From positions 1 through 64,000 of the forward strand of contig CALMPG010000018.1 in the NCBI GenBank assembly GCA_937871915.1: a DNA stretch of 64,000 nt, given 5' to 3'. This DNA comes from an uncultured Phycisphaerales bacterium. Its GTDB lineage: Bacteria > Planctomycetota > Phycisphaerae > Phycisphaerales > UBA1924. Position numbers and translations under genes: made by a program. The notes under the pieces are model-generated. The model saw nothing but the letters and a program-made list of their open reading frames with translations, made no database searches and had not been told where the DNA came from. Positions 1 to 64,000 of this stretch are shown piece after piece. The first letter of the stretch is position 1. Each line of letters begins with the position of its first letter.

Positions 1-1032
1 CGGCGCAAGGGCGCTGACGACGAGGATCGGCGTCGCGATCAGGCCGAGCACCCGCCCATAGCCTTCGGCGCCGAAGAGTGCGAGCGGCACCGCACCGCGC
101 ACGATGGTGATGACGCCCTGCGACCCGGGGGAGAGGGTGATCGATTCGCCGGATGTGTTCTTGATGTGGAAGAGGTGGCTCTTGAACCCGCCGTTGATGT
201 CGATGCCGGTGTAGTTCGTTCCGTCGCCCGCGCCCGGCGTGGTGTCGCCGAAGGGTGTGACCACGCCCTTGCCCGTGACGGTCAGGCCGGACAGGTTGCC
301 GAGCCGGCTGGAACTGGTAAGCCCCAGGTTGAACCGGAAAAACGACTGGGCCTGATCCGAAGCCGTCAGCGAGGACGCGTAGTCCACGCGCACCGTGCCG
401 ACGCCGCGCACGAGCCAGCGTGTCTCGGCCACCGTGCCGGTGGCGGTCCAGCCGCTCGAGCCCGTCTGAGTGAACGTCTGGGAGTAGGTGATCTTGAGGG
501 CCTCGTAGGACCCGCCCACGGTGTCGATCGTCTCCAGACCGACGATGGTCATGTCTCCGACAAGGCTCCCATTCCAGGCACGCCCCGTCGATGTTGAGCC
601 AGAGAGGGTCCGGGCGAAGTGGATGTCCGTGCCGTCGTTGACCGAGGAACTCAGAAGGGTGATCCCATCGCCAAAGAGCGAGGTCGTGGAGAGCGATCCG
701 CGAGTGGTGTCCTCACGCAGCAGCCGCAACCCGCCCGCGGTGCCGGCGTAGTTTCTGGCGTCGGTGATGGTCCCGCCGCCCCCGGTGGGCGTGAACACCG
801 TGCTGAGCCTGGCCGTCGCAATGCCCGAGAGCGTCGCCCCGGCGCTGAGCGTGGCCACCGCCGTGGCGGGGGCCCCGTTGATGGTCCCCGAGTAGTTCCA
901 GGTGGACGAGGTATCCAGGGGAAAGAAGTCGGCGGTCAGGTGCGCGGCCAGCAGGACGCGCGGCTCCATGGCCTCCCAGAGCCGATGGTCGTGGCGAGCC
1001 TGTCGTGTTCGTGGCTGTGTGCGAGCGTTCAT
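1..1032 (-). CDS. LEPR-XLL domain surface protein, 3' part off the window
   Basis: The frame is open from the ATG at 1032 to the first base of the window, giving the first 344 residues of a longer protein. Residues 21-28 read MEPRVLLA, the LEPR-XLL motif that marks the N-terminus of large secreted or surface proteins in planctomycetes. After it come Gly, Thr and Ser-rich beta-type sequence (for example TGGGGTITDARNYAG) and few charged residues, as in extracellular proteins. The start is supported by AAGGAG eight bases upstream. A hydrophobic stretch near the window edge (VLGLIATPILVVSALA) could be a membrane segment. It lies downstream of the PEP-CTERM gene on the same strand, 91 bp apart, so the two may be co-transcribed. 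The molecular role is unknown. Confidence 0.8.
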   Translation of the reverse strand, partial: MNARTQPRTRQARHDHRLWEAMEPRVLLAAHLTADFFPLDTSSTWNYSGTINGAPATAVATLSAGATLSGIATARLSTVFTPTGGGGTITDARNYAGTAGGLRLLREDTTRGSLSTTSLFGDGITLLSSSVNDGTDIHFARTLSGSTSTGRAWNGSLVGDMTIVGLETIDTVGGSYEALKITYSQTFTQTGSSGWTATGTVAETRWLVRGVGTVRVDYASSLTASDQAQSFFRFNLGLTSSSRLGNLSGLTVTGKGVVTPFGDTTPGAGDGTNYTGIDINGGFKSHLFHIKNTSGESITLSPGSQGVITIVRGAVPLALFGAEGYGRVLGLIATPILVVSALAP

Positions 1033-1062
1033 GCGAAGTCTCCTTGAAAGGCCTCGGCCGGC

Positions 1063-1086
1063 CGCGCGGGGCCCGTGCCCCGCGCG
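1063..1086 (-). terminator. GC-rich hairpin between two surface-protein genes
   Basis: A perfect inverted repeat (stem GCGCGGGGC, loop of four bases) lies between the PEP-CTERM stop codon and the start of the LEPR-XLL gene. There is no T-run after it, so it may be an attenuator or processing site rather than a full intrinsic terminator. Confidence 0.4.
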
Positions 1087-1123
1087 TACGTCGGCCGTGT
1101 GTCGTGTTCACAACCGGGGGCGG

Positions 1124-1897
1124 TTAGGCGCGCCGGCGACGGGTGGTCATCAGAAGTCCGGCCGTGCCGACCAGCATCGCGCTGCCCGGGCTCGGCACAA
1201 ATCCCGCGGCCGAGCCGGAGAAAGAAGACTCGGACCGCCAAGCCGTGGTAGGTGCCTTGGTGGTCGGATCGATCGCCACGGACAGGCCGATGGCCCCTCC
1301 GTTGAGGGCGGTCAGACCGAAGGCGAAGTCGGCGGGAGTGCCCGACGCGCCGAGAAAGATGCCGTACTGGGCCGCGGCGGCCGTGCCGCCCATGGCCGTG
1401 ATGAGCGCCGCGCTGGCGGTGTAGGTGACGTCGCTGTAGGAGGTGGCCCCGAGCACGGCGCCCGTAGAGGACCACGTCGTCTGCGTTCCGGGAACCGTCA
1501 GCACGGCCGGGTTGCTCGCACCGACATTCGCGGTCAGCAGCGCGGTGCCGGCTGCGTCGTAGAAGCCGAACGTGCCGGCCACGCTGTACGAGTGCTGCCA
1601 GAGGCTGGGGGTGATGCTGGTGCTCTGGCCCGCGCTGGCCGTGAGCGCGGCGCGGAACTCGACGGGGATCGAGACCGTTGACAGGGGCCCGTTGTTGTCG
1701 TCGATTTTCAGCGTGAACGTGTTCGGACGGCTGAAATCGGTGATGTTGAACGAGCCAAGAAGGCCCGCGCTTCCACCGAACGTGTACGCGTTGGAGTTCA
1801 TGTCCGACGCGAAACTGAAGAATGTGGCCTGGGCGGGGCTGGCCAGGGCCGCCGCGGCCACCGCCGCAGCACCCAACACAGAGATGCGGGAAAACAT
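1124..1897 (-). CDS. secreted PEP-CTERM-type protein
   Basis: The 257-residue protein starts with a clear signal peptide (MFSRISVLGAAAVAAAALASPAQA, cleavage expected after AQA) and ends in a sorting signal: a VPSPGS motif, a hydrophobic segment and RRRR. In planctomycetes this tail variant replaces the classic VPEP motif and is taken to direct export and anchoring through an exosortase-like system. The middle is Thr, Ser, Gly and Ala-rich beta-type sequence without a recognised catalytic domain. The start at 1897 was chosen because AGGAGG sits seven bases upstream; the frame is open further upstream, but without signal-peptide sense. The leader upstream is a run of CT repeats on the coding strand. 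Function beyond surface display is unknown. Confidence 0.8.
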   Translation of the reverse strand: MFSRISVLGAAAVAAAALASPAQATFFSFASDMNSNAYTFGGSAGLLGSFNITDFSRPNTFTLKIDDNNGPLSTVSIPVEFRAALTASAGQSTSITPSLWQHSYSVAGTFGFYDAAGTALLTANVGASNPAVLTVPGTQTTWSSTGAVLGATSYSDVTYTASAALITAMGGTAAAAQYGIFLGASGTPADFAFGLTALNGGAIGLSVAIDPTTKAPTTAWRSESSFSGSAAGFVPSPGSAMLVGTAGLLMTTRRRRA

Positions 1898-2475
1898 AGA
1901 GCGACCTCCTAGAAAGAGAAGAGAGAGAGAAAGAGAACGCGAGAGAGCGCAAGAACCGAACGACCTGCGGATGAAACCCGAACTTTGAACTCGACGAGCA
2001 AAAACAAAAACCGACGCTCCCGAGCACCCGCAGGTGTTCGAACGCGTCGGTATCCTCGTCAACGGGCCTGTCGCTTTCGCGACCTGCCCTTCATCTAGAC
2101 TTCCGACCAACCCAACCGAGATTGTCCTTCGGGGCGAAACGCATGTGTCTCGTGCCCGCGAGGAGAGACTACACCATCCGAAGTTGGAATCAACCCGATT
2201 CCGTAGTTTTCTCGTTCGTGCGGCTTCGCCCGTCCAATGCTCCGCACTCCACGATGGCGCACGTCGCACGAGCGTTCCTCGACTCACACGAATATTCCGC
2301 GATGCGCAGCACGCCGATGAGACCGGGCGAACGTCGTTTGCAGCGCCCCACATGCGGGCGGCGGTGCGCAGACCGGGAGAAGACCCAGCACCCACATGCA
2401 CGTGTCGGGCGATGGCGACGTGTCGGGGTGCGTACTGTTCACGCCACAATTCCGTGGCGGACCCAGAGCCGAGCC
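1898..2475. other. divergent intergenic region
   Basis: No convincing gene is seen. The part next to 1897 is a pyrimidine-rich (CT repeat) leader of the PEP-CTERM gene. The rest should hold the divergent promoters of the PEP-CTERM and MpsC genes, but no clear -35/-10 pair was found. Confidence 0.5.
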
Positions 2476-2856
2476 ATGAAAACACAAGGTGAAATCGAAG
2501 CCGCCATCTGCCAGGGCATGGCGCGATTCGAGCAGGAGTACATGGGTCGCGGCCCGAAGGCGATCCATGCCCACCTCGTCGGCGACCTGCTGATCGTCCG
2601 CCTCACGGGCGTGCTGACCGCCGCCGAGCAGCACCTGGCCAAGTCGCTCCCCGGCGAGAAAGGCCGAGACCTCCTCAAGCAGGTCCGGACGCACTTGATC
2701 GAGACCGCGCGCCCGCTCATGGAGGCGATGGTCGAGCAGGTCACCGGCGTCAAGGTCTTGAGCCTGCACCACGACATCTCCACCGTCACAGGCGAGGAGG
2801 TCGTGCTCTTCACGCTCGCCGGCGGGCCGCTGTTTCGCGAGACCGCCAAGAGATAA
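2476..2856 (+). CDS. MpsC family protein (DUF2294)
   Basis: This 126-residue protein matches the DUF2294/MpsC family along its length. It has the conserved GRGPK near residue 27, LIVRLTGVLT, then RxHLIETARPLMEAM and the family signature TGVKVLSLHHDIST, ending in VVLFTLAGG. In Firmicutes the family includes MpsC of a membrane-potential-generating system, but many members are soluble single genes of unknown role. There is no signal peptide or membrane segment. The start at 2476 is the first Met compatible with the family length; the upstream ribosome-binding site is weak. It lies on the chromosomal side of the island junction and is probably core genome. Confidence 0.75.
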   Translation: MKTQGEIEAAICQGMARFEQEYMGRGPKAIHAHLVGDLLIVRLTGVLTAAEQHLAKSLPGEKGRDLLKQVRTHLIETARPLMEAMVEQVTGVKVLSLHHDISTVTGEEVVLFTLAGGPLFRETAKR

Positions 2857-3180
2857 CGGCGGCAGCGTTCGAGGCCATCCACAAGCCCGCTCGAGCGAAC
2901 TCCACCGACGCATCGCCGAGCCCGAACGGATGGAGCGGCGGTTGCCGTCGAGTCCAACTGACCAGCAAGAACTTCGCGCAGGGGGGTCTCGATCCGCGAA
3001 GCCACCCTGAATCCCGCCACCACCGGACCTGCAATCTGGTGCACAATCGGCGTTCCCATCCCAAGGCCGGTGACTCCATCCGGACCGTTGCCGAGCAGAA
3101 CTCGCCAATGCACACTGAATGCGCGCGGACTCAAGCGACACTCGCACCCTCCTCGCCGGGAAAGCAAGGCTCCCACAATT
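2857..3180. other. intergenic region left of the island
   Basis: No gene with support is visible. This is taken to be native chromosome downstream of the original tRNA-Asp gene, which would have been read leftward. Confidence 0.4.
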
Positions 3181-3205
3181 AAAAAAGCCCCGCAAACGCA
3201 GGGCT
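3181..3205 (-). terminator. intrinsic terminator of the tRNA-Asp locus
   Basis: On the minus strand an eight-pair stem (AGCCCTGC with GCGGGGCT, one G-U pair), loop GTTT, is followed by six T. It lies seven bases after the tRNA-Asp 3' end and is the best intrinsic terminator in the area. It shows that the sequence to its left is the original downstream flank of the tRNA gene. Confidence 0.85.
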
Positions 3206-3212
3206 TATCAAA

Positions 3213-3459
<247 letters not shown>

Positions 3460-3607
3460 CCCCCCACGAACGGGCCGACCGGGCAGCGCCGTTCCGCCCC
3501 GATCGGCGGCGCTGCTCCACAGTTCGCCATCATTGCCAGAGTCGGCCAACGCCGGTCCCCTGGCGGAATATGCCGAGGTTGGCGGAGTCTGGGCGTGGCC
3601 GGCAAGA

Positions 3608-3785
3608 TGGGGTCGCATAGGTACTTCCCCGCCGAGCGGGCGAATCGATGCCCGCGGGAACAGCCGCGGTTAGCGACAGAGTTTGTTTCGCGGGTCCGAG
3701 CGCCGACGGTCGCGTGGCGGGGATGGGTACCCCCGGCCGAATGGACGCGACGTGGGCCATCGTGGGCCAACCCGCGGCCAGCGGG
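3608..3785 (+). repeat. dispersed repeat shared with 58868-59060
   Basis: This stretch resembles the reverse complement of 58868-59060 in the prophage. The best block (about 3652-3705) is nearly identical. Its four differences all fall on third positions of one frame that reads PREQPRLATEFVSRVRA in both copies. It may therefore be a small coding region or a remnant of one, or simply a mobile regulatory segment. Confidence 0.55.
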
Positions 3786-3825
3786 GCGGGCGGCGACTCC
3801 GCGCTGCGCCGCGCGTGTTCTCGGT

Positions 3826-3859
3826 TTGCCCACATGTCAGGCCGACTTGCCCACATGTC
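3826..3859 (+). promoter_or_regulatory. direct repeat pair, 21-bp period (candidate operator)
   Basis: The 13-mer TTGCCCACATGTC occurs at 3826-3838 and exactly again at 3847-3859. A 21-bp spacing is two helical turns and suits a dimeric regulator. A degenerate pair with the same period lies at 54675-54707 ahead of the prophage copy of the cassette. Confidence 0.5.
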
Positions 3860-3905
3860 GCGGAATGACAGCGAAATCGCTCCGGTTTGCCTTGCCTGTT
3901 CCCGA

Positions 3906-3937
3906 ATGTCATGGCTTCATGTGTCACAACGCGGGGC
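3906..3937 (+). promoter_or_regulatory. 32-bp block identical in both cassettes
   Basis: These 32 bases are identical to 54755-54786. They lie 23 bp before the first gene here and 41 bp before it in the prophage copy. The flanking bases differ, so the block itself is under constraint. It contains ATGTCATGGCTTCATGTG and is probably a promoter, operator or leader element of the cassette. Confidence 0.55.
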
Positions 3938-3960
3938 AACCCGCAACGGAGAACACGAAC

Positions 3961-4314
3961 ATGAACGCCACCACGAAGACCACACTCGACCTCGCCAAGA
4001 CACTCGCAAAGGGCGGGTTCCACATCCCCGCGATCGAGATCCACACGCCCGACGGGCGGTGCTGGAACATCGCGACGGTGCTCGCCGGACGCGGCCGCCA
4101 CCTCGACGGCCACTGGGGACCGCGCCCCGGAGCGCTCGGCGGCTTCCGGCTCTTCGAGATCGATCGCGAGAATGACGACGCCCCGAACGAGCACGACGCG
4201 ATCGACGGCGACACCTGGACCGCTGACGAATTGGTCGACTACCTCCGGGCGGTCGGCCAGCCGAAGGACACGACGAGTTGGGACCGCAAGAACGACAACC
4301 ACCCGACGACCTGA
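3961..4314 (+). CDS. cassette protein A, unknown function (island copy)
   Basis: The 117-residue protein is acidic and soluble and has no recognised domain. It is homologous along its length to the product at 54828-55130. Shared segments include the EIHTPDGR/EVHTPDGR strand, GGFRLFEIDR, PNEHDA, DTWTA and the C-terminal PKDTTSWDRKNDN. The island copy has about 16 extra residues before GGFRL. It is the first gene of a conserved order A-B-C-D that is also present in the prophage. The start is supported by ACGGAG upstream and by the homologue. The ordered acidic C-terminus and the small size fit a phage-type accessory protein, but no function can be named. Confidence 0.7.
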   Translation: MNATTKTTLDLAKTLAKGGFHIPAIEIHTPDGRCWNIATVLAGRGRHLDGHWGPRPGALGGFRLFEIDRENDDAPNEHDAIDGDTWTADELVDYLRAVGQPKDTTSWDRKNDNHPTT

Positions 4315-4334
4315 AGCCCGCGAAATGCGGGCTT
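4314..4334 (+). terminator. hairpin after cassette gene A
   Basis: The stem AAGCCCGC/GCGGGCTT with a five-base loop starts at the stop codon and is followed by CGTTGTTT. An equivalent nine-pair stem follows gene A in the prophage copy. It may be a weak terminator that sets expression of A above B-D. Confidence 0.55.
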
Positions 4335-4383
4335 CGTTGTTTACCAGAGACCTCCAACACCCCCCTCGCCAAGGAGCACGACC

Positions 4384-4641
4384 ATGACCAAGCGCAGGAC
4401 CACCAAGCCCGAACCGACCGCCGCCCAGACCTACGCCGCGAGGCAGAACGACATCGCCCGCCTGATGGACGTGCTGCAGATGGAACTCGACAAGCACGCC
4501 GAGGGGGCGAAGGCCGACCCGCGCAACTGGGGCTTCGCGGGAAGCCTCGGGAAGGTCCGCAGCGACCTGATCGACCTGGTCGGGTTCCTCAGCAACATGG
4601 ACCCCGAACGCGTCGAGGCATTTCTGAACGACGCCGAGTGA
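4384..4641 (+). CDS. cassette protein B, unknown function (island copy)
   Basis: This 85-residue protein is predicted to be helical. It is homologous to 55197-55448, with shared TAAQ/EMYAAR, NDIARLMDVL, NWGFAGSLGKVR and FLSNMDPERVEAFL. There is no signal peptide, membrane segment or catalytic motif. It follows gene A after the hairpin and has AAGGAGCACGACC upstream of the ATG, a strong ribosome-binding site that also occurs before the prophage copy. Its conserved place in two elements suggests that it works with A, C and D, but the role is unknown. Confidence 0.7.
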   Translation: MTKRRTTKPEPTAAQTYAARQNDIARLMDVLQMELDKHAEGAKADPRNWGFAGSLGKVRSDLIDLVGFLSNMDPERVEAFLNDAE

Positions 4642-4671
4642 CCAGAACCACCAACCGCAAGGAGCACCGCC

Positions 4672-4956
4672 ATGAACATTAGGACGATTGTGATCGAAGG
4701 CCACGAGCGGGACGTCAAGATCAGCCGCACCGAGCGCGGCGCGGAAGTGACCATCGAGCAGAACACGCGCCACGCGGGCAGGCAGGACATCTGCATCGCC
4801 CACATCGCCCGCGACGAGGACCGAGAAGGCCGCTACGCGAAAGCCGTCGAGGTCGCCAAGGTTGTCTACGGCACCGACCGCCGGGGCCGGGCCGCCGCCA
4901 CCAACTCGATGGTCCACGACGTGCTCAACGAGATGGAGCGCGTCGCGGGCTGTTGA
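4672..4956 (+). CDS. cassette protein C, unknown function (island copy)
   Basis: The 94-residue protein is homologous to 55482-55739 (85 residues). Both start with two beta strands (RTIVIEG, VKISRTERG), contain CIAHIARDEDREGRYAKAVEVAKVVYG and end with the near-invariant DRRGRAAATNSMVHDVLNEM and VAGC. The island copy has nine additional residues after the second strand. The C-terminal Cys is kept in both. No catalytic motif or known family is recognised. The gene lies just upstream of the conserved RNA structure at 4971-5021. Confidence 0.7.
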   Translation: MNIRTIVIEGHERDVKISRTERGAEVTIEQNTRHAGRQDICIAHIARDEDREGRYAKAVEVAKVVYGTDRRGRAAATNSMVHDVLNEMERVAGC

Positions 4957-4970
4957 CACGCGCAACGCGG

Positions 4971-5021
4971 CGTCGCGGGGAACCGCGACGGCCACGCTTC
5001 CCCGCCGCAGCGTGCGACGGG
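4971..5021 (+). ncRNA. candidate RNA switch ahead of HARE-HTH gene (island copy)
   Basis: Stem 1 (4971-4978 with 4983-4990) closes a GGAA tetraloop. Stem 2 would pair GCGGGGAA (4975-4982) with TTCCCCGC (4998-5005) and excludes stem 1. Stem 3 (5001-5009 with 5013-5021) excludes stem 2. The same three stems exist at 55748-55798, where one pair of stem 1 changes from T-A to G-C. The element lies about 30 bases before the start of the next gene, so it could act as an attenuator or protein-binding leader. Confidence 0.5.
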
Positions 5022-5049
5022 AGTTCCAACCCACAGTTCGGAGATGACC

Positions 5050-5379
5050 ATGAGCACGAAGACGAAGAAGCCCGCCAAGGCGAAGGGCGAGAAAGCCGCC
5101 AAGGCCCCCACGGCCCCGAAGCCCGCGAAGGAGCCCAAGCCCAAGCGCATCAGCGCGCTCGATGCCGCAGCGCAGGTGATCGCGGGCGCGAAGGTACCCA
5201 TGCGGGCCAAGGAGATGGTCGCGGAGATGGAGGCCAAGGGCTTGTGGACGAGCCCCGGCGGCAAGACGCCCGAGGCCACGCTCTATGCCGCCATCATCCG
5301 CGAGATCGCCGCCAAGGGCACCGCCGCCCGGTTCAAGAAGCACGAACGCGGCGTCTTCGTCGCGGGGAAGGGAGTCTGA
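5050..5379 (+). CDS. HARE-HTH winged-helix protein (cassette D, island copy)
   Basis: The protein has a Lys, Ala and Pro-rich N-terminal tail (residues 1-33) followed by one HARE-HTH (HB1/ASXL/restriction endonuclease HTH) winged-helix domain. The domain shows [26 protein letters not shown], the family hallmark [15 protein letters not shown] and FKKHERGVF. This domain is thought to bind DNA or sense modified DNA. The basic tail resembles histone-like tails. The Met at 5050 was preferred to the one at 5044 because CGGAG lies six bases before it. The prophage homologue (55827-56318) has a longer tail. The RNA structure at 4971-5021 probably controls this gene. Confidence 0.8.
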
Positions 5380-5382
5380 ACC

Positions 5383-5655
5383 ATGAGCACGCCCCCCGCC
5401 CCGCACGCGACGCCCGAACGCCAAGCGCAACTCGAGTCCGTGCTTCAGGCCGCTCTCTACCTCCTCGGCGCACGGCAGGATCAGATGGTCACTCTAGAAG
5501 AGTGGACGGACCTGGCGCGGGCGGTTGCCGCCTGCCAGGAGCGCAGGACGGCGGACTACCTCACCGAGCACGACCTTGAGGACATCGCCGAGCGCTACGC
5601 CCTCGAATGGGACGAAGCGGCCGACGGCCCGCTGCCCGACCACGATGAATCTTGA
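5383..5655 (+). CDS. small acidic protein, unknown function
   Basis: This 90-residue protein is Glu and Asp-rich, especially at the C-terminus (DEAADGPLPDHDES), and predicted to be helical (QAQLESVLQAALYLLGARQDQMVTL). It starts three bases after the HARE-HTH gene, so it is likely translated with it. The prophage copy of the cassette lacks this gene. No family is recognised. An intrinsic-type hairpin follows at 5684-5710, which makes this the last gene of the cassette in the island. Confidence 0.6.
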   Translation: MSTPPAPHATPERQAQLESVLQAALYLLGARQDQMVTLEEWTDLARAVAACQERRTADYLTEHDLEDIAERYALEWDEAADGPLPDHDES

Positions 5656-5683
5656 CGGCACGATGCAAGCCCGTGAGCACCCC

Positions 5684-5710
5684 CGCCCCGGACACCTGCC
5701 GGGGCGTTTA
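5684..5710 (+). terminator. terminator of the island cassette
   Basis: Eight-pair stem CGCCCCGG/CCGGGGCG with a seven-base loop, followed by TTTAT. It separates the cassette from the restriction-modification operon. Confidence 0.6.
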
Positions 5711-5758
5711 TCGTCTCAAAGAACGGCCAATGGGGCCAAACCGCTCGTCCACCAGTTG

Positions 5759-5781
5759 CCAATAACTGCTACACTCTCCCG
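5759..5781 (+). promoter_or_regulatory. extended -10 promoter of R-M control gene 1
   Basis: TGC-TACACT (5767-5775) is an extended -10 box only six bases before the ATG at 5782, so transcription would start at or next to the A of the ATG (leaderless). The block CCAATAACTGCTAC recurs as CCAGAAACTGCTAC before the HTH gene of the second R-M system (33168-33181). Confidence 0.6.
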
Positions 5782-6012
5782 ATGGCCCGTTCACGCCGCC
5801 CGAACCACCATCCATCGGCCACGCCGGAGGTCATGACGATCTCCGACCTGGCGGTGTACCTACAGGTTTCGCAGTCGTCTCTCTACAAACTCGTTCAGCG
5901 CGGGACCGTCCCGGGCCACAAGGTCGGTCGCCACTGGCGCTTCCACAAAGTGTCGATCGACGGCTGGCTGCAAGATCGCTCCGCCAGCGCAGCAAGATCC
6001 GCGAAGAAGTGA
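5782..6012 (+). CDS. small HTH regulator of R-M system 1 (AlpA/excisionase fold)
   Basis: The 76-residue protein is a single MerR/excisionase-type helix-turn-helix: [22 protein letters not shown], then [20 protein letters not shown]. The core is about 70 percent identical by eye to the product at 32947-33156, which sits in front of the other type I system. It overlaps the start of hsdM by four bases. No ribosome-binding site is seen and the promoter lies at the start codon, so the message is probably leaderless. By analogy with C proteins of R-M systems it probably regulates its own operon; this is an inference. Confidence 0.75.
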
Positions 6013-7715
6013 AACCCACGATGCCAGAAGCACCCGCCCCCAACACCGACCTCGCCTACGCGGACACGCTCTGGAAGTCCGCCGACGCGCTGCGCGGCCA
6101 GATTGACGCCGCCGAGTACAAGCACGTCGTGCTCGGCCTGCTCTTCCTGAAGTACATCTCCGATTCTTTCGAGGCACGGCGAGGTGAACTCAAGAAGGAA
6201 CTCGAAGCCGACGGCATCAAGGGCAAGCAGCTCGACGCGCTCCTGGAAAACCGGGACGAGTACACCGCCGAGCGCGTCTTCTGGGTGCCGCCCGAGGCCC
6301 GCTGGCCCAATCTCCAGAATCAGGCCACGCGTCCCGACATCGCCACGCTCATCGACGACGCCATCCTCGCCGTCGAACGCGACAACCCAACGCTCAAGTC
6401 CAAACTCCCGCGAGACTACGCCCGCCGCGGCATCGAGCCCGTGAAGCTCAAGGGCCTCATCGACCTCATCGCCGACATCGGCTTCAAGGGCGACCGCGGC
6501 AAGGCCCGCGACACGCTCGGCCGCGTCTACGAGTACTTCCTCGGCAAGTTCGCCGCCGCAGAAGGCAAGCTGGGCGGCGAGTTCTACACTCCGCGCTGCG
6601 TCGTCCGCACGCTCGTCGAGATGATCGAGCCCTACCAGGGCCGCGTCTACGACCCGTGCTGTGGCTCGGCGGGCATGTTCATCCAGTCCGAGCGTTTCGT
6701 CGAGGCCCACGACGGCCAGCGCACCGATATCTCCATCTTCGGCCAGGAGTCCAACCCCACCACCTGGCGGCTGGCCCACATGAACCTCGCGATCCGCGGC
6801 ATTGAGGCCAATCTCGGCTCCCAGCCCGCCGACACCTTCCTTCGCAACCTCCACCCCGACCTCCGGGCCGACTTCATCCTCGCCAACCCGCCCTTTAACG
6901 TTTCTGACTGGTCGGGCCAACTGCTCCGCGACGATGCTCGCTGGCGCTTCGGTCCTCCACCGGTCGGCAATGCCAATTACGCCTGGATTCAGCACTTCAT
7001 CCATCATCTCGCCGCGCCCAACGGGCGCGGCGGCGGCGTTGCCGGTTTCGTCATGGCCAACGGTTCGCTCTCCAGCAACTCCGGCGGCGAGGGCGACATC
7101 CGCCAGCGCATTGTCGAGGCCGACCTGGTGGACTGCATCGTCGCGCTGCCGGCGCAGCTCTTCTTCACCACCGGCATCCCCGTCTGCCTCTGGTTCCTCA
7201 CCCGCGACAAGTCCGGCCGCAACATCAAGAAGGGCTGCCCCAACCGCCCCGGCGGCCGCAAAGGCGAAACGCTCTTCATCGACGCCCGCAAACTCGGCAC
7301 GATGGAAACCCGCACGCTCCGCCGCCTCACCGGCTGTGACGACGGCGAAACCCGCCTTGCCGACGGCATGGGCGACCCGCTCCCCACCACCGACATCGGC
7401 CGCATCGTCTATGCCTTCCGCCAGTGGCGCGGCGAACCCAAGCCCGAATGGTGGACAGAGCGCGAGCACGGCCCGTGGGCCTTCAAGCCGGTCCCTGGAT
7501 TCGCCAAGGCCGCGACGCTCGATGAGATCAAGAAGCACGGCTTCGTGCTGACCCCTGGCCGATATGTCGGCGCGGAGGAGCAGGAAGCCGACGGCGAGCC
7601 GTTCACCGAGAAATACCCTCGCCTGCTCGCCGAACTGGAGGAGCATTTCGCCGAGTCTGAGCGTCTGACCCAAGTCATCCGTGAGAACCTTCGTCGAGTC
7701 GGCAACGGGGCTTGA
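6009..7715 (+). CDS. hsdM: type I DNA methyltransferase subunit M
   Basis: HsdM transfers a methyl group from S-adenosylmethionine to adenine in the recognition site, in a complex with HsdS. The 568-residue protein has the N-terminal HsdM helical domain, motif [11 protein letters not shown] (about 216-225) and catalytic motif IV NPPF (293-296). The two Cys in motif I are common in this subfamily. The N-terminal domain and the linked HsdR of about 1000 residues fit the type IB/IC-like group rather than the second system in this window. A GTG at 6009 overlaps the previous stop in a GTGA junction as elsewhere in the operon; an ATG at 6021 is the alternative start. It is followed after 12 bases by the ImmA-like gene. 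Confidence 0.93.
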
Positions 7716-7727
7716 GCACCCGCCGCA

Positions 7728-8936
7728 GTGGAGATCGTCGTGCCGAGAGTGCCGGTCAAGCCTGAACTCCTTCGCTGGGCCTGCGAGCGCGCAGGCAAGC
7801 CGGAGTCTGCGCTGGCCGAGAAGTTCTCCGGATTTACGGACTGGCTGGCCGGGGCCAAAGCCCCCACGTTCAAGCAACTCGAGGATTTCGCCAAGGCGAC
7901 TCACACTCCCATCGGCTTCTTCTTCCTTCAGCAGCCGCCCGTCGAGAGTGTGCCCATCCCCGACTTCCGCACGATTGACAGTGCTCCGCTTTCGCGCCCT
8001 TCCGCGAACCTCCTGGACACCATCTACCTCTGCCAGCAACGCCAGGACTGGTTCCGCCAGCATGCCCTGCTCATGGGCGACGAACCGCTCCGGTTCGTCG
8101 GCTCCGTGAGCACGAACTCTGACGTCCTTCGAACCGCCACGAAGATCCGTGCTTCGCTCGATCTCGACACCCGCCCTCTCACCCAAGCACGCAACTCCGA
8201 CGATGCCGTCGGGCTGCTGATGGCCCGCCTGGACGAACTCGGCGTGCTCGTCATGGTGAGCGGCATTGTGGGCAACAACACCCACCGTCCTCTCGACCCC
8301 GGCGAGTTCCGCGGCTTCGCGCTGAGCGACGACCTCGCTCCGCTGATCTTCGTCAACGGTGCCGACACCAAGGCCGGTCAGGTCTTCACCCTCGCCCATG
8401 AACTCGCCCACCTTTGGATCGGCGAGTCAGGCGTGTCCGACATCACGCCTGCATCCTCCCCATCGCCGCGGCGCATGGTTGAGCATTGGTGCAACGCTGT
8501 GGCCGCCGAAGTGCTCGTGCCGCTAGCGAGCTTCAAACGGTCGCTCAAGCCGTCGGCCGAGCTCTTTGCCGAGATGAAGCGGCTCTCGGTGCTCTTCCGC
8601 GTCAGTACATTGGTCATTCTCCGCCGCATGCGGGACGCAGGCCACCTGTCCAAGGACGAGCACGCAAGCGCTCACGAGGCGGAACTCGCCCGACTCCGCG
8701 ACATCATGCGGCAACGGAAGGAACGGGAGGAAGGCGGCGGCGATTTCTACAACACCTCGCGCTACCGCCTCAGTCCGCGTTTCGCCACGGCCGTCATCTC
8801 CAGCACCTACGAAGGCCGCTCAACCTTCACCGAGGCGTTCCGCCTGCTCGGCTGTCGAAACGTGAAGACCCTGGAGAATCTCGGCCACAGTCTCAACCTC
8901 GCCAACCCGTCATGGGCGGAAAGCGGGGTGGGCTGA
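7728..8936 (+). CDS. ImmA/IrrE-family metallopeptidase with N-terminal HTH
   Basis: The 402-residue protein has an Xre-like region at the N-terminus (LLRWACERAGKPESALAEKF, then an APTFKQLEDFAKATHTPIGFFF helix pair) and a zinc peptidase domain with HELAH at 224-228. Proteins of this build are regulators or antitoxins: they bind DNA and cleave or neutralise a partner. The gene starts with GTG and its stop overlaps the start of the PIN-type gene (TGATG). Such ImmA plus DUF4411 pairs are common as toxin-antitoxin-like modules. Here the pair is embedded between hsdM and hsdS, so it may stabilise the R-M operon. Confidence 0.85.
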   Translation: MEIVVPRVPVKPELLRWACERAGKPESALAEKFSGFTDWLAGAKAPTFKQLEDFAKATHTPIGFFFLQQPPVESVPIPDFRTIDSAPLSRPSANLLDTIYLCQQRQDWFRQHALLMGDEPLRFVGSVSTNSDVLRTATKIRASLDLDTRPLTQARNSDDAVGLLMARLDELGVLVMVSGIVGNNTHRPLDPGEFRGFALSDDLAPLIFVNGADTKAGQVFTLAHELAHLWIGESGVSDITPASSPSPRRMVEHWCNAVAAEVLVPLASFKRSLKPSAELFAEMKRLSVLFRVSTLVILRRMRDAGHLSKDEHASAHEAELARLRDIMRQRKEREEGGGDFYNTSRYRLSPRFATAVISSTYEGRSTFTEAFRLLGCRNVKTLENLGHSLNLANPSWAESGVG

Positions 8937-9424
8937 TGGCCTACCTGCTCGATACCAATGTCTTCATCGAGGCCAAGGCCTGGCACTACGGCATGGATTT
9001 CTGCCCGGGGTTCTGGCATTGGCTCATCAAGGCCGGCAAGGCGGGCACCATCGCCAGCATCGCCCAGGTGCAGGGCGAACTGCAGGACGACGAACTCAAC
9101 GAGTGGCTCCCAAAGCTCGGCAAGGACTTCTTCCGCCAGCCGGACCTTGGCGTGCTCCAAACGATGGCTCAGATCAGCGAATGGGTCAACACGCAGAACT
9201 TCACCCCTGCGGCGAAGACCACGTTCCTGAATGCCGCCGACTACCACCTCATCGCCCACGCGCTGGCGGGCGATCATGTTGTCGTGACCCACGAGCAGAT
9301 CGAGCATACACCCGCCCGCATCAAGATCCCGAACGTATGCATCGCCTTCAAGGTCAAGTACCTCCGCACACACGAGATGCTGCGGCGCGAGAAGGTGCGA
9401 CTCGTGCTCGGGGGTGCAGCGTGA
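8936..9424 (+). CDS. DUF4411 PIN-like putative toxin
   Basis: This 162-residue protein starts with the PIN-domain opening strand LLDTNVFIEA (acidic residue D6). Further conserved acidic positions are seen in AQVQGELQDDEL and NAADYHLIAHAL, and the C-terminal VVTHEQ matches the DUF4411 family of PIN-like ribonucleases. PIN domains cut RNA with metal ions held by acidic side chains. The gene is translationally coupled to the ImmA/HTH gene upstream and overlaps hsdS by four bases (GTGA). It is most likely the toxin of a toxin-antitoxin pair carried inside the restriction operon. Confidence 0.8.
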   Translation: MAYLLDTNVFIEAKAWHYGMDFCPGFWHWLIKAGKAGTIASIAQVQGELQDDELNEWLPKLGKDFFRQPDLGVLQTMAQISEWVNTQNFTPAAKTTFLNAADYHLIAHALAGDHVVVTHEQIEHTPARIKIPNVCIAFKVKYLRTHEMLRREKVRLVLGGAA

Positions 9425-10782
9425 CGTCACCCAGTGCATCCCGCGCGGCTTCGCCCGACGGTCTCGATGATGGGACAGTCGCGCTGCGCGACCACATCAC
9501 GCTGCTTACCGGGTTTCCCTTCAAGAGCGAGTTCTACACGGAGCAACCGGACGGCGTGCGCCTGGTGCGCGGCGACAACGTCGTGCAGGGTCAGCTTCGC
9601 TGGGACAATGTGAAGCGATGGCCACTGAATCGGATCGATGAAGCAAAGGGACATGAGCTGCGCGAGGGCGATGTCGTCCTGGCGATGGATCGTCCTTGGA
9701 TCGAGGCGGGTCTCAAGTATGCCCGCATCGGTCCCGACGACGTGCCCTCTCTCCTTGTGCAGCGCGTTGCGTGCCTTCGTGCCAAGGACGGACTTGATCA
9801 GGGCTATCTGTTCTATCTCATTGGGAGCCACCGCTTTACGGATCACGTTCTGTCGATTCAAACCGGAACAGCCGTGCCTCACATCAGCGGGCCGCAGATC
9901 CTTCAGTTCAGGTATCGCCCGCTGCCGCTCGACAGTCAGCGTGCCATCGCTGCGGTCCTCGGCTCACTGGACGACAAGATCGAGCAGAATCGGCGGACGG
10001 CGCGGGCGCTGGAGCGGCTGGCGCTGGCGATCTTCCGGGCGTGGTTCGTCGACTTTGAGCCCGTCAAGGCCAAGGCCGCCGGCGCCGCGTCGTTCCCCTC
10101 CATGCCACAGGCCGTCTTCGACGCCCTACCAACAACCTTTGTCAAGTCCAGAATCGGCGCAGTGCCGGAGGGGTGGGATGTTGGCTGCGTCAGAGATTCG
10201 GCAACACTGTCGAAGGCTCAGATCAAGCCGCTGGATTACCCCACCGAAGTCTTTGAGCATTTCAGCATCCCGGCCTTTGACGCAGGCTGCGAACCGGTCG
10301 CGGAGTTGGGTGAAGGGATCAAGAGCGGGAAGTTCCTGGTCGTGCGAGACTGCGTGCTGGTGTCCAAGCTCAACCCGCGCATACCGCGTGTGTGGCTTCC
10401 GGATGAGCCTGGGGAGCAGCGACAGATCGCCTCGACCGAGTTCCTCGTGTTGTCGCCGAACGATGGTTGGGATAGCAGCTATCTCTATTGCCAGTTCATT
10501 GAGCCCGCGTTTCAGGATGATTTGACTCAGTCCGCCTCCGGGACTTCAAACAGCCACCAACGCATTCAGCCGAGTGACTACATGAACAAGGCGGTCGTAG
10601 TGCCGCCAGCAGCGCTACGCGAGGCGTTTCGGGACATGATCAGCCCGATGATGGGGCAGATCATGGCGGACCGCCGACAGTCTTCGACACTCGCTGCCGT
10701 TTGCGACTACCTCCTCCCGCAACTGCTGAGCGGCCGGGTGCCGGTGGAGTCAGGGCAGACAGGCGCGGAGGGCACAAGATGA
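9421..10782 (+). CDS. hsdS: type I R-M specificity subunit S
   Basis: HsdS carries two target-recognition domains that read the two halves of a split DNA site and hold HsdM and HsdR. In this 453-residue protein the first domain ends with PLPLDSQRAIAAVLGSLDDKIEQNRRTARALERLALAIFRAWFVDFEPV, the typical central spacer helix (about residues 177-225). The second domain follows and ends with PPAALREAF and a shorter C-terminal helix. The GTG start at 9421 overlaps the PIN gene stop; the frame is open further upstream but only as an antisense-like extension. Specificity cannot be read from sequence. Confidence 0.92.
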   Translation: MTSPSASRAASPDGLDDGTVALRDHITLLTGFPFKSEFYTEQPDGVRLVRGDNVVQGQLRWDNVKRWPLNRIDEAKGHELREGDVVLAMDRPWIEAGLKYARIGPDDVPSLLVQRVACLRAKDGLDQGYLFYLIGSHRFTDHVLSIQTGTAVPHISGPQILQFRYRPLPLDSQRAIAAVLGSLDDKIEQNRRTARALERLALAIFRAWFVDFEPVKAKAAGAASFPSMPQAVFDALPTTFVKSRIGAVPEGWDVGCVRDSATLSKAQIKPLDYPTEVFEHFSIPAFDAGCEPVAELGEGIKSGKFLVVRDCVLVSKLNPRIPRVWLPDEPGEQRQIASTEFLVLSPNDGWDSSYLYCQFIEPAFQDDLTQSASGTSNSHQRIQPSDYMNKAVVVPPAALREAFRDMISPMMGQIMADRRQSSTLAAVCDYLLPQLLSGRVPVESGQTGAEGTR

Positions 10783-11446
10783 TCCGCCAACTCAAGCCTT
10801 GGGCGTATGGCCCATTCGAGGTTTTGCTGCATGCGGAAATGCACTACCGCGTCGGAGAGGACTTCGATCGGCGAATAGCGATGATCGGCTTCGACAATGC
10901 CATCGAGGTGGCCATTACCACCTATCTCAATCTTCACCCCATACAGCGGGGCAACCGCTCCTACTCCAACGCAGATGTCGAGAAGTGGCTCAACAACTAT
11001 CACACCAAGATCGAGTTCTTCTTCGCAGAGTGCGCAAGTCGCACGGTTATTGCGGTCGCAAAGCAGGACGAAATCATCTGGTTTCACGAGGTGCGTAACG
11101 GCCAGTACCATGTTGGCGGCGCGACAATACCCCAGCGCCGTGAACTGGACGGTGTTCGTGCCGCCGCGCTCGAGGTCTTTTCCGTCCTTTTCGAGGATCC
11201 CGACCCCGCGTCGCTCCTAGAAGCGCACATCGCAGCGAAGACTCCCGCCCCACCTCCACCAAGAACAGATGATCACGACAAGGCCATTGACAGCGAACAC
11301 GGGATGGTCGACGTCTGCGGACAAGCAGAGTACGCGAGCGACATTCTGTACGCGCTTGATCCAAATCGCTATCGCGAAGTCGCTCTAGAGCTTACTGAGC
11401 GTGAATCCGAGAATGAGACCGACGGCGAACTGCCGGAGGTCAACTC

Positions 11447-11450
<4 letters not shown>
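10779..11450 (+). CDS. unknown protein between hsdS and hsdR
   Basis: The 223-residue protein overlaps hsdS and hsdR by four bases on each side (ATGA and GTGA), so it belongs to the R-M operon. The N-terminal 150 residues look helical and hydrophilic (FEVLLHAEMHYRVGEDFDRRIAMIGFDNAIEVAI, then VEKWLNNYHTKIEFF), a pattern seen in HEPN-like or abortive-infection proteins, but no RxxxxH motif is evident. The C-terminus is acidic and disordered (PPPPRTDDHDKAIDSE, NETDGELPEVNS). It could be a regulator, toxin or inhibitor of the system. No family is recognised. Confidence 0.65.
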
Positions 11451-14512
<3,062 letters not shown>

Positions 14513-14537
14513 AGCCGGCGACCCCGACTCGATGGGG

Positions 14538-15722
14538 TCACATTGGTGGGTCCGAATCGTCTTTAGGCCTGCGCCGGATCATGCGTTCGATCACCTCTTC
14601 GTCTGGTCGCACCTTGATGGGTAGCGAGCTCTTCCGAACGGCGACAAGGTCATCGAGTAGCAGAATGGTTCGCAGCAAGCAGCGGCGTGCCTGCGCATGC
14701 CCGACATGGGCGTGAACCCCTTTGTGTGCTAGCTTGTCGAGACTGTCGAGTTCCAGCCACGTGGCGTCCATTGTGGCGACGATCAGGTCTCGCTCCGTAT
14801 CCGCGACGCGGTGTTGCTTGAGGTACTCAATCAGGCGGTTCTTGTACTTGTTCGGCCCCAGGTCAATCCCCTCGGGTGTCTTTGGAGCCGGGGGGAAGAG
14901 CGCGTCAGCGACCTGATCAATGATTCTGCGGCATGAGACCGCGACGTGCGATGCCTGCTCGGCTACTTCCGCCTCGCGGAAAGCTCGCGTGACGCTCCAC
15001 AACTTCTCTGGAACATCGGGCGCACCATCGGCGAGACGCGGCATCGCATGATCCACGATGCCATCGAACAACTCTCGGAGCCACTGCCGGCTGTATGCGG
15101 CGCGAACGGACTGTTCCGGGCCATGATCTCGGTCGAAGATGGTGTACCGCCCGGCGAGCGATTCCCACTCAACGGGGTCGTATCCGGCGTTTCGGAACCA
15201 GTCCATGTGGTACGGGAACTTGCTGTCCGGACTGACGCCGTCCCAGAAGAGCCATGCGCTCGACCCCACGACGCGGCCGAACGCGCACAGTTGGTACGCA
15301 CCGAGGTGGGCGGGGATCGACTCGTCTACTTCCAGTGCGCCAAGGTACACCGCGCCAATTTCGTGCTCCATGCGCCGGTCAATGACTGCGGCCGTGGTCG
15401 CGTCAATGGTCTCGAGGCAGACAGCGAACACCTCGCTGCGGAGCGCCTTGGCGCGGGCATGGCCGAGTAGGGCATGCCACCGCAGTGGGTGTGGATACGC
15501 CCATTCGTGGACGAGCTCCTTGAACAACTCCGTATCCATCCGACCGACTGTCGTGTTGCCCTGTGTGGAGTACCGCGTCGCCGCCTGCGAGAAGAGCAAG
15601 GTCCCCGTGAAAACCTTTGTGTGGGCGTGCTTGTTTGCAGCACGGACCCCGGCGAGCACCGCTTTGATGGCCATATCGCCGCCGTCCAGAGCATTCTCGT
15701 CAAAGTGAAACGCGACCTTCAT
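14538..15722 (-). CDS. unknown protein with HEPN-like C-terminal part
   Basis: The 394-residue protein is convergent with hsdR. The N-terminal third has a strand-helix start (MKVAFHFDENALDGGDMAIKAVLAGV) and a Gly/Thr loop. The C-terminal 130 residues (VAVSCRRIIDQVADALFPP, NRLIEYLKQH, LDSLDKLAHKGVHAHVGHAQARRCLLRTILLLDDL) resemble the helical domain at the end of several abortive-infection and HEPN-type proteins, with a KGVHAHV motif in the usual place. The start at 15722 gives a compact protein; the frame is open upstream without supporting signals. It is likely defence cargo, but the assignment is tentative. Confidence 0.6.
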   Translation of the reverse strand: MKVAFHFDENALDGGDMAIKAVLAGVRAANKHAHTKVFTGTLLFSQAATRYSTQGNTTVGRMDTELFKELVHEWAYPHPLRWHALLGHARAKALRSEVFAVCLETIDATTAAVIDRRMEHEIGAVYLGALEVDESIPAHLGAYQLCAFGRVVGSSAWLFWDGVSPDSKFPYHMDWFRNAGYDPVEWESLAGRYTIFDRDHGPEQSVRAAYSRQWLRELFDGIVDHAMPRLADGAPDVPEKLWSVTRAFREAEVAEQASHVAVSCRRIIDQVADALFPPAPKTPEGIDLGPNKYKNRLIEYLKQHRVADTERDLIVATMDATWLELDSLDKLAHKGVHAHVGHAQARRCLLRTILLLDDLVAVRKSSLPIKVRPDEEVIERMIRRRPKDDSDPPM

Positions 15723-16222
15723 GGCCCATGATACGAGATCGCCCGAGGCCAGAGTCGCGGTTGTGAGCAGGACGGTCGGGAGCGAGCAGGTTCGGTGATT
15801 CGCCACATCTGTCCAGATTCCGCGCGCAACTGTCCGCCCGACCGCATAGGTAACCAGTAGATGACCACGCACGCCACCGCGATGGCCGGCATTTGCACAA
15901 ACCGTCCCTTCGGGTCGTCAACTGGCTTCGAAGCGGGCGAGATGCTCTGTGGGGGAACCGCGCGACGGATCGGCGGTGTCGGCAGAGGGGTACAGGGGCA
16001 GGCCATGACAGGAGACGACGCGAACATCAAATCGGTGCGACAGAATCCTGAGCGCGAACAGACATAGGGACTGCCGGGGAGCACCGATTCCCTGACCACG
16101 CACACAATCGATCCAGCCACCGACCGATCCAGCAATCGAGCCACCCATTTGACCGCCGCAGCGCACGGTGCGTTCGCGGCTCCAGTCGTCTTGCGCCGCG
16201 GCGGCGCTCTGGGTGAGCACTC
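15723..16222. other. intergenic region before the island core genes
   Basis: No gene with support. The 9-mer CGATCCAGC occurs twice at 16109 and 16125 (16-bp period), 90-110 bp before the AlpA-like gene, and may be an operator. No promoter could be fixed. Confidence 0.4.
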
Positions 16223-16444
16223 ATGGATGAGATCAGGAATCGGATGGCCGACGTCGCGGTCGTCAGCGTCCGCGAGGTGGCCGAACTGCTCGGCGTCAAT
16301 CCCCGCACCGTTTGGCGGATGGCCCAAACGGGGAACATCCCCGCGCCGATCCGGCTGAGCGAACGGGTCGTGCGCTGGCGGCTCTCCGACCTCCGCGAGC
16401 ACCTCGATCGCAAGGCCGCGGGCGCGAGCGGGGTGCGCCGATGA
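16223..16444 (+). CDS. AlpA-like helix-turn-helix regulator
   Basis: The 73-residue protein is one winged excisionase/AlpA-type helix-turn-helix: VVSVREVAELLGVNPRTVWRMAQTG, then IRLSERVVRWRLSDLREHL. Such proteins switch on integrase and replication genes of islands or act as excisionases. It overlaps the RepA-like gene by four bases (ATGA), and the five following genes are all coupled in the same way up to the coiled-coil gene, so it heads the core operon of the island. It is only distantly similar to the two R-M-linked HTH proteins. Confidence 0.8.
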   Translation: MDEIRNRMADVAVVSVREVAELLGVNPRTVWRMAQTGNIPAPIRLSERVVRWRLSDLREHLDRKAAGASGVRR

Positions 16445-17631
16445 GCCAAGGTCTCGACAAGAGCGGCACGCCAGCTGGCCAGGCGGCCGAAGCCGAGTTG
16501 CCCGGTCCCGTGCTGCGGTGCCTCGCGGATGTCGAACCTCGCGAGGTGCAGTGGCTCTGGCCCGCGCGCGTGCCGCTCGGGCGCATTTCGCTGCTCGTGG
16601 GCCGACCAGGGGAAGGGAAGAGTTTCCTGACCACCGACATGGCGGCCCGCGTCTCGACGGGGCGTACCTGGCCCGACGGCAGCGCGTGCCCCGGTGGGTC
16701 GGTGATCTTGGTATCGGCAGAGGATGATCCGCACGACACGATCCGCCCCCGGCTCGATGCGCACGACGCCGATGTGCGCCGGGTACATCTGCTGGCCACG
16801 GTGCGCCGACGCGGCGAGCGCGGTCGGCTCGTGGAGGCGATGTTCACGCTGGAGGACCTGCCGGCTCTTGAAGAGGCACTGCGGCGGCAACCCGATTGTC
16901 GCCTGATCGTCATCGATCCCATCGGGAGCTTCATTGGCGGGGGAACGGACTCTCACCGGGACAATGAGGTCCGCGCCGTGCTCGCTCCCGTGGCACAGTT
17001 GGCGGAGCGGTACGGACCAGCGGTGCTGATCGTGGCGCATCGGCGCAAGAGCAGTGGCACAATCGCCGATGACCTGGCCATCGGAAGCCGGGCGTTCACG
17101 GGCATCGCTCGGGCGGTGTGGCATCTCACTCGCGACTCCGACGACAAGCGGCGGCGACTCCTACTGAGCGGCAAGAACAACCTCGCGCCCGAGGGAACCG
17201 GCCTGGCCTTCGACATCGGCGGCATCCCGCCAGCGATCCAGTGGGAGCCAGGCCCGGTCAACCTACGTGCCGATGACGCGCTCGCCGCCGAGACTGAGGG
17301 CGGTGGCGATGGTGGCGCACTTGCCGAGGCCACGGATTTCCTGCGGGCGGAACTGGTCCACGGTCGCAAGACCGGCACCGACGTGAAGGCAGCGGCGAAG
17401 GCAGCAGGAATCAGTGCTCGGACGCTCGATCGAGCCCGTGCTCGGCTCGGCGTCGTCACCGCGCCGGACGGCTACCGGGGGCCGTGGACATGGGGTTTGC
17501 CACGCCACTCCCCGCCAGACTCAGCCAACACCGCCAAAGTCTCAACCTTGGCGAACTCTGACGGACTTGGCGAAGTCTGGCCCGCCGTTGAGGATGCGTC
17601 GGGGTCGCCCGAAGGAGAAAGCCCATGCTGA
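16441..17631 (+). CDS. RepA-like AAA ATPase (AAA_25)
   Basis: This 396-residue protein has a RecA-like ATPase core with Walker A GRPGEGKS near residues 55-62, a Walker B strand CRLIVIDPIGSF and the IVAHRRKS sensor region. The closest family is AAA_25/RepA, replicative helicase-like ATPases found in plasmids, satellites and islands. The C-terminal part has a helix-turn-helix-like segment (DVKAAAKAAGISARTLDRARARLGV) and a low-complexity tail. It probably helps replication of the excised island. The gene overlaps both neighbours. Confidence 0.85.
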   Translation: MSQGLDKSGTPAGQAAEAELPGPVLRCLADVEPREVQWLWPARVPLGRISLLVGRPGEGKSFLTTDMAARVSTGRTWPDGSACPGGSVILVSAEDDPHDTIRPRLDAHDADVRRVHLLATVRRRGERGRLVEAMFTLEDLPALEEALRRQPDCRLIVIDPIGSFIGGGTDSHRDNEVRAVLAPVAQLAERYGPAVLIVAHRRKSSGTIADDLAIGSRAFTGIARAVWHLTRDSDDKRRRLLLSGKNNLAPEGTGLAFDIGGIPPAIQWEPGPVNLRADDALAAETEGGGDGGALAEATDFLRAELVHGRKTGTDVKAAAKAAGISARTLDRARARLGVVTAPDGYRGPWTWGLPRHSPPDSANTAKVSTLANSDGLGEVWPAVEDASGSPEGESPC

Positions 17632-17891
17632 AATGGACTTCCTACTGGGTGACGGCGTTTCCAGAAGGCCCCCACATCGATGGCCGACGCGACGGCGTGT
17701 GGGTCGCCCGCGTTGTCGCGTGCCGTCGACTCGCGTCCATGCCCGTGATGCCGCGCCCCTGCGGTCGGGAGCGGCGACTCTACCTCGCAATGGTCTACCG
17801 CGACCATGCCTGGCAGGTCGTGGGCATCTACGCCGGCGCTGGCGAGGCGCAGCACGAGTGCGCCAAGGCCCTGGGGGAGGTGCCTTCGTGA
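17625..17891 (+). CDS. small hypothetical protein
   Basis: The 88-residue protein starts inside the end of the ATPase gene (seven-base overlap) with a strong AAGGAG upstream. It looks like a small beta-alpha protein (WTSYWVTAFPEG, GVWVARVVACRRL, YLAMVYRDHAWQVVGIYAG, then a helix AQHECAKALG). Three Cys are present but there is no metal-binding pattern. No family is recognised. Its place between the RepA-like ATPase and the HEAGH protein suggests an accessory role in island maintenance. Confidence 0.6.
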   Translation: MLKWTSYWVTAFPEGPHIDGRRDGVWVARVVACRRLASMPVMPRPCGRERRLYLAMVYRDHAWQVVGIYAGAGEAQHECAKALGEVPS

Positions 17892-18391
17892 ACCGCTGGA
17901 CGCTGTCCCTCCATGAGGCAGGCCACGCGGTGGCCGCTCACGCCCTCACGGGCGCGAAGGCAACCGCGACGCTCCACGACGGCGGCGGTGGCGCATCATG
18001 GCCCAGCGCGGACATGAACCCCACCGACCGGGCCATAATGACCGCCGCCGGTCCGCTTGCCGAGTCCTTGGCCGCTCGCCACGCCGCGCCCGAACTTCCG
18101 ATCGCAATCGGTAGTCGCCCCCCAACCGCCGAGACGATTGCCAGCGTTGAAACGGCCACCGCACTGCGGCGCGAGATTGTGCGCACCGTCCCCGACCACG
18201 TGGCGCTCGCCCGGTTCTGCATCGCGGGGGTTGAGCGCCAGCCGGAGCGATGGGGGCAGCGGCACACATGGATTCGGTCGGTTGCCCAGCGCCTCATCCA
18301 ATCGCACGAGAACTCGATCGTTGAAGCCGCGCGGGTGCTGTACCTGCACGGTGTGGTCTCTGTCCCCCTGGAAGAAAGGAACGATTCATGA
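17888..18391 (+). CDS. small HEAGH metallopeptidase-like protein
   Basis: The 167-residue protein has LHEAGHAVAAHAL at residues 8-20. HEAGH is the zinc-binding motif of M41 (FtsH-type) peptidases, and a downstream helix DRAIMTAAGPLAESLAA resembles the family segment that supplies the third ligand. There is no AAA domain and no membrane segment. It could be a free-standing protease domain working with the AAA ATPase encoded two genes upstream, or a regulator that lost activity. The GTG start overlaps the previous stop (GTGA). Confidence 0.65.
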   Translation: MNRWTLSLHEAGHAVAAHALTGAKATATLHDGGGGASWPSADMNPTDRAIMTAAGPLAESLAARHAAPELPIAIGSRPPTAETIASVETATALRREIVRTVPDHVALARFCIAGVERQPERWGQRHTWIRSVAQRLIQSHENSIVEAARVLYLHGVVSVPLEERNDS

Positions 18392-19077
18392 CGACCGTCA
18401 CTCAGATCGCCCATACGAAGACGCACCAAGCCCGCGCCGAGTTCATCGACGCGGCATGGGCCAGCGAGCCCGCCGATCGCCTGGCGGACATGGCCGTCGC
18501 TGCCGGGCTGGAACCGATCGAGGCGGACGCGATCATCGCTCGGATCGCCGAGGCCCGCGGCGATGTCGCCGCTGCGGAGGATGCCATCCAGCGACGGCGT
18601 GCAGCGTCGAAGGCCAAGGCAGACTGCGATGCCACGTCCGCCCGCATCAGCGCGGCGATCGAGAAACTCGAAGCCGAGGCTGAAGCGGCTGCGCTCGAGG
18701 CCGATACCGCCCGGCGGGCGCTGCACGAAGCCGAGTCGGCCGCGCGGCGGTTGCTATTGGCGTATGACCAAGGCCTGCTCCCGGCGGCGCGGCTGCCCAA
18801 AGAGGTGCTCTCACTGATCGAGAGGCGCGAGTCGGAGCGTGCCACCGCCCAGGCACACGCGGCGATGATCGCGGCAACGAACCAGCGCAACCGCGTCCGC
18901 GATGATGTCGAGCGGCTCGATGCGCAACTGCGCACCCTCCCAATGTCACCCGATCGCAAACTGCAGGAGTCGCGGCTCAAGGAGGAACTCGAGCGGGCCA
19001 AGGCCGCCCTGACCGCAGCCGAGACCCGGCTGTCCGATGCCGAGGGGGCACACGCCAGAGCCAGCAAAGGGCTGTAG
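18388..19077 (+). CDS. coiled-coil protein, unknown function
   Basis: The 229-residue protein is almost wholly alpha-helical and Ala, Glu and Arg-rich, with long heptad stretches (residues about 55-150 and 165-225), and so should form a coiled coil. There is no membrane segment. It starts with ATGA overlap to the HEAGH gene and GAAAGGA upstream. It is the last gene of the coupled core operon before the integrase. Function unknown. Confidence 0.65.
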   Translation: MTTVTQIAHTKTHQARAEFIDAAWASEPADRLADMAVAAGLEPIEADAIIARIAEARGDVAAAEDAIQRRRAASKAKADCDATSARISAAIEKLEAEAEAAALEADTARRALHEAESAARRLLLAYDQGLLPAARLPKEVLSLIERRESERATAQAHAAMIAATNQRNRVRDDVERLDAQLRTLPMSPDRKLQESRLKEELERAKAALTAAETRLSDAEGAHARASKGL

Positions 19078-19216
19078 TCCCGGCGTTTGGCCCGAAATCT
19101 CCGCATGAACCGCCCCCTGGCCCACCGGTCGGGGGGCGACTTGACCCGTGCCGACTGCCGCCCCTCACTGTGGTCCCGCCGTCGCCCCTGGCCGGCCCGC
19201 ACGAACGGAGTTGCCC

Positions 19217-21376
<2,160 letters not shown>

Positions 21377-21808
21377 CCGAGGAAGACCTCACACACCCGC
21401 CCCGCGACGCTGGCCGTCCCTACCAGCACAACGCGACCGGGGACATCCTCGACGACCGCACCAGACGCCCCGACCGTGGAGGCGATCACCTGGGCAAGGC
21501 CGACCAGGCTGAACCGCCACTGCTCAAAGTCTCGCGGTTCAAGCAGAACCAGCCCGCACCCGTTCAGGCATCGGTGGACGCAGACAAGCCGTTCGGGATC
21601 GTCCGGGTGCTTGTCAAAGCCCATGTTCAGCGCGACGCACTCGTGATTGTCATCAGCAAAGACAATCTCGTCGGCGAGGCCAGCACGCTCGACGACACCC
21701 AGTTTCTCTAACGATGCCATCCACTCGGGAGGCCAGGACCGAGCGTCGCCCGGAGTGAGTACTCCATCCCGGAGATGCTCCATTCGATTCAGGAACTCGG
21801 CGAACGGC

Positions 21809-22981
21809 TCATGCACTCGCGATCTTCCACTCTGAGAGGTACTTCTTCGCCACCGCGTCGAGCCCGTGATCCTTCAGGTTGCAGCGGTCAGGATACGTGA
21901 CCTCGAAAGTCAGCGCCTTTCCGCGATTGCCATTCTTGCCCTTGAACTTGAAGGACAGTCGTGCCTGGGATACGTGGAGCTCCGAGAGCGGCACCTTTGT
22001 CTTGTCGATAGCCTCCTCGATCAGCGACCGCAGCACATTTGGCACCTCGGGCGTCGGACGACCGGAGAGCACCAGGCGTCGGTAGCCTTTCCCCGGCAGA
22101 TCGAATCGGAGGAGCCGAAGCTCAACGCGGTCAACATTGTCCGCCGGGTCCGTCTTGAACGCGAAGTCGCCGCGCTTCAGAACATCAAGCTTGAACGGCG
22201 GGTTCGCACGTGGATCAGGCAGCGCTTTGAGCCCAAGAATCTCTCTACAGAACGCCTCGGCGATCTTCTCCCTGCGTTTCTGGTCTCCGCCGGCGACCAT
22301 CTCGAGCACGCCATCTTCGCGCCGGTACACGAAGATGATCTCCGTGGCCGTACGGCGGGTGTGACGAATGAACCGGTCCTGATCGTCGTACCCCAGATCG
22401 GTCTTCGGGTAGTCCTCTGGATACGCGAAGCAGCAGAATCGTTCCGGATCGCGGCGATCCAGCGGGTCGAGATGGCAGCGCTTGCCGCGCCCATCCCCCT
22501 TGAAGATGGCCCGGAGTGCCTTCTTGAACTTCTCGCGGTGCTCCTCATCGTCGTTCACTTGCAGCCGCTTCCCGACGTTCCACCGCTGCCACCGGCTCTC
22601 GGAAAACCGATCGATCTCGTTGTAGGCCAGAACAGTTTCGACGAGGCGCCGCTCCTCGATGAGTGCGAGCATGGCTCGTTCGTAGTCGTTCGCCATTCCG
22701 TCGAGCTTGCTGACCCACGGCCGCTTCCAGAATGACGCTTCCTCATAGATCAGACGAGATCCGCCGTCGCTGGCGAGTTCATTTACGGTCGCCAAGTCCA
22801 CGTCCACCGACTCTTGGACTCGGGCCTCTTGCGCGTCCAGCGCCTCGATGATGGATGCCGGATCGCCGTCCTTGTACTCTCGCCAGGAAAAGTCGGCGAG
22901 CAAGCCACGGCTGTCGAAGTATCGTTGAAGCAGCGGCTTCGAGATGCTCCGGATGACCTTCTTGGGTGAGTACTGTGCCAT
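21809..22981 (-). CDS. unknown protein, partner of the 299-residue protein
   Basis: This 390-residue protein has a helical N-terminal half with many charged residues (EERRLVETVLAYNEIDRFSESRWQRW) and a C-terminal half of mixed strands (TEIIFVYRREDGVLEMVAGG, VDRVELRLLRFDLPGKG, ARLSFKFKGKNGNRGKALTFEV). It shows no signal peptide, membrane segment, nuclease or ATPase motif that I can identify. The Met at 22981 has GTGGAG upstream. It lies 73 bp downstream of the IetAS subtilase on the same strand and may be part of that operon or a separate two-gene system with the next gene. Confidence 0.65.
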   Translation of the reverse strand: MAQYSPKKVIRSISKPLLQRYFDSRGLLADFSWREYKDGDPASIIEALDAQEARVQESVDVDLATVNELASDGGSRLIYEEASFWKRPWVSKLDGMANDYERAMLALIEERRLVETVLAYNEIDRFSESRWQRWNVGKRLQVNDDEEHREKFKKALRAIFKGDGRGKRCHLDPLDRRDPERFCCFAYPEDYPKTDLGYDDQDRFIRHTRRTATEIIFVYRREDGVLEMVAGGDQKRREKIAEAFCREILGLKALPDPRANPPFKLDVLKRGDFAFKTDPADNVDRVELRLLRFDLPGKGYRRLVLSGRPTPEVPNVLRSLIEEAIDKTKVPLSELHVSQARLSFKFKGKNGNRGKALTFEVTYPDRCNLKDHGLDAVAKKYLSEWKIASA

Positions 22982-23054
22982 TCCGTCAATGTCTCCACTT
23001 GACGCAGCAGCCGTCGCGGCATCGGAGCCGCACGCTTCACTGCGGTTTGCTGGG

Positions 23055-25358
23055 TTAGCTACGCCCCCGAGCCTGAACACGGGGACTGACCTGGAGGTCA
23101 ACGGTGGACCATCCGGACGTCCGCATCGCCCGCACGACCTCGTCGTACACGGGCTTCTGCCGCGCGGGATCGAACAGCGTGACGACGAGCGCGGCCCGTT
23201 GGGGCTCAGCGGCCGGTTGGACGCTGGCGCGGTACAGGAGATTCAACATCAGCCGCCACTGCTGTCCGCTGGTAGCCTCCAAAGCACCCCGGTAAACCTT
23301 GACCGGAGACCACTTGAAACCATGCTCGACCAGGTGCTCTTCATAGAGTTTGCCGTAGTCTTTGGGCTCCGGGGGGATCTTCCTGTCGTGCGAGCGCTTA
23401 CCGTCCTTGCCCGGGTCGTAGGTACCCAGCGACACATCGACGTTCGTCTGGCAATACTCGGCCCCGGCGCTCGGGCTCAGAGGGGGGTCGTACACGAGCG
23501 TCATCAGGAACTCGCCCTCCACGCGTCCGTCGGGACGCCGAAAGCACTTCGGGATAGGGAAATCCGCCCGGGCGAAGATCTTCTTGCTGGGCTGCAACTC
23601 GGGCTCGAAGATCAGCGTCGCCTGCCACGGTGGACAAGTCAGCACATCGCTGGGATCGCCGGGCACGCCGAATCCGCGATATCGCAGTTCGGCGGCGTCG
23701 ATCGGTCCGTGAGCCAGGGCAGCCGAATGCACCAGCAGGGCCTTTGCCAACGTTCGGGACATGGGCGCCGCAGTGCCCGCCCGGATGTTCGCCAGGATCG
23801 ACGCCACGATCGGCGTCGAGAAGCTGGTGCCAATGGCCTCACACACCTGCCCGTTCGTGCTGAGGGAGAGAACGCCCACCTGGCGGTAGTTCAGTTGCCC
23901 GTCGCAGTTGCCCCCGACATGGCCGACTTCAGGCTTCGGCAGGAACGCGGCTCCGGGGCCACGCCGCGAGAAGGGTGATGGGTCACGGGGCCTCACGCGC
24001 GAGTTCGGACGATCGACGTGGGCCACTGCGCCGACGGATACGCCAAGGGCAGAATCGGCCGGAGGATGAATGCGATCACGCTCGCCCAGGTCCTCGGGAG
24101 GCCACCCTCGCAGCGGAAGCTCCTCAAAGTTCCCGGCGCACGAGACGAACGACACGTCGAACTCCTGCTGGATCTTGTCAAGCTCCATGCCGAACTCTGA
24201 GAACGCATCATCGCAGCAGACCTTGTCCTTTCGGCTGAGCGAGAGATTCCACACACGCACGTGCGGGTACTTCTTGACGGCGCGTCGGATGGTGTTGAGC
24301 AGATCGTCTTCGGTGAGCGGTGTCGTTGCCTTCGGCACGGCAACAACATCGACGATCCGACACTGGGTTTGCGGGAACTGAGGGTCCTTGTGGTTGAGAT
24401 GAAACCCGTTGGCGATCAGTCCGGCGACGAAGCTGCCGTGCGCGTTGTCCTGGTCGGCCCGAGGGACGTCCGCTTCATCGCGGTCCACCACCCAAGCTTG
24501 GAGTAGCGCGTTCGCCGGGTCCGTCCCCGTGTCGATGACGCCCACCACCGGATACTCGACGCCGGGCCTCGGGGTAGGAAAGTCCGCTTCTTTCAGCTGC
24601 CCAACCGGGACGTACTGGGCCGTGACCTCGAACTCCGGAACCAGCCCGATGGATTGCGTGCCGACGAAGCTTGCCAAAGCTGGGATGGCGTCCGGCGTGA
24701 TTCCGCGAATGCGGAACATCCGGAGTTCCGACAGGTATGGAAGCGATTCCGGGGTCTCAAGTTTCAGGGCTCGTGCAAGTGCGACCAGTTCTTCAAAGAT
24801 CGCCCCGTCGGCTCGGCTGCGCCCATGCTTGAAAAGCCGGAGTCGGATCTGCTCGGGACGCCTCTCCGCCACAAGCCGCTGGAGCGCAGCAACGCCACCA
24901 TCCCCTGCCGCGTCGTCTGCCGTGTACGGCTCGATTCGCCGCAACGTTGAGACATCGGCTTTCAGATCAGCCGTGCCGCCCCGCGCCACATCCTTTTCCA
25001 GTGCGGCCAGCCCCGTGTTCGTCACGCTGACGAGGAGATGCCCGAAGTCCTCGCCGCCAATGATCGGACACGAGTCCTTCTCAAACAGGTGGGTGGGACG
25101 GTGGCTTTTCGCCAATGCCTCCTTCTTGAGGACAACCCGGGCCACCGCGGGGAGGTGGGTCCTTCGCTGGAGAATGTCGCCAAACTGCTTGCGCACGTCG
25201 CCAATCTCGGCAAGCAGCGTCTGGCGCTGCTCGTCCAAGCCGCTCTCGTCAAAGACCTTCCGCGCGCTACCGCGACCGGGCTTTGCCTGAAGATCCTCGT
25301 CCTGTGTGAGGACGACCTTGATTGGGAGCCTTCGCTCGTTGCTGGCCATGCGAATCAT
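23055..25358 (-). CDS. ietS: subtilisin-like protease of an IetAS defence pair
   Basis: The 767-residue protein is an S8 family protease with a complete active site: D276 (VIDTGTD), H307 (HGSF), oxyanion Asn 410 (SCAGN) and S512 (GTSFSTP). A 250-residue N-terminal region and a 200-residue C-terminal region frame the catalytic domain; there is no signal peptide, so it is cytoplasmic. A AAA ATPase gene lies directly upstream. This pair matches IetAS, known as a plasmid-incompatibility and anti-phage system in which both parts are needed. The start (25358, or the Met at 25349) overlaps the ATPase gene by about 90 bases. Confidence 0.85.
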   Translation of the reverse strand: MIRMASNERRLPIKVVLTQDEDLQAKPGRGSARKVFDESGLDEQRQTLLAEIGDVRKQFGDILQRRTHLPAVARVVLKKEALAKSHRPTHLFEKDSCPIIGGEDFGHLLVSVTNTGLAALEKDVARGGTADLKADVSTLRRIEPYTADDAAGDGGVAALQRLVAERRPEQIRLRLFKHGRSRADGAIFEELVALARALKLETPESLPYLSELRMFRIRGITPDAIPALASFVGTQSIGLVPEFEVTAQYVPVGQLKEADFPTPRPGVEYPVVGVIDTGTDPANALLQAWVVDRDEADVPRADQDNAHGSFVAGLIANGFHLNHKDPQFPQTQCRIVDVVAVPKATTPLTEDDLLNTIRRAVKKYPHVRVWNLSLSRKDKVCCDDAFSEFGMELDKIQQEFDVSFVSCAGNFEELPLRGWPPEDLGERDRIHPPADSALGVSVGAVAHVDRPNSRVRPRDPSPFSRRGPGAAFLPKPEVGHVGGNCDGQLNYRQVGVLSLSTNGQVCEAIGTSFSTPIVASILANIRAGTAAPMSRTLAKALLVHSAALAHGPIDAAELRYRGFGVPGDPSDVLTCPPWQATLIFEPELQPSKKIFARADFPIPKCFRRPDGRVEGEFLMTLVYDPPLSPSAGAEYCQTNVDVSLGTYDPGKDGKRSHDRKIPPEPKDYGKLYEEHLVEHGFKWSPVKVYRGALEATSGQQWRLMLNLLYRASVQPAAEPQRAALVVTLFDPARQKPVYDEVVRAMRTSGWSTVDLQVSPRVQARGRS

Positions 25359-26469
25359 CCGAATGCAGACGGCGAGACAGCGTCGGCTCAGACGAGCCGA
25401 AGAGCGCTGACAGTCGTTTCAATGTGAACACGTCGGGCGCGAGGTCCCGAACCGCTTTGACCAGCGGCCCGTCGTCGCGCGAGAAGTCTGCTTGTGTGCC
25501 GAGCCTCAGATGCACCAGCGCGCGAAGCACATCGGTGTCCGAGATATGGGATCGTTCGTCGATGACCGCCTCACGGATGGCCGTCTCGCACGCGTGCCGG
25601 ATGTCCGACCCGGTCGCCCCCTCGCTCGCCGTGACAAAGTCGCTGATGGTGCCATCGTCGCCGAGGAACTCCCCCAGGAAGAGCTTGAACATTCGGCCAC
25701 GGGCGTCGGCATCCGGCGGCCGCAACTCGAGTTTGTACGCGAAACGTCGCCAGACCGCCGGATCGAGCAGGTGAGGGTGGTTGGTCGCCCCGAGCAGGAT
25801 GGTTTCGTTGCTGAGCGCGTCGATATTCTGAAGCAGGCTGACGACGACCCGCTTCAACTCTCCCAGCTCGTGATGGTCGTCCCGCAGCTTGGCCACCGAG
25901 TCCAGTTCATCCAGGAACAGCACGCAAGGCCGGCTCTTTGCGTGCTCAAAGAGCACTCGCAGGTTCTTCGCGGTACTCCCAAGGAAGGACGAGACCAGGG
26001 AGTCCGCCCGCGCCGTGATCAACGGCAGCCCCAGTTGCGCCGCGATGTGCCGCGCCAACTGCGTCTTCCCCACGCCCGGCGCGCCGTAGATCAGCATCGA
26101 GGGCGCGATGTCCACCCGGTGGGCGATGAGCCGGTCCGCCGCTCTCACGTGCCGCAGGAACTCGTCGAGGCGCTGCTGCACCGCGGAGTCGAGCACAACC
26201 TGCACGTCCGCCGGTGTCAGCCACTCCTCGTCCGCCAACGAGAATCGGGACTCCGAATCGACCGGCAGCCGACCGAGAGCCCCCGCGATGTTCGGCGTCA
26301 CTTCCGAGGTCTTGGTCTGGTTGGCAGTCTGAGCCAGGCGATCCGCCGCCTTCGCGTCCCCGGTCTCACGGAGTTTCCGCGCCAGTTGCTCGACATAGGC
26401 CAAGACCTTCGCCCGGTCCCCCTTCAGGGCTCCGTCGATGATCCGGGAGATTTCGAGCAGGTGGTCCAT
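25267..26469 (-). CDS. ietA: AAA+ ATPase of an IetAS defence pair
   Basis: The 400-residue protein has a helical N-terminal region (1-115) and one AAA+ domain: Walker A GAPGVGKT at 129-136, Walker B LFLDELD at 184-190 and the arginine-finger region AVWRRFAYKLEL. It ends in a predicted helix-turn-helix-like stretch and a basic tail. The build is that of FtsH/CDC48-type ATPases. It probably senses infection and controls or feeds the adjacent subtilase. Its promoter region carries two 32-bp direct repeats, one of which covers the start codon. Confidence 0.85.
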   Translation of the reverse strand: MDHLLEISRIIDGALKGDRAKVLAYVEQLARKLRETGDAKAADRLAQTANQTKTSEVTPNIAGALGRLPVDSESRFSLADEEWLTPADVQVVLDSAVQQRLDEFLRHVRAADRLIAHRVDIAPSMLIYGAPGVGKTQLARHIAAQLGLPLITARADSLVSSFLGSTAKNLRVLFEHAKSRPCVLFLDELDSVAKLRDDHHELGELKRVVVSLLQNIDALSNETILLGATNHPHLLDPAVWRRFAYKLELRPPDADARGRMFKLFLGEFLGDDGTISDFVTASEGATGSDIRHACETAIREAVIDERSHISDTDVLRALVHLRLGTQADFSRDDGPLVKAVRDLAPDVFTLKRLSALFGSSEPTLSRRLHSDDSHGQQRAKAPNQGRPHTGRGSSGKARSR

Positions 26470-26558
26470 GAAAGAAACGCTCCAGTTGGTGAAAGATACA
26501 CATGGAACATCGGCTCGTCAAGCCTGTCCAGTGAAAGAAAACGCTGGTTGCGTGAAAG
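26464..26558 (-). promoter_or_regulatory. two direct repeats upstream of ietA
   Basis: Repeat 1 (26464-26495) and repeat 2 (26526-26558) share the plan GTCCA, TGAAAGAAA, ACGCT, GTTG, GTGAAAG with small gaps, about 62 bp apart. Repeat 1 contains the ietA ATG. They are candidate operators for a repressor of this defence operon. Confidence 0.55.
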
Positions 26559-26601
26559 TCAGCCGTCCATGCCGGGTTGCGGACGGTCGGGGCTGGAAGT
26601 C

Positions 26602-27726
26602 CTACTCGGCCGCGTCATCGACCCCGAACCGCTGCTTCAGCCGTTCCACCGTGAACGCCCAGTTCTTCGCCCGCGGCTTCGCGGCCGAGTTCTGATTGCC
26701 GAAGAAGCCCTTTTCCTTCACGGCATCCTTCAGCGGCACGGTCTTGATCCACTCGACGCGGACCATGTGCTCGGCTTTGTCCGGGTCCTGCGCCATCGTC
26801 GTGTGTTTGGCGGCGCGGAGGGGGAGGGTCGTGATCGGCACCTGCTTGCCGTTGCCGTTGTCCACCATGAACTCGTCGATCGGGACGACGGACTCCTTCA
26901 CGATCCCGACGCCGACGTAACCCACGCCGCCCGGGATGTTGACCCAGACGCGGCCCCCGGGCTCGAGCGTGGCGAGGGTGCGGGAGTACCACGCCCCACC
27001 GCCGGCGGAAATGAACCCGTACTTCCGAGCCTCCTCCCAGTCGCGGTCCTCGTCGGCACCGTACGAGGCGTAGAACTCGCCGTTCCACGGGAGCTTCTCG
27101 CGCTTCGCCTCGACCTTCGCCTCCACCTGTCCGGGGTCGGTCAGCCACGCCCGGCTCATGTACTCGTTCTGGCCGTCGCGGAACACACGGAAGAACACCG
27201 CGTTGATGGAGACGCCGTACTCCTCCGCCAAGTAGGTGATGATCCGCTCGGAGCTGTCGTCGAGTTCGCTGGCCACCAGCACCAGCTTGTGCGCCTCGTT
27301 CGGCGACTCGGGCATCTCCTCGACCTTGAAGCGCTCGCAGAAGGCCTCGTCCAGCGACGTGGCCTTGTGCTCGGGGTGGTACTTGCTGAGGAACGCCTCG
27401 AAGATCGTGGCGATCTCGTCATCCTCAAGGCCCCGCACCCACGAGCCGTAGTCGAGGAGCTGGGCCACCACCTCGCGCGGCGTGCGGTTCTTCTTCAACT
27501 CGATCACGATCAACTGCCCCTCGGCGTCGATCGCCAGCAGATCAATGAACTTGCCAAAGGCGGTCGGCACCTGGCGGCCGATCAGCAGCCAGCCCGGGTC
27601 CACGACGGTGATGTCGGCGGCGAGCACGGACTCCAGCCGGCTCTCGCTGTCCATGCCGGTGAACGCGACCGGTTGCAACCGGTCACCGAGACGCCAAAGC
27701 CCCACTTCGATCGGCATGAGCAACAC
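26602..27726 (-). CDS. NucS-like endonuclease-domain protein in R-M operon 2
   Basis: The 374-residue protein has a PD-(D/E)xK nuclease core of the NucS/DUF91 type in its first 100 residues: KFIDLLAID (acidic D), then QLIVIELKKNRTPREVVAQLLDYGSWV (E-x-K and the following helix). The C-terminal part is rich in Gly and strands and has no recognised catalytic motif. It lies 14 bp after hsdS on the same strand. Proteins of this type often accompany type I systems and may add a second nuclease or a DNA-end recognition module. The Met at 27726 is at the usual family start. Confidence 0.75.
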   Translation of the reverse strand: MLLMPIEVGLWRLGDRLQPVAFTGMDSESRLESVLAADITVVDPGWLLIGRQVPTAFGKFIDLLAIDAEGQLIVIELKKNRTPREVVAQLLDYGSWVRGLEDDEIATIFEAFLSKYHPEHKATSLDEAFCERFKVEEMPESPNEAHKLVLVASELDDSSERIITYLAEEYGVSINAVFFRVFRDGQNEYMSRAWLTDPGQVEAKVEAKREKLPWNGEFYASYGADEDRDWEEARKYGFISAGGGAWYSRTLATLEPGGRVWVNIPGGVGYVGVGIVKESVVPIDEFMVDNGNGKQVPITTLPLRAAKHTTMAQDPDKAEHMVRVEWIKTVPLKDAVKEKGFFGNQNSAAKPRAKNWAFTVERLKQRFGVDDAAE

Positions 27727-27740
27727 TCCATCAAGAACGA

Positions 27741-28892
27741 CTACAACTCGCCCCGGAACGCGAGATCAAGCACCGCAGGCAGCATGGATTTCAGTTCCTC
27801 CGCCACGGTCACCTGAGTCTGACGTGCGTCGGCGAGGTGGCGAGACAACTGGGTAAGCCGCTGCTGAGCTTCCAAAGGGGGCAGAGGGACGGGGATCGCC
27901 ACCAACTTCTTCAGTCCGAGAGTCCGGTTGCGGCCAGCCGCGCCGGGGGAGGCCTCAAGGATGAAACTCATCCCCTCGTCCGTGAGCAGCCACGAGCGGA
28001 GGAACTCGGCGGTGGCGAGCGCGGGGTCGGGCACGCACGTGATGAAGCGATGGGAGCCCACGCGGCCTTCGTCCTCATCCTTGGCGACGGCGATCGCGCC
28101 CTCCCAGGAGAACACGTTGCTAAAGACCAGATCTCCCGGGCGAATGTGGAACAGGCGCTTGCGGCCAAGGTTCGCGCCGGAGATGGCGGGCTTGTGGAAC
28201 GTACCCCTGCCGAATGATCGAATGCCCAACTCTGGATACATCGCCCCCTTGTCGATCTTCACGGGCCGTCGCGTCACCGGAGCGACCTGTTGCAGCGGAC
28301 GCCGAGCTGCGCCCTTGGCCAGTTCGCGTGCAAAAGCCCGGAGCATCTCCTCACGCTCCACCTCGACGGACTCTCGCAGCCGCTGGGCCTCGGCTATTCG
28401 CGTCGCTACGGCGTCTATCGCGTGGATAATCCGACGCTGCTCGGCCAGGGGAGGCATTGGTACTTTCAATGCGAGCAGCAACTCTTCGGCCATTCTCTGT
28501 CGGTTGGTGACGCCCCGGCTCGGATCTTCGCATTGAGCGACAAACCACCGGGACTGCGTCAAGTACGCGATGAACTTGGATTCGGCGACGTCTTCCGCCA
28601 CGTCGAATACGGGGAAGTCGTTCGAGACCACTGCCCCATCCAACTCGGGCGGCACCAGCCCAAACGCTCCATTGCGGGCATCGATGCGGCTATAAACAAA
28701 CTGCCCGGCGCGCACCCGGAACTGACGCTTCGTCTTGACATCCGCGCCTTTGACGACCTGGCGCAGCCGCAGGCCACGACCATGCAGCGACACGGTCACC
28801 TGTTGATACTCTTTCCTGTCCTCAAGGTGGACCACGTCCTCTACCTGGCGAAGCGCGCGGGATAATGGGGTTGGCGGCCACGCGGTGTTCAT
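27741..28892 (-). CDS. hsdS: type I R-M specificity subunit S, system 2
   Basis: The 383-residue protein has two target-recognition domains separated by a long spacer helix (PPLAEQRRIIHAIDAVATRIAEAQRLRESVEVEREEM, about 150-190). It ends with the matching C-terminal helix LPPLEAQQRLTQLSRHL, followed by LPAVLDLAFRGEL, the usual end of HsdS. It overlaps hsdM by four bases (ATGA). Its recognition domains share no clear similarity with the HsdS of system 1, so the two systems should recognise different sites. Confidence 0.92.
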   Translation of the reverse strand: MNTAWPPTPLSRALRQVEDVVHLEDRKEYQQVTVSLHGRGLRLRQVVKGADVKTKRQFRVRAGQFVYSRIDARNGAFGLVPPELDGAVVSNDFPVFDVAEDVAESKFIAYLTQSRWFVAQCEDPSRGVTNRQRMAEELLLALKVPMPPLAEQRRIIHAIDAVATRIAEAQRLRESVEVEREEMLRAFARELAKGAARRPLQQVAPVTRRPVKIDKGAMYPELGIRSFGRGTFHKPAISGANLGRKRLFHIRPGDLVFSNVFSWEGAIAVAKDEDEGRVGSHRFITCVPDPALATAEFLRSWLLTDEGMSFILEASPGAAGRNRTLGLKKLVAIPVPLPPLEAQQRLTQLSRHLADARQTQVTVAEELKSMLPAVLDLAFRGEL

Positions 28893-30412
28893 GTAGAAGC
28901 CTCCGCGCTTGCCGCAACGGACGCGGGTTCGAGAATCTCCTGGATCTCCTGCATGATCTCCAGGATGCGCTGCTCCTTGCTCGCGATGTCCGCCGCGATC
29001 GCGGCCGGGGAGCGGTGCTTCACGGCCTTGTCGGCGTTCGGGTTGATCGCGGACAGGTCATAGTTGCGCTTGATGATCTCCTCGACCGGTACGATCCAGC
29101 TGCGTTCCGAGATCTCGCGCTTCCGGGCCTTCGCCATGCAGTCCGGCAGGTCGTTCTCAGCGATGGGGCGCTGCGTCTTCGTCAGCGAGAATCCGACCGC
29201 CTCGACCTCGTAGTACCAGATCTCCTTCGTCCCGACGGGGTTGCCCGCCCTGTCGAGCTCCCGGTCGAAGAACAGCAGGTCGGTCTTCGGCCCGGTGCCG
29301 CTGGCGACGGCGTTGGCGAAGACGCCGGCGGGAAGGCTGATGATCGTGTGCAGGTTGAACTGCTCGAGCAGTTCCTTCTTGGTCTGGAAGTAGGCCGACT
29401 CGCTCGACTTGAACAGCACGCCCTCGTCGATGACCATGCCGACGCGCCCGCCGCGGGCCACCTTCTTCATGATGTGCTGGAGGAATGTGATCGACGTGGC
29501 CTTGGACGGGTACGGGAAGTTGGCGGTGACGCTCTCGTGCTCCGTGCCGCCGAAGGGCGGGTTGGTCAGGATCACGTCGAAGCGATCCTTCTCGGTGAAC
29601 TTGCGGACATCGTCGCCCAGCGTGTTGTGCCGGCGCAAGTTCGAGGAGAACACGCCGTGCAGGATCATGTTCATGCAGCCCAGGAGGTACGGCAGGGCCT
29701 TCTTCTCCTGGCCGTAAAACGTCTCCTCCTGGAGCCGCTTCTCGTCCTTGGGCAGGATGCGCGTGCCCTTGGCGGCTCGCATGTGCTTGTACGCCTCGAC
29801 GAGGAAGCCCGCCGAGCCCATTGCCGGGTCGTAGACCGTTTCGCCGATCTTCGGGTTCACCAACCGCACGATGAACTCGATGATGGGCCGCGGCGTGTAG
29901 AACTCGCCGCCCATGCCGCCCTCGCGCCCGAGCTTGGCCAGCATCGACTCGTACAGGTGGGACAGGGTGTGGACATCGTCGGCGGTCTCGAAGTTGATCT
30001 GCTGCACGGCGTCGATCGCGTCGCGCAGGATCGCGCCGTCCTTGAGCATCTTCGACGGTGCGTCCTCGAACAAGCCGCGGATCACCGAGCGGGCGCTGTT
30101 GCCCTGGAGCCCACGCAGGTACGGGAACAGATCGTCAGCCAGGAACTTGATCAGGTCCTTGCCGGTGAGCTTCTTTGATGGGTCGGGGTTGGTCCATGTG
30201 GACCACTGGTACCTCTGGGCGAGGATCGGGGAATGGGATTTCTTCTCGTAGTCGGCCTCCGCCCGGCGCTTGTTCTCGAAGTCCTCCAGGCACTTGAGGA
30301 AGAGCAGCCACGAGATCTGCTCGACGTAGTCGAGCAGACTGTTCGTGTTGTCGTCTTGACGCAGGATCTTGCACGCCTGCCAGAACTGGGTGTTCAGGGT
30401 CTCTCGGGACAT
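28889..30412 (-). CDS. hsdM: type I DNA methyltransferase subunit M, system 2
   Basis: The 507-residue protein has an N-terminal HsdM helical domain (LNTQFWQACKILRQDDNTNSLLDYVEQISWLLFLKCLED), motif I YDPAMGSAGFL (194-204) and motif IV NPPFGG (284-289). The [11 protein letters not shown] segment before motif I is typical of adenine methylases of type I systems. It belongs to the EcoEI-like group, in agreement with the HsdR upstream. Only three bases separate it from the hsdR stop. It is clearly different from the hsdM at 6009. Confidence 0.93.
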   Translation of the reverse strand: MSRETLNTQFWQACKILRQDDNTNSLLDYVEQISWLLFLKCLEDFENKRRAEADYEKKSHSPILAQRYQWSTWTNPDPSKKLTGKDLIKFLADDLFPYLRGLQGNSARSVIRGLFEDAPSKMLKDGAILRDAIDAVQQINFETADDVHTLSHLYESMLAKLGREGGMGGEFYTPRPIIEFIVRLVNPKIGETVYDPAMGSAGFLVEAYKHMRAAKGTRILPKDEKRLQEETFYGQEKKALPYLLGCMNMILHGVFSSNLRRHNTLGDDVRKFTEKDRFDVILTNPPFGGTEHESVTANFPYPSKATSITFLQHIMKKVARGGRVGMVIDEGVLFKSSESAYFQTKKELLEQFNLHTIISLPAGVFANAVASGTGPKTDLLFFDRELDRAGNPVGTKEIWYYEVEAVGFSLTKTQRPIAENDLPDCMAKARKREISERSWIVPVEEIIKRNYDLSAINPNADKAVKHRSPAAIAADIASKEQRILEIMQEIQEILEPASVAASAEAST

Positions 30413-30415
30413 CGA

Positions 30416-32950
30416 TTACGCGGCCTCCTGCATGTACAGGCGTCGGATCAGTTCGTCAATGGCGTTCCGTAACTCGGTGATGCCGCCGAAGCTCTTGGCG
30501 ATGTGACGCACGTCGCTGTTGAACGGCGCGAGCGTGAACACCGAGGGGTCCGCGACCTCGACCAGGCCGCCGAAGCGGTACTTGTCCACCAATGCGAGCA
30601 GGATGTCGCGTGCCTCCTGATCGAAGTTCTCGAAGAACTCCTTGTGGAGGTTGAAGAGTGCGTTGGCCCGCTCCTCGCAGCTGTGAAGGTCGGCTCCGAA
30701 GGCCACATGGGCGAGGAGGTCGTATGAGTCCGCGTCGGGGTGTTGGAGGATCTCGCGCAAGATGTCGAGGTGGACCATCCGCCCTTCGAGAGTGTCCAGC
30801 AGCGCATCGCGTCGTGGCTTGTCCACCCACGCCTGCTGGAGTTCCACCATTGAATGGCAGGCCGCGAGGATCTCCTCACGGACCTTGCGGAGATAGTCCT
30901 CGGGCGTGACGAGGTTGCCGTCGGCGTCGCGTTCCTCGTAGACCTCGTCCACCATCTTCACGTCGAGACCGGTGATCTTGACGCGGCGGTGGACGACGTC
31001 CTTCGTGGGTTTGAGCGCGACCGCTAGTGCGAGCGCGGCCGCGGGGTCTGTCTGGACCGTCATCTGGACGCGCTTGTGGTCCTTCGCGGTGATGACGATG
31101 ACCACCGTGCCCGTGCCGATGTTGGGGAAGAAGAACTGCCCGTTGGGGCCGGTGAACTGGTCGATGACCTCGTTCGGGCCGGTCTGGAGGAACACGCGGG
31201 CGTTGGCGATGGGTTCGCCGGTCTCTTCGTCAGTGACGGTGCCGCCGACGATGCAGGTGAACGGTTCGCCGGTCTCCGCCCCGCCTTCGCTCGGTTCGCT
31301 GGGGCGATCCCAGTCGTCGAAGAGACGTGTCGCGCCCGTGTAGTCGATGACCCGGAACCAGAACTTGTCGGTATCGGCGCAGAGCCGCGAGCCCCGCCCG
31401 ACGATCTGCTTGAAGGAGACGATCGAGCTGATCGGCTTCATGAACACCACATTGCGGACGCTCGGTGCATCCACGCCGGTGGTGAGCAGATCGACCGTCG
31501 TCGCGATGACCGGGACCAGCTTCTCCGTGTCCTGGAACTTTTCGAGAAGCGCCTTCCCGGTCGCGCCCTCCTCGGAAACGATGCGGACGGCGTAGTCCGG
31601 CACGTTCAGGTCAGCATTGAGCCGGTTGAGCTCCTGCGTAACCTGGAGCGCGTGGTCCATGTTCACGCAGAAGACCATCGTCTTCTCCATCCGGCCGAAC
31701 CGGTTGAGAAGCTTGGACATGTGCTCGCAGAGCTTGCGGACGTGATCCGGCATCGTGATCCGGCGCTCGAACTCCGGCACGTCGTAGCGATCCTCAACCT
31801 GCTCCCCCTCGGGCACCTCGACCTGCGCACCCTGCGCCGTTGCGTCCTGGATGACGAGGCCGTCGCGCGTGAAGTTGGTGCGAGAGCGGTGGACCTTGTA
31901 CGTCGCCAGGAAGCCATCGTCGATGCCCTGACCCAGGGAGTAGGTGAAGACGGCATCGCCGAAGTACTTGTACGTGTCGATGTTCTCCGTCCGCTTCGGC
32001 GTGGCGGTCATGCCGAGCTGCACGGCGGTCTCGAAGTGCTTCAGGATGGCATTCCAAGTGCCGAACCCGGATCGGTGGCATTCATCGATGATGATCAGGT
32101 CGAAGAAGTCGCGCGGGTACTTCTGGAACAGCCGTGCACCATCGACCCCGGAGTACATCGCTTGGTAGATGCCGAAGTACACCGAGCGGTTGACCGGCGC
32201 CTTGCCCTCAGCGATGACATCCCGCTCGTTCTCGAACGGCTCGAAGGTGTTGTACGCCTGATCCCGAAGCACATTTCGATCGGCCAGGAACAGAATGCGG
32301 GGCGGCCGGTCGGCACCGGACACGTTCCATCGGGATTGCCAGAGTTTCCAGGCGAGCTGGAAGGCAATCACGGTCTTGCCCGTGCCCGTCGCCAGGTTGA
32401 TCATGACACGGTCGCGGCCCTGCAAAATCGCCTCGATCGTGTTGTTGATGGCGACTTCCTGGTAGTAGCGAGGGGGTTTCCCGCCCTTGGTGCAGTACGG
32501 CGTCAGGAGCGGGTTGCGGAGGCGTGCGGCGTCCAACGCCTTGTACGCGCAGAGCCGTTGCCACAGGTCAGCCGGCGATGGGTACGCCGTCAGCGTGCGC
32601 TGCGTGTTGGTCGTGAAGTCCCACTCCTCGATCCCATGCCCGTTGGTCGAATACGCGAAGTGGAGACCCAGGATCTGCGCATAGTCCTTGGCCTGCTGAA
32701 GCCCGGCGGCAGGCTCGTGGTCCTCATCCTTGGCTTCGACAACCGCGATGGGGAACGACTCCTCGTACCGCAAGAGATAGTCCGCCTTCTTTCCCTTTTG
32801 GCGGCGGTGCCCATCGCCGACGAGCACGATTTGCCCGTCCGTGAAGTAGTGCTGCTCGGCGATACGCCAGGCAGGATTGTCCCAGCCGGCGGCCAGAAGC
32901 GCCGGCGTGACATACACGCGGCATGTGTCAGCCTCGTTGAGGGTGCTCAT
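30416..32950 (-). CDS. hsdR: type I restriction subunit R, EcoEI-like, with inserted beta domain
   Basis: The 844-residue protein has a nuclease core (D57 in KADYLL, E72-x-K74 in VEAKDE), Walker A ATGTGKT (187-193), DECH (289-292), motif VI region FKQIVGRGSRL and an EcoEI-type C-terminal domain. Between the motor and that domain, residues about 565-648 form a carboxypeptidase-regulatory-like beta sandwich (GGTVTDEETGEPIANARVFL, TGPNGQFFFPNI). This insert is not part of the textbook HsdR. The start overlaps the HTH gene by four bases (ATGA). It is the first enzyme gene of an operon HTH-hsdR-hsdM-hsdS-nuclease. Confidence 0.93.
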   Translation of the reverse strand: MSTLNEADTCRVYVTPALLAAGWDNPAWRIAEQHYFTDGQIVLVGDGHRRQKGKKADYLLRYEESFPIAVVEAKDEDHEPAAGLQQAKDYAQILGLHFAYSTNGHGIEEWDFTTNTQRTLTAYPSPADLWQRLCAYKALDAARLRNPLLTPYCTKGGKPPRYYQEVAINNTIEAILQGRDRVMINLATGTGKTVIAFQLAWKLWQSRWNVSGADRPPRILFLADRNVLRDQAYNTFEPFENERDVIAEGKAPVNRSVYFGIYQAMYSGVDGARLFQKYPRDFFDLIIIDECHRSGFGTWNAILKHFETAVQLGMTATPKRTENIDTYKYFGDAVFTYSLGQGIDDGFLATYKVHRSRTNFTRDGLVIQDATAQGAQVEVPEGEQVEDRYDVPEFERRITMPDHVRKLCEHMSKLLNRFGRMEKTMVFCVNMDHALQVTQELNRLNADLNVPDYAVRIVSEEGATGKALLEKFQDTEKLVPVIATTVDLLTTGVDAPSVRNVVFMKPISSIVSFKQIVGRGSRLCADTDKFWFRVIDYTGATRLFDDWDRPSEPSEGGAETGEPFTCIVGGTVTDEETGEPIANARVFLQTGPNEVIDQFTGPNGQFFFPNIGTGTVVIVITAKDHKRVQMTVQTDPAAALALAVALKPTKDVVHRRVKITGLDVKMVDEVYEERDADGNLVTPEDYLRKVREEILAACHSMVELQQAWVDKPRRDALLDTLEGRMVHLDILREILQHPDADSYDLLAHVAFGADLHSCEERANALFNLHKEFFENFDQEARDILLALVDKYRFGGLVEVADPSVFTLAPFNSDVRHIAKSFGGITELRNAIDELIRRLYMQEAA

Positions 32951-33156
32951 CGACCACCCCGCTTGTCGAGCCAGCGGTCGATCGTGTCTCGCCGGAACCG
33001 CCAGTGCTTACCGACTTTGTGCCCGGGGATCTGCCCGCTCTGAACGAGCTTGTAGAGCGACGACTTCGAGACCTGGAGATACTCCGCGAGGTCGTCGATG
33101 GTCATGACGGCGGGCGGGGCCGGAGGCGGGCTGTCGGGAATCCGGGCGCGGGGCAT
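32947..33156 (-). CDS. small HTH regulator of R-M system 2 (AlpA/excisionase fold)
   Basis: The 69-residue protein is a near twin of the one at 5782-6012: VMTIDDLAEYLQVSKSSLYKLV, then PGHKVGKHWRFRRDTIDRWL. It leads the second type I operon just as its twin leads the first, although the enzymes are of different families and the gene orders differ. The promoter block is shared too. The likely role is autogenous control of the operon. It could also be a general recruiter for the mobile element, but the position makes a C-protein-like role more likely. Confidence 0.75.
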   Translation of the reverse strand: MPRARIPDSPPPAPPAVMTIDDLAEYLQVSKSSLYKLVQSGQIPGHKVGKHWRFRRDTIDRWLDKRGGR

Positions 33157-33181
33157 AGGGAGGCATGGTAGCAGTTTCTGG
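33157..33181 (-). promoter_or_regulatory. extended -10 promoter of R-M control gene 2
   Basis: On the minus strand TGC-TACCAT (33173-33165) is an extended -10 box eight bases before the ATG. It matches the block before the first HTH gene in 12 of 14 positions. No ribosome-binding site precedes the ATG beyond a CT-rich run, in line with a leaderless message. Confidence 0.6.
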
Positions 33182-33228
33182 CGGTTGCTGCACGCGCCGA
33201 TCTACCTGATAGTCCCTGCCCCGACGGA

Positions 33229-34128
33229 CTACGACGATCCTTTTAGCTCGGGGGCTTCCGCCAGCTTCTGGAACTCGCTCAGGATGTCCGGGAACTTCTG
33301 GGACAGGTACTTGACGACCGTCGCGTGGTCGAGGAGCTTCCGGAGGTACGCCACGGCCAGGACCAGGTTCAGCGTGTTCTTTCCGTGCGACTCCTCGATC
33401 ATCAGGAAGTCCTTGCTGAGCAGCTCCATCTCCCGCTCCATGCGGGCGATGTCCTCAGGTCGGACGCCCGGGAGGACCTTCTCCTTGTCGATGTCCACCA
33501 GGTCCTTCTCGGGCGTGGCTGCGAGCAGGCACATCGCGTACTCGGTCGTAAAATTGTTGGCGGCGACCATGAGCTCGGCCATTTCGATCTGCCGCATGGG
33601 CACGGCCCGCTTGATCTCGCGCAGGGCCTTGGCGGTCACCTTCCGCTCTTTCAGTAGCGCCACGGCCTCGGGGCAGATACCGGCAAGCAGGTCACGCTTG
33701 AGCCGGATCGCGCGGGCATCGACGCTGAGCGTGGCGGCGATGCGCTCCTCGGTGACCCCATTCTCCAGCGCCTTCAGGATCATGTAGTGCTCCTGAATGG
33801 GCGACATCCGGTTGACCTTGTGGTTGTACGTGAAGGCCTCGTCGTCGGTGGCGATCAGACAGAAGACCTCGGTGCGGCCGAGCTCCTTGAGCACGTCGAG
33901 CCGGTAATGCCCGTCGAGCAGGGTGTACCGTTGCTCGGATTTTCCGTTCCGTTCCTGCGGGTAGATGATGAGCGGCTCAATGAGACCGATCTCGCGGATC
34001 GAGGCGCTCAGGCGCAGGTATTGCTGCCCTTCGCGCGTCTCCGGGCGCACCGTACGAACCGGAAGAATCTGCCCGACGGGCACCATCTTCCCCTTGGGAT
34101 CGAACGCCAACTTCACGGTCGCCGGCAT
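33229..34128 (-). CDS. RepB-type partition protein
   Basis: The 299-residue protein has a ParB-like N-terminal domain (SASIREIGLIEPLIIYP, YTLLDGHYRLDVLKELG) and a helix-turn-helix middle (ENGVTEERIAATLSVDARAIRLKRDLLAGI). The C-terminal region is of the plasmid-partitioning RepB type. The Met at 34128 is chosen because it follows the upstream stop by one base and gives the normal family length. It works next to another ParB-like protein and a serine recombinase; this trio is a known mobile module. Here it may bind the iteron array upstream of the operon. Confidence 0.8.
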   Translation of the reverse strand: MPATVKLAFDPKGKMVPVGQILPVRTVRPETREGQQYLRLSASIREIGLIEPLIIYPQERNGKSEQRYTLLDGHYRLDVLKELGRTEVFCLIATDDEAFTYNHKVNRMSPIQEHYMILKALENGVTEERIAATLSVDARAIRLKRDLLAGICPEAVALLKERKVTAKALREIKRAVPMRQIEMAELMVAANNFTTEYAMCLLAATPEKDLVDIDKEKVLPGVRPEDIARMEREMELLSKDFLMIEESHGKNTLNLVLAVAYLRKLLDHATVVKYLSQKFPDILSEFQKLAEAPELKGSS

Positions 34129-34129
34129 T

Positions 34130-35020
34130 TCACGCCCCCTTGCGGCCAACATGCTCGGCCAGGAACTGCGGCATGGTGGAGAGGTTCGCCGCACGCAGGA
34201 CGGCCACGAAGCCTGGATCGGCTAAGAGCTGCTTGAGTGCGCTGCCGACGAACAGGAGCCGCGTCTCGCAGATCTTGGCCTTGTGGACCAGCAGCCGCTG
34301 CTTAGCGCTCTCGCGCTTGTATGCCTGCATGAGCGTGTCAGTGGTCACCTCCTTCTTGTGGTTCTTCGGTCCGGCGTGCCGCATCGACTTCCCGACGGCG
34401 CGGCGAACCTCGATGAGGCGGCGGGCCTTGAGGAGCTGCTTGCCGCGTAGGCTCTTGGACTCGTAGGCGTCCGCGAGCGCCCGCTGGACCGCCTGATCGT
34501 CCGAGGTGGCGATGGTGACCGCAATACTGATGGGGATCTGCCCCCCTTCCACGGCCTCGAGGAGGCGGGTTTCGCCCTGCTTCAGCAGCCGCACGATGCC
34601 CTTTACATACGAGGCGTGCAGGTCCGTCTTCTGTGCGATCTCTGTGTAGGAGTATCCTCGCTCCTTGAGATTGCCGATCTCCCGAAGCATCTCGACGCAC
34701 GTCTGTCGGCGGCGGGCAAGGTTCTCGGCCAGGCTCATGAGCAGCAGCTCTTCGCGCGTGGCTTCAATCACAAGCGCTGGCACGGAGGTGTCGCCCAGCT
34801 GCCTGCACGCCTCCAGCCGCCCCTGGCCGCAAACCAGCTCGTACAGAGGCTTGCCATCGCGAGAGCCGCGCTGGACCACAGTGATCGGCTTCTTCAGGCC
34901 AATGTGCGAGATGTTGCTGACGATCTGCCTGAACTTGATCTTGCCGCGCTCGCGCGGGTTCATGACCGTAATCTGATCGATCGGGATGCGGACGACGTTG
35001 GTATCGCGGTGGTCGATCAT
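34130..35020 (-). CDS. ParB/RepB-like protein
   Basis: The 296-residue protein has a full ParB N-terminal domain: IPIDQITVMNPRERGKIKFRQIVSNISHIGLKKPITV, then ELVCGQGRLEACRQLG and LLMSLAENLARR (the ParB arginine box region). A helix-turn-helix follows (YSYTEIAQKTDLHASYVKGIVRLLKQG) and a RepB-like C-terminal part. It starts four bases inside the recombinase gene end (ATGA). In plasmids such proteins bind centromere-like repeats; there is no ParA gene nearby, so partition in the classical sense is doubtful and a role in recombination control is as likely. Confidence 0.82.
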   Translation of the reverse strand: MIDHRDTNVVRIPIDQITVMNPRERGKIKFRQIVSNISHIGLKKPITVVQRGSRDGKPLYELVCGQGRLEACRQLGDTSVPALVIEATREELLLMSLAENLARRRQTCVEMLREIGNLKERGYSYTEIAQKTDLHASYVKGIVRLLKQGETRLLEAVEGGQIPISIAVTIATSDDQAVQRALADAYESKSLRGKQLLKARRLIEVRRAVGKSMRHAGPKNHKKEVTTDTLMQAYKRESAKQRLLVHKAKICETRLLFVGSALKQLLADPGFVAVLRAANLSTMPQFLAEHVGRKGA

Positions 35021-36573
35021 GCGGCCACCTCGATCTGGACGACCTTGGCCATCCCGAGGAAGAACTCCAGCGACTCGAACCGGAACGTGTCGATCGATGC
35101 CCCGTTGAACTCAGAGAGCCGCAACTCGGGCATCTCGATGTCAATAGCGGGGAGCCGGAAGTAGTCCGCGGGCTGCTCGTTGGCCGCGTTCATCCGCACG
35201 ATGATGTGGATGTCGGGGCCGCGCTCCCCAGGCGTTCGGAAGCGCCAGCGGTGGGAGCCTGAGGGCGTAGACCTGCACCGCGCTAGGTAGAGTGACGCGC
35301 TGTAAAGCCCGTTGATGACGAGTATGTCCGAGGCCTCGTCGCGCTCGACGGTCGCGCCCATCGTTTGCAGGTCCTGGATCATGTCACCCAAGAGCTGCGG
35401 GTGAGCCTGCCTCAGGTGCCGGTTGATCTCCAGGTACTCGAAGTCTCGCTCAGGCGTGTAGCCCGCCAGCCGGTACGCATTGACCAGGCTCCCGAACCGC
35501 TGCCGATAGGCGGAGCTCGACGGCATGCCGTCGGTTTCGTCGATGAGGACCCCCGAGAGTTCGGGGTGGACGGCCAGCAGTGTCTTCAAGCGCTCCAGCA
35601 TCTCTGCGTCAGTGAAGTACCGGTTGCGCTCCTGGATGATGCCCCGCGCCATATAGAAGGATTCGGGATCAACGATGGGATCGAAGGCTCCGTCGGCCCT
35701 CACCCACATCTCCGGGGGGTTCACGACCCGCTTCTTTTTGAGCTTGAACGACACCCGGTTGTAGATGTTGTTCCCGATGTACTTCTCGTTAGCCAGGATC
35801 TGGTGGATCATGCTCCGGGTCCACGGCCGATCGCACCCGGACGCGATGCCCGCCGCGTTGAGGCCGTCGGCAATGGTCCGCTCCCTCTGGCCGTGCTTGA
35901 CGAACTGCTCATAGATCGAGCGGACCACCTGGATCTCGTCGTCGGGGCCAGGCACCAGGATCACGCGGTCGGTTTGCAGGCTCTTTTGCTCCCCGCGATT
36001 GAGCACGCCCTTCGGCGTCCCGTTTACGTCGATGAGCATGCGGCGCAGGCCGTATCCGGCGGGGCCGCCCTGGCGATAGCCGAGTTGGATCAGCCGGCAT
36101 TGCCCCTTAAAGACCTTGTTGGAGAGTTCGCGGCTGTACTCGCCGGCCATCGCCCGCTTCACGCTCTTGATGATCGTGGAGACGGGGCTGCCGTCGTTAG
36201 CGAACTGTTCCATGCAGTATTCGACATGAATGCCAGCGCGCCTGCATGCGTACTCGTAGTACGCGCTCTCGTCGGCGTCTTGGAACCGGCCCCATCGACT
36301 GACGTCGTAGACGAGGATCGCCTTGTACGGCGCAGCGCCGCTCTGCACATCCGCGAGCATCTGACGGAGGGATTCTCGCCCCTCGATCCGCAGGCCGCTT
36401 TTGCCGTCGTCGGCGTAGGTCTTCACGATCTCGTAGCCGCGGGCTTGGGCGAACTCCGCGATCGCATCTCGCTGGTTCTCCGTGGAGTACTGCTGGTGCT
36501 CGGTGGACATACGCACGTACTGAGCTGCGGGTATCAGCGGGGCGGCTCCATCGGATTGATCAGCGGGCGGCAT
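35017..36573 (-). CDS. large serine recombinase
   Basis: The 518-residue protein has the resolvase catalytic domain with the nucleophile S23 in YVRMSTEHQQYSTENQ, the GRESLRQMLADV and DVSRWGR segments, followed by a recombinase domain (RTIADGLNAAGI, TRSMIHQILANEKYIGN) and a C-terminal zinc-poor region. Such enzymes integrate or excise DNA by concerted cuts. The Met at 36573 is chosen because GAAAGGAA is correctly spaced before it; 36591 is an alternative. It heads the operon recombinase-ParB-RepB and lies next to an iteron array at 36645-36699. Confidence 0.87.
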   Translation of the reverse strand: MPPADQSDGAAPLIPAAQYVRMSTEHQQYSTENQRDAIAEFAQARGYEIVKTYADDGKSGLRIEGRESLRQMLADVQSGAAPYKAILVYDVSRWGRFQDADESAYYEYACRRAGIHVEYCMEQFANDGSPVSTIIKSVKRAMAGEYSRELSNKVFKGQCRLIQLGYRQGGPAGYGLRRMLIDVNGTPKGVLNRGEQKSLQTDRVILVPGPDDEIQVVRSIYEQFVKHGQRERTIADGLNAAGIASGCDRPWTRSMIHQILANEKYIGNNIYNRVSFKLKKKRVVNPPEMWVRADGAFDPIVDPESFYMARGIIQERNRYFTDAEMLERLKTLLAVHPELSGVLIDETDGMPSSSAYRQRFGSLVNAYRLAGYTPERDFEYLEINRHLRQAHPQLLGDMIQDLQTMGATVERDEASDILVINGLYSASLYLARCRSTPSGSHRWRFRTPGERGPDIHIIVRMNAANEQPADYFRLPAIDIEMPELRLSEFNGASIDTFRFESLEFFLGMAKVVQIEVAA

Positions 36574-36644
36574 GGCGTTCCTTTCGAGCATTCGCGCGGC
36601 CGGTCGGCGGCCGCGCCGACGGAGTTCGATCAGACCGTACCCCA

Positions 36645-36699
36645 GTTGCTCGGTTGACCGGTTGCAAACCTGTTGCACTGCTGTTGAAAGGCTGTTGCA
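36645..36699 (-). repeat. iteron array upstream of the recombinase-ParB-RepB operon
   Basis: The hexamer GTTGCA or a one- to two-base variant begins at 36645, 36653, 36661, 36672, 36683 and 36694, so the spacing is 8, 8, 11, 11 and 11 bp. An 11-bp period keeps the sites on one helix face. The place, between the winged-helix gene and the recombinase start, fits an operator, a centromere-like site for the ParB proteins, or a recombination site. Confidence 0.65.
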
Positions 36700-36702
36700 C
36701 GT

Positions 36703-37158
36703 CTACGGCCTGCGAAGCAGCAGCGCGTAGTGGCCATACATGCGCCCGTCGATGAGCGCCGCGAGATCTGCCATGTCAGCGTCGCGCAGCTTGGTCTTGA
36801 GTCGGCAGACGGTGCTGCGGACTGTTGAGTACGTCCGTGTGCTGGCCCAGAGGTCATCCAGAAGGTTGTCGATGTTGACGTACTCGTTGGGGCGACGCGC
36901 AAGCCGTTCCAGAAGCGCGAACCCGGTGGTGTTCCCGAGCACACACCGGCGCTCACGCCACTGAACGGAGTATGTGCTGCGCTCGATGCGCAGTTGGTGG
37001 CCGTTGGGCGCTGCTGCGACGACAGGGGAAACGTGCGCCCGCGGAACGGCCTTTTCGATCAGGTCGCACAGGTCATCCACCTGAGTCACCATCGTGACCA
37101 GGCTGGAACGGAGCGTTTGTGCGGCTGTGAGCAGACGATCGGCGTGGGTGTTGTCCAT
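36703..37158 (-). CDS. winged-helix DNA-binding protein
   Basis: The 151-residue protein has a helical N-terminal part (residues 1-40, possible coiled coil) and an OmpR/PhoB-type winged helix (NTTGFALLERLARRPNEYVNIDNLLDDLW, then RSTVCRLKTKLRDADMADLAALI and a wing GRMYGHYALLL). There is no receiver domain. It is the first gene of the leftward block that continues with the serine recombinase and could be its transcription regulator, acting at the iteron array just downstream. Only 36 bp separate it from the last phage gene. Confidence 0.75.
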   Translation of the reverse strand: MDNTHADRLLTAAQTLRSSLVTMVTQVDDLCDLIEKAVPRAHVSPVVAAAPNGHQLRIERSTYSVQWRERRCVLGNTTGFALLERLARRPNEYVNIDNLLDDLWASTRTYSTVRSTVCRLKTKLRDADMADLAALIDGRMYGHYALLLRRP

Positions 37159-37194
37159 GCCAACGATCTGTCAGTGTGCGCGCGGCCAAATCTA

Positions 37195-38670
37195 TTAGAT
37201 CGAAAACGTCCCTGTCCCACCGCCCGAACTGGCCTCGCTCGCGCTGCCCGATCCGCTGCCGGAGGAGGACCCCGAGGACGAGCCCGAGCCGGAGCTGGAG
37301 AACGACGACGACCCGCTCGACTTGCTCCCGGATGATCCGCTCCCGCTGGATGAGCCGCTGCCCGATCCAGACCCTGAGCCCGATCCGGAGCCAGAGCCGC
37401 TCCCGGAGTCTGATCCGGAACCTGATCCTGACGATGCGCTGGCTGAGCCCGAACTCTGGGCGGTCGCGGGCATGTCGTTGTGGACCCACACGCCCTCGGC
37501 TAGAAGCGTGTTCGTGCCGGGGATGTGGATGGCGACGGTGCGGGTTGGGGCATCGATGCGGACGACCGACTCGACCTCCTCTTCGTTCATTTGCTCGTCG
37601 ATCAGGAAGTCGCCGGGCTGGATGAACTCGGCGGACGCGAAGCCCCACTCGTCGCCGCGGCGGATCATGAACGGATGCTCGGGCGTGGCCTTGAGGCGGC
37701 GGTTGATGACCACGAACCCGTGGTGCTCGCCGAGGCGGATGCTCGCCACCCGAGCGGCCACGGGCGTCGCGCCGTGCAGGCCGTGATGCGAGAGCCAGTT
37801 GTACTGGGCGCGGTAGGGCACATCAACCTCGAGGCCGGGGACTTGGATGGATGCCACGCGATCGCCCGGCTTGAGGTTCTCGATCAGCGTCAGACGGCCG
37901 TCCTCAAGGCGCACGAGGGTGCCGAAGAGGAGGCAGTTGCTGCCCGGACCGGACCCCGGCCCGCTGCCTGGACCCGAGCCGGGGCCGGAACCGGGGCCGC
38001 TCCCCGGTCCAGAGCCGCCGCCGCTGGAACCACCACCGGACGAGCCGCCGCCGCTCGATCCACCGGATGATCCGCCGGAACTCATGTCGCTGCTGCCACC
38101 TGACGACGAGGCCCCGCTCGACATGCCGCTGCTCTGGGCGCTGCTGCCCGATCCCGAGGACCCCGATCCGCTCGACGATCCGGAGCCGCTGGAAGAGCCG
38201 GAGCCGCTGGAAGAACCGGAACCGGACCCGCTACTGGGCGATCCGCTCGAAGATGATCCGGACGACGACGAACCCGAGGATGAGGACGCGCTGGACGACA
38301 TCGACGCCGACGATGAACTGCCGGACGATGATGTCGTCGTGCCGCTGCTCGACTCCGACGACCCCGACGACATCGAATCGCTCGACCCGCTGCTGGACGG
38401 CGTGTGGGTCGTGCCCGACGTGTTGCTGGTGAAAGCGCCGGTGGTATACGTCGTCAGTGTCTGCGTACCGCTTGGACCCGTGGTGAACATCACATCACCG
38501 GTCGTCGAGTAGCTCGGCGGCATGCTCGGCGTGCTGCTCGGCGTCGAGTAGGTGCTCTCGGGCGTCGAACCGGAGGGCGTGGAGTAGTTGCTCGACCCGC
38601 CACCCGTGGGCGGACGGCCCGTCGCCCACACGGGGATGTATAAGTAGTATCGGGTGGGGCCGTCGCTCAT
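37195..38670 (-). CDS. low-complexity phage protein with internal Hint (intein-like) domain
   Basis: The 491-residue protein starts with about 90 Thr, Ser and Pro-rich residues and a long Ser/Gly stretch with GSGP repeats. Residues 246-398 form a Hint domain: N-terminal Cys in CLLFGTLVRLEDG, PGDRV, the TPEHPF motif (block B TxxH) and the C-terminal VWVHN. After N398 comes Asp, not Cys, Ser or Thr, so self-cleavage rather than splicing is expected (bacterial intein-like type). A second Ser/Gly stretch follows to the end. It is the last gene of the phage structural operon and overlaps the previous gene (ATGA), so it is probably a fibre or decoration protein. Confidence 0.75.
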   Translation of the reverse strand: MSDGPTRYYLYIPVWATGRPPTGGGSSNYSTPSGSTPESTYSTPSSTPSMPPSYSTTGDVMFTTGPSGTQTLTTYTTGAFTSNTSGTTHTPSSSGSSDSMSSGSSESSSGTTTSSSGSSSSASMSSSASSSSGSSSSGSSSSGSPSSGSGSGSSSGSGSSSGSGSSSGSGSSGSGSSAQSSGMSSGASSSGGSSDMSSGGSSGGSSGGGSSGGGSSGGGSGPGSGPGSGPGSGPGSGPGSGPGSNCLLFGTLVRLEDGRLTLIENLKPGDRVASIQVPGLEVDVPYRAQYNWLSHHGLHGATPVAARVASIRLGEHHGFVVINRRLKATPEHPFMIRRGDEWGFASAEFIQPGDFLIDEQMNEEEVESVVRIDAPTRTVAIHIPGTNTLLAEGVWVHNDMPATAQSSGSASASSGSGSGSDSGSGSGSGSGSGSGSGSGSSSGSGSSGSKSSGSSSFSSSGSGSSSGSSSGSGSGSASEASSGGGTGTFSI

Positions 38671-39575
38671 CGGGCGGCCTCCTTCGGCGCAGCGGTCGGC
38701 TTCGGGTTGGGTTCGTACCAGCCCTGCGTGCTCACGGGCTTGCCGCACTCGGCGGATGCGGCCTTCACCGCCGCGTCGAAGTCCATGCGGTCGAATGCCT
38801 GGAGCTCGCTGCCCGGCGAGCAGTTGATGACCCGGAACCGGTGCTTGTCGAAGTGCGGGCGCAGCGCCTCGAAGCGGCGGGCCAGCGAGTCGTACAGAAC
38901 GTTGTTGTGCCGGATGGCGTTGGGTGCACGGTGTTCATCGAACGCATACCGGCGGTCGGCCGCCATTTTGAAGTCGCAGCCGAGCAGGTACACCGTGCCG
39001 AATCCCAGGTGATGCAGCAGGCGCAGGGCCACGAGCATGACGCTCCGCTTGCCGGTGATCCCGAGCGAGTCCGCGTGCTTGGCGTCGTTTCCCCACGGCA
39101 CCGAATCGCCCGTCAGGAACCGTTCATGGTCGAAGTGGTCGGCGCGGCGGAAGAACAGCACGCTGGGCATCTGCCGGACGCGGAACGCGCTGTTGCGCAT
39201 GCTGCCGTCGGGGTTCTGGATGCGGAGCCGCTTGTCCACGCAGCACGTCGGCACGAACTTCAGGATGCCCGGGTCCTTCCAGCCCGTGTCGATGAAGCGG
39301 CCGGGATCATCCACGCACGTCCAAAGCGTCGGACGATGCACGGACCAGGAGTTGTTGACGCCCATCGTGACGATGCCGCGCTTGTTGAGCTGCGTCACGT
39401 CCACCTGCGTGAGCGACGGCCCGGACAGGATCAGGAAGGCGGATCGCCCCCGGTAGAACCCCGCGAGCGAGACCGAGTCGAAGTCGGCGGTGTAGAGGCG
39501 CAGGCCGTCCCGCGCGGGCTTCCGCGCCTTCAGGCCCGCCTGGAGCGCCGCGATGTCCGACTGGTTCTCACGCAC
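38667..39575 (-). CDS. phage protein with MptE/DUF115-like fold
   Basis: The 302-residue protein has a glycine-rich opening (GRSAFLILSGPSL, about 43-55), then GIVTMGVNNSWSVHRPTLWTCVDDPGRF and a VMLVALRLLHHLGFGTVYLLGCDF region. These match the DUF115/6-hydroxymethylpterin diphosphokinase MptE-like fold, which occurs in sugar or pterin transferases and in several phage genomes. It overlaps both neighbours (eight bases with the methyltransferase, four with the Hint protein). It may modify a tail or fibre component; the substrate is unknown. Confidence 0.6.
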   Translation of the reverse strand: MRENQSDIAALQAGLKARKPARDGLRLYTADFDSVSLAGFYRGRSAFLILSGPSLTQVDVTQLNKRGIVTMGVNNSWSVHRPTLWTCVDDPGRFIDTGWKDPGILKFVPTCCVDKRLRIQNPDGSMRNSAFRVRQMPSVLFFRRADHFDHERFLTGDSVPWGNDAKHADSLGITGKRSVMLVALRLLHHLGFGTVYLLGCDFKMAADRRYAFDEHRAPNAIRHNNVLYDSLARRFEALRPHFDKHRFRVINCSPGSELQAFDRMDFDAAVKAASAECGKPVSTQGWYEPNPKPTAAPKEAAR

Positions 39576-40170
39576 AGTGGCAGCCCTCCTTGGCCGAGAA
39601 CCGCCCGACGATGTACCGCTCTTCCGCCTTCGGTGCCGTCACCGTTCCGACGCGGCCGATGCGCTCCAGCCACCACGCCAGCGGCCGCACCGTCGGGTGC
39701 AGACCCTCGCCGGCGACGGTGGTCCGGCTCGGGCGCGTGCAGATCGACAACACGAAGTGACCCCGCGGGCGTGCCACCCGCTGCATCTCCGCGAGCACCG
39801 CGTCCACATCCTCCGGGAGCAGGTGCTCCAGGGCATCGAAGCTGGTCACCACGTCGGCCACGCTGTCCAGCAGGCCGGTCTTGTGCATGGCCCGCGGGAC
39901 GTCAGCCTCGGGGAACGCGAAGTCGATGCCAAGCCCGTCGATGCCGATCCTCCGCAGCGCGCCGATGAAGTCGTTCCGCCCGCACCCGAAGTCCACCACG
40001 AAGCGGGGCTTCAGCCGCTGCACCAGCGGGAAAGCCGCAGCGCCGTGGTTGGTCGCGCCGTACCCAGTTCCGAGCACAGCGGGCCGCGCGGCCAGCGCGA
40101 CGTATTTCTTTCGCTCGTGCTCGCGGCGGGCGTCGATGGTCGGCTTGATTGGGGCGGGAGTCGTGGTCAT
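39568..40170 (-). CDS. class I SAM-dependent methyltransferase
   Basis: The 200-residue protein has motif I VVDFGCG (58-64), an acidic strand end GLGIDFAFPEA, DVVTSFDALEHL (motif II/III region) and VARPRGHFVLSICTR, as in class I methyltransferases acting on small molecules or sugars. It starts with ATGA overlap to the structural gene upstream and overlaps the MptE-like gene. With that gene it may form a pair that decorates the virion surface. A role on DNA is unlikely because no NPPY-type motif is present. Confidence 0.75.
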   Translation of the reverse strand: MTTTPAPIKPTIDARREHERKKYVALAARPAVLGTGYGATNHGAAAFPLVQRLKPRFVVDFGCGRNDFIGALRRIGIDGLGIDFAFPEADVPRAMHKTGLLDSVADVVTSFDALEHLLPEDVDAVLAEMQRVARPRGHFVLSICTRPSRTTVAGEGLHPTVRPLAWWLERIGRVGTVTAPKAEERYIVGRFSAKEGCHCA

Positions 40171-41195
40171 GCGCCTCCCTCGATGTAGATGTTGAACTTG
40201 CGATCTTCGTCGGCCGGGTCGGCGATCTCGATCAGGCTCATGGCCTCGAACACCCACACCGGCTTTCCCTTGCTGTTGCGCTCGCAGGTGAGCTGCACGC
40301 ACACGCCCTCCGGGATAGGAACGAGCTTGGGCTTGAGCGATCGCGCGGGCGGGCACTTGGGCAGCACGCCGGGGAGTTCGCACACTGGCCCCAACCCGAG
40401 CAGGCCCGCGAAGCCGGACCCAGCGTCGTAGTCGTTCATGTGGTGGGCCTCGAAGCGGTTGATCGCCAGCCGCGTCGGGTCCTCGCCGCCGCCGGGGAGC
40501 TGCGAGGACAGTCCCTCGGGCACGGGCACATACCGCAGGTAGGTGTCGCTGCCGGGATCGCCGTCGATCCGGGCCTCCACCCACGGGTAGCGCCAGCGGT
40601 TGTTCTCGGTGGGGATGGGCTGGGCCGCGCCGAGGATCGCCGTGACGCGGCCGGGTGAGGGCTGGCCCATCTCGATGACCGCCCACTTCTCGCCGGTGCC
40701 CTCTTCCTTCCACAGGATGGGAATGCCGCCCATGGGCGTGCTGGCCAGCATGGTCTCCTCGGGGGCGAGCTCGCAGGTCGTGTCCGTCTCGTTGGTGATG
40801 AAGACCCGCGCGGGCGTGACACCCGTGAGCACGCAACGGCCGAGGTCGCCCGGCTTGATCGGCTGGAGGGCCAGCACGAACGAGAGCGATGGGGACTCGT
40901 CGGTGGCATTCTCCCCGGTCAGCGGGGTGCGGCTGTGGAACGTGCGTTCCTGGTCCTCATTGTCAGGCTGGACCAGCACGCCGGTGATCGCCAGTGCGTG
41001 GTACGGCTCGATGTCGTCGTCGGAGTCGTTGCGGACCAGAACGATGCCGCGTTGCGCGGGTTCCAGCGCCGGCCCGGCGTTGGCGTTGCGCTCCCGCCGG
41101 CGCAGATCGACCGCCGCATCGACGAAGGCGTTGTACGCCGCCGCGGGGATGCGGAGGGGTTGGCCGGATCGGACTTTGCGGAACACGTCGCCCAT
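40167..41195 (-). CDS. phage structural protein, unknown (tail tip region)
   Basis: The 342-residue protein is beta-rich and acidic, without signal peptide. The N-terminus (MGDVFRKVRSGQPLRIPAAAYNAFVDAA) is a motif often seen in phage proteins downstream of the tape measure gene. No enzymatic motif is seen. It is part of the chain of overlapping late genes and is probably a tail or base component. The start at 41195 is preceded by GAGGAGACGC, a good ribosome-binding site. Confidence 0.6.
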   Translation of the reverse strand: MGDVFRKVRSGQPLRIPAAAYNAFVDAAVDLRRRERNANAGPALEPAQRGIVLVRNDSDDDIEPYHALAITGVLVQPDNEDQERTFHSRTPLTGENATDESPSLSFVLALQPIKPGDLGRCVLTGVTPARVFITNETDTTCELAPEETMLASTPMGGIPILWKEEGTGEKWAVIEMGQPSPGRVTAILGAAQPIPTENNRWRYPWVEARIDGDPGSDTYLRYVPVPEGLSSQLPGGGEDPTRLAINRFEAHHMNDYDAGSGFAGLLGLGPVCELPGVLPKCPPARSLKPKLVPIPEGVCVQLTCERNSKGKPVWVFEAMSLIEIADPADEDRKFNIYIEGGA

Positions 41196-41213
41196 GCGTC
41201 TCCTCGTGGCGGG

Positions 41214-42053
41214 TCAGATTCCCAATCCGGCAAAGCTGCCTTCGTCGTACACGCGCTCGACATACGCCGCGACCGGCCGCTTCACGATCGCGTGCGACCC
41301 CGTGTCCTCCTGGTCGGCGTACCGCACCCAGAGGTACTCCCACCCCTTCTTGCTGATGCCGCTGATGTCGCCGACGGAGATGCCGCTCGCGTTCGGGCTG
41401 GCCGCGAAGCGGAACGTGATCTCCCAGTCGTCGTCGGGATCGGTGCCGCGCCGCGCGCCCGATGCGCCGAGGAACAGGACCTCGCCCGCCTGGAACCCCT
41501 TGAACGCCCCGGAGTTCACCTTGCCGGTGAGCGTGAAGAGTGTGCCCTTGTACGAAGGCGTCACCTGGTCGTTGGTGAAGTAGTGCGTCTCGGAGAACTG
41601 GAAAACCGGGACGGTGATGTCCACGCCCTCGACGCCGTCGGCGGTGACGCCGATCGCGCCGCCGAAGTCGGGTGGCGACGAGCCCGAGGGCGCGTGCGAG
41701 GAAACGGTGTCCTTGCTCTGGGTGATGTGCTGCGTGCCGCCACCGGTGTCGAAGGAGAAGATGCTCTCGCCCGGCTCCGGGAGCGATCCGCCCTGGGCCT
41801 TCCCGTACCTGACCACCGCCTCCCACAACTCATCGCCGACGGGCTCGACGGATGTGGATTGCCGGGGCTGGCCGTCATAGGTCGCGGGGCTGGTTGTCTC
41901 GGCGGCGTTGCGGGCCGCGAGGTCGTCGTCGGTCCCGCGCACGGTGTAGACCAGTTCCGCCGAAGGGTTGTCGCCCTTGGTAGACTTGCGGCTCTCGAAC
42001 TTCTCCGTCACCGTGATCGCCACGAACGTTTCTCCTTGCGCAAACGACTGCAT
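41214..42053 (-). CDS. phage structural protein, unknown (after tape measure)
   Basis: This 279-residue protein is Ser, Thr and Gly-rich with many beta strands (FVAITVTEKFESR, GTLFTLTGKVNSGAFKGF, DWEITFRFAASP, GWEYLWVRYADQ). Its start overlaps the tape-measure stop by one base (TGATG). The position corresponds to distal tail proteins of siphophages, but no domain is recognised. GAAACGTTCGTG at the N-terminus has no export features. Confidence 0.6.
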   Translation of the reverse strand: MQSFAQGETFVAITVTEKFESRKSTKGDNPSAELVYTVRGTDDDLAARNAAETTSPATYDGQPRQSTSVEPVGDELWEAVVRYGKAQGGSLPEPGESIFSFDTGGGTQHITQSKDTVSSHAPSGSSPPDFGGAIGVTADGVEGVDITVPVFQFSETHYFTNDQVTPSYKGTLFTLTGKVNSGAFKGFQAGEVLFLGASGARRGTDPDDDWEITFRFAASPNASGISVGDISGISKKGWEYLWVRYADQEDTGSHAIVKRPVAAYVERVYDEGSFAGLGI

Positions 42054-44047
42054 CAGGCGAAGGTCAGGCCGCCGCTCTGCGCCGCTTCGGCCAGACGCTT
42101 GGTGTGCTTGGCGGTCTGCTCGGTCGCGCGGGCGGTGCGCTCGGCGGCCCCGCCGTCCGACTCGAGCCCTTGCGCCGCGCGGGCGTTGAACGTGCCCCGC
42201 ACGCTGATCCCCTTGCCGATGACCTCGCCGAGCCCTGCGAGTCGATCCTCGAACTCCGTCATCAGGTCGCGCGGCGTGCGGCCGAGGCCACGCTCGGCGT
42301 CCGCCGCCTCCCGCTTCTGGCGGGCCTGCTCGATGGCATCGGCGAGCTTCTGCTTCGCGGCGTCCAGCGCCGCCTGCGACTCCGCGAGCCCCGCCTCCGT
42401 GTTCGCCTTGAGCGCGGCCTGGGCCTCCTCAAAGTCGCGGCCGATCCCGGCGAGCGTGGCTTCATGGATGGCGGCGGCCTGCTCACGCTCGGCGGCGCGC
42501 TGACCCTCGCGCTCGGCCACGTGCCGCTGGGCCGCGCTCTCCAGTTCCGCCAGGCGGGATTCGAGTTGATCATCGACGGCCCTCTTCGCGGCGTCCACGT
42601 CGAGCCCGGAGTCGAACAAGCCCTGGATCTCCAGCATCCGCTTGGCAACCCAGGACGATGCCGACTCCCAGACCTGCTGGAAGCCGGTGGTGAAGTTGGT
42701 CCAGGTCTTGGACAGGAACGCCGTGGTCTCAATCCACGCGACTTCGAGGGCGTGGAAGACGACCTCGGCGGCGGCGAGCGCTCCGTACCACATGCCGTAG
42801 GCGGTCGAGACGAAGAACTCCTTCGCTTCGAGCCAGACCTTGTTGAGCGCGGCGACGCCCTGCTGCCAGACCACCTTGAGCGACAGCCACAGGATTTCGG
42901 CGGCGAGCGCAATGTCGCCCGCCGCGAGGGCGTCGGAGATGCCGCCGACGACCTTGGTCACCCAGTCACGCAGGCGCGTGAACTGTTCGCCGAGCCAGGC
43001 GAGGGCCTCCCCGCCGACTCCGGTAGTGACGAGGAGCACGCCGCCGAGCGCCACGATCGCGGCGATCGCCAGGCCAACGGGCGACAGAATCGCCGCGATG
43101 GCTGCCCCAATCAGGCTGAACGCGGTGCCAACGCCGCCGATAATCCCGGCGACGATGCCGAGGGTTGCGCCGATGCCCGAGACGATGTACCCCAGCGCGA
43201 CGATGGCGATGCCCGCCACGGCGACGGCCGCCGCGATCTTGAGCGCCCACACGACCATGTCCCGGTTCGCCTTGATCCAGGTGGTGATGCTCACGACGAT
43301 TCGGGTAATCCGCTCGGCGAGGTCCTTCAGCGTGGGCGCGAGCGCCCCGCCGATGGTGAACACGCCCTGCTTGAGCACCTTCCAGAGCGTGCCGAGGGCG
43401 TCGTTGAGTGCAGCAGCGTCGCGGGCGGTCTCGGTGCTGACGGTGAGGCCGAGGCGCCGGGCCTCCTCCTGCATGGCTTCAATGCCCGCAGCGCCATCGG
43501 CCATGAGCGGCAGGAGTTTCGTTCCGGCCTTGCCGAAGAGTTCCATCGCGAGCGCAGCGCGGAGAGCGGGGTCGCGCACCTGCGAGATGCGCTCCGCCAG
43601 GACCTTGAACTGCTCGTCTGGTGATAGCCCGGCCAACTGCGCGGCGCTCAGCCCGAGCCGCCCGAGCGCCTCCGCCGCGGACGCCGACCCTTGCGCCGCG
43701 CCCGCCAATGTCCGCTGCATGTTCCGCAGGCCGGACTCGAGCGTCTCCAGATCGGTGCCGGAGAGGTCTGCTGCGAATCCCAACTCGGACAGGGCCTCCA
43801 CGCTCACGCCGGTCCGCTGGCTCATCTTGTCGAGCATGTCGCCCGTGTCGGAGAAGGCCTTGGCGGTGCCGAGCAGCGCCGTCACCGCCGCCGTGCCGAT
43901 TCCCGCGAGCCGGGTGCCGACCGACCGGACGCCAGCCCCGAAGGCTTCGAGCTGCTTCTGGGCGCGGCGAAGCCCCGCGGTGAGCTTGTCGCTCACGCCG
44001 AGTTCGACGAACGCCCGTCCAGCCCGGATGCCACGAGTGTCGGCCAC
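42053..44047 (-). CDS. phage tail tape measure protein
   Basis: The 664-residue protein is of the TP901-type tape measure family: N-terminal VELGVSDKLTAGLRRAQKQLEAFGAGVRSVGTRLAGIG, the MSQRTGVSVEALSELGFAADLSGTDLETLESGLRNM module, then hydrophobic membrane-active segments (about 268-345) and a long charged helical region (about 480-590). It sets tail length and helps DNA entry; 664 residues predict a tail near 100 nm by the usual rule of 0.15 nm per residue. It follows the assembly-chaperone pair, as in lambda. Confidence 0.87.
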   Translation of the reverse strand: MADTRGIRAGRAFVELGVSDKLTAGLRRAQKQLEAFGAGVRSVGTRLAGIGTAAVTALLGTAKAFSDTGDMLDKMSQRTGVSVEALSELGFAADLSGTDLETLESGLRNMQRTLAGAAQGSASAAEALGRLGLSAAQLAGLSPDEQFKVLAERISQVRDPALRAALAMELFGKAGTKLLPLMADGAAGIEAMQEEARRLGLTVSTETARDAAALNDALGTLWKVLKQGVFTIGGALAPTLKDLAERITRIVVSITTWIKANRDMVVWALKIAAAVAVAGIAIVALGYIVSGIGATLGIVAGIIGGVGTAFSLIGAAIAAILSPVGLAIAAIVALGGVLLVTTGVGGEALAWLGEQFTRLRDWVTKVVGGISDALAAGDIALAAEILWLSLKVVWQQGVAALNKVWLEAKEFFVSTAYGMWYGALAAAEVVFHALEVAWIETTAFLSKTWTNFTTGFQQVWESASSWVAKRMLEIQGLFDSGLDVDAAKRAVDDQLESRLAELESAAQRHVAEREGQRAAEREQAAAIHEATLAGIGRDFEEAQAALKANTEAGLAESQAALDAAKQKLADAIEQARQKREAADAERGLGRTPRDLMTEFEDRLAGLGEVIGKGISVRGTFNARAAQGLESDGGAAERTARATEQTAKHTKRLAEAAQSGGLTFA

Positions 44048-44050
44048 CGA

Positions 44051-44482
44051 TCAGGCTCCCTTCCGAATGGAGTTCCGCCACAAGAGCGGCAACTTCGGCC
44101 GCTCCTTCTCCAGCGCGGGGGCCATGTACGGCCGCGCGGCGATCTTGACCTTCTGCGACGTGAGCCGCCCGCCTCGCCGACGGAACACGACCGTGTCGCC
44201 GCCATACTCCAGCACGTTGGGCGCGATGCTCTTCTTGAACCCAACGGGGCCGACGACGACGGAGTCGCTCGCCTTGTCGTACCCGAAGAGGATCAGGCGG
44301 CGCAGGCTCCCCTCGTGCGAGTGGGGAGGCTTGCCCGCGGGCGCGGACCCTTTGCGCTTGCGGATGCTCGTGCGGGCCGCCGTGCGGATGAACGCGCCGG
44401 CTTTGCTGAGCACCTTCCGCTTGGCCCCATCGACCGCGCGGATCACTACCGCGCGGTCGAAGAACATGTCTTTGATCCGCAT
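44051..44482 (-). CDS. HK97 gp10/virion-morphogenesis-like protein
   Basis: The 143-residue protein is basic, with KAGAFIRTAARTSIRKRKGSAPAGKPPHSHEGSLRRLILFGYD and the C-terminal RPYMAPALEKERPKL, which is typical of HK97 gp10-like or virion-morphogenesis proteins at the head-tail junction. The start at 44482 was chosen because it follows the lipoprotein stop after five bases. Its place between the lipoprotein gene and the tape measure gene is unusual for that family, which normally lies closer to the tail tube. Confidence 0.6.
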   Translation of the reverse strand: MRIKDMFFDRAVVIRAVDGAKRKVLSKAGAFIRTAARTSIRKRKGSAPAGKPPHSHEGSLRRLILFGYDKASDSVVVGPVGFKKSIAPNVLEYGGDTVVFRRRGGRLTSQKVKIAARPYMAPALEKERPKLPLLWRNSIRKGA

Positions 44483-44487
44483 GGTGA

Positions 44488-44973
44488 TCACGCGCCGCTC
44501 CCGCCCGGGCTGCCACCGGCGAGGCCGCTGCCCTTCTCCAGGCCCTTGTTGAACGACGCCTCCTTTTCCTTGCGGAGACGGCCCGAGCCGATGAACAGGC
44601 CCACGATCCCGGTAAGCGCGGGCAGTGCCGGGCCGAGTACCGGAAGGCCCGCCACGGTGGGGCCGACGGTGTCGAGGGCGGACAGCGTGAGCTGGCTGAA
44701 CAGGCCACGGAGCTCGCCGGCCCGCTCGATGTTGCCCTTCCACTGCGCGCCAGTGGTCTGCGTCCCGTTGAACCAGTTCTGGTACTCGACCTCGGCCTCG
44801 TTCAGGCTGAGCGTGGACGGCAGTCCCGTGGTCTGCTGGATGGTGTTGGGAGTCTTGACCTTCACGAGGTCGCCCAGATCGAAGCCCGCGCACGAAGCGA
44901 GCACGAGCGCCATGAGCAGCAGGCCGACGAGGTAGACGTAGTGGCGGGTGGAAAGCGAACTGAGGAACTTCAT
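44488..44973 (-). CDS. phage-encoded lipoprotein
   Basis: The 161-residue protein has a lipoprotein signal peptide with hydrophobic core YLVGLLLMALVLA and lipobox LASC (Cys 28), so it should be lipid-anchored after export. The body is small and polar; a second hydrophobic stretch (VAGLPVLGPALPALTGIVGLFIGSG, about 107-131) is followed by a basic turn RLRKEKE. It could be a superinfection-exclusion lipoprotein, a spanin-like protein or a membrane-bound tail-assembly factor. It overlaps the upstream gene by four bases. Confidence 0.7.
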   Translation of the reverse strand: MKFLSSLSTRHYVYLVGLLLMALVLASCAGFDLGDLVKVKTPNTIQQTTGLPSTLSLNEAEVEYQNWFNGTQTTGAQWKGNIERAGELRGLFSQLTLSALDTVGPTVAGLPVLGPALPALTGIVGLFIGSGRLRKEKEASFNKGLEKGSGLAGGSPGGSGA

Positions 44974-45188
44974 CCGTGGGCCTCCTTGGGAACTTTGCCG
45001 TCGATGAACACGTCCTTGAGGACCGACACGCCGACCGGGATGGGCCGGTGGCGCTTGGCGAAGGGGTCGAAGTCGGTTGGGTTCAGTCGGCGGGATCGCT
45101 TGGGATCGCGGTGGATGTTGGCGACGAGCGCCATGACGGCTGAGGCGATCGACCAGTCGTGACGCTGCCTGCCGTCGAGCATCGCCAC
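44970..45188 (-). CDS. tail assembly chaperone T-like frame
   Basis: From the GTG at 45188 this frame gives 72 residues (MLDGRQRHDWSIASAVMALVANIHR). It has family sense further upstream: CWQLVHQCAGILGIDPGPLTLRDLVAM is encoded in the same frame back to about 45300, overlapping the end of the previous gene in the -1 frame. The segment LGIDPGPLTLRDL is typical of gpT-like tail assembly chaperones. Expression by -1 frameshifting from the G-like gene is therefore likely, as in lambda G/GT; no classic slippery heptamer was found. Confidence 0.65.
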   Translation of the reverse strand: MAMLDGRQRHDWSIASAVMALVANIHRDPKRSRRLNPTDFDPFAKRHRPIPVGVSVLKDVFIDGKVPKEAHG

Positions 45189-45202
45189 GAGATCACGGAG
45201 CG

Positions 45203-45706
45203 TCAGGGGGCCGGGGTCGATGCCGAGGATTCCGGCGCACTGGTGGACGAGTTGCCAGCAGTCGCTTCCGGTGATGCTTCTGCCAGCAGGCGGTCTGCCA
45301 ACTTGTCCAGCGCCCCGCTGTCGAGCTTCTTCTCGACCAGGTCCCGCGCCCGGTCCATCACCTTCCGCGTGGCCTGGAGCACCCGCCCGAGGTTGGCCCT
45401 GTCCCTCGGGCTCGGGCAGAAACCCACGAGTTCATCCAGCACCGCCATCGTCGCGGCGTCGATCGCATCACCGGCCATCGCACGTCCGAACTCCTCGTCG
45501 CCGATGTTCCGCCCGTCTGCCTCCGGTTTGCAGATCGCGTACACCACATCGCACAGCAGGACGGGGTCGCGGATCAGTTTCTCGATCAGCGTCCCCTCGA
45601 TGACCTGCATGAGGTCCTCGCCGGTAAGCCCGCGCACGCGCTTGATGGCGGTGACGTTGATGTCCACCGACCACAGCCGACCCTCGTTGTCCTTGAACGT
45701 CCGCAT
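45203..45706 (-). CDS. tail assembly chaperone G-like protein
   Basis: The 167-residue protein begins MRTFKDNEGRLWSVDINVTAIKRVRGLTGEDLM, typical of phage tail assembly chaperones. It has a helical body and a short Ser, Ala and Pro-rich tail that coincides with the region where the -1 frame encodes the T-like domain. It follows the tail tube gene by 15 bp and precedes the tape measure, as expected for a chaperone of tape measure folding. The start has AAGGAGGTC upstream. Confidence 0.75.
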   Translation of the reverse strand: MRTFKDNEGRLWSVDINVTAIKRVRGLTGEDLMQVIEGTLIEKLIRDPVLLCDVVYAICKPEADGRNIGDEEFGRAMAGDAIDAATMAVLDELVGFCPSPRDRANLGRVLQATRKVMDRARDLVEKKLDSGALDKLADRLLAEASPEATAGNSSTSAPESSASTPAP

Positions 45707-45721
45707 TGATGACCTCCTTGC

Positions 45722-46150
45722 TTAGCCGCCGATCCATGAAGGTGCCGTCGCCGAGTACGTCACCTTCGCCGTGACGGACACGGTGATCGCCTCCTCCAGC
45801 GCCTCGTTGCGCGAGAAGTTCGTGATGGAGAAGTCGGCCTGGAGACCCTGTCCGCTGGTCTCGTCGAGGATCTGGAAGCCGATGGGGTCGTTGCCGAAGA
45901 ATGCGTTCTTGATGGCGGTGAACCCGGCGTCGTCGGTGTCCCAGACCATCTGTAATTCGACGCTGGCCGATTTGAGCGTGGCGACGGTGGCCCGCCAGCC
46001 GCTGTTGGCGCGGGTCGTCACGTCCGCTTCGCCCGCTTCGAGGCTCAGCGTCACATCGCGCGTGTTGCCGAGGACCACCCAGGCCCCGCCGCCCGCCTGC
46101 CCGCCGACCTTGTAGAGCAGCTGGGCTTCCATGCCGAGTTTGATCGCCAT
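45722..46150 (-). CDS. phage major tail tube protein
   Basis: The 142-residue protein is beta-rich and fits the tail tube family of siphophages: WVVLGNTRDVTLSLEAGEADVTTRANSGWRATVATLKSASVELQMVWD, then GFQILDETSGQGLQADFSITNFSRNEALEEAITVSVTAKVTY. The segment VTTRANSGWRA is the usual signature. Its position between the minor head-tail genes and the chaperone pair agrees with gene V of lambda. The upstream sequence CAGGAGGAACGAC is a strong ribosome-binding site for this highly expressed protein. Confidence 0.85.
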   Translation of the reverse strand: MAIKLGMEAQLLYKVGGQAGGGAWVVLGNTRDVTLSLEAGEADVTTRANSGWRATVATLKSASVELQMVWDTDDAGFTAIKNAFFGNDPIGFQILDETSGQGLQADFSITNFSRNEALEEAITVSVTAKVTYSATAPSWIGG

Positions 46151-46165
46151 TGTCGTTCCTCCTGC

Positions 46166-46423
46166 CTATCCGGCCGTGTGCCCGACCACGAATGCCACAT
46201 CGCCCGACTTGCTCCGCACATAGATGTCCGCCAGGTTGACCCGCTCGAACGGGAACTGCACGCCCGCCGGCACCGGGATCTCAATGCCCTTGCCGTCGGA
46301 GAGCGTCATGGGCTGCGTGTTCGTGTGCGCCGCCATGAGCGTGAACGTCGCCACCAGCGGCGTCTCTGAGAGCGGCCTGTCGCTCTCCTCGAGCTCCACC
46401 TTGATGAACACGATGTTCCGCAC
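46166..46423 (-). CDS. small phage beta protein, unknown
   Basis: This 85-residue protein starts with GTG at 46423, two bases after the upstream stop. It is made of strands (IVFIKVELEESD, VATFTLMAAHT, FERVNLADIYVRS, DVAFVVGHTAG), a pattern of phage proteins next to the tail tube gene. No signal peptide. It could be a head-tail or tube-associated protein; no family is named with confidence. Confidence 0.55.
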   Translation of the reverse strand: MRNIVFIKVELEESDRPLSETPLVATFTLMAAHTNTQPMTLSDGKGIEIPVPAGVQFPFERVNLADIYVRSKSGDVAFVVGHTAG

Positions 46424-46425
46424 GG

Positions 46426-46857
46426 CTACCTCCGCACCCGGTAGGTGACGCTCAACACGCTCGTGAACACCCGGTGCTGCTCCAGCGACTCGCTCGACAC
46501 CACCGGCTCGTGGGCGATACCCGCCCAGGCCGCCTCCGGTGCGTCCGGCAGCCGCTTCAGGCGCAGGTGGTCGGTGATCTCCTCGACCAGGTCGAGCAGC
46601 GCATCGATCTCGCCGTCCGCACCGTCGGCGGGGAGCTTCTTCTGCACGCCGACATCGATCACGCACTCGAACACGCTGCTATCGCGGCTGGCGGCTGAAA
46701 TGCCGACCGTCCTGGGCACGACTGAGACACGCAGTTCGGCCAAGTCCTCCAGCGTGAACGCGGGCTGGTACATCCGCGCGGCGTTCACCGGCTGGGAGAA
46801 CGTCCCGGCATTGATGTGCGCGGCGACGGCGTCGGCGATGGCGGCGATGGTGCTCAT
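46426..46857 (-). CDS. phage tail terminator-like protein
   Basis: The 143-residue protein begins with IAAIADAVAAHINAGTFSQPVNAARMYQPAFTLEDL, the build of gpU/tail-completion or minor tail proteins, and has a C-terminal strand pair RVFTSVLSVTYRVRR. Its place upstream of the tail tube matches the tail terminator of lambda-like phages. It overlaps the small membrane protein gene by four bases. Confidence 0.65.
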   Translation of the reverse strand: MSTIAAIADAVAAHINAGTFSQPVNAARMYQPAFTLEDLAELRVSVVPRTVGISAASRDSSVFECVIDVGVQKKLPADGADGEIDALLDLVEEITDHLRLKRLPDAPEAAWAGIAHEPVVSSESLEQHRVFTSVLSVTYRVRR

Positions 46858-47111
46858 TGGCGGGCCTCCAGCGCCGCGTTCAGGCCCGCCACCTTGCCCT
46901 CGAGGTAGGAGACGCGCCGCTCCATCGCCTGGTAGTCGGCCCGGATCGAGCGAGCCTCGCCGATGAACTCGTCGAGCCGCTTCTCGACCTGCTGGAGCTT
47001 GGTGGTGACCACGCCCCACTGGATGGTCATCGCGCCGGCGGCGAGCACCACGGTGACGAGCACGCCCGCCCACCTCGCCTTGGTCCCGTTCTGGCCGTTC
47101 CCGTTGGTCAC
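46854..47111 (-). CDS. small membrane protein with coiled coil
   Basis: The 85-residue protein has one membrane segment (about 14-35, WAGVLVTVVLAAGAMTIQWGVV) followed by a coiled coil (KLQQVEKRLDEFIGEARSIRADYQAMERRVSYLEGKVAGLNAAL). This build is like XhlA-type hemolysin or holin-associated proteins. In the middle of the head-tail genes it might instead act in lysis control or anchor assembly at the membrane. It overlaps both neighbours (ATGA each), so it is a real gene. Confidence 0.65.
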   Translation of the reverse strand: MTNGNGQNGTKARWAGVLVTVVLAAGAMTIQWGVVTTKLQQVEKRLDEFIGEARSIRADYQAMERRVSYLEGKVAGLNAALEARQ

Positions 47112-47500
47112 GTCGTCTCCGTCCCGATGTGCTTGGTGTGAATCCGAAGCAGCCTGCGGTATGGGTCGCTGAACCTGAAAGGTGGTTGCCCGCCCGGCGC
47201 GTTGACCTCGTACACGAACACCTGCGCCCCCACCCCCCCGACCGTCTCTCGCACCCGATCACCGGCCCGCGGGAGCATCGGGCCGGTGCCGAGGTCCAGG
47301 TCCGCCGTGCGGATGAGGAAGTCCCGCGACTCCGTGCGGTGGATCAACCCCGCTTCGTCGGCCTGCTCGAACTCGGTCTTCCCGATGGTGGCCTGGACCT
47401 CCTTGGCCTCGGCCCCGCGCTGGTAGACCACGGCGCGGCTCATGTGCGTGTGCCGCTGGGCGTCCAGGAACGCCGCGCCTTGGTCGAGCAGGTCCGCCAC
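47108..47500 (-). CDS. phage head-tail joining-like protein
   Basis: The 130-residue protein contains VVYQRGAEAKEVQATIGKTEFEQADEAG and RDFLIRTADLDLGTGPMLPRAGDRVRET, features of small head-tail joining proteins that lie between the capsid decoration gene and tail genes. It is probably the equivalent of lambda gpFII or the HK97 connector. It starts nine bases after the DUF2190 gene. Confidence 0.65.
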   Translation of the reverse strand: MADLLDQGAAFLDAQRHTHMSRAVVYQRGAEAKEVQATIGKTEFEQADEAGLIHRTESRDFLIRTADLDLGTGPMLPRAGDRVRETVGGVGAQVFVYEVNAPGGQPPFRFSDPYRRLLRIHTKHIGTETT

Positions 47501-47509
47501 GGCCGCTCC

Positions 47510-47929
47510 TTACTGCGACATGCGGATGCGCATGACCGCGTCCGCGTCGGCGGCGGCCTTGACCACCTTGCCGATGAGCTTGTTGCCCGTCGCGGTCTTG
47601 GTGGCGACCTTGTTGGTGTTGTCCCAGTACGCCAGGCCGCCGACCACGTTGCCCGTGCCGACGCCCACGGCCTTGGGGAAGTCGAACACGCCCTGCACCG
47701 CGAGCGAGCCGAGCTGGCCCGCCTTGAGGTCCACGCGCGTGACCCCGACCATCTCGTTCTGCACGACGACCGTCCCGGCGGGCGTATCCGCCCCCGGTGT
47801 GTAATCGATCGCCGCACCCTCGTGAACAAACGTCGTCGCCATCGTTGATCCTCCCGGGCCAGGTCCCGGCCCGTCTGGTTCCAGTCCGCCACCGTCCTCG
47901 CCACCGCCAATCGGAATCTCGTCCGCCAT
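47510..47929 (-). CDS. DUF2190 capsid-associated protein
   Basis: The DUF2190 domain covers MATTFVHEGAAIDYTPGADTPAGTVVVQNEMVGVTRVDLKAGQLGSLAVQGVFDFPKA and the C-terminal KAAADADAVMRIRM. These proteins lie next to the major capsid gene and are thought to be decoration or capsid-binding proteins. The frame has two possible starts: 47929, coupled to the capsid stop (TGATG) and adding a 29-residue Gly/Pro-rich arm, and 47842, which has GGGAGG at proper distance and matches the family start. The shorter form is more likely the main product. Confidence 0.8.
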   Translation of the reverse strand: MADEIPIGGGEDGGGLEPDGPGPGPGGSTMATTFVHEGAAIDYTPGADTPAGTVVVQNEMVGVTRVDLKAGQLGSLAVQGVFDFPKAVGVGTGNVVGGLAYWDNTNKVATKTATGNKLIGKVVKAAADADAVMRIRMSQ

Positions 47930-50022
47930 CAGACCTCACCCTTGCTCTTGACCGCCGCGCGGAAGTCCTGCATGGCCACGCCAAAGTCGAAGTAGCCGCG
48001 CCACTGCATGCCCAGCGTGTTGAAGTCGGTGTCGCCGCTCTCGATGGTCGGGGTGCGCTTGCCGCGCAGGTACGCGATCTCGATCGCGGCCACGTCCGCC
48101 GGATTGGCGAAGAGGTACCAGGCCTTGGCGCTCCCGCCATTGATGCCCTGGGCGTTGAGATACGGCGAGGCCACCGGCTTCCACTTCCCGGCGTGCGGGT
48201 TGACGGCGGGCTTGCCCTTGTCGGCGGTCGTGGTCTCGTTGATCCGCGTCTCGGTCATCAGCACCTGCGCCGCGACCTTGAGGGACGACGGCACCAGCAG
48301 CACGGACGGCGTGAGCAGGATGGGCTTGTTGTCCGTGTCGGTCTGGTCCAGGAAGGCCTGCTCGGCCTGCGTCAGCGAATCGATGCTGAGGGTGGTTGCC
48401 GCGCCGGAGATGAAGTTCTTGTTGCCGACGGCGAAGAAGTTGCCCGGGTTCGAGAGAAGCAGCTCGAAGACCGCCTCCTCGCGCTTGAGCGCCGACATTC
48501 GGCCGATGATCCGCGGGATCTGGAGGAACGCCCCCAGGTCGTCGTTGATCATCATGTGCCGCGTGAGGGCAATCATGCGGCCGTAGGTCTCGACCTTGTT
48601 GGTGTACGCCTGCTCCGAGAGGCCCGCGTGCTTGAGCTCGCCGTCGGGGCCGACCTTCTCGAAGACGCCGTTGCCCGTGAGGCGGTAGCGGGTGACCTCC
48701 TTGAAGTCGTTCACGTCCGTCTCAGCGGAGAACATGGCGACCACGCTCTCGACGGCGGTGTAGGCCGCGAGCATGGTCTTGTTGGCGACGTTCGAGAGGA
48801 TGCCCGACAGCGAGATGGTCGAGAACCCCCCGCCCCCGCCCGCCGCCTGGATGAGCCGCCGGTCCGCGCTGAACGCGGCCCGGATGGTCTCGTTGTCCAC
48901 CCGGCCCGGGCGGACGTGCTCGCCGCCGGCGCGGATGGTCTCGTACATGAGCGTGTGCAGCCCGGCCCCGCGCAGGTCGTGCCCGACCGCCGCGTTCATG
49001 GTCTTCTCGTCGTACCACTGGCCAACCTGCTTCTCGGGCAGCCCGGCCGACAGGCACAGAGCCGCCTCGATGGCTCGCCCCGCCTGGGCTGGGTCCGCGT
49101 CGCGGCGGACCCCGCCCGAGGCCAGGGCCGGGCGCTCGGCGCGGAGCACCTCGAGCTCGGTCTTGTTCACGTCCCACCCCTCGGCGATGGCCTTCGCCTC
49201 CAGGTCGCCGTGCTTGCCGTTCCCGACGGCGCAGACGCGGCGAACCTCCGCGATCCGCTTGGTCTCCGCGGCGGTTTCGGCCCGGATGCGGGCGATGATC
49301 TCCGCACCACCGTCGCCATCGGGGGCCGCGTCTGTAGCGGTTGCGGTGACGGCGGCCGTCTTCTTCTCGTTGTCGAACATCGCCTGAAGGCTGGTCTTCT
49401 GAGCATCGCTGAGCGTGGCGGCATCGAAGCCCTTGGCGGTGAGCCACTGATCGAACGTCATGTCGTCCTCCTTGATCGCTGCCGCCGCGACGCTCGCGGT
49501 CGTGTTGTCATCCGCACCGAGGGCCACGAAGCTCACCTCGCCCAGCACGCTGCGGCGGGCGATGTGGACCGGCCCCTCGAACTCGCGGCCGTTGGCGACC
49601 GCCTTCTTGCCCTTGGGCACGAACTCCATCCCGCCCGCCTGCGCCACCGCGCCGAGTGACGCCTGCCACGGGAACCCGTTGCGGCTGCTCTCAACGATCT
49701 CTCGCGCGACCGGCCCCGCGCCGGAGATGACGCCGGACACGAGCAGTTGCGAAGCCTCGATGCGCACCGCGTCGGTGTGCCCGACGATGAGGGCGCGATT
49801 GTGGTCCTTGAGGATGGGGCGGCTCTTCGTCCCGCCCGCGACCTGAAGGCCCGCCAGATCGACCACCACCGGGTGCGGCCAACCCGCGAGCATCATCGCC
49901 CCGCCCGTGTATGCCGTCATGGAGAACCGGCGCAGCGCCGGCGCACCGGCATCGCCGGTGGCGCTGGCCTCGATCCAGCCTTCGACGGGCGCGCAGAGGC
50001 TGAGAACTCGGTCATTCGGCAT
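47929..50022 (-). CDS. prohead protease-major capsid protein fusion
   Basis: The 697-residue protein unites a prohead protease domain (about 1-170, with GTKSRPILKDHNRALIVGH, ISGAGPVAREIV and HIARRSVLGEVSFVALGAD) and a major capsid domain (about 330-697). Between them is a charged helical scaffold-like region (about 200-320). The active-site His is expected in LKDHN and the Ser near RRSVLGEVS. Such fusions are known in some phages; self-cleavage would release the capsid part and the delta region. The gene overlaps the portal gene by 11 bases. Confidence 0.85.
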   Translation of the reverse strand: MPNDRVLSLCAPVEGWIEASATGDAGAPALRRFSMTAYTGGAMMLAGWPHPVVVDLAGLQVAGGTKSRPILKDHNRALIVGHTDAVRIEASQLLVSGVISGAGPVAREIVESSRNGFPWQASLGAVAQAGGMEFVPKGKKAVANGREFEGPVHIARRSVLGEVSFVALGADDNTTASVAAAAIKEDDMTFDQWLTAKGFDAATLSDAQKTSLQAMFDNEKKTAAVTATATDAAPDGDGGAEIIARIRAETAAETKRIAEVRRVCAVGNGKHGDLEAKAIAEGWDVNKTELEVLRAERPALASGGVRRDADPAQAGRAIEAALCLSAGLPEKQVGQWYDEKTMNAAVGHDLRGAGLHTLMYETIRAGGEHVRPGRVDNETIRAAFSADRRLIQAAGGGGGFSTISLSGILSNVANKTMLAAYTAVESVVAMFSAETDVNDFKEVTRYRLTGNGVFEKVGPDGELKHAGLSEQAYTNKVETYGRMIALTRHMMINDDLGAFLQIPRIIGRMSALKREEAVFELLLSNPGNFFAVGNKNFISGAATTLSIDSLTQAEQAFLDQTDTDNKPILLTPSVLLVPSSLKVAAQVLMTETRINETTTADKGKPAVNPHAGKWKPVASPYLNAQGINGGSAKAWYLFANPADVAAIEIAYLRGKRTPTIESGDTDFNTLGMQWRGYFDFGVAMQDFRAAVKSKGEV

Positions 50023-51481
50023 CGTCGTCCTCCCGGCCCATTGGGGGAGCGGGCTGAAGCGACGGCGTCCGCTCCTGCTCAAGCCCCAGTTCCTTCATCA
50101 GCGCGACCTCCTTGGCCCGCTGGCGAAGCTCGCTCTCCCAATCGCGTCCCTGCTTGGCGTACTCGCTGGCCAGCGTGGTGGTGTGCGACGACAGCCGCGT
50201 CTGCTGCGCCGTCGCTTCCTTGGCTGGATCGACGTGCTCGTTCCCATCCCAGAACCACTGGTGCGAAAGCCCCTCGCCGGTGGCGACGAGCGTTCGGATG
50301 CGGAGCGGCAGCAGGCCGGAGACGATCACCGCCTCACGCAGCCAGGCCGCGAGGAGGCGATCGAGCACGACGCACGCAAGGTGGTCCTGCTCGACGCGGA
50401 TGCTCTTGAAGTACGTCTGGTGGTCCAGTCGGCCGGAGGCGTAGTTGTACCCCGAGGAGTTGCACGCCGCGACGTTGAACGGCATGTTCAGGCAGCGCGC
50501 GATCTCGTTGAGGATCTCGCGCTTGAACTCGGCGTAGGTGGTGGCGGGTTGCTCGGCCTGAACCTGGGCCATCTTCCAGCCGCCCGGCATGGTGAGCAGC
50601 GAGCGGGCTTCGAGCTCGATCGCATCCATCGGCTCGACGCTCTCGGCCTCGCCGTTGGCGGGGGCGTCGGTATAGAGGATGCCCGCGAAGTCTGCGGCGG
50701 TTTCGGCCGCGCCGAGCACTGCGAGCGTGAACCGTCGCAGCTGCGCAAAGAGCGGGAGCGCCGGCGTGATGTCCGGCACGCCACGGCTCTGTCCCGGTCG
50801 GTCGGACCGGAAGTAGTGAATAACGGATTCGGCGGGGACGCGGTCGTACTCCAACCCGAGGAAGCCGGTACGGGTGTCCCCCGGGTGCCCCTTCAGGATG
50901 TGGTACTCGACCGGATTGCCAGCATCATCGAACACGATGCCGTCCACTGCGTCGTCGTTGAGGACTGACAGGTCCGGCGTCGTGACCTGATCTGCTTCGA
51001 TGAGGCGGATGTCCAGCTTGACGGGAGTCGGCAGGCCCGGGTTGCTCACGAGCACCGCGAACACCTCGCCGTCGGTCGCGCGGGACGCCCGCATGGTGCG
51101 GAGTTTCTCTGGCAGGCCGATGGCCTTTGCCCACGCCATGAACGCCTGCTCGATGCGCTCGTTCCCGCCGTCATCCTCGGTGAGCAGTTGGAGGCGCGGG
51201 CCGGTGCCCACCACATCGTTGGCGAGCGTGAGCACAATCCCCTTGGCGTAGGAGTTGTTCGCGGCCTCGTACCGCGCACGGTTGCGGAGGATGCGACGCA
51301 CCTCAGGGGACGCCGCCGCGTCAGCGCTCAGACCGTCGGCGTTGACCCAGTGCTTCCGGTTCCCATCGTTGGTGACGGCGGAGTCGAACCCCGCCCGCAT
51401 GAACCGGCGAATCAGCCCGCCCTTCACATGGGTGTGCGGCTTGGGGGGCGTCGGCTTGGATCGGAAGAGCCCGAGCATCAT
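50012..51481 (-). CDS. phage portal protein (lambda family)
   Basis: The 489-residue protein is a lambda-type portal: ARYEAANNSYAKGIVLTLANDVVGTGPRLQ, FMAWAKAIGLPEKLRTMRASRATDGEVFAVL, EYHILKGHPGDTR, VIHYFRSDRPGQSRGVPDITPALPL and NMPFNVAACNSSGYNYASGRLDHQTYFKSI. It forms the dodecameric DNA entry ring at one capsid vertex. Two adjacent Met codons (51481 and 51478) follow GGAGGGAGG. It overlaps the small 70-residue gene by four bases. Confidence 0.88.
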   Translation of the reverse strand: MMLGLFRSKPTPPKPHTHVKGGLIRRFMRAGFDSAVTNDGNRKHWVNADGLSADAAASPEVRRILRNRARYEAANNSYAKGIVLTLANDVVGTGPRLQLLTEDDGGNERIEQAFMAWAKAIGLPEKLRTMRASRATDGEVFAVLVSNPGLPTPVKLDIRLIEADQVTTPDLSVLNDDAVDGIVFDDAGNPVEYHILKGHPGDTRTGFLGLEYDRVPAESVIHYFRSDRPGQSRGVPDITPALPLFAQLRRFTLAVLGAAETAADFAGILYTDAPANGEAESVEPMDAIELEARSLLTMPGGWKMAQVQAEQPATTYAEFKREILNEIARCLNMPFNVAACNSSGYNYASGRLDHQTYFKSIRVEQDHLACVVLDRLLAAWLREAVIVSGLLPLRIRTLVATGEGLSHQWFWDGNEHVDPAKEATAQQTRLSSHTTTLASEYAKQGRDWESELRQRAKEVALMKELGLEQERTPSLQPAPPMGREDDDAE

Positions 51482-51690
51482 CCTCCCTCCGCGCCGGGCG
51501 GAATCAGCCGCGTCAGGCGCAGCGCCTTCGCCGGTGACTTCGCCGCCTGCTTGGACGCCAGGTACCGATCGGCCTCGATCTGGTGGGGGATCGGGTGCTG
51601 CTCGACGCTGCCGGAATCGCCCGCCGCCTTAGCGGGACCGGCCGCGTTGTCGCGGATGGCCTGCTCAAGATCGGGGGTGGGGTCCGGCAT
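51478..51690 (-). CDS. small phage protein between terminase and portal
   Basis: The 70-residue protein is helical (DLEQAIRDNAAGPAKAAGDSGSVEQHPIPHQIEADRYLASKQAAK). Similar short proteins stand directly before portal genes in other phages and may be head-tail connectors of the gpW kind, but the assignment rests on position. The Met at 51690 was preferred because the product then starts at the conserved part; an upstream Met at 51744 would add a basic extension. Confidence 0.6.
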   Translation of the reverse strand: MPDPTPDLEQAIRDNAAGPAKAAGDSGSVEQHPIPHQIEADRYLASKQAAKSPAKALRLTRLIPPGAEGG

Positions 51691-51936
51691 CGGGCGCGTC
51701 CTTGCACCAGGCCGGGGGTTCCAAGAGGCGGCTCCAAAAAGCACAACGCCGCACAGGGGTGCAGCCCTGCACGGCGCATCGCTTGTTGGCTCTGCGGTGG
51801 TCGGGGATCAGCCGCTCACCGTTCGCCTCCGGGAACCTCCGGTCTGGATGTCACCATGTTGTACGCCCACTCACCGCTCCTGTCTCCCTTGTCCAAGCCC
51901 GCACACGCAGATCGTTACGCATATGGAACAACCGCC

Positions 51937-52122
51937 TCATCCGTTCACTCTTTCCGTCGTGATCACGGCCTTTCCGCAGTGCCGGCACTCGCGCCGCCGC
52001 ACAAGCCGTCCTCCGGATCGCGCCCGAGTGTAGATCACTCGCCAATGCGCGCATCCGCACTTGGGACAGCGCAATCCGTTCTGCTCCGCGGCTACCTTGG
52101 CTTGCGTATCGGCGTGACTCAT
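51937..52122 (-). CDS. zinc-ribbon protein (NrdR/Ogr-like)
   Basis: The 61-residue protein is one zinc ribbon, CPKCGCAHWRV followed by RRRECRHCGKAVITTE. The spacing and the RRRECxxCGK part resemble the N-terminal zinc ribbon of NrdR and small phage transcription factors. It starts at 52122 with AAGGAG upstream and overlaps the terminase stop by four bases. It could be a late-gene activator for the structural operon. Confidence 0.75.
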   Translation of the reverse strand: MSHADTQAKVAAEQNGLRCPKCGCAHWRVIYTRARSGGRLVRRRECRHCGKAVITTERVNG

Positions 52123-54404
52123 CGCCTGCTCCTTTGCAGGTGGGACAGCCGCATGCGCGGCCGCACGATGGATTTGTGATCCGTCCCAAACAGCACCGCC
52201 CCCTCCATCGACGCGGCCACCGCCGCGCCGACGATGCAATCGAGCCAGTGGTTGTCCAGCCCCTCGACGCGGAGCTTCCATTCGTCCACGGTGCGACCGC
52301 GACCCTCGGTCTTGACGCGGTACTCGCTGGTCAGATGCTCGGACAGGAGTCGGTGCTGCTCGGCCTTCTGTCCGAAGAGCGAGAGGCACCCGGGATCACC
52401 CATCGGCACCGCGAGCCGCGCGTGCGCGAACGACTTCCAATAGTTCGTGTCGAAGACCACATGCCGTACCGCCCGCTTGCCGGTGACGACCGGGATGCGC
52501 CAGTTGAGCCCCACGCGGTCGCCGCGCTTGCGCTTGTAGTCGGAGAAAGGGATACTGCTCGCCCCGACGTACCGCCCGTGGCTCGGCATGAGCACGCCCG
52601 CGTGCGGGCTCTGGCGGCAGAACTGGTAGACCACATCCGTGGACGATCCCCAGTTGGCGTCGATCAGGCACCGGTCGATGCGAACCATCGCGCCGTCATC
52701 ACGCCGCCACTCGCGGGCGAGGTGCGACGCGACGAGCCGTTCCAGCCCCGCATAGATCGCGCCCTCCACCCCAGCGCGGGGAGCGGCGATGCCGAGCGTG
52801 CGGCGCACGTCCCTCAGCGTGAAGTACGCCGCCTTCTGATCCGGCTCGGTGCCGTAGTCGATGATGTACCCGGTGAAGTCGTCCTCCCACGCCGCCACGA
52901 TGTAGAACAGGGCCTTGCCCTGCACATCCACGAACATCGTCAGTCGCGTGCAGCCGATGGGCACCTCGGCGCGGGCCTGCCCGTTCACCTTCGCCGCGAT
53001 CTGGTCGGTGGTGAGCAGGTCGTCCGCGGCCTGGACCTCCGGCAGCGGCTCGTTCTGGTACTCCGCGAAGAACGCCGCCTCATCCTGAAGCTTCAGATTC
53101 ATCGCGTGCTGGATGGCCGAGAGCTCGTCGTGGTTGAACCGTTCCGCCCAGGCGATCCGCGCTCCTTCATCCATCGCCGTTCGGTGCTGTGCATAGAACG
53201 CGGTGGCGTCCGCCAGGCCGCGTTCCTGCCGCAGACCCTCGGCACGCAGCTCTGCGTATCGCTGCCAGAGAGCCTCCCGCACAGGGAAGGCGTACATCAT
53301 CTTCGTCCGTTCGCCCTGCCACTGCGGGTGCTTGTCGCGGTCGAGGATGCGGTCGGCAAGATCGTCGGGGCGAACGACCGTCAGCGTCATCAGCCCCGCG
53401 ATCTTCTTTCCCGGTCCCGCCAGGCCCAGGATCGCGCCGGCCAGGATGCGCTCGCGGTTGGCACACTGCGACGGAGAGCGGGCGCTCTCGTCGGTCTGTG
53501 GGTCGTCGATCAGCACGAGGGACGGGCGGGACGATGTGCCGTCGGCCCGCTTGTGCTTCATGCCGCGGATGCGGCCGGTGATGCCCGCGACGCGGATAAT
53601 CGCGCCCGCTGCCGGCGAACCCGGGATCGTCGGCAGCACGATCTCCCGGGCCGTCCACCCGATGTGCGTCTGCTTCCCCTGGTAGAGCTGCCCTGAAGCC
53701 CGCTGGTGGATGCCTTCGAGGGAGCGGATCGGGTGGCAGACCTCCGGGAAGTCGCCGGCGAGCAGTTCGCTGTTCTCCAGTTCCGCTTTGATCGACTCCA
53801 GCATCCCGGCCGCGTGCTCCTCGTCGGAGCCGATCAGCGCAACGAAATCCCTATGGCCGTACAGCATGGCCCAGAGGCACGCGACTTCACACAGGCTGGT
53901 CTTGCCGCTGCCGCGCGGCATCGCCATCGCAAACAACCCGCCTTCGAGTACCGCCTGCTCGATCTTGGCGACAACGCGCAGGTGATCCGGTGACCACGGC
54001 AGGTGAAACGTCTGCGCGAAGTAGGTGTCGCAGAAGTACCGGAAGTCCCGGGCTGCCCGCTCCTTCCGCCCCGCGTCAGCGACGGGCGGCAGGTCGCCGA
54101 TATCGCGCCCCGAAAGCGAAAGCATGGCGTTGCGGAGCCGCGCCCGCTCCTTCATCGCCTCGTACCCGGTCAGGCCCTCCGGCTGCCGCGCTGCCTCCGC
54201 GAGCGCCTCGTGACGAGTCGTCACCAGCCAGGCGACGTACCGGAACAGATCAACCTTGCCCGCATCCCCATCCGCCGCGACACGGAACCCGGCGCGCGTG
54301 CGATGGCGGTGGAGCTGCCGCTCGCTGACCACCTCGCCCAGCGGCGTGCTGTTGAGCAGCCGCGCGAGTTCGCCGGGCTTGAGTTTGCGCGGATCAATCG
54401 CCAC
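52119..54404 (-). CDS. terminase large subunit (gpA type) with fused N-terminal DNA-binding domain
   Basis: The 761-residue protein packages phage DNA. ATPase: Walker A PRGSGKTS (163-170) and Walker B region LVLIDDPQTDE (about 290-300). The nuclease part includes FVDVQGKALFYIVAAW and CLIDANWGSSTD. The first 65 residues (LKPGELARLLNSTPLGEVVSERQLHRHRTRAGF, VDLFRYVAWLV) resemble the 82-residue protein encoded just upstream, so a small-subunit-like DNA-binding module seems fused to the large subunit. It overlaps that gene by 11 bases. Confidence 0.88.
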   Translation of the reverse strand: MAIDPRKLKPGELARLLNSTPLGEVVSERQLHRHRTRAGFRVAADGDAGKVDLFRYVAWLVTTRHEALAEAARQPEGLTGYEAMKERARLRNAMLSLSGRDIGDLPPVADAGRKERAARDFRYFCDTYFAQTFHLPWSPDHLRVVAKIEQAVLEGGLFAMAMPRGSGKTSLCEVACLWAMLYGHRDFVALIGSDEEHAAGMLESIKAELENSELLAGDFPEVCHPIRSLEGIHQRASGQLYQGKQTHIGWTAREIVLPTIPGSPAAGAIIRVAGITGRIRGMKHKRADGTSSRPSLVLIDDPQTDESARSPSQCANRERILAGAILGLAGPGKKIAGLMTLTVVRPDDLADRILDRDKHPQWQGERTKMMYAFPVREALWQRYAELRAEGLRQERGLADATAFYAQHRTAMDEGARIAWAERFNHDELSAIQHAMNLKLQDEAAFFAEYQNEPLPEVQAADDLLTTDQIAAKVNGQARAEVPIGCTRLTMFVDVQGKALFYIVAAWEDDFTGYIIDYGTEPDQKAAYFTLRDVRRTLGIAAPRAGVEGAIYAGLERLVASHLAREWRRDDGAMVRIDRCLIDANWGSSTDVVYQFCRQSPHAGVLMPSHGRYVGASSIPFSDYKRKRGDRVGLNWRIPVVTGKRAVRHVVFDTNYWKSFAHARLAVPMGDPGCLSLFGQKAEQHRLLSEHLTSEYRVKTEGRGRTVDEWKLRVEGLDNHWLDCIVGAAVAASMEGAVLFGTDHKSIVRPRMRLSHLQRSRR

Positions 54405-54642
54405 CGGCGCTCATCTCCTTCACCAGCCACGCGGCGTAATGCACGAGATTGAGCATGCCGTCGGCGTTCGTCGGCGCGCCCGCGTCGATGTCGGCGCGGA
54501 GCATGTCCTCCGTCACCGCCCTCCCCCCAAGCCGCGTCAGCACGCGGGCGGCGTCCGCAACAGGAAGCGCTGCGGGGTTCAGCCGCGCCATCCCCGTCGC
54601 GGCCCCGCCCGGCCCGGAACTAGGCGCGTGTTCGGGAGTCAT
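54394..54642 (-). CDS. terminase small-subunit-like protein
   Basis: The 82-residue protein has LNPAALPVADAARVLTRLGGRAVTEDMLRADIDAGAPTNADGMLNLVHYAAWLV, a helix-turn-helix-like fold similar to the N-terminus of the large terminase. It is the first gene of the late operon and has GGGAGG upstream. It probably binds the packaging site, alone or with the large subunit. Identity as the small terminase is inferred from position and this similarity. Confidence 0.6.
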   Translation of the reverse strand: MTPEHAPSSGPGGAATGMARLNPAALPVADAARVLTRLGGRAVTEDMLRADIDAGAPTNADGMLNLVHYAAWLVKEMSAGGD

Positions 54643-54674
54643 CGCGGACCTCCCATCCGCGCCCGTTTCGCCAC

Positions 54675-54707
54675 TTTCCCACATGTTCCGCGTAGTTGCC
54701 CACAAGG
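54675..54707 (+). promoter_or_regulatory. degenerate 21-bp-period repeat pair (prophage copy)
   Basis: TTTCCCACATGTT at 54675 and TTGCCCACAAGGG at 54696 are 21 bp apart, as in the exact pair at 3826-3859. They lie upstream of the second accessory cassette and between divergent genes, so they could also affect the leftward late operon. Confidence 0.45.
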
Positions 54708-54754
54708 GCGAGATTGACGGCGAATCCTCGCGCATTCGCCTTGCCGGTGCGCGG

Positions 54755-54786
54755 ATGTCATGGCTTCATGTGTCACAACGCGGGGC
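54755..54786 (+). promoter_or_regulatory. 32-bp block identical to 3906-3937
   Basis: All 32 bases are the same as in the island. The block ends 41 bp before the first gene of this cassette. Confidence 0.55.
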
Positions 54787-54827
54787 GAACCACCAACGCC
54801 AACAACCCCGCGAAGGAGACCAACGCG

Positions 54828-55130
54828 ATGAAGACCAGCACGAAGAACGCCATCGGGATCGCCAGCGCCCTGGGCCGCCGGGGATTCACCGTCGCCAGCG
54901 TCGAGGTCCACACCCCCGACGGCCGCACATGGGCGATCGACACCACGAACACGGGCGGCTTCCGCCTCTTCGAGATCGACCGCGACGGACGCGACGGACC
55001 GAACGAGCACGACGCGGTCGAAGGCGACACATGGACCGCCGGAGACCTGATCGACTACCTCGCGGCGGTCGGCGAGCCAAAGGACACGACCAGTTGGGAC
55101 CGCAAGAACGACAACCGCCCGACGACCTGA
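54828..55130 (+). CDS. cassette protein A, unknown function (prophage copy)
   Basis: The 100-residue protein is the homologue of the product at 3961-4314, with EVHTPDGRTWAID, GGFRLFEIDR, PNEHDAVEGDTWTA, DLIDYL and PKDTTSWDRKNDNRPTT. It lacks the 16-residue insert of the island copy, which points to that part as a loop. AAGGAGACC supports the start. The gene runs opposite to the late phage genes, so the cassette is likely expressed on its own, perhaps in the lysogenic state. Confidence 0.7.
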   Translation: MKTSTKNAIGIASALGRRGFTVASVEVHTPDGRTWAIDTTNTGGFRLFEIDRDGRDGPNEHDAVEGDTWTAGDLIDYLAAVGEPKDTTSWDRKNDNRPTT

Positions 55131-55150
55131 AGCCCGCGAATCGCGGGCTT
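55130..55150 (+). terminator. hairpin after cassette gene A (prophage copy)
   Basis: Nine-pair stem AAGCCCGCG/CGCGGGCTT with loop AAT begins at the stop codon and is followed by CGCTGTTTA. It is equivalent to 4314-4334; the stems differ in length but the position is the same. Confidence 0.55.
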
Positions 55151-55196
55151 CGCTGTTTACCAGAGCACCACGCACCCCCCGCACAGGAGCACGACC

Positions 55197-55448
55197 ATGA
55201 CGAAGCGCAACGCCAATCCCGAGCCCACCGCCGCCGAGATGTACGCCGCGCGGCGGAACGACATCGCCCGCCTGCTCGACGTGCTGAGCATGCACCTCGA
55301 CATCAACGACAAGGAGCACGCCGCCGCCCCGACGAACTGGGGCCTCGTCGGCAACCTCGGCAAGGTCCGCGAGGATCTGGTCAACGTCGTCGGGTTCCTC
55401 GCCAACATGGACCCCGAGGACGTCGAGGACTTTCTCAAGGGCGAATGA
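55197..55448 (+). CDS. cassette protein B, unknown function (prophage copy)
   Basis: The 83-residue protein matches 4384-4641 (TAAEMYAARRNDIARLLDVLSMHL, NWGLVGNLGKVREDLVNVVGFLANMDPEDVEDFL). Differences concentrate in the middle acidic segment. The ribosome-binding region CAGGAGCACGACC is the same as in the island. It is helical and soluble and no domain is recognised. Confidence 0.7.
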   Translation: MTKRNANPEPTAAEMYAARRNDIARLLDVLSMHLDINDKEHAAAPTNWGLVGNLGKVREDLVNVVGFLANMDPEDVEDFLKGE

Positions 55449-55481
55449 CCACCCGCACACCCCGAACCACGGAGCACACCC

Positions 55482-55739
55482 ATGACCATCAAGACGATCG
55501 TGATCGCAGGCCAGCGCGGGGACATCGAGATCACCCGCACCGACAACGGCGCGTACGTGATGGAGGGCGAGGTCTGCATCGCCGCCATCCGCAGCGATGA
55601 GGACCGCGACGCCCGCTACGCCAAGGCCGTCGAGGTCGCCAAGGCCGTCTACGGGACCGACCGCCGCGGCCGCGCCGCCGCCACCAACTCGATGGTGCAT
55701 GACGTGCTGAACGAGATGGAGCGCGTCGCCGGTTGCTAG
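55482..55739 (+). CDS. cassette protein C, unknown function (prophage copy)
   Basis: The 85-residue homologue of 4672-4956 keeps TIVIAGQRGDIEITR, CIAAIRSDEDRDARYAKAVEVAKAVYG and the nearly unchanged C-terminal DRRGRAAATNSMVHDVLNEM and VAGC. The end of the gene is the best conserved part of the whole cassette, at DNA level too. This may reflect that the RNA structure begins a few bases after the stop. Confidence 0.7.
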   Translation: MTIKTIVIAGQRGDIEITRTDNGAYVMEGEVCIAAIRSDEDRDARYAKAVEVAKAVYGTDRRGRAAATNSMVHDVLNEMERVAGC

Positions 55740-55747
55740 CCGCGAGG

Positions 55748-55798
55748 CGGCGCGGGGAACCGCGCCGGCCCCGATTCCCCGCCGCAGCGTGCGGCGGG
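55748..55798 (+). ncRNA. candidate RNA switch ahead of HARE-HTH gene (prophage copy)
   Basis: Stem 1 (55748-55755 with 55760-55767) closes a GGAA loop; stem 2 pairs 55752-55759 with 55775-55782; stem 3 (55778-55786 with 55790-55798) is a perfect nine pairs. Stems 1 and 3 can coexist; stem 2 excludes both. Compared with 4971-5021 the third pair of stem 1 changes T-A to G-C, and the linker bases differ while the arms are kept. Confidence 0.5.
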
Positions 55799-55826
55799 AT
55801 TCCGCACCAGACAGAAGGAGTCCGAC

Positions 55827-56318
55827 ATGGCACGCAAGGGAACGATCAAGAACATGGGCAAGATCCAGGGCGAGATGCGGGACGGGTGGAAGGCCCGCAA
55901 GATGTCCAAGAGCGCGGCCCGCGCGGACGGCGCGGCGAAGGCCGACCGCGCCCGCAAGCAGGCGATCGCGGAGATCCAGGACCGCATCGACGGCAAGGCG
56001 ACCGCGACCGCCAAGAACGGGAAGGCCGCGAAGGCGAGCAAGACGCCGAAGGCCCCGAAGCCCGCGAAGACGACCGCGCCGAAGCGCGTCAGCGCCCTCG
56101 ACGCCGCAGCGCAGGTGATCGCCGCGTCCGAGGTGCCCATGCGGGCCAAGGAGATGATCGCCGCGATGGAGGCCAAGAACCTCTGGAAGTCCCCCGGCGG
56201 CAAGACGCCGGAGGCCACGCTCTACGCCGCCATCATCCGCGAGATCGCGGCCAAGGGCACCACCGCACGCTTCAAGAAGCACGAGCGCGGCGTGTTCGTT
56301 GCGGGGAAGGGAGCCTGA
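55827..56318 (+). CDS. HARE-HTH winged-helix protein (cassette D, prophage copy)
   Basis: The 163-residue protein has a long basic N-terminal part (Lys, Arg and Ala-rich, residues 1-85, histone-like) and the HARE-HTH domain ([62 protein letters not shown]). The domain is nearly the same as in 5050-5379, while the tail is 50 residues longer. AAGGAG precedes the ATG. The protein likely binds DNA; the tail may compact or non-specifically bind nucleic acid. Confidence 0.8.
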
Positions 56319-56417
56319 CACTTCACGACTGCGACGAATGTCGAACAGCCTGAGAGTCCGCCGACCGCCTCGGACGCAGTCCGGGGCGTCGGTCGTTGCA
56401 GCCGATAGACTGCGGGC

Positions 56418-57377
56418 ATGGCGATGCGACACGGATGGAAGTGGTTGCGACAGGCCGCGACGCGCAAGCGGCGGATGCTCCGGGATCACATGGAGTGGTT
56501 CGGGCGCTGGCAGCCAGGCATGAGCCGACGACTGACAAGGGCAAGGCTTTCCCGGCTCGGTGCTGAGGAATTCGCGGCGATACTCTTGGAATGGGACCAA
56601 TCCCGGTGGCGCGGTATTGCCCGACTCACGGGGCGACTCACCGACCCAAGCGCATGGCCGCGGGTGCGACGAGCCCTCATCATGGCATTGGACGAGAGTC
56701 GCAAACTCGGCGAGCGACTGGACACGGTTCGCCCGTTGGATGATCGTCCGATGGCACCGCACTTGAGTCAGGCAGTGATCACTGCCTGCTTGCACTTGCG
56801 TTTCCCGAACCGCTACTGCGTCTGGAATGGCACGTCTGCGTCCGCCATGAAGTTGCTGGGACTCTGGCCGGTGTTCCCCCGCGGCTGCACGTTCGCCGAC
56901 CGCTACCTTGCCATCAACTCCGCCGTTCTGGAATGCGCCCGCGCCACAAGGCTCTCTCTTCCAGCCCTTGACGTGCTCTGGTACTACGCCACTCAGGAGT
57001 TGGCGACAGCGCTTGACGGGGACGGGGACACTGACGACGAGGGCACGGAGGGCGGTGATCGCGTTGCAGTGCTGCGAACAAGGCGCAACGCAGACATCGT
57101 GAGAAAGGCGAAGGCTCGATGGTCGGACGGCGGCACGATTAGCCCGCCGTGCTCTGTTTGCGGATGGACGATGGGCGATGTCTACGGCGACGCTGGTTTC
57201 GGACTCATCGAAGCGCATCACAACGATCCTCTCGGAAGTGGAGCGGAAGTGCGCATCACACGGGTCAGTGACTTGTCGCCAGTTTGCCCGAACTGTCATG
57301 CGGTACTGCATTGCTCTCGCCTTTCGATCGCTGCACTTCGCCACGAAGTGCGTCGGAGCGGGATGGCACGGGACTAG
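56418..57377 (+). CDS. HNH endonuclease
   Basis: The 319-residue protein has a C-terminal McrA-like HNH domain with a structural zinc site: CSVC (245-248), the catalytic EAHH (265-268) and CPNCH (290-294). The N-terminal 200 residues are helical and Arg-rich and may recognise DNA. Such enzymes cut DNA near or at modified bases, or work in packaging. It is not beside the terminase in the usual HNH position but faces a methyltransferase gene with which it shares a CTAG at the stops, so it may be the nuclease part of a phage-borne modification-linked system. Confidence 0.78.
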   Translation: MAMRHGWKWLRQAATRKRRMLRDHMEWFGRWQPGMSRRLTRARLSRLGAEEFAAILLEWDQSRWRGIARLTGRLTDPSAWPRVRRALIMALDESRKLGERLDTVRPLDDRPMAPHLSQAVITACLHLRFPNRYCVWNGTSASAMKLLGLWPVFPRGCTFADRYLAINSAVLECARATRLSLPALDVLWYYATQELATALDGDGDTDDEGTEGGDRVAVLRTRRNADIVRKAKARWSDGGTISPPCSVCGWTMGDVYGDAGFGLIEAHHNDPLGSGAEVRITRVSDLSPVCPNCHAVLHCSRLSIAALRHEVRRSGMARD

Positions 57378-58699
57378 ACCAAGGCCGCACTCAGCCGCTC
57401 GGCCTTCCTGCCCGTGAACTTCTCCCAGCGCTGCACGATGACATCGCAGTAGAGCGCGTCGAGCTCCATCAGGAACCCCCGCCGCCCGGTCATCTCCGCG
57501 CCGATGAGCGTCGAGCCGCTTCCGCCGAAGAGGTCGAGCACGTTCTCGCCGGGTCGCGACGAATACTCGATGGCCCGCCGCGCGAGCTCGACGGGCTTCT
57601 CCGTGAGGTGGACCATGCTCTGCGGGTTCACCTTCTTGATCGACCAGGTATCGGGTACGTTGGCGGGGCCGAAGAAGCGGTGACCCGCGCCTTCCTTCCA
57701 CCCGTAGAAACACCACTCGTGATTGCCCATGAAGTCCTTGCGCGTCAGGACGGGGTGCTCCTTGATCCAGATGATCGCCTGCGCGAAGTACAACTCGCAA
57801 CGCTTCAGCACCGGCGGGTAGTTGCCGCAGTTCGCGTAGCCGCCCCAGATGTAGAACGTGCCGCCGGGGATCAGCACTCGGGTGATGTTGCCGAACCACG
57901 CCGCGAGCAGCCGGTCGAACTCGTCGTCGGAGACGAAGTCGTTGGCCAGCGGTCGGTCCTTGGCCCGGAGCTTCGTGTGCGTCGCACGGCTCTTCTCGGG
58001 GTAGCGGTTGAGGTCGGCGCTCTGCTGGTCGTGCTGGTCGGCCTTGCCCGGCAGCGCGAACGAACTCAGGCCGGCGACGATCGCGTTGTTCGAGCGCGGC
58101 TCGACTTTCACGTTGTACGGCGGGTCCGTGTTGACGAGATGGATCGGCTGGCCATCCAGCAGCCGGTCCAGGTCGTCGGGCTTCGATGAGTCGCCGCACA
58201 TCAGCCGGTGGTTGCCGAGCACCCAGATGTCGCCGGGAACGGTGGTCGCGGCATCCGGTGCGCCCGGCACATCGTCGGGATCGGTCAGCCCCTCGTTCCC
58301 CGCCGGTGCCATGATGGCCGCGAGGTCGTCGGCGCTGAAGCCGAGCAGGGCCAGGTCGAAGTCCACGCCCTTGAGGTCCGCGAGCTCGATGGGCAGCAGT
58401 TCCATGTCCCACGACGTGAGCGATGCGACCTTGTTGTCGGCGATGCGCAGCGCCTTCACTTGGTCGGGCGTCAGGTCGGCCGCGCGGATCGTGGGCACCT
58501 CCGTCAGTCCGAGCTTCCGAGCGGCGCGGAGACGGGTGTGGCCCGCGATGATGACGCCGTCACCGTCGATCAGGATCGGGATCTTGAAGCCGAAGGTCTC
58601 GATCGACTTAGCAACCGCATCGATCGCCACGTCGTTGATGGTGCGGGGGTTGCGGTCGTATTCCTTGACCGCGCCGATGGGAAGCATCTCGATGTTCAT
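57374..58699 (-). CDS. ParB-domain DNA methyltransferase
   Basis: The 441-residue protein joins a ParB/Srx-like N-terminal domain (NPRTINDVAIDAVAKSIETFGFKIPILID, IAGHTRLRAARKLG, residues about 5-95) to a DNA N4/N6-methyltransferase. Motif IV TDPPYN (191-196) comes before motif I FGGSGST (391-397), the beta-class order. This fused type is common in phages and protects DNA from host restriction. GGAG precedes the Met at 58699; the frame is open further up without support. The stop overlaps the convergent HNH gene stop. Confidence 0.87.
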   Translation of the reverse strand: MNIEMLPIGAVKEYDRNPRTINDVAIDAVAKSIETFGFKIPILIDGDGVIIAGHTRLRAARKLGLTEVPTIRAADLTPDQVKALRIADNKVASLTSWDMELLPIELADLKGVDFDLALLGFSADDLAAIMAPAGNEGLTDPDDVPGAPDAATTVPGDIWVLGNHRLMCGDSSKPDDLDRLLDGQPIHLVNTDPPYNVKVEPRSNNAIVAGLSSFALPGKADQHDQQSADLNRYPEKSRATHTKLRAKDRPLANDFVSDDEFDRLLAAWFGNITRVLIPGGTFYIWGGYANCGNYPPVLKRCELYFAQAIIWIKEHPVLTRKDFMGNHEWCFYGWKEGAGHRFFGPANVPDTWSIKKVNPQSMVHLTEKPVELARRAIEYSSRPGENVLDLFGGSGSTLIGAEMTGRRGFLMELDALYCDVIVQRWEKFTGRKAERLSAALV

Positions 58700-59272
58700 A
58701 GCGATCTCCGTCGTGGGCACCGGCGAGGGCGCGGCGCAGGGGCGTCGTGGTGGCCCGCCGCGCACGCGGCAGGTCATGGATCGCTGGATCGCTGGTTGGC
58801 GGGTTCGCTGAATCGCTCGGGCGTCAGGCCCATCCGGGGGCGGCACACCGCCCCGATTCCCGCCCGCTACGGGCCGCGCCCGTTTGCCACGGTTCCGCCC
58901 ACGTTGGCCCACGTCGCGTTCCAGGCGGCGGGGCGTACCAACGCCGCCACCGGGCGTCCCCGCGCCCGGACGCGCGAAACAAACTCTGTCGCCAAGCGCG
59001 GCTGTTCCCGCGGGCGTAGCAGCGCGTCCTGGCCCGGGTAGTACCTACCGACCCCCTCACGTCGCCCGTTAGGCTTCCGGCTGTTGGGCTCGTGGTAGGC
59101 GCGCCCTGGCACGCGACCTGCATGGGCGCGGCGGGCCGGAAAGGGGGAAGTACATGATGAAAGAGAGAGATGTTTCAATCTTTCAATACCTCCCTTACGC
59201 CCATGTCCGTGCCCGCACGTACGCGCCACGCGTGCGCGCGCGGTGAATGGATGAATGATTGAACTATTCGGC
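58700..59272. other. intergenic region with dispersed repeat
   Basis: No firm gene. It holds short AGCGATCC repeats (58785-58823) upstream of the methyltransferase and the repeat that matches 3608-3785 in opposite direction. The rest is GC-rich with alternating CG runs near 59220-59245. Confidence 0.45.
58868..59060 (-). repeat. dispersed repeat shared with 3608-3785
   Basis: On the minus strand this matches the leader of the island cassette, with the same start (GGTCG, TAGGTACT) and the same core reading PREQPRLATEFVSRVRA. It lies about 170-360 bp upstream of the methyltransferase gene and points toward it. Confidence 0.55.
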
Positions 59273-61453
59273 TCACGCCAGTACATACCAGACCCTCGGC
59301 CGCGTTGCCGTCGATTCCGATTCCTGCTGCAACTGCTGCGTTTCCAGGAGGTTGTCGATCACTTCCTGCCGTTCCCGCTGGGTTAGCCACTGCGTCTTGC
59401 GGCAGAGTTCACTGCGGGAGATCTTTCCGCCCGCCTTGCGCACCACCCGGACGACGCGCTTCTGCCGGGCGTCGAACACCCCGTCGGCGACCCACTCGTG
59501 GGCGACATAGAGCATCCGCCGCGTCAGGTACGACGACAGGTCGCACGCCCAGCGCGCGGCGTCCTCGTCGATGACCGGCTTCTGGGCGTTCGCGGAGCAG
59601 GCGTGGATCAGCGCCAGGCGGCAGGCCTTCTCCTCGGCCCGCGCCCACAGCGATCGGCCCGACTCGTCCGGCTTGGCGAGCTCGTCGTCCACCATCGCGG
59701 CCAGCGCGTCGAACACCGCGCCGGCTCCCGGCGTGGTCTCGACCACGATCGGCTGAGGGTGCTCGCGGAAGAGGTTTCCGCCGGGCTGGAACGATCCCCA
59801 CCACTCGGCGGCCTGCTTCAGGGGCTCGGGAACGCCCGTCGCCTTGGCACGCTGCCGCGCCGGTGTCTCAGCCGACTCGAACACGAGCAGGCGTGCGATG
59901 AACCCGTCGCTGAGGCTGTCGGCAGTGAGCGACTCGAAGAAGTGCTCGGGCACGGTGGTGCCGTAGACGCTCACGCACGGCTGATCGACCACCTTGTTCC
60001 GCTTCTTGTCGGCGTAGGCCTTGCCCCGGAAGACCGTGTCGGCGCTGGAGTACAGCTTCATCAGCGCCGTCAGCACGTTGAATAGGTGCGGGGCCTTCTT
60101 CGGGTCGCCGATGGTGCGGAGGAAGCGGCCGAACTCGTCGATCTGGAACAGGATCGCCGGCTCGGCCTCGACGGCGGTGATGAGCCCGGCGTCGGACGCC
60201 AGGTCCTCGTTCCCCTCGTGCTCGACCATGTCGGCGGCGAAAAGGATGTTCTTGTTCACCTTGCGGGCGTTGTCCTTGCCCGCGCCGGAGGGTGCGACAC
60301 CGACGCAGTAGAGGTTCGTCCGGTTGCCGCGCTCGTCGCGGACCTTGCGGGCGGCCAGCACAGCTTGGAGGCAGATCGCGGCCGCCAGCGCCAACACGGG
60401 CTGCGGCCGGGTGGCCGTCGCCAGATTGTGCGCGACTACCTGCTCGATGAAGCCCGGCACGCGGAGCAGATGATCGGGGAACGGCCCCGGGTCGACCGGG
60501 CGCTCGGAGCGGGACCGTTCGCCAGCGGCGCGCCGACGCTCGGGATCGAACCCGGAGAGGTCCACGCTGCCCATGTCCTCGGGTTTCTCGGCGTCGCGCA
60601 ACCACCCGTGCGGGCGATCGTGCGGCTTGCTCGCCGCGTCACTGACCTTGTGCCGCAGTTCCTTCTCCGACCACGGTGGTTGGCACCGCGGGTTGTATCG
60701 ATCGACAAGCAGCGTGAGCGCCGTCTCCGGGTCCAGCCCAAACCCATGCACCATCGCGGTCGCGGCGGCGTAGGTCTGGCTGTGCCCGCCCGAGCCAGAG
60801 ATCGCCGGGGGGATGCGGTCGAGGTACGCCTCGGCGCGGCGGATGACGGCGTCCGGTGCGGCGGCGGCGCTCGACGCGCGGGACCGGGGGACGAGGCGCT
60901 CCGGCGGGGGTGCGTCGCCGTGCCGCTGTTTCCGCACCGCCTCGGCCAGCGCCGCCACCGCCGCGCCCAGCGTCTCGGCATCCATCACGGCGGGCTCGCC
61001 TTCGAGCGGGTCGTACGGCTCCCCGCTCGGATGTATGCTCGGGCCGACCACCGTCTGCGCGCCCGTGCTCCGCAGCTCCACGATCATCTTCTTCGACGCC
61101 GGGTCCTGGTGCTTGCGGGTTTTCGCGCCCTCGCAGACATACCACCAGTGCGACGACCGCTTCCCGGGCCGTCCCGACTTCGCGCCCGTAGGCGGCAGGA
61201 ACTCCGGCGCGAGCGCCACCGCTTCCTCGCAGTCCAGGTCCACGTCCACGAGCCAACCGCTCGGCTCGCCGAGCAGCACGCCGATGTTCCCCGTGCCGTT
61301 GAAGTGCTGGGGGAGCTCGGCGTCGGACAGGAGCATGTCCGTCCAGCCCTTGAGCACGGGCACCTTCGTCCCCGCGGGCACGGGGATGGGCGCGTAGCCG
61401 CGCGCGAGGTACCACCGCGCCGCGTCGAGAAGATTGGCCGGGCCGTCGCTCAT
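59273..61453 (-). CDS. bifunctional primase-polymerase with ATPase domain
   Basis: The 726-residue protein starts with a prim-pol domain: residues 1-190, with the metal-binding acidic cluster DVDLD (70-74) and SSHWWYV. A primase C-terminal helical region follows (about 210-285), then a DUF3987-type P-loop ATPase with PSGAGKDNARK (about 388-398) and an acidic Walker B strand ILFQIDEFGRFLRTI. It should prime and help unwind phage DNA. It is the centre of the replication group with the helicase and RusA resolvase upstream. Confidence 0.85.
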   Translation of the reverse strand: MSDGPANLLDAARWYLARGYAPIPVPAGTKVPVLKGWTDMLLSDAELPQHFNGTGNIGVLLGEPSGWLVDVDLDCEEAVALAPEFLPPTGAKSGRPGKRSSHWWYVCEGAKTRKHQDPASKKMIVELRSTGAQTVVGPSIHPSGEPYDPLEGEPAVMDAETLGAAVAALAEAVRKQRHGDAPPPERLVPRSRASSAAAAPDAVIRRAEAYLDRIPPAISGSGGHSQTYAAATAMVHGFGLDPETALTLLVDRYNPRCQPPWSEKELRHKVSDAASKPHDRPHGWLRDAEKPEDMGSVDLSGFDPERRRAAGERSRSERPVDPGPFPDHLLRVPGFIEQVVAHNLATATRPQPVLALAAAICLQAVLAARKVRDERGNRTNLYCVGVAPSGAGKDNARKVNKNILFAADMVEHEGNEDLASDAGLITAVEAEPAILFQIDEFGRFLRTIGDPKKAPHLFNVLTALMKLYSSADTVFRGKAYADKKRNKVVDQPCVSVYGTTVPEHFFESLTADSLSDGFIARLLVFESAETPARQRAKATGVPEPLKQAAEWWGSFQPGGNLFREHPQPIVVETTPGAGAVFDALAAMVDDELAKPDESGRSLWARAEEKACRLALIHACSANAQKPVIDEDAARWACDLSSYLTRRMLYVAHEWVADGVFDARQKRVVRVVRKAGGKISRSELCRKTQWLTQRERQEVIDNLLETQQLQQESESTATRPRVWYVLA

Positions 61454-61456
61454 CGC

Positions 61457-61849
61457 TTACTCGTCGTCCCCCTTCGTCTTCACGCCGGCGCCCATGATCT
61501 TGAGCATCTGCGCCGCGTGCTCGCGGTCCTTCTTGCTCGCGCGATAGTCGAGCAGGCGGTCGAGGTCCACGACGGGCTTCACCGCGTACTCGAAGCTGTG
61601 CTCGCTCCCGGCCAGCCCCAGCGCGTGCGCGATCGCCTGCGTGGAGCGGCTGGAGCGGTGCGTCCCGGCCGCCGCGAGCAGCAGCGGCACCTCGGCCCTG
61701 GTCTGGCCGTGGTACATCAGCCCGCCGACGCTGCGGGCCAGCAGCGAGCCGACGCCCTTGGCGTCGTTCTTGTCGATGGCGGCCGAGGCGATGTGCCGCC
61801 CGAGCAGCCGCCCATCCTTATCCGTCTCGTCAATCGTGATCGTGATCAT
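61457..61849 (-). CDS. small phage replication-region protein, unknown
   Basis: The 130-residue protein begins with a strand MITITIDETDKDG and has two helical parts (DAKGVGSLLARSVGGL and DREHAAQMLKIMGAG). It lies three bases upstream of the prim-pol gene and 14 bases after the helicase gene in the same operon, so it is probably translated with them. It might be a loader, clamp or single-strand binding accessory, but no family is recognised. Confidence 0.55.
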   Translation of the reverse strand: MITITIDETDKDGRLLGRHIASAAIDKNDAKGVGSLLARSVGGLMYHGQTRAEVPLLLAAAGTHRSSRSTQAIAHALGLAGSEHSFEYAVKPVVDLDRLLDYRASKKDREHAAQMLKIMGAGVKTKGDDE

Positions 61850-61863
61850 GCCGAACTCCTTAT

Positions 61864-63555
61864 TCAGAAGGGAATCTCATCGTCGGGGATGCCGTACGTG
61901 GTGCCGACCGGGGCGGGCTCGTACTCGGGGAGGCCCTCGTCGCCGTCGAGCCGCGGCGGCTTGTCGCCCAGGCGGTGCGCCACCACGCGCTCGAACTGAT
62001 CGCCAGCCTTCTTCTCGACGGTGATCGAGAGCGCCGGCGCGAGCGCCCCGGCCCGCGCCAGCTCGACCGCCTCCTCGGTGCCGCCGGGCACCGGCTCGAC
62101 GGAGCGCGCCCGCCACCACGCCTCCGCCTTCGTCCGCGCGTACCCGGTATGGTCGAAGCAGACCCACTCGCGGAAGTAGGTGTTGAAGCCGACGCGGTAC
62201 TCGACCCGCATGGTGAGCGGCGCAGCGGGGTCGTTCCGCTTCATGTGGACGTGGTATGTCGTCTCGCTGACATGATGCTCTTCGCGCGTGGTCTGGCCGC
62301 TGAGGATGCCCTCGGTGCTGGCCTGCGCCTCGTGCTTCTGCTTGTTGGGCTCCGGGAACTGGTGCCCGCACTGTGGGCAGGCCTGGTAGCCCGCCGCGAT
62401 GAGCGCGTGGCACTGCGGGCACTCCTTCGCGGGGGCCTCGCCGTCGCCGCGATCCTCGGCGCAGACGCGGATCGCATCCACCGGCCCGTGCCGGATCACG
62501 TTGCCGCCGAAGTCGAGCACGAGGCAGTCGGCCTTGCCCGGGTGCAGGCGAAAGCCCCTGCCCACCATCTGGTAGTACAGACCGGGCGACATGGTCGGCC
62601 TCACGAGCGCTACGCAGTCGATGTGCGGGGCGTCGAAGCCGGTCGTGAGGACGTTCACGTTGCAGAGGTACTTGAGCGAGCCTGAACGGAACCGGTCGAG
62701 GATGCCGCTCCGCACGCCCGCGGGCGTGTCGCCGGATACGAACCCGCACTCGACGCCGTGCTTGGACTTCAGCACCTCCACCATGTGCTGCCCGTGGCGG
62801 ATGCCCGACGAGAAGATCAGCGTGGCGCTGCGGTCCTTGGTGTGCTCGATGATTTCGCCGCACGCCCCCTCGACCAGGGCGTCCTTGTCCATCAGATCCT
62901 CGACCTCGCTGGCGACGAACTCGCCGGCGCGGACGTGCAGGTCGTCGGTGCTGACCTTCTGGAGCCCCGCCTTGGTCCGCAGCGGCGACAGGAAGCCCTG
63001 CACAATCAGCTCGCGCACGCCGACCTCGAAGCAGACGTGGTTGAGGATGTTGCCGGGCTCGCAGATCGGGCCGGACTTCATGCGGAACGGCGTCGCCGTC
63101 AACCCGATCACCCGCGCCAGCGGGTTCACGACCTTGGCGTCGGCGATGAACTGGCGGTACATCCCCTCGCCGTCCGGCGGGATCAGGTGCGCCTCGTCCA
63201 CGATCAGCAGGTCCACCGGCCCCAGGTCGCACGCACGCTGATAGATCGACTGGATGCCGGCGATGGTGACGGCGTACCCGAGGTCTTTGCGCTTGAGGCC
63301 CGCCGAGTAGATGCCCACGGGCACGTCCGGCGCGATGTGCCGGAGCTTGTCGGCCGCCTGCTCCAGCAGCTCCTTGACGTGGGCCAGGATGACCACGCGC
63401 CCGTTCCACGGCCCGACCGAATCGCGGCAGATCGTGGCGATGACCGGCGTCTTGCCCCCACCGGTCGGGATGACCACGCAGGGGTTGTCGTCGCGGGTCC
63501 GCAGGTGCTCGTACACCGCGGCGACGGCTTCGGATTGGTAGGGTCGGAGGTTCAT
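61864..63555 (-). CDS. DEAD/DEAH helicase with zinc ribbon
   Basis: The 563-residue protein is an SF2 helicase: Walker A PTGGGKT (30-36), DEAH (120-123), TATPF (motif III) and motif VI QMVGRGFRL. After the motor comes a zinc ribbon (CPQCHALIAAGYQACPQCG) and a C-terminal domain with phage-type beta sequence. Such helicases are common in siphophages with prim-pol replication. It overlaps the RusA gene stop by four bases. Confidence 0.87.
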   Translation of the reverse strand: MNLRPYQSEAVAAVYEHLRTRDDNPCVVIPTGGGKTPVIATICRDSVGPWNGRVVILAHVKELLEQAADKLRHIAPDVPVGIYSAGLKRKDLGYAVTIAGIQSIYQRACDLGPVDLLIVDEAHLIPPDGEGMYRQFIADAKVVNPLARVIGLTATPFRMKSGPICEPGNILNHVCFEVGVRELIVQGFLSPLRTKAGLQKVSTDDLHVRAGEFVASEVEDLMDKDALVEGACGEIIEHTKDRSATLIFSSGIRHGQHMVEVLKSKHGVECGFVSGDTPAGVRSGILDRFRSGSLKYLCNVNVLTTGFDAPHIDCVALVRPTMSPGLYYQMVGRGFRLHPGKADCLVLDFGGNVIRHGPVDAIRVCAEDRGDGEAPAKECPQCHALIAAGYQACPQCGHQFPEPNKQKHEAQASTEGILSGQTTREEHHVSETTYHVHMKRNDPAAPLTMRVEYRVGFNTYFREWVCFDHTGYARTKAEAWWRARSVEPVPGGTEEAVELARAGALAPALSITVEKKAGDQFERVVAHRLGDKPPRLDGDEGLPEYEPAPVGTTYGIPDDEIPF

Positions 63556-63869
63556 TGTTTGATTCGCGTGATCTCCACCAGCACCTTGCCGCCCGGCGTC
63601 ACCGGGCCTCGCTCCACTTCCAGCCGATCGATCTGCGAGTCGTCGCGGTACGCCCCGCCCTTGGCCAGCGCGTCAAGCAGCGCCTTCTGCACGTTGTCCA
63701 GGTCGCGCCGGCGATGATCGGGCGGGCAGACGGTGACGCGCACCGCGAGGCGTCCTTCCATCCGCTCCACCCGCATCGCCGCGAGGGCGGCGCACACGTC
63801 CGTGCGGTAGCGCCGACCCTCGCGGCTGATGACGGTCCTGGGCCCCATGCGACGCCAGATGTGGTTCAC
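63552..63869 (-). CDS. rusA: RusA-like Holliday junction resolvase
   Basis: The 105-residue frame shows the RusA core PPDHRRRDLDNVQKALLDAL, then DDSQIDRLEVERG; the Asp residues of RRDLDN and DDSQ hold the metals. RusA cuts four-way junctions during phage recombination and packaging. The GTG at 63869 may not be the true start: the conserved opening strand LELPYPPSVN is encoded directly upstream, in frame, up to about position 63905, without an ATG. A rare start codon or a longer frame toward the window end is possible. Confidence 0.8.
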   Translation of the reverse strand: MNHIWRRMGPRTVISREGRRYRTDVCAALAAMRVERMEGRLAVRVTVCPPDHRRRDLDNVQKALLDALAKGGAYRDDSQIDRLEVERGPVTPGGKVLVEITRIKQ

Positions 63870-64000
63870 ACTCGGCGGGTACGGGAGCTCGAGGACACGA
63901 CCAGATGGGCTTATCGCTTCCAGGGCGGCGTGCTCCCCGGGCCGACACCCGCGGGCACGCGAGCGCCAGCCGCGCCGCCGCCCCCGTTCCCGCCCTTCTT
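63870..64000. other. window edge, upstream of RusA
   Basis: The first part encodes the in-frame LELPYPPSVN of the resolvase. The remainder probably holds the end of a further leftward phage gene, but too little is visible to call it. Confidence 0.4.

Follow-up and report, generated by a model that had tools for sequence, protein, structure and literature searches.

A conserved two-hairpin leader RNA travels with a phage-borne HARE-HTH gene in Phycisphaerales

What does the short spacer ahead of the HARE-HTH gene of a repeated cassette encode in an uncultured Phycisphaerales bacterium (UBA1924), and how might it act on that gene? The DNA in question comprises positions 1-64,000 of the forward strand of contig CALMPG010000018.1 (GCA_937871915.1), a 64-kb stretch referred to below as the window. 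An initial annotation had drawn three stems at 4971-5021, the first with a GGAA loop at 4979-4982, and had read them as a candidate RNA switch in which stem 2 excludes stems 1 and 3, the fold adopted deciding the expression of gene D; the sequence is as described there, and all three stems can be drawn. Here we report that stems 1 and 3 belong to a real, conserved structured RNA composed of two hairpins, H1 and H2, which has been undescribed to date. No Rfam match was obtained in the window at the gathering threshold (best local match 18.2 bits, with 46.5 needed), and we found neither an Rfam family nor a paper describing this RNA.

The cassette and its two hairpins

The cassette is present twice in the window, in an island adjoining a type I restriction locus (3826-5376) and in a prophage (54675-56315), where it is flanked by the large terminase and ParB-methylase genes and lies on the strand opposite to both. 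In the island copy, the upstream neighbour of the element is gene C (4672-4956, + strand, stop codon 4954-4956), which had no match in Pfam or PHROGs. Gene D (5050-5379, + strand) encodes a basic K/A/P-rich tail and a HARE-HTH winged-helix domain (Pfam PF05066, E=1.6e-8), and its prophage counterpart occupies 55827-56318 on the + strand (PF05066, E=5.4e-7); the AlphaFold model of the gene D product predicts a disordered, basic N-terminus followed by the winged HTH. The likely start of island gene D is the ATG at 5050-5052, preceded by a Shine-Dalgarno (SD) sequence GGAG at 5040-5043 (+ strand); an alternative ATG at 5044 directly abuts the SD.

The two-hairpin element spans 56 bases, 4966-5021 in the island, between genes C and D, and 55743-55798 in the prophage. 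H1 (4966-4996, + strand) extends stem 1 and consists of the GGAA loop, an inner helix of 8 pairs, a single bulged nucleotide, and a short outer helix, whereas H2 (5001-5021, + strand), the former stem 3, has 9 pairs, with a C.A mismatch in the island copy, and a loop region CAGCGTG. They are joined by a linker (4997-5000, + strand) that is short and conserved in the alignments (CTT/ATT/TTT type) and carries a 9-nt insertion in some relatives. The prophage H1 lies at 55743-55773 (+ strand) with its GGAA loop at 55756-55759, and the prophage H2 at 55778-55798 (+ strand) is a perfect 9-pair stem. One pair covaries between the two window copies (T-A in the island, G-C in the prophage), as noted initially, and exactly 28 nt separate the end of H2 from the gene D start in both copies (ATG 5050 in the island). 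The linkers had been said to differ; those of the CACGCTT/CGCGATT type are in fact well conserved. The H1 loop on the + strand fits GNRA in 103 of 117 copies and GNNA in 115 of 117, and at two loci (L033 and L162) the whole of H1 is swapped for an unrelated stem with the same GGAA loop.

Several other features were observed around the cassettes. The segments 3618-3785 and 58879-59047, near the outer ends of the cassettes, form an inverted repeat pair (128 nt, 73%) about 55 kb apart. A conserved non-coding block 5' of gene A (3826-3955 and 54675-54804) contains repeated TTGCCCACATGTC-type motifs and represents a possible cassette promoter or operator region. A second conserved hairpin, terminator-like in appearance, is located directly 3' of the gene A stop at the A-B junction (4312-4336 and 55128-55152) and reads TGAAGCCCGC..GCGGGCTTCG followed by TTGTTT; hairpins of this type also occur 5' of some distant D homologues (L103, L107, L295, L310).

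Covariation in the hairpins and the proposed alternative stem

In the main alignment of 98 sequences (A2), with 500 shuffles as controls, the pairs of H1 and H2 are formed in 94.3% of cells, a level reached by none of the shuffles, and both hairpins were recovered unaided by RNAalifold. A second, diverged alignment (A3) comprises 67 mostly diverged covariance-model matches fitted to the structure. It contains changes on both sides in 17 of the 21 H1 and H2 pairs (11 of the 12 pairs in H1), 138 compensated cells against 40 in shuffles and at most 47 in slid versions, and a covariation score of 0.329 against 0.104 in shuffles and at most 0.067 in slid versions. None of the 500 shuffles matched the two hairpins on five measures in this alignment, and the slid controls were far lower. 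Because the diverged alignment had been fitted to the structure, we ran the covariation test again, now on 115 ungapped copies of 64 bases and with a tree derived solely from the coding sequence of D. Thirty-nine pair-preserving double changes were mapped to single branches of this tree for H1 and H2 (25 and 14, respectively) and one for stem 2. H2 shows C-G to G-C base-pair swaps, including at its base. Positions 9 and 24, which vary most among the covarying ones, fall on second codon positions in the D frame, so no amino-acid constraint is visible on the element, and coding constraint was rejected as an explanation.

The same tests gave a different outcome for stem 2 (4975-4982 with 4998-5005), which forms 8 perfect pairs in both window copies. 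The claim that all arms are kept holds for H1 and H2 but not for stem 2, which in the main alignment is paired in 93.3% of cells against 93.3% in shuffles (289 of 500 reach it), while 317 of 500 reach its covariation. In 38 of 97 rows, its pair between alignment columns 17 and 38 cannot form, which is the uncompensated variation of the arms that had been named beforehand as grounds for refutation, and a C to G flip at position 37 is compensated at position 57 in H2, not at position 15, the stem 2 partner. Stem 2 is also disrupted by the loop variants GAGA, GACA, and GATA, and in several loci the 9-nt insertion sits exactly between its arms. In the 64-base element, the stem 2 fold is about 25 kcal/mol less stable than H1 and H2, and its mean ensemble probability is 0.004. 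The diverged alignment contains a small excess for stem 2, yet it comes mainly from one pair that co-changes in one clade and is broken in others, and the D tree supports only the single double change. The minimum free energy fold of an 81-nt island fragment includes stem 2, which explains its earlier plausibility. A mutually exclusive switch implies that both folds are conserved; with stem 2 at the shuffle level in the main alignment and broken in many loci, we reject it on two alignments, the D tree, and energy, and regard the proposed switch as extremely improbable. What stands of that proposal is the conserved structured RNA with its GNRA-capped stem, the covariation in stems 1 and 3, and a location ahead of the HARE-HTH gene that hints at control over it.

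Association of the element with gene D

We used the D protein alone, without reference to the element, to select 160 loci (80 on viral contigs and 80 in genomes). The element was found directly upstream of D on the same strand in 127 of them, a frequency far above chance, and the covariance model detected a diverged form in 4 more; the remaining loci mostly contain D homologues below 70% identity or lie on contigs that end too soon. The element precedes essentially every D homologue with an identity of about 70% or higher, whether in a phage or in a Phycisphaerales genome. At 55-69% identity, D is mostly preceded by other single hairpins or by none that is recognisable, thus D can do without this exact element. 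The association is fixed in geometry: the element lies on the sense strand 5' of D at a near-constant distance, the end of the covariance-model match being 22 nt from the D start in 118 of 156 loci and 16-23 nt in nearly all, while anything from 0 to 34 nt separates H1 from the upstream stop. The gene upstream of the element belongs to at least five families (A, B, C, the '...VQSR' and '...FGK' families, or others).

Conversely, the covariance-model matches included no clear copy of the element without D. Matches of at least 40 bits are followed by a D start unless the contig ends or the downstream frame is unclear, and the few matches without an evident D after them are located at contig ends, have a downstream frame that cannot be cleanly read, or are weak. 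The same genome contains further copies, one of which follows gene B without C, and one gene C that lacks D also lacks the element. The element and D travel as one module that is indifferent to the upstream gene.

The covariance-model search that the initial annotation had proposed found the element in 57 of 150 genomes of the family, 92 of which encode D. Outside this family, the element was found once, in another family of the same order, and it was absent from a further 293 genomes sampled throughout the phylum; GenBank phages yielded no D homologue. D reaches up to 11 copies per genome (G036, G119, and G132 being among the multi-copy genomes), which suggests many co-resident phages or islands of one type.

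Possible modes of action

The fixed spacing to the D initiation site and the indifference to the upstream gene suggest a cis-acting leader for D. Two direct ways for such a leader to act were rejected. Termination, the basis of the attenuation suggested initially, is unlikely, since neither the aligned copies nor any other copy inspected contains a U-rich tail after H2, and no terminator-like match was found at H2. Shielding of the SD by the hairpins was likewise rejected, as the SD is unpaired with a probability of 0.45 in the presence of the element and 0.50 in its absence; with accessibility equal in both cases, the RNA alone does not gate the SD. The lack of a terminator together with the lack of an effect on SD accessibility favours a protein-bound operator. 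We give about an even chance to the proposal that the element is a two-hairpin leader RNA that sets the translation of D, a protein-bound operator being its most likely form. H1, with its GNRA cap, and H2 would fold independently and in tandem on the transcript, which places the end of H2 about 28 nt before the D start codon, beside the place where the 30S subunit binds. A protein bound there could block or admit the ribosome and so set the level of D translation. The binder might be a phage or host factor or D itself, whose basic tail and winged helix constitute a nucleic-acid-binding architecture. Autoregulation, the other role suggested initially, is possible.

The nearest characterised analogues would be the translational operators of T4 genes 32 and 43, which are used for autoregulation (PMC3014915). 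They resemble the element in being structured RNA near a ribosome binding site, and differ from it in that the element consists of two tandem hairpins with no pseudoknot seen, belongs to planctomycete hosts, and has a putative operator role. The ESAS of cluster K mycobacteriophages are inverted repeats just 5' of phage start sites, with a proposed role in translation initiation (PMC3203893), and the inverted repeats of the element also lie just upstream of a phage gene start. However, ESAS consist of two 17-bp repeats with a variable spacer and precede many different genes of one phage, whereas the element is GNRA-capped and covarying and, among the clear covariance-model matches examined in the 150-genome search, precedes D only. 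As a kind of object, a conserved structured mRNA leader, it resembles the cis-regulatory families of Rfam.

The main rival to a protein-bound operator is an element of mRNA processing or stability, a possible though rather less probable reading in which the GC-rich hairpins would either direct an endonuclease to its cleavage site or shelter the D portion of a polycistronic transcript. D would then be produced in an amount different from that of its neighbours, with no need for a binding regulator. This reading would suit two stable hairpins that directly follow an upstream stop and tolerate any upstream gene, and other hairpins do occur at similar places, namely at the A-B junction (4312-4336) and upstream of distant D homologues. 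A generic stabiliser, however, could do without a GNRA loop, a conserved linker, and a set distance to a start codon, and all three are kept here. It is unlikely that the inverted repeats act instead as DNA, serving at a module boundary for binding or recombination. D and the element beside unrelated upstream genes do look like a mosaic junction, and A.C mismatches are about as common as G.U pairs (72 and 62 cells, respectively), so the asymmetry that would distinguish RNA from DNA is weak overall, but the GNRA loops occur on one strand, the spacing to the D start is fixed, and no DNA recognition sequence would survive the exchange of the whole of H1 for another GNRA-capped stem, as in L033 and L162.

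The cassette has a further property that bears on a third alternative. Genes A-E share one reading frame despite differing spacer lengths (3961-5655 and 54828-56318 in the window, and at other loci): neighbours are in frame in 73 of 80 cases for A-B, 78 of 78 for B-C (with nine spacer lengths), 78 of 79 for C-D, and 117 of 117 for D-E, counts that are not independent, because the loci are related. Hairpins placed after an upstream stop might let some ribosomes continue in frame to yield a fusion with D, and the upstream stop and the D start share a frame in 129 of 146 loci, whatever the upstream family. We consider such stimulation of readthrough very unlikely, and reject it as the principal explanation on the ground that genes share a frame throughout the cassette: the property extends to A-B, B-C, and D-E and is not tied to the RNA. 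Moreover, in-frame stops in the spacer are not avoided, the upstream stop can also be TAA or TAG, D has its own SD and ATG, and only 28 of 42 direct B-D pairs share a frame.

The opposite strand of the cassette is also unusual. Across B-D, a single stop interrupts the 28,252 codons of its codon-aligned antisense frame, and the 3,200 spacer codons contain none; in two gene families from the same loci that served as controls, the stop rate is 0.39-0.40%. These counts, too, come from related loci and are not independent. In the window, this frame covers about 3670-5430 of the minus strand; it is open across A-D in 52 of 53 loci and often closes with a TGA that overlaps the start codon ATG of the following minus-strand gene. 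In A-C, the codon TCA is almost missing, other codons ending in A being normal; codon usage may explain part of this scarcity, as TCT is also low. A doubtful but conceivable explanation is that both strands of the A-D cassette are translated or protected, with selection for a stop-free antisense frame that runs through all spacers forcing their lengths to multiples of three. If so, nearly every spacer, including the RNA-bearing one, would be constrained in this way, and the RNA would be contained in an overlapping antisense gene belonging to a phage operon or, alternatively, in an antisense frame kept open to shield an opposing transcript from termination.

The analysis also yields a covariance model that finds the RNA family of H1 and H2. 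This RNA family is present in over a third of the genomes sampled from one family of Phycisphaerales and in numerous uncultured phages, and it offers a concrete starting point for studying how an abundant, phage-borne HARE-HTH protein with multiple gene copies is regulated.
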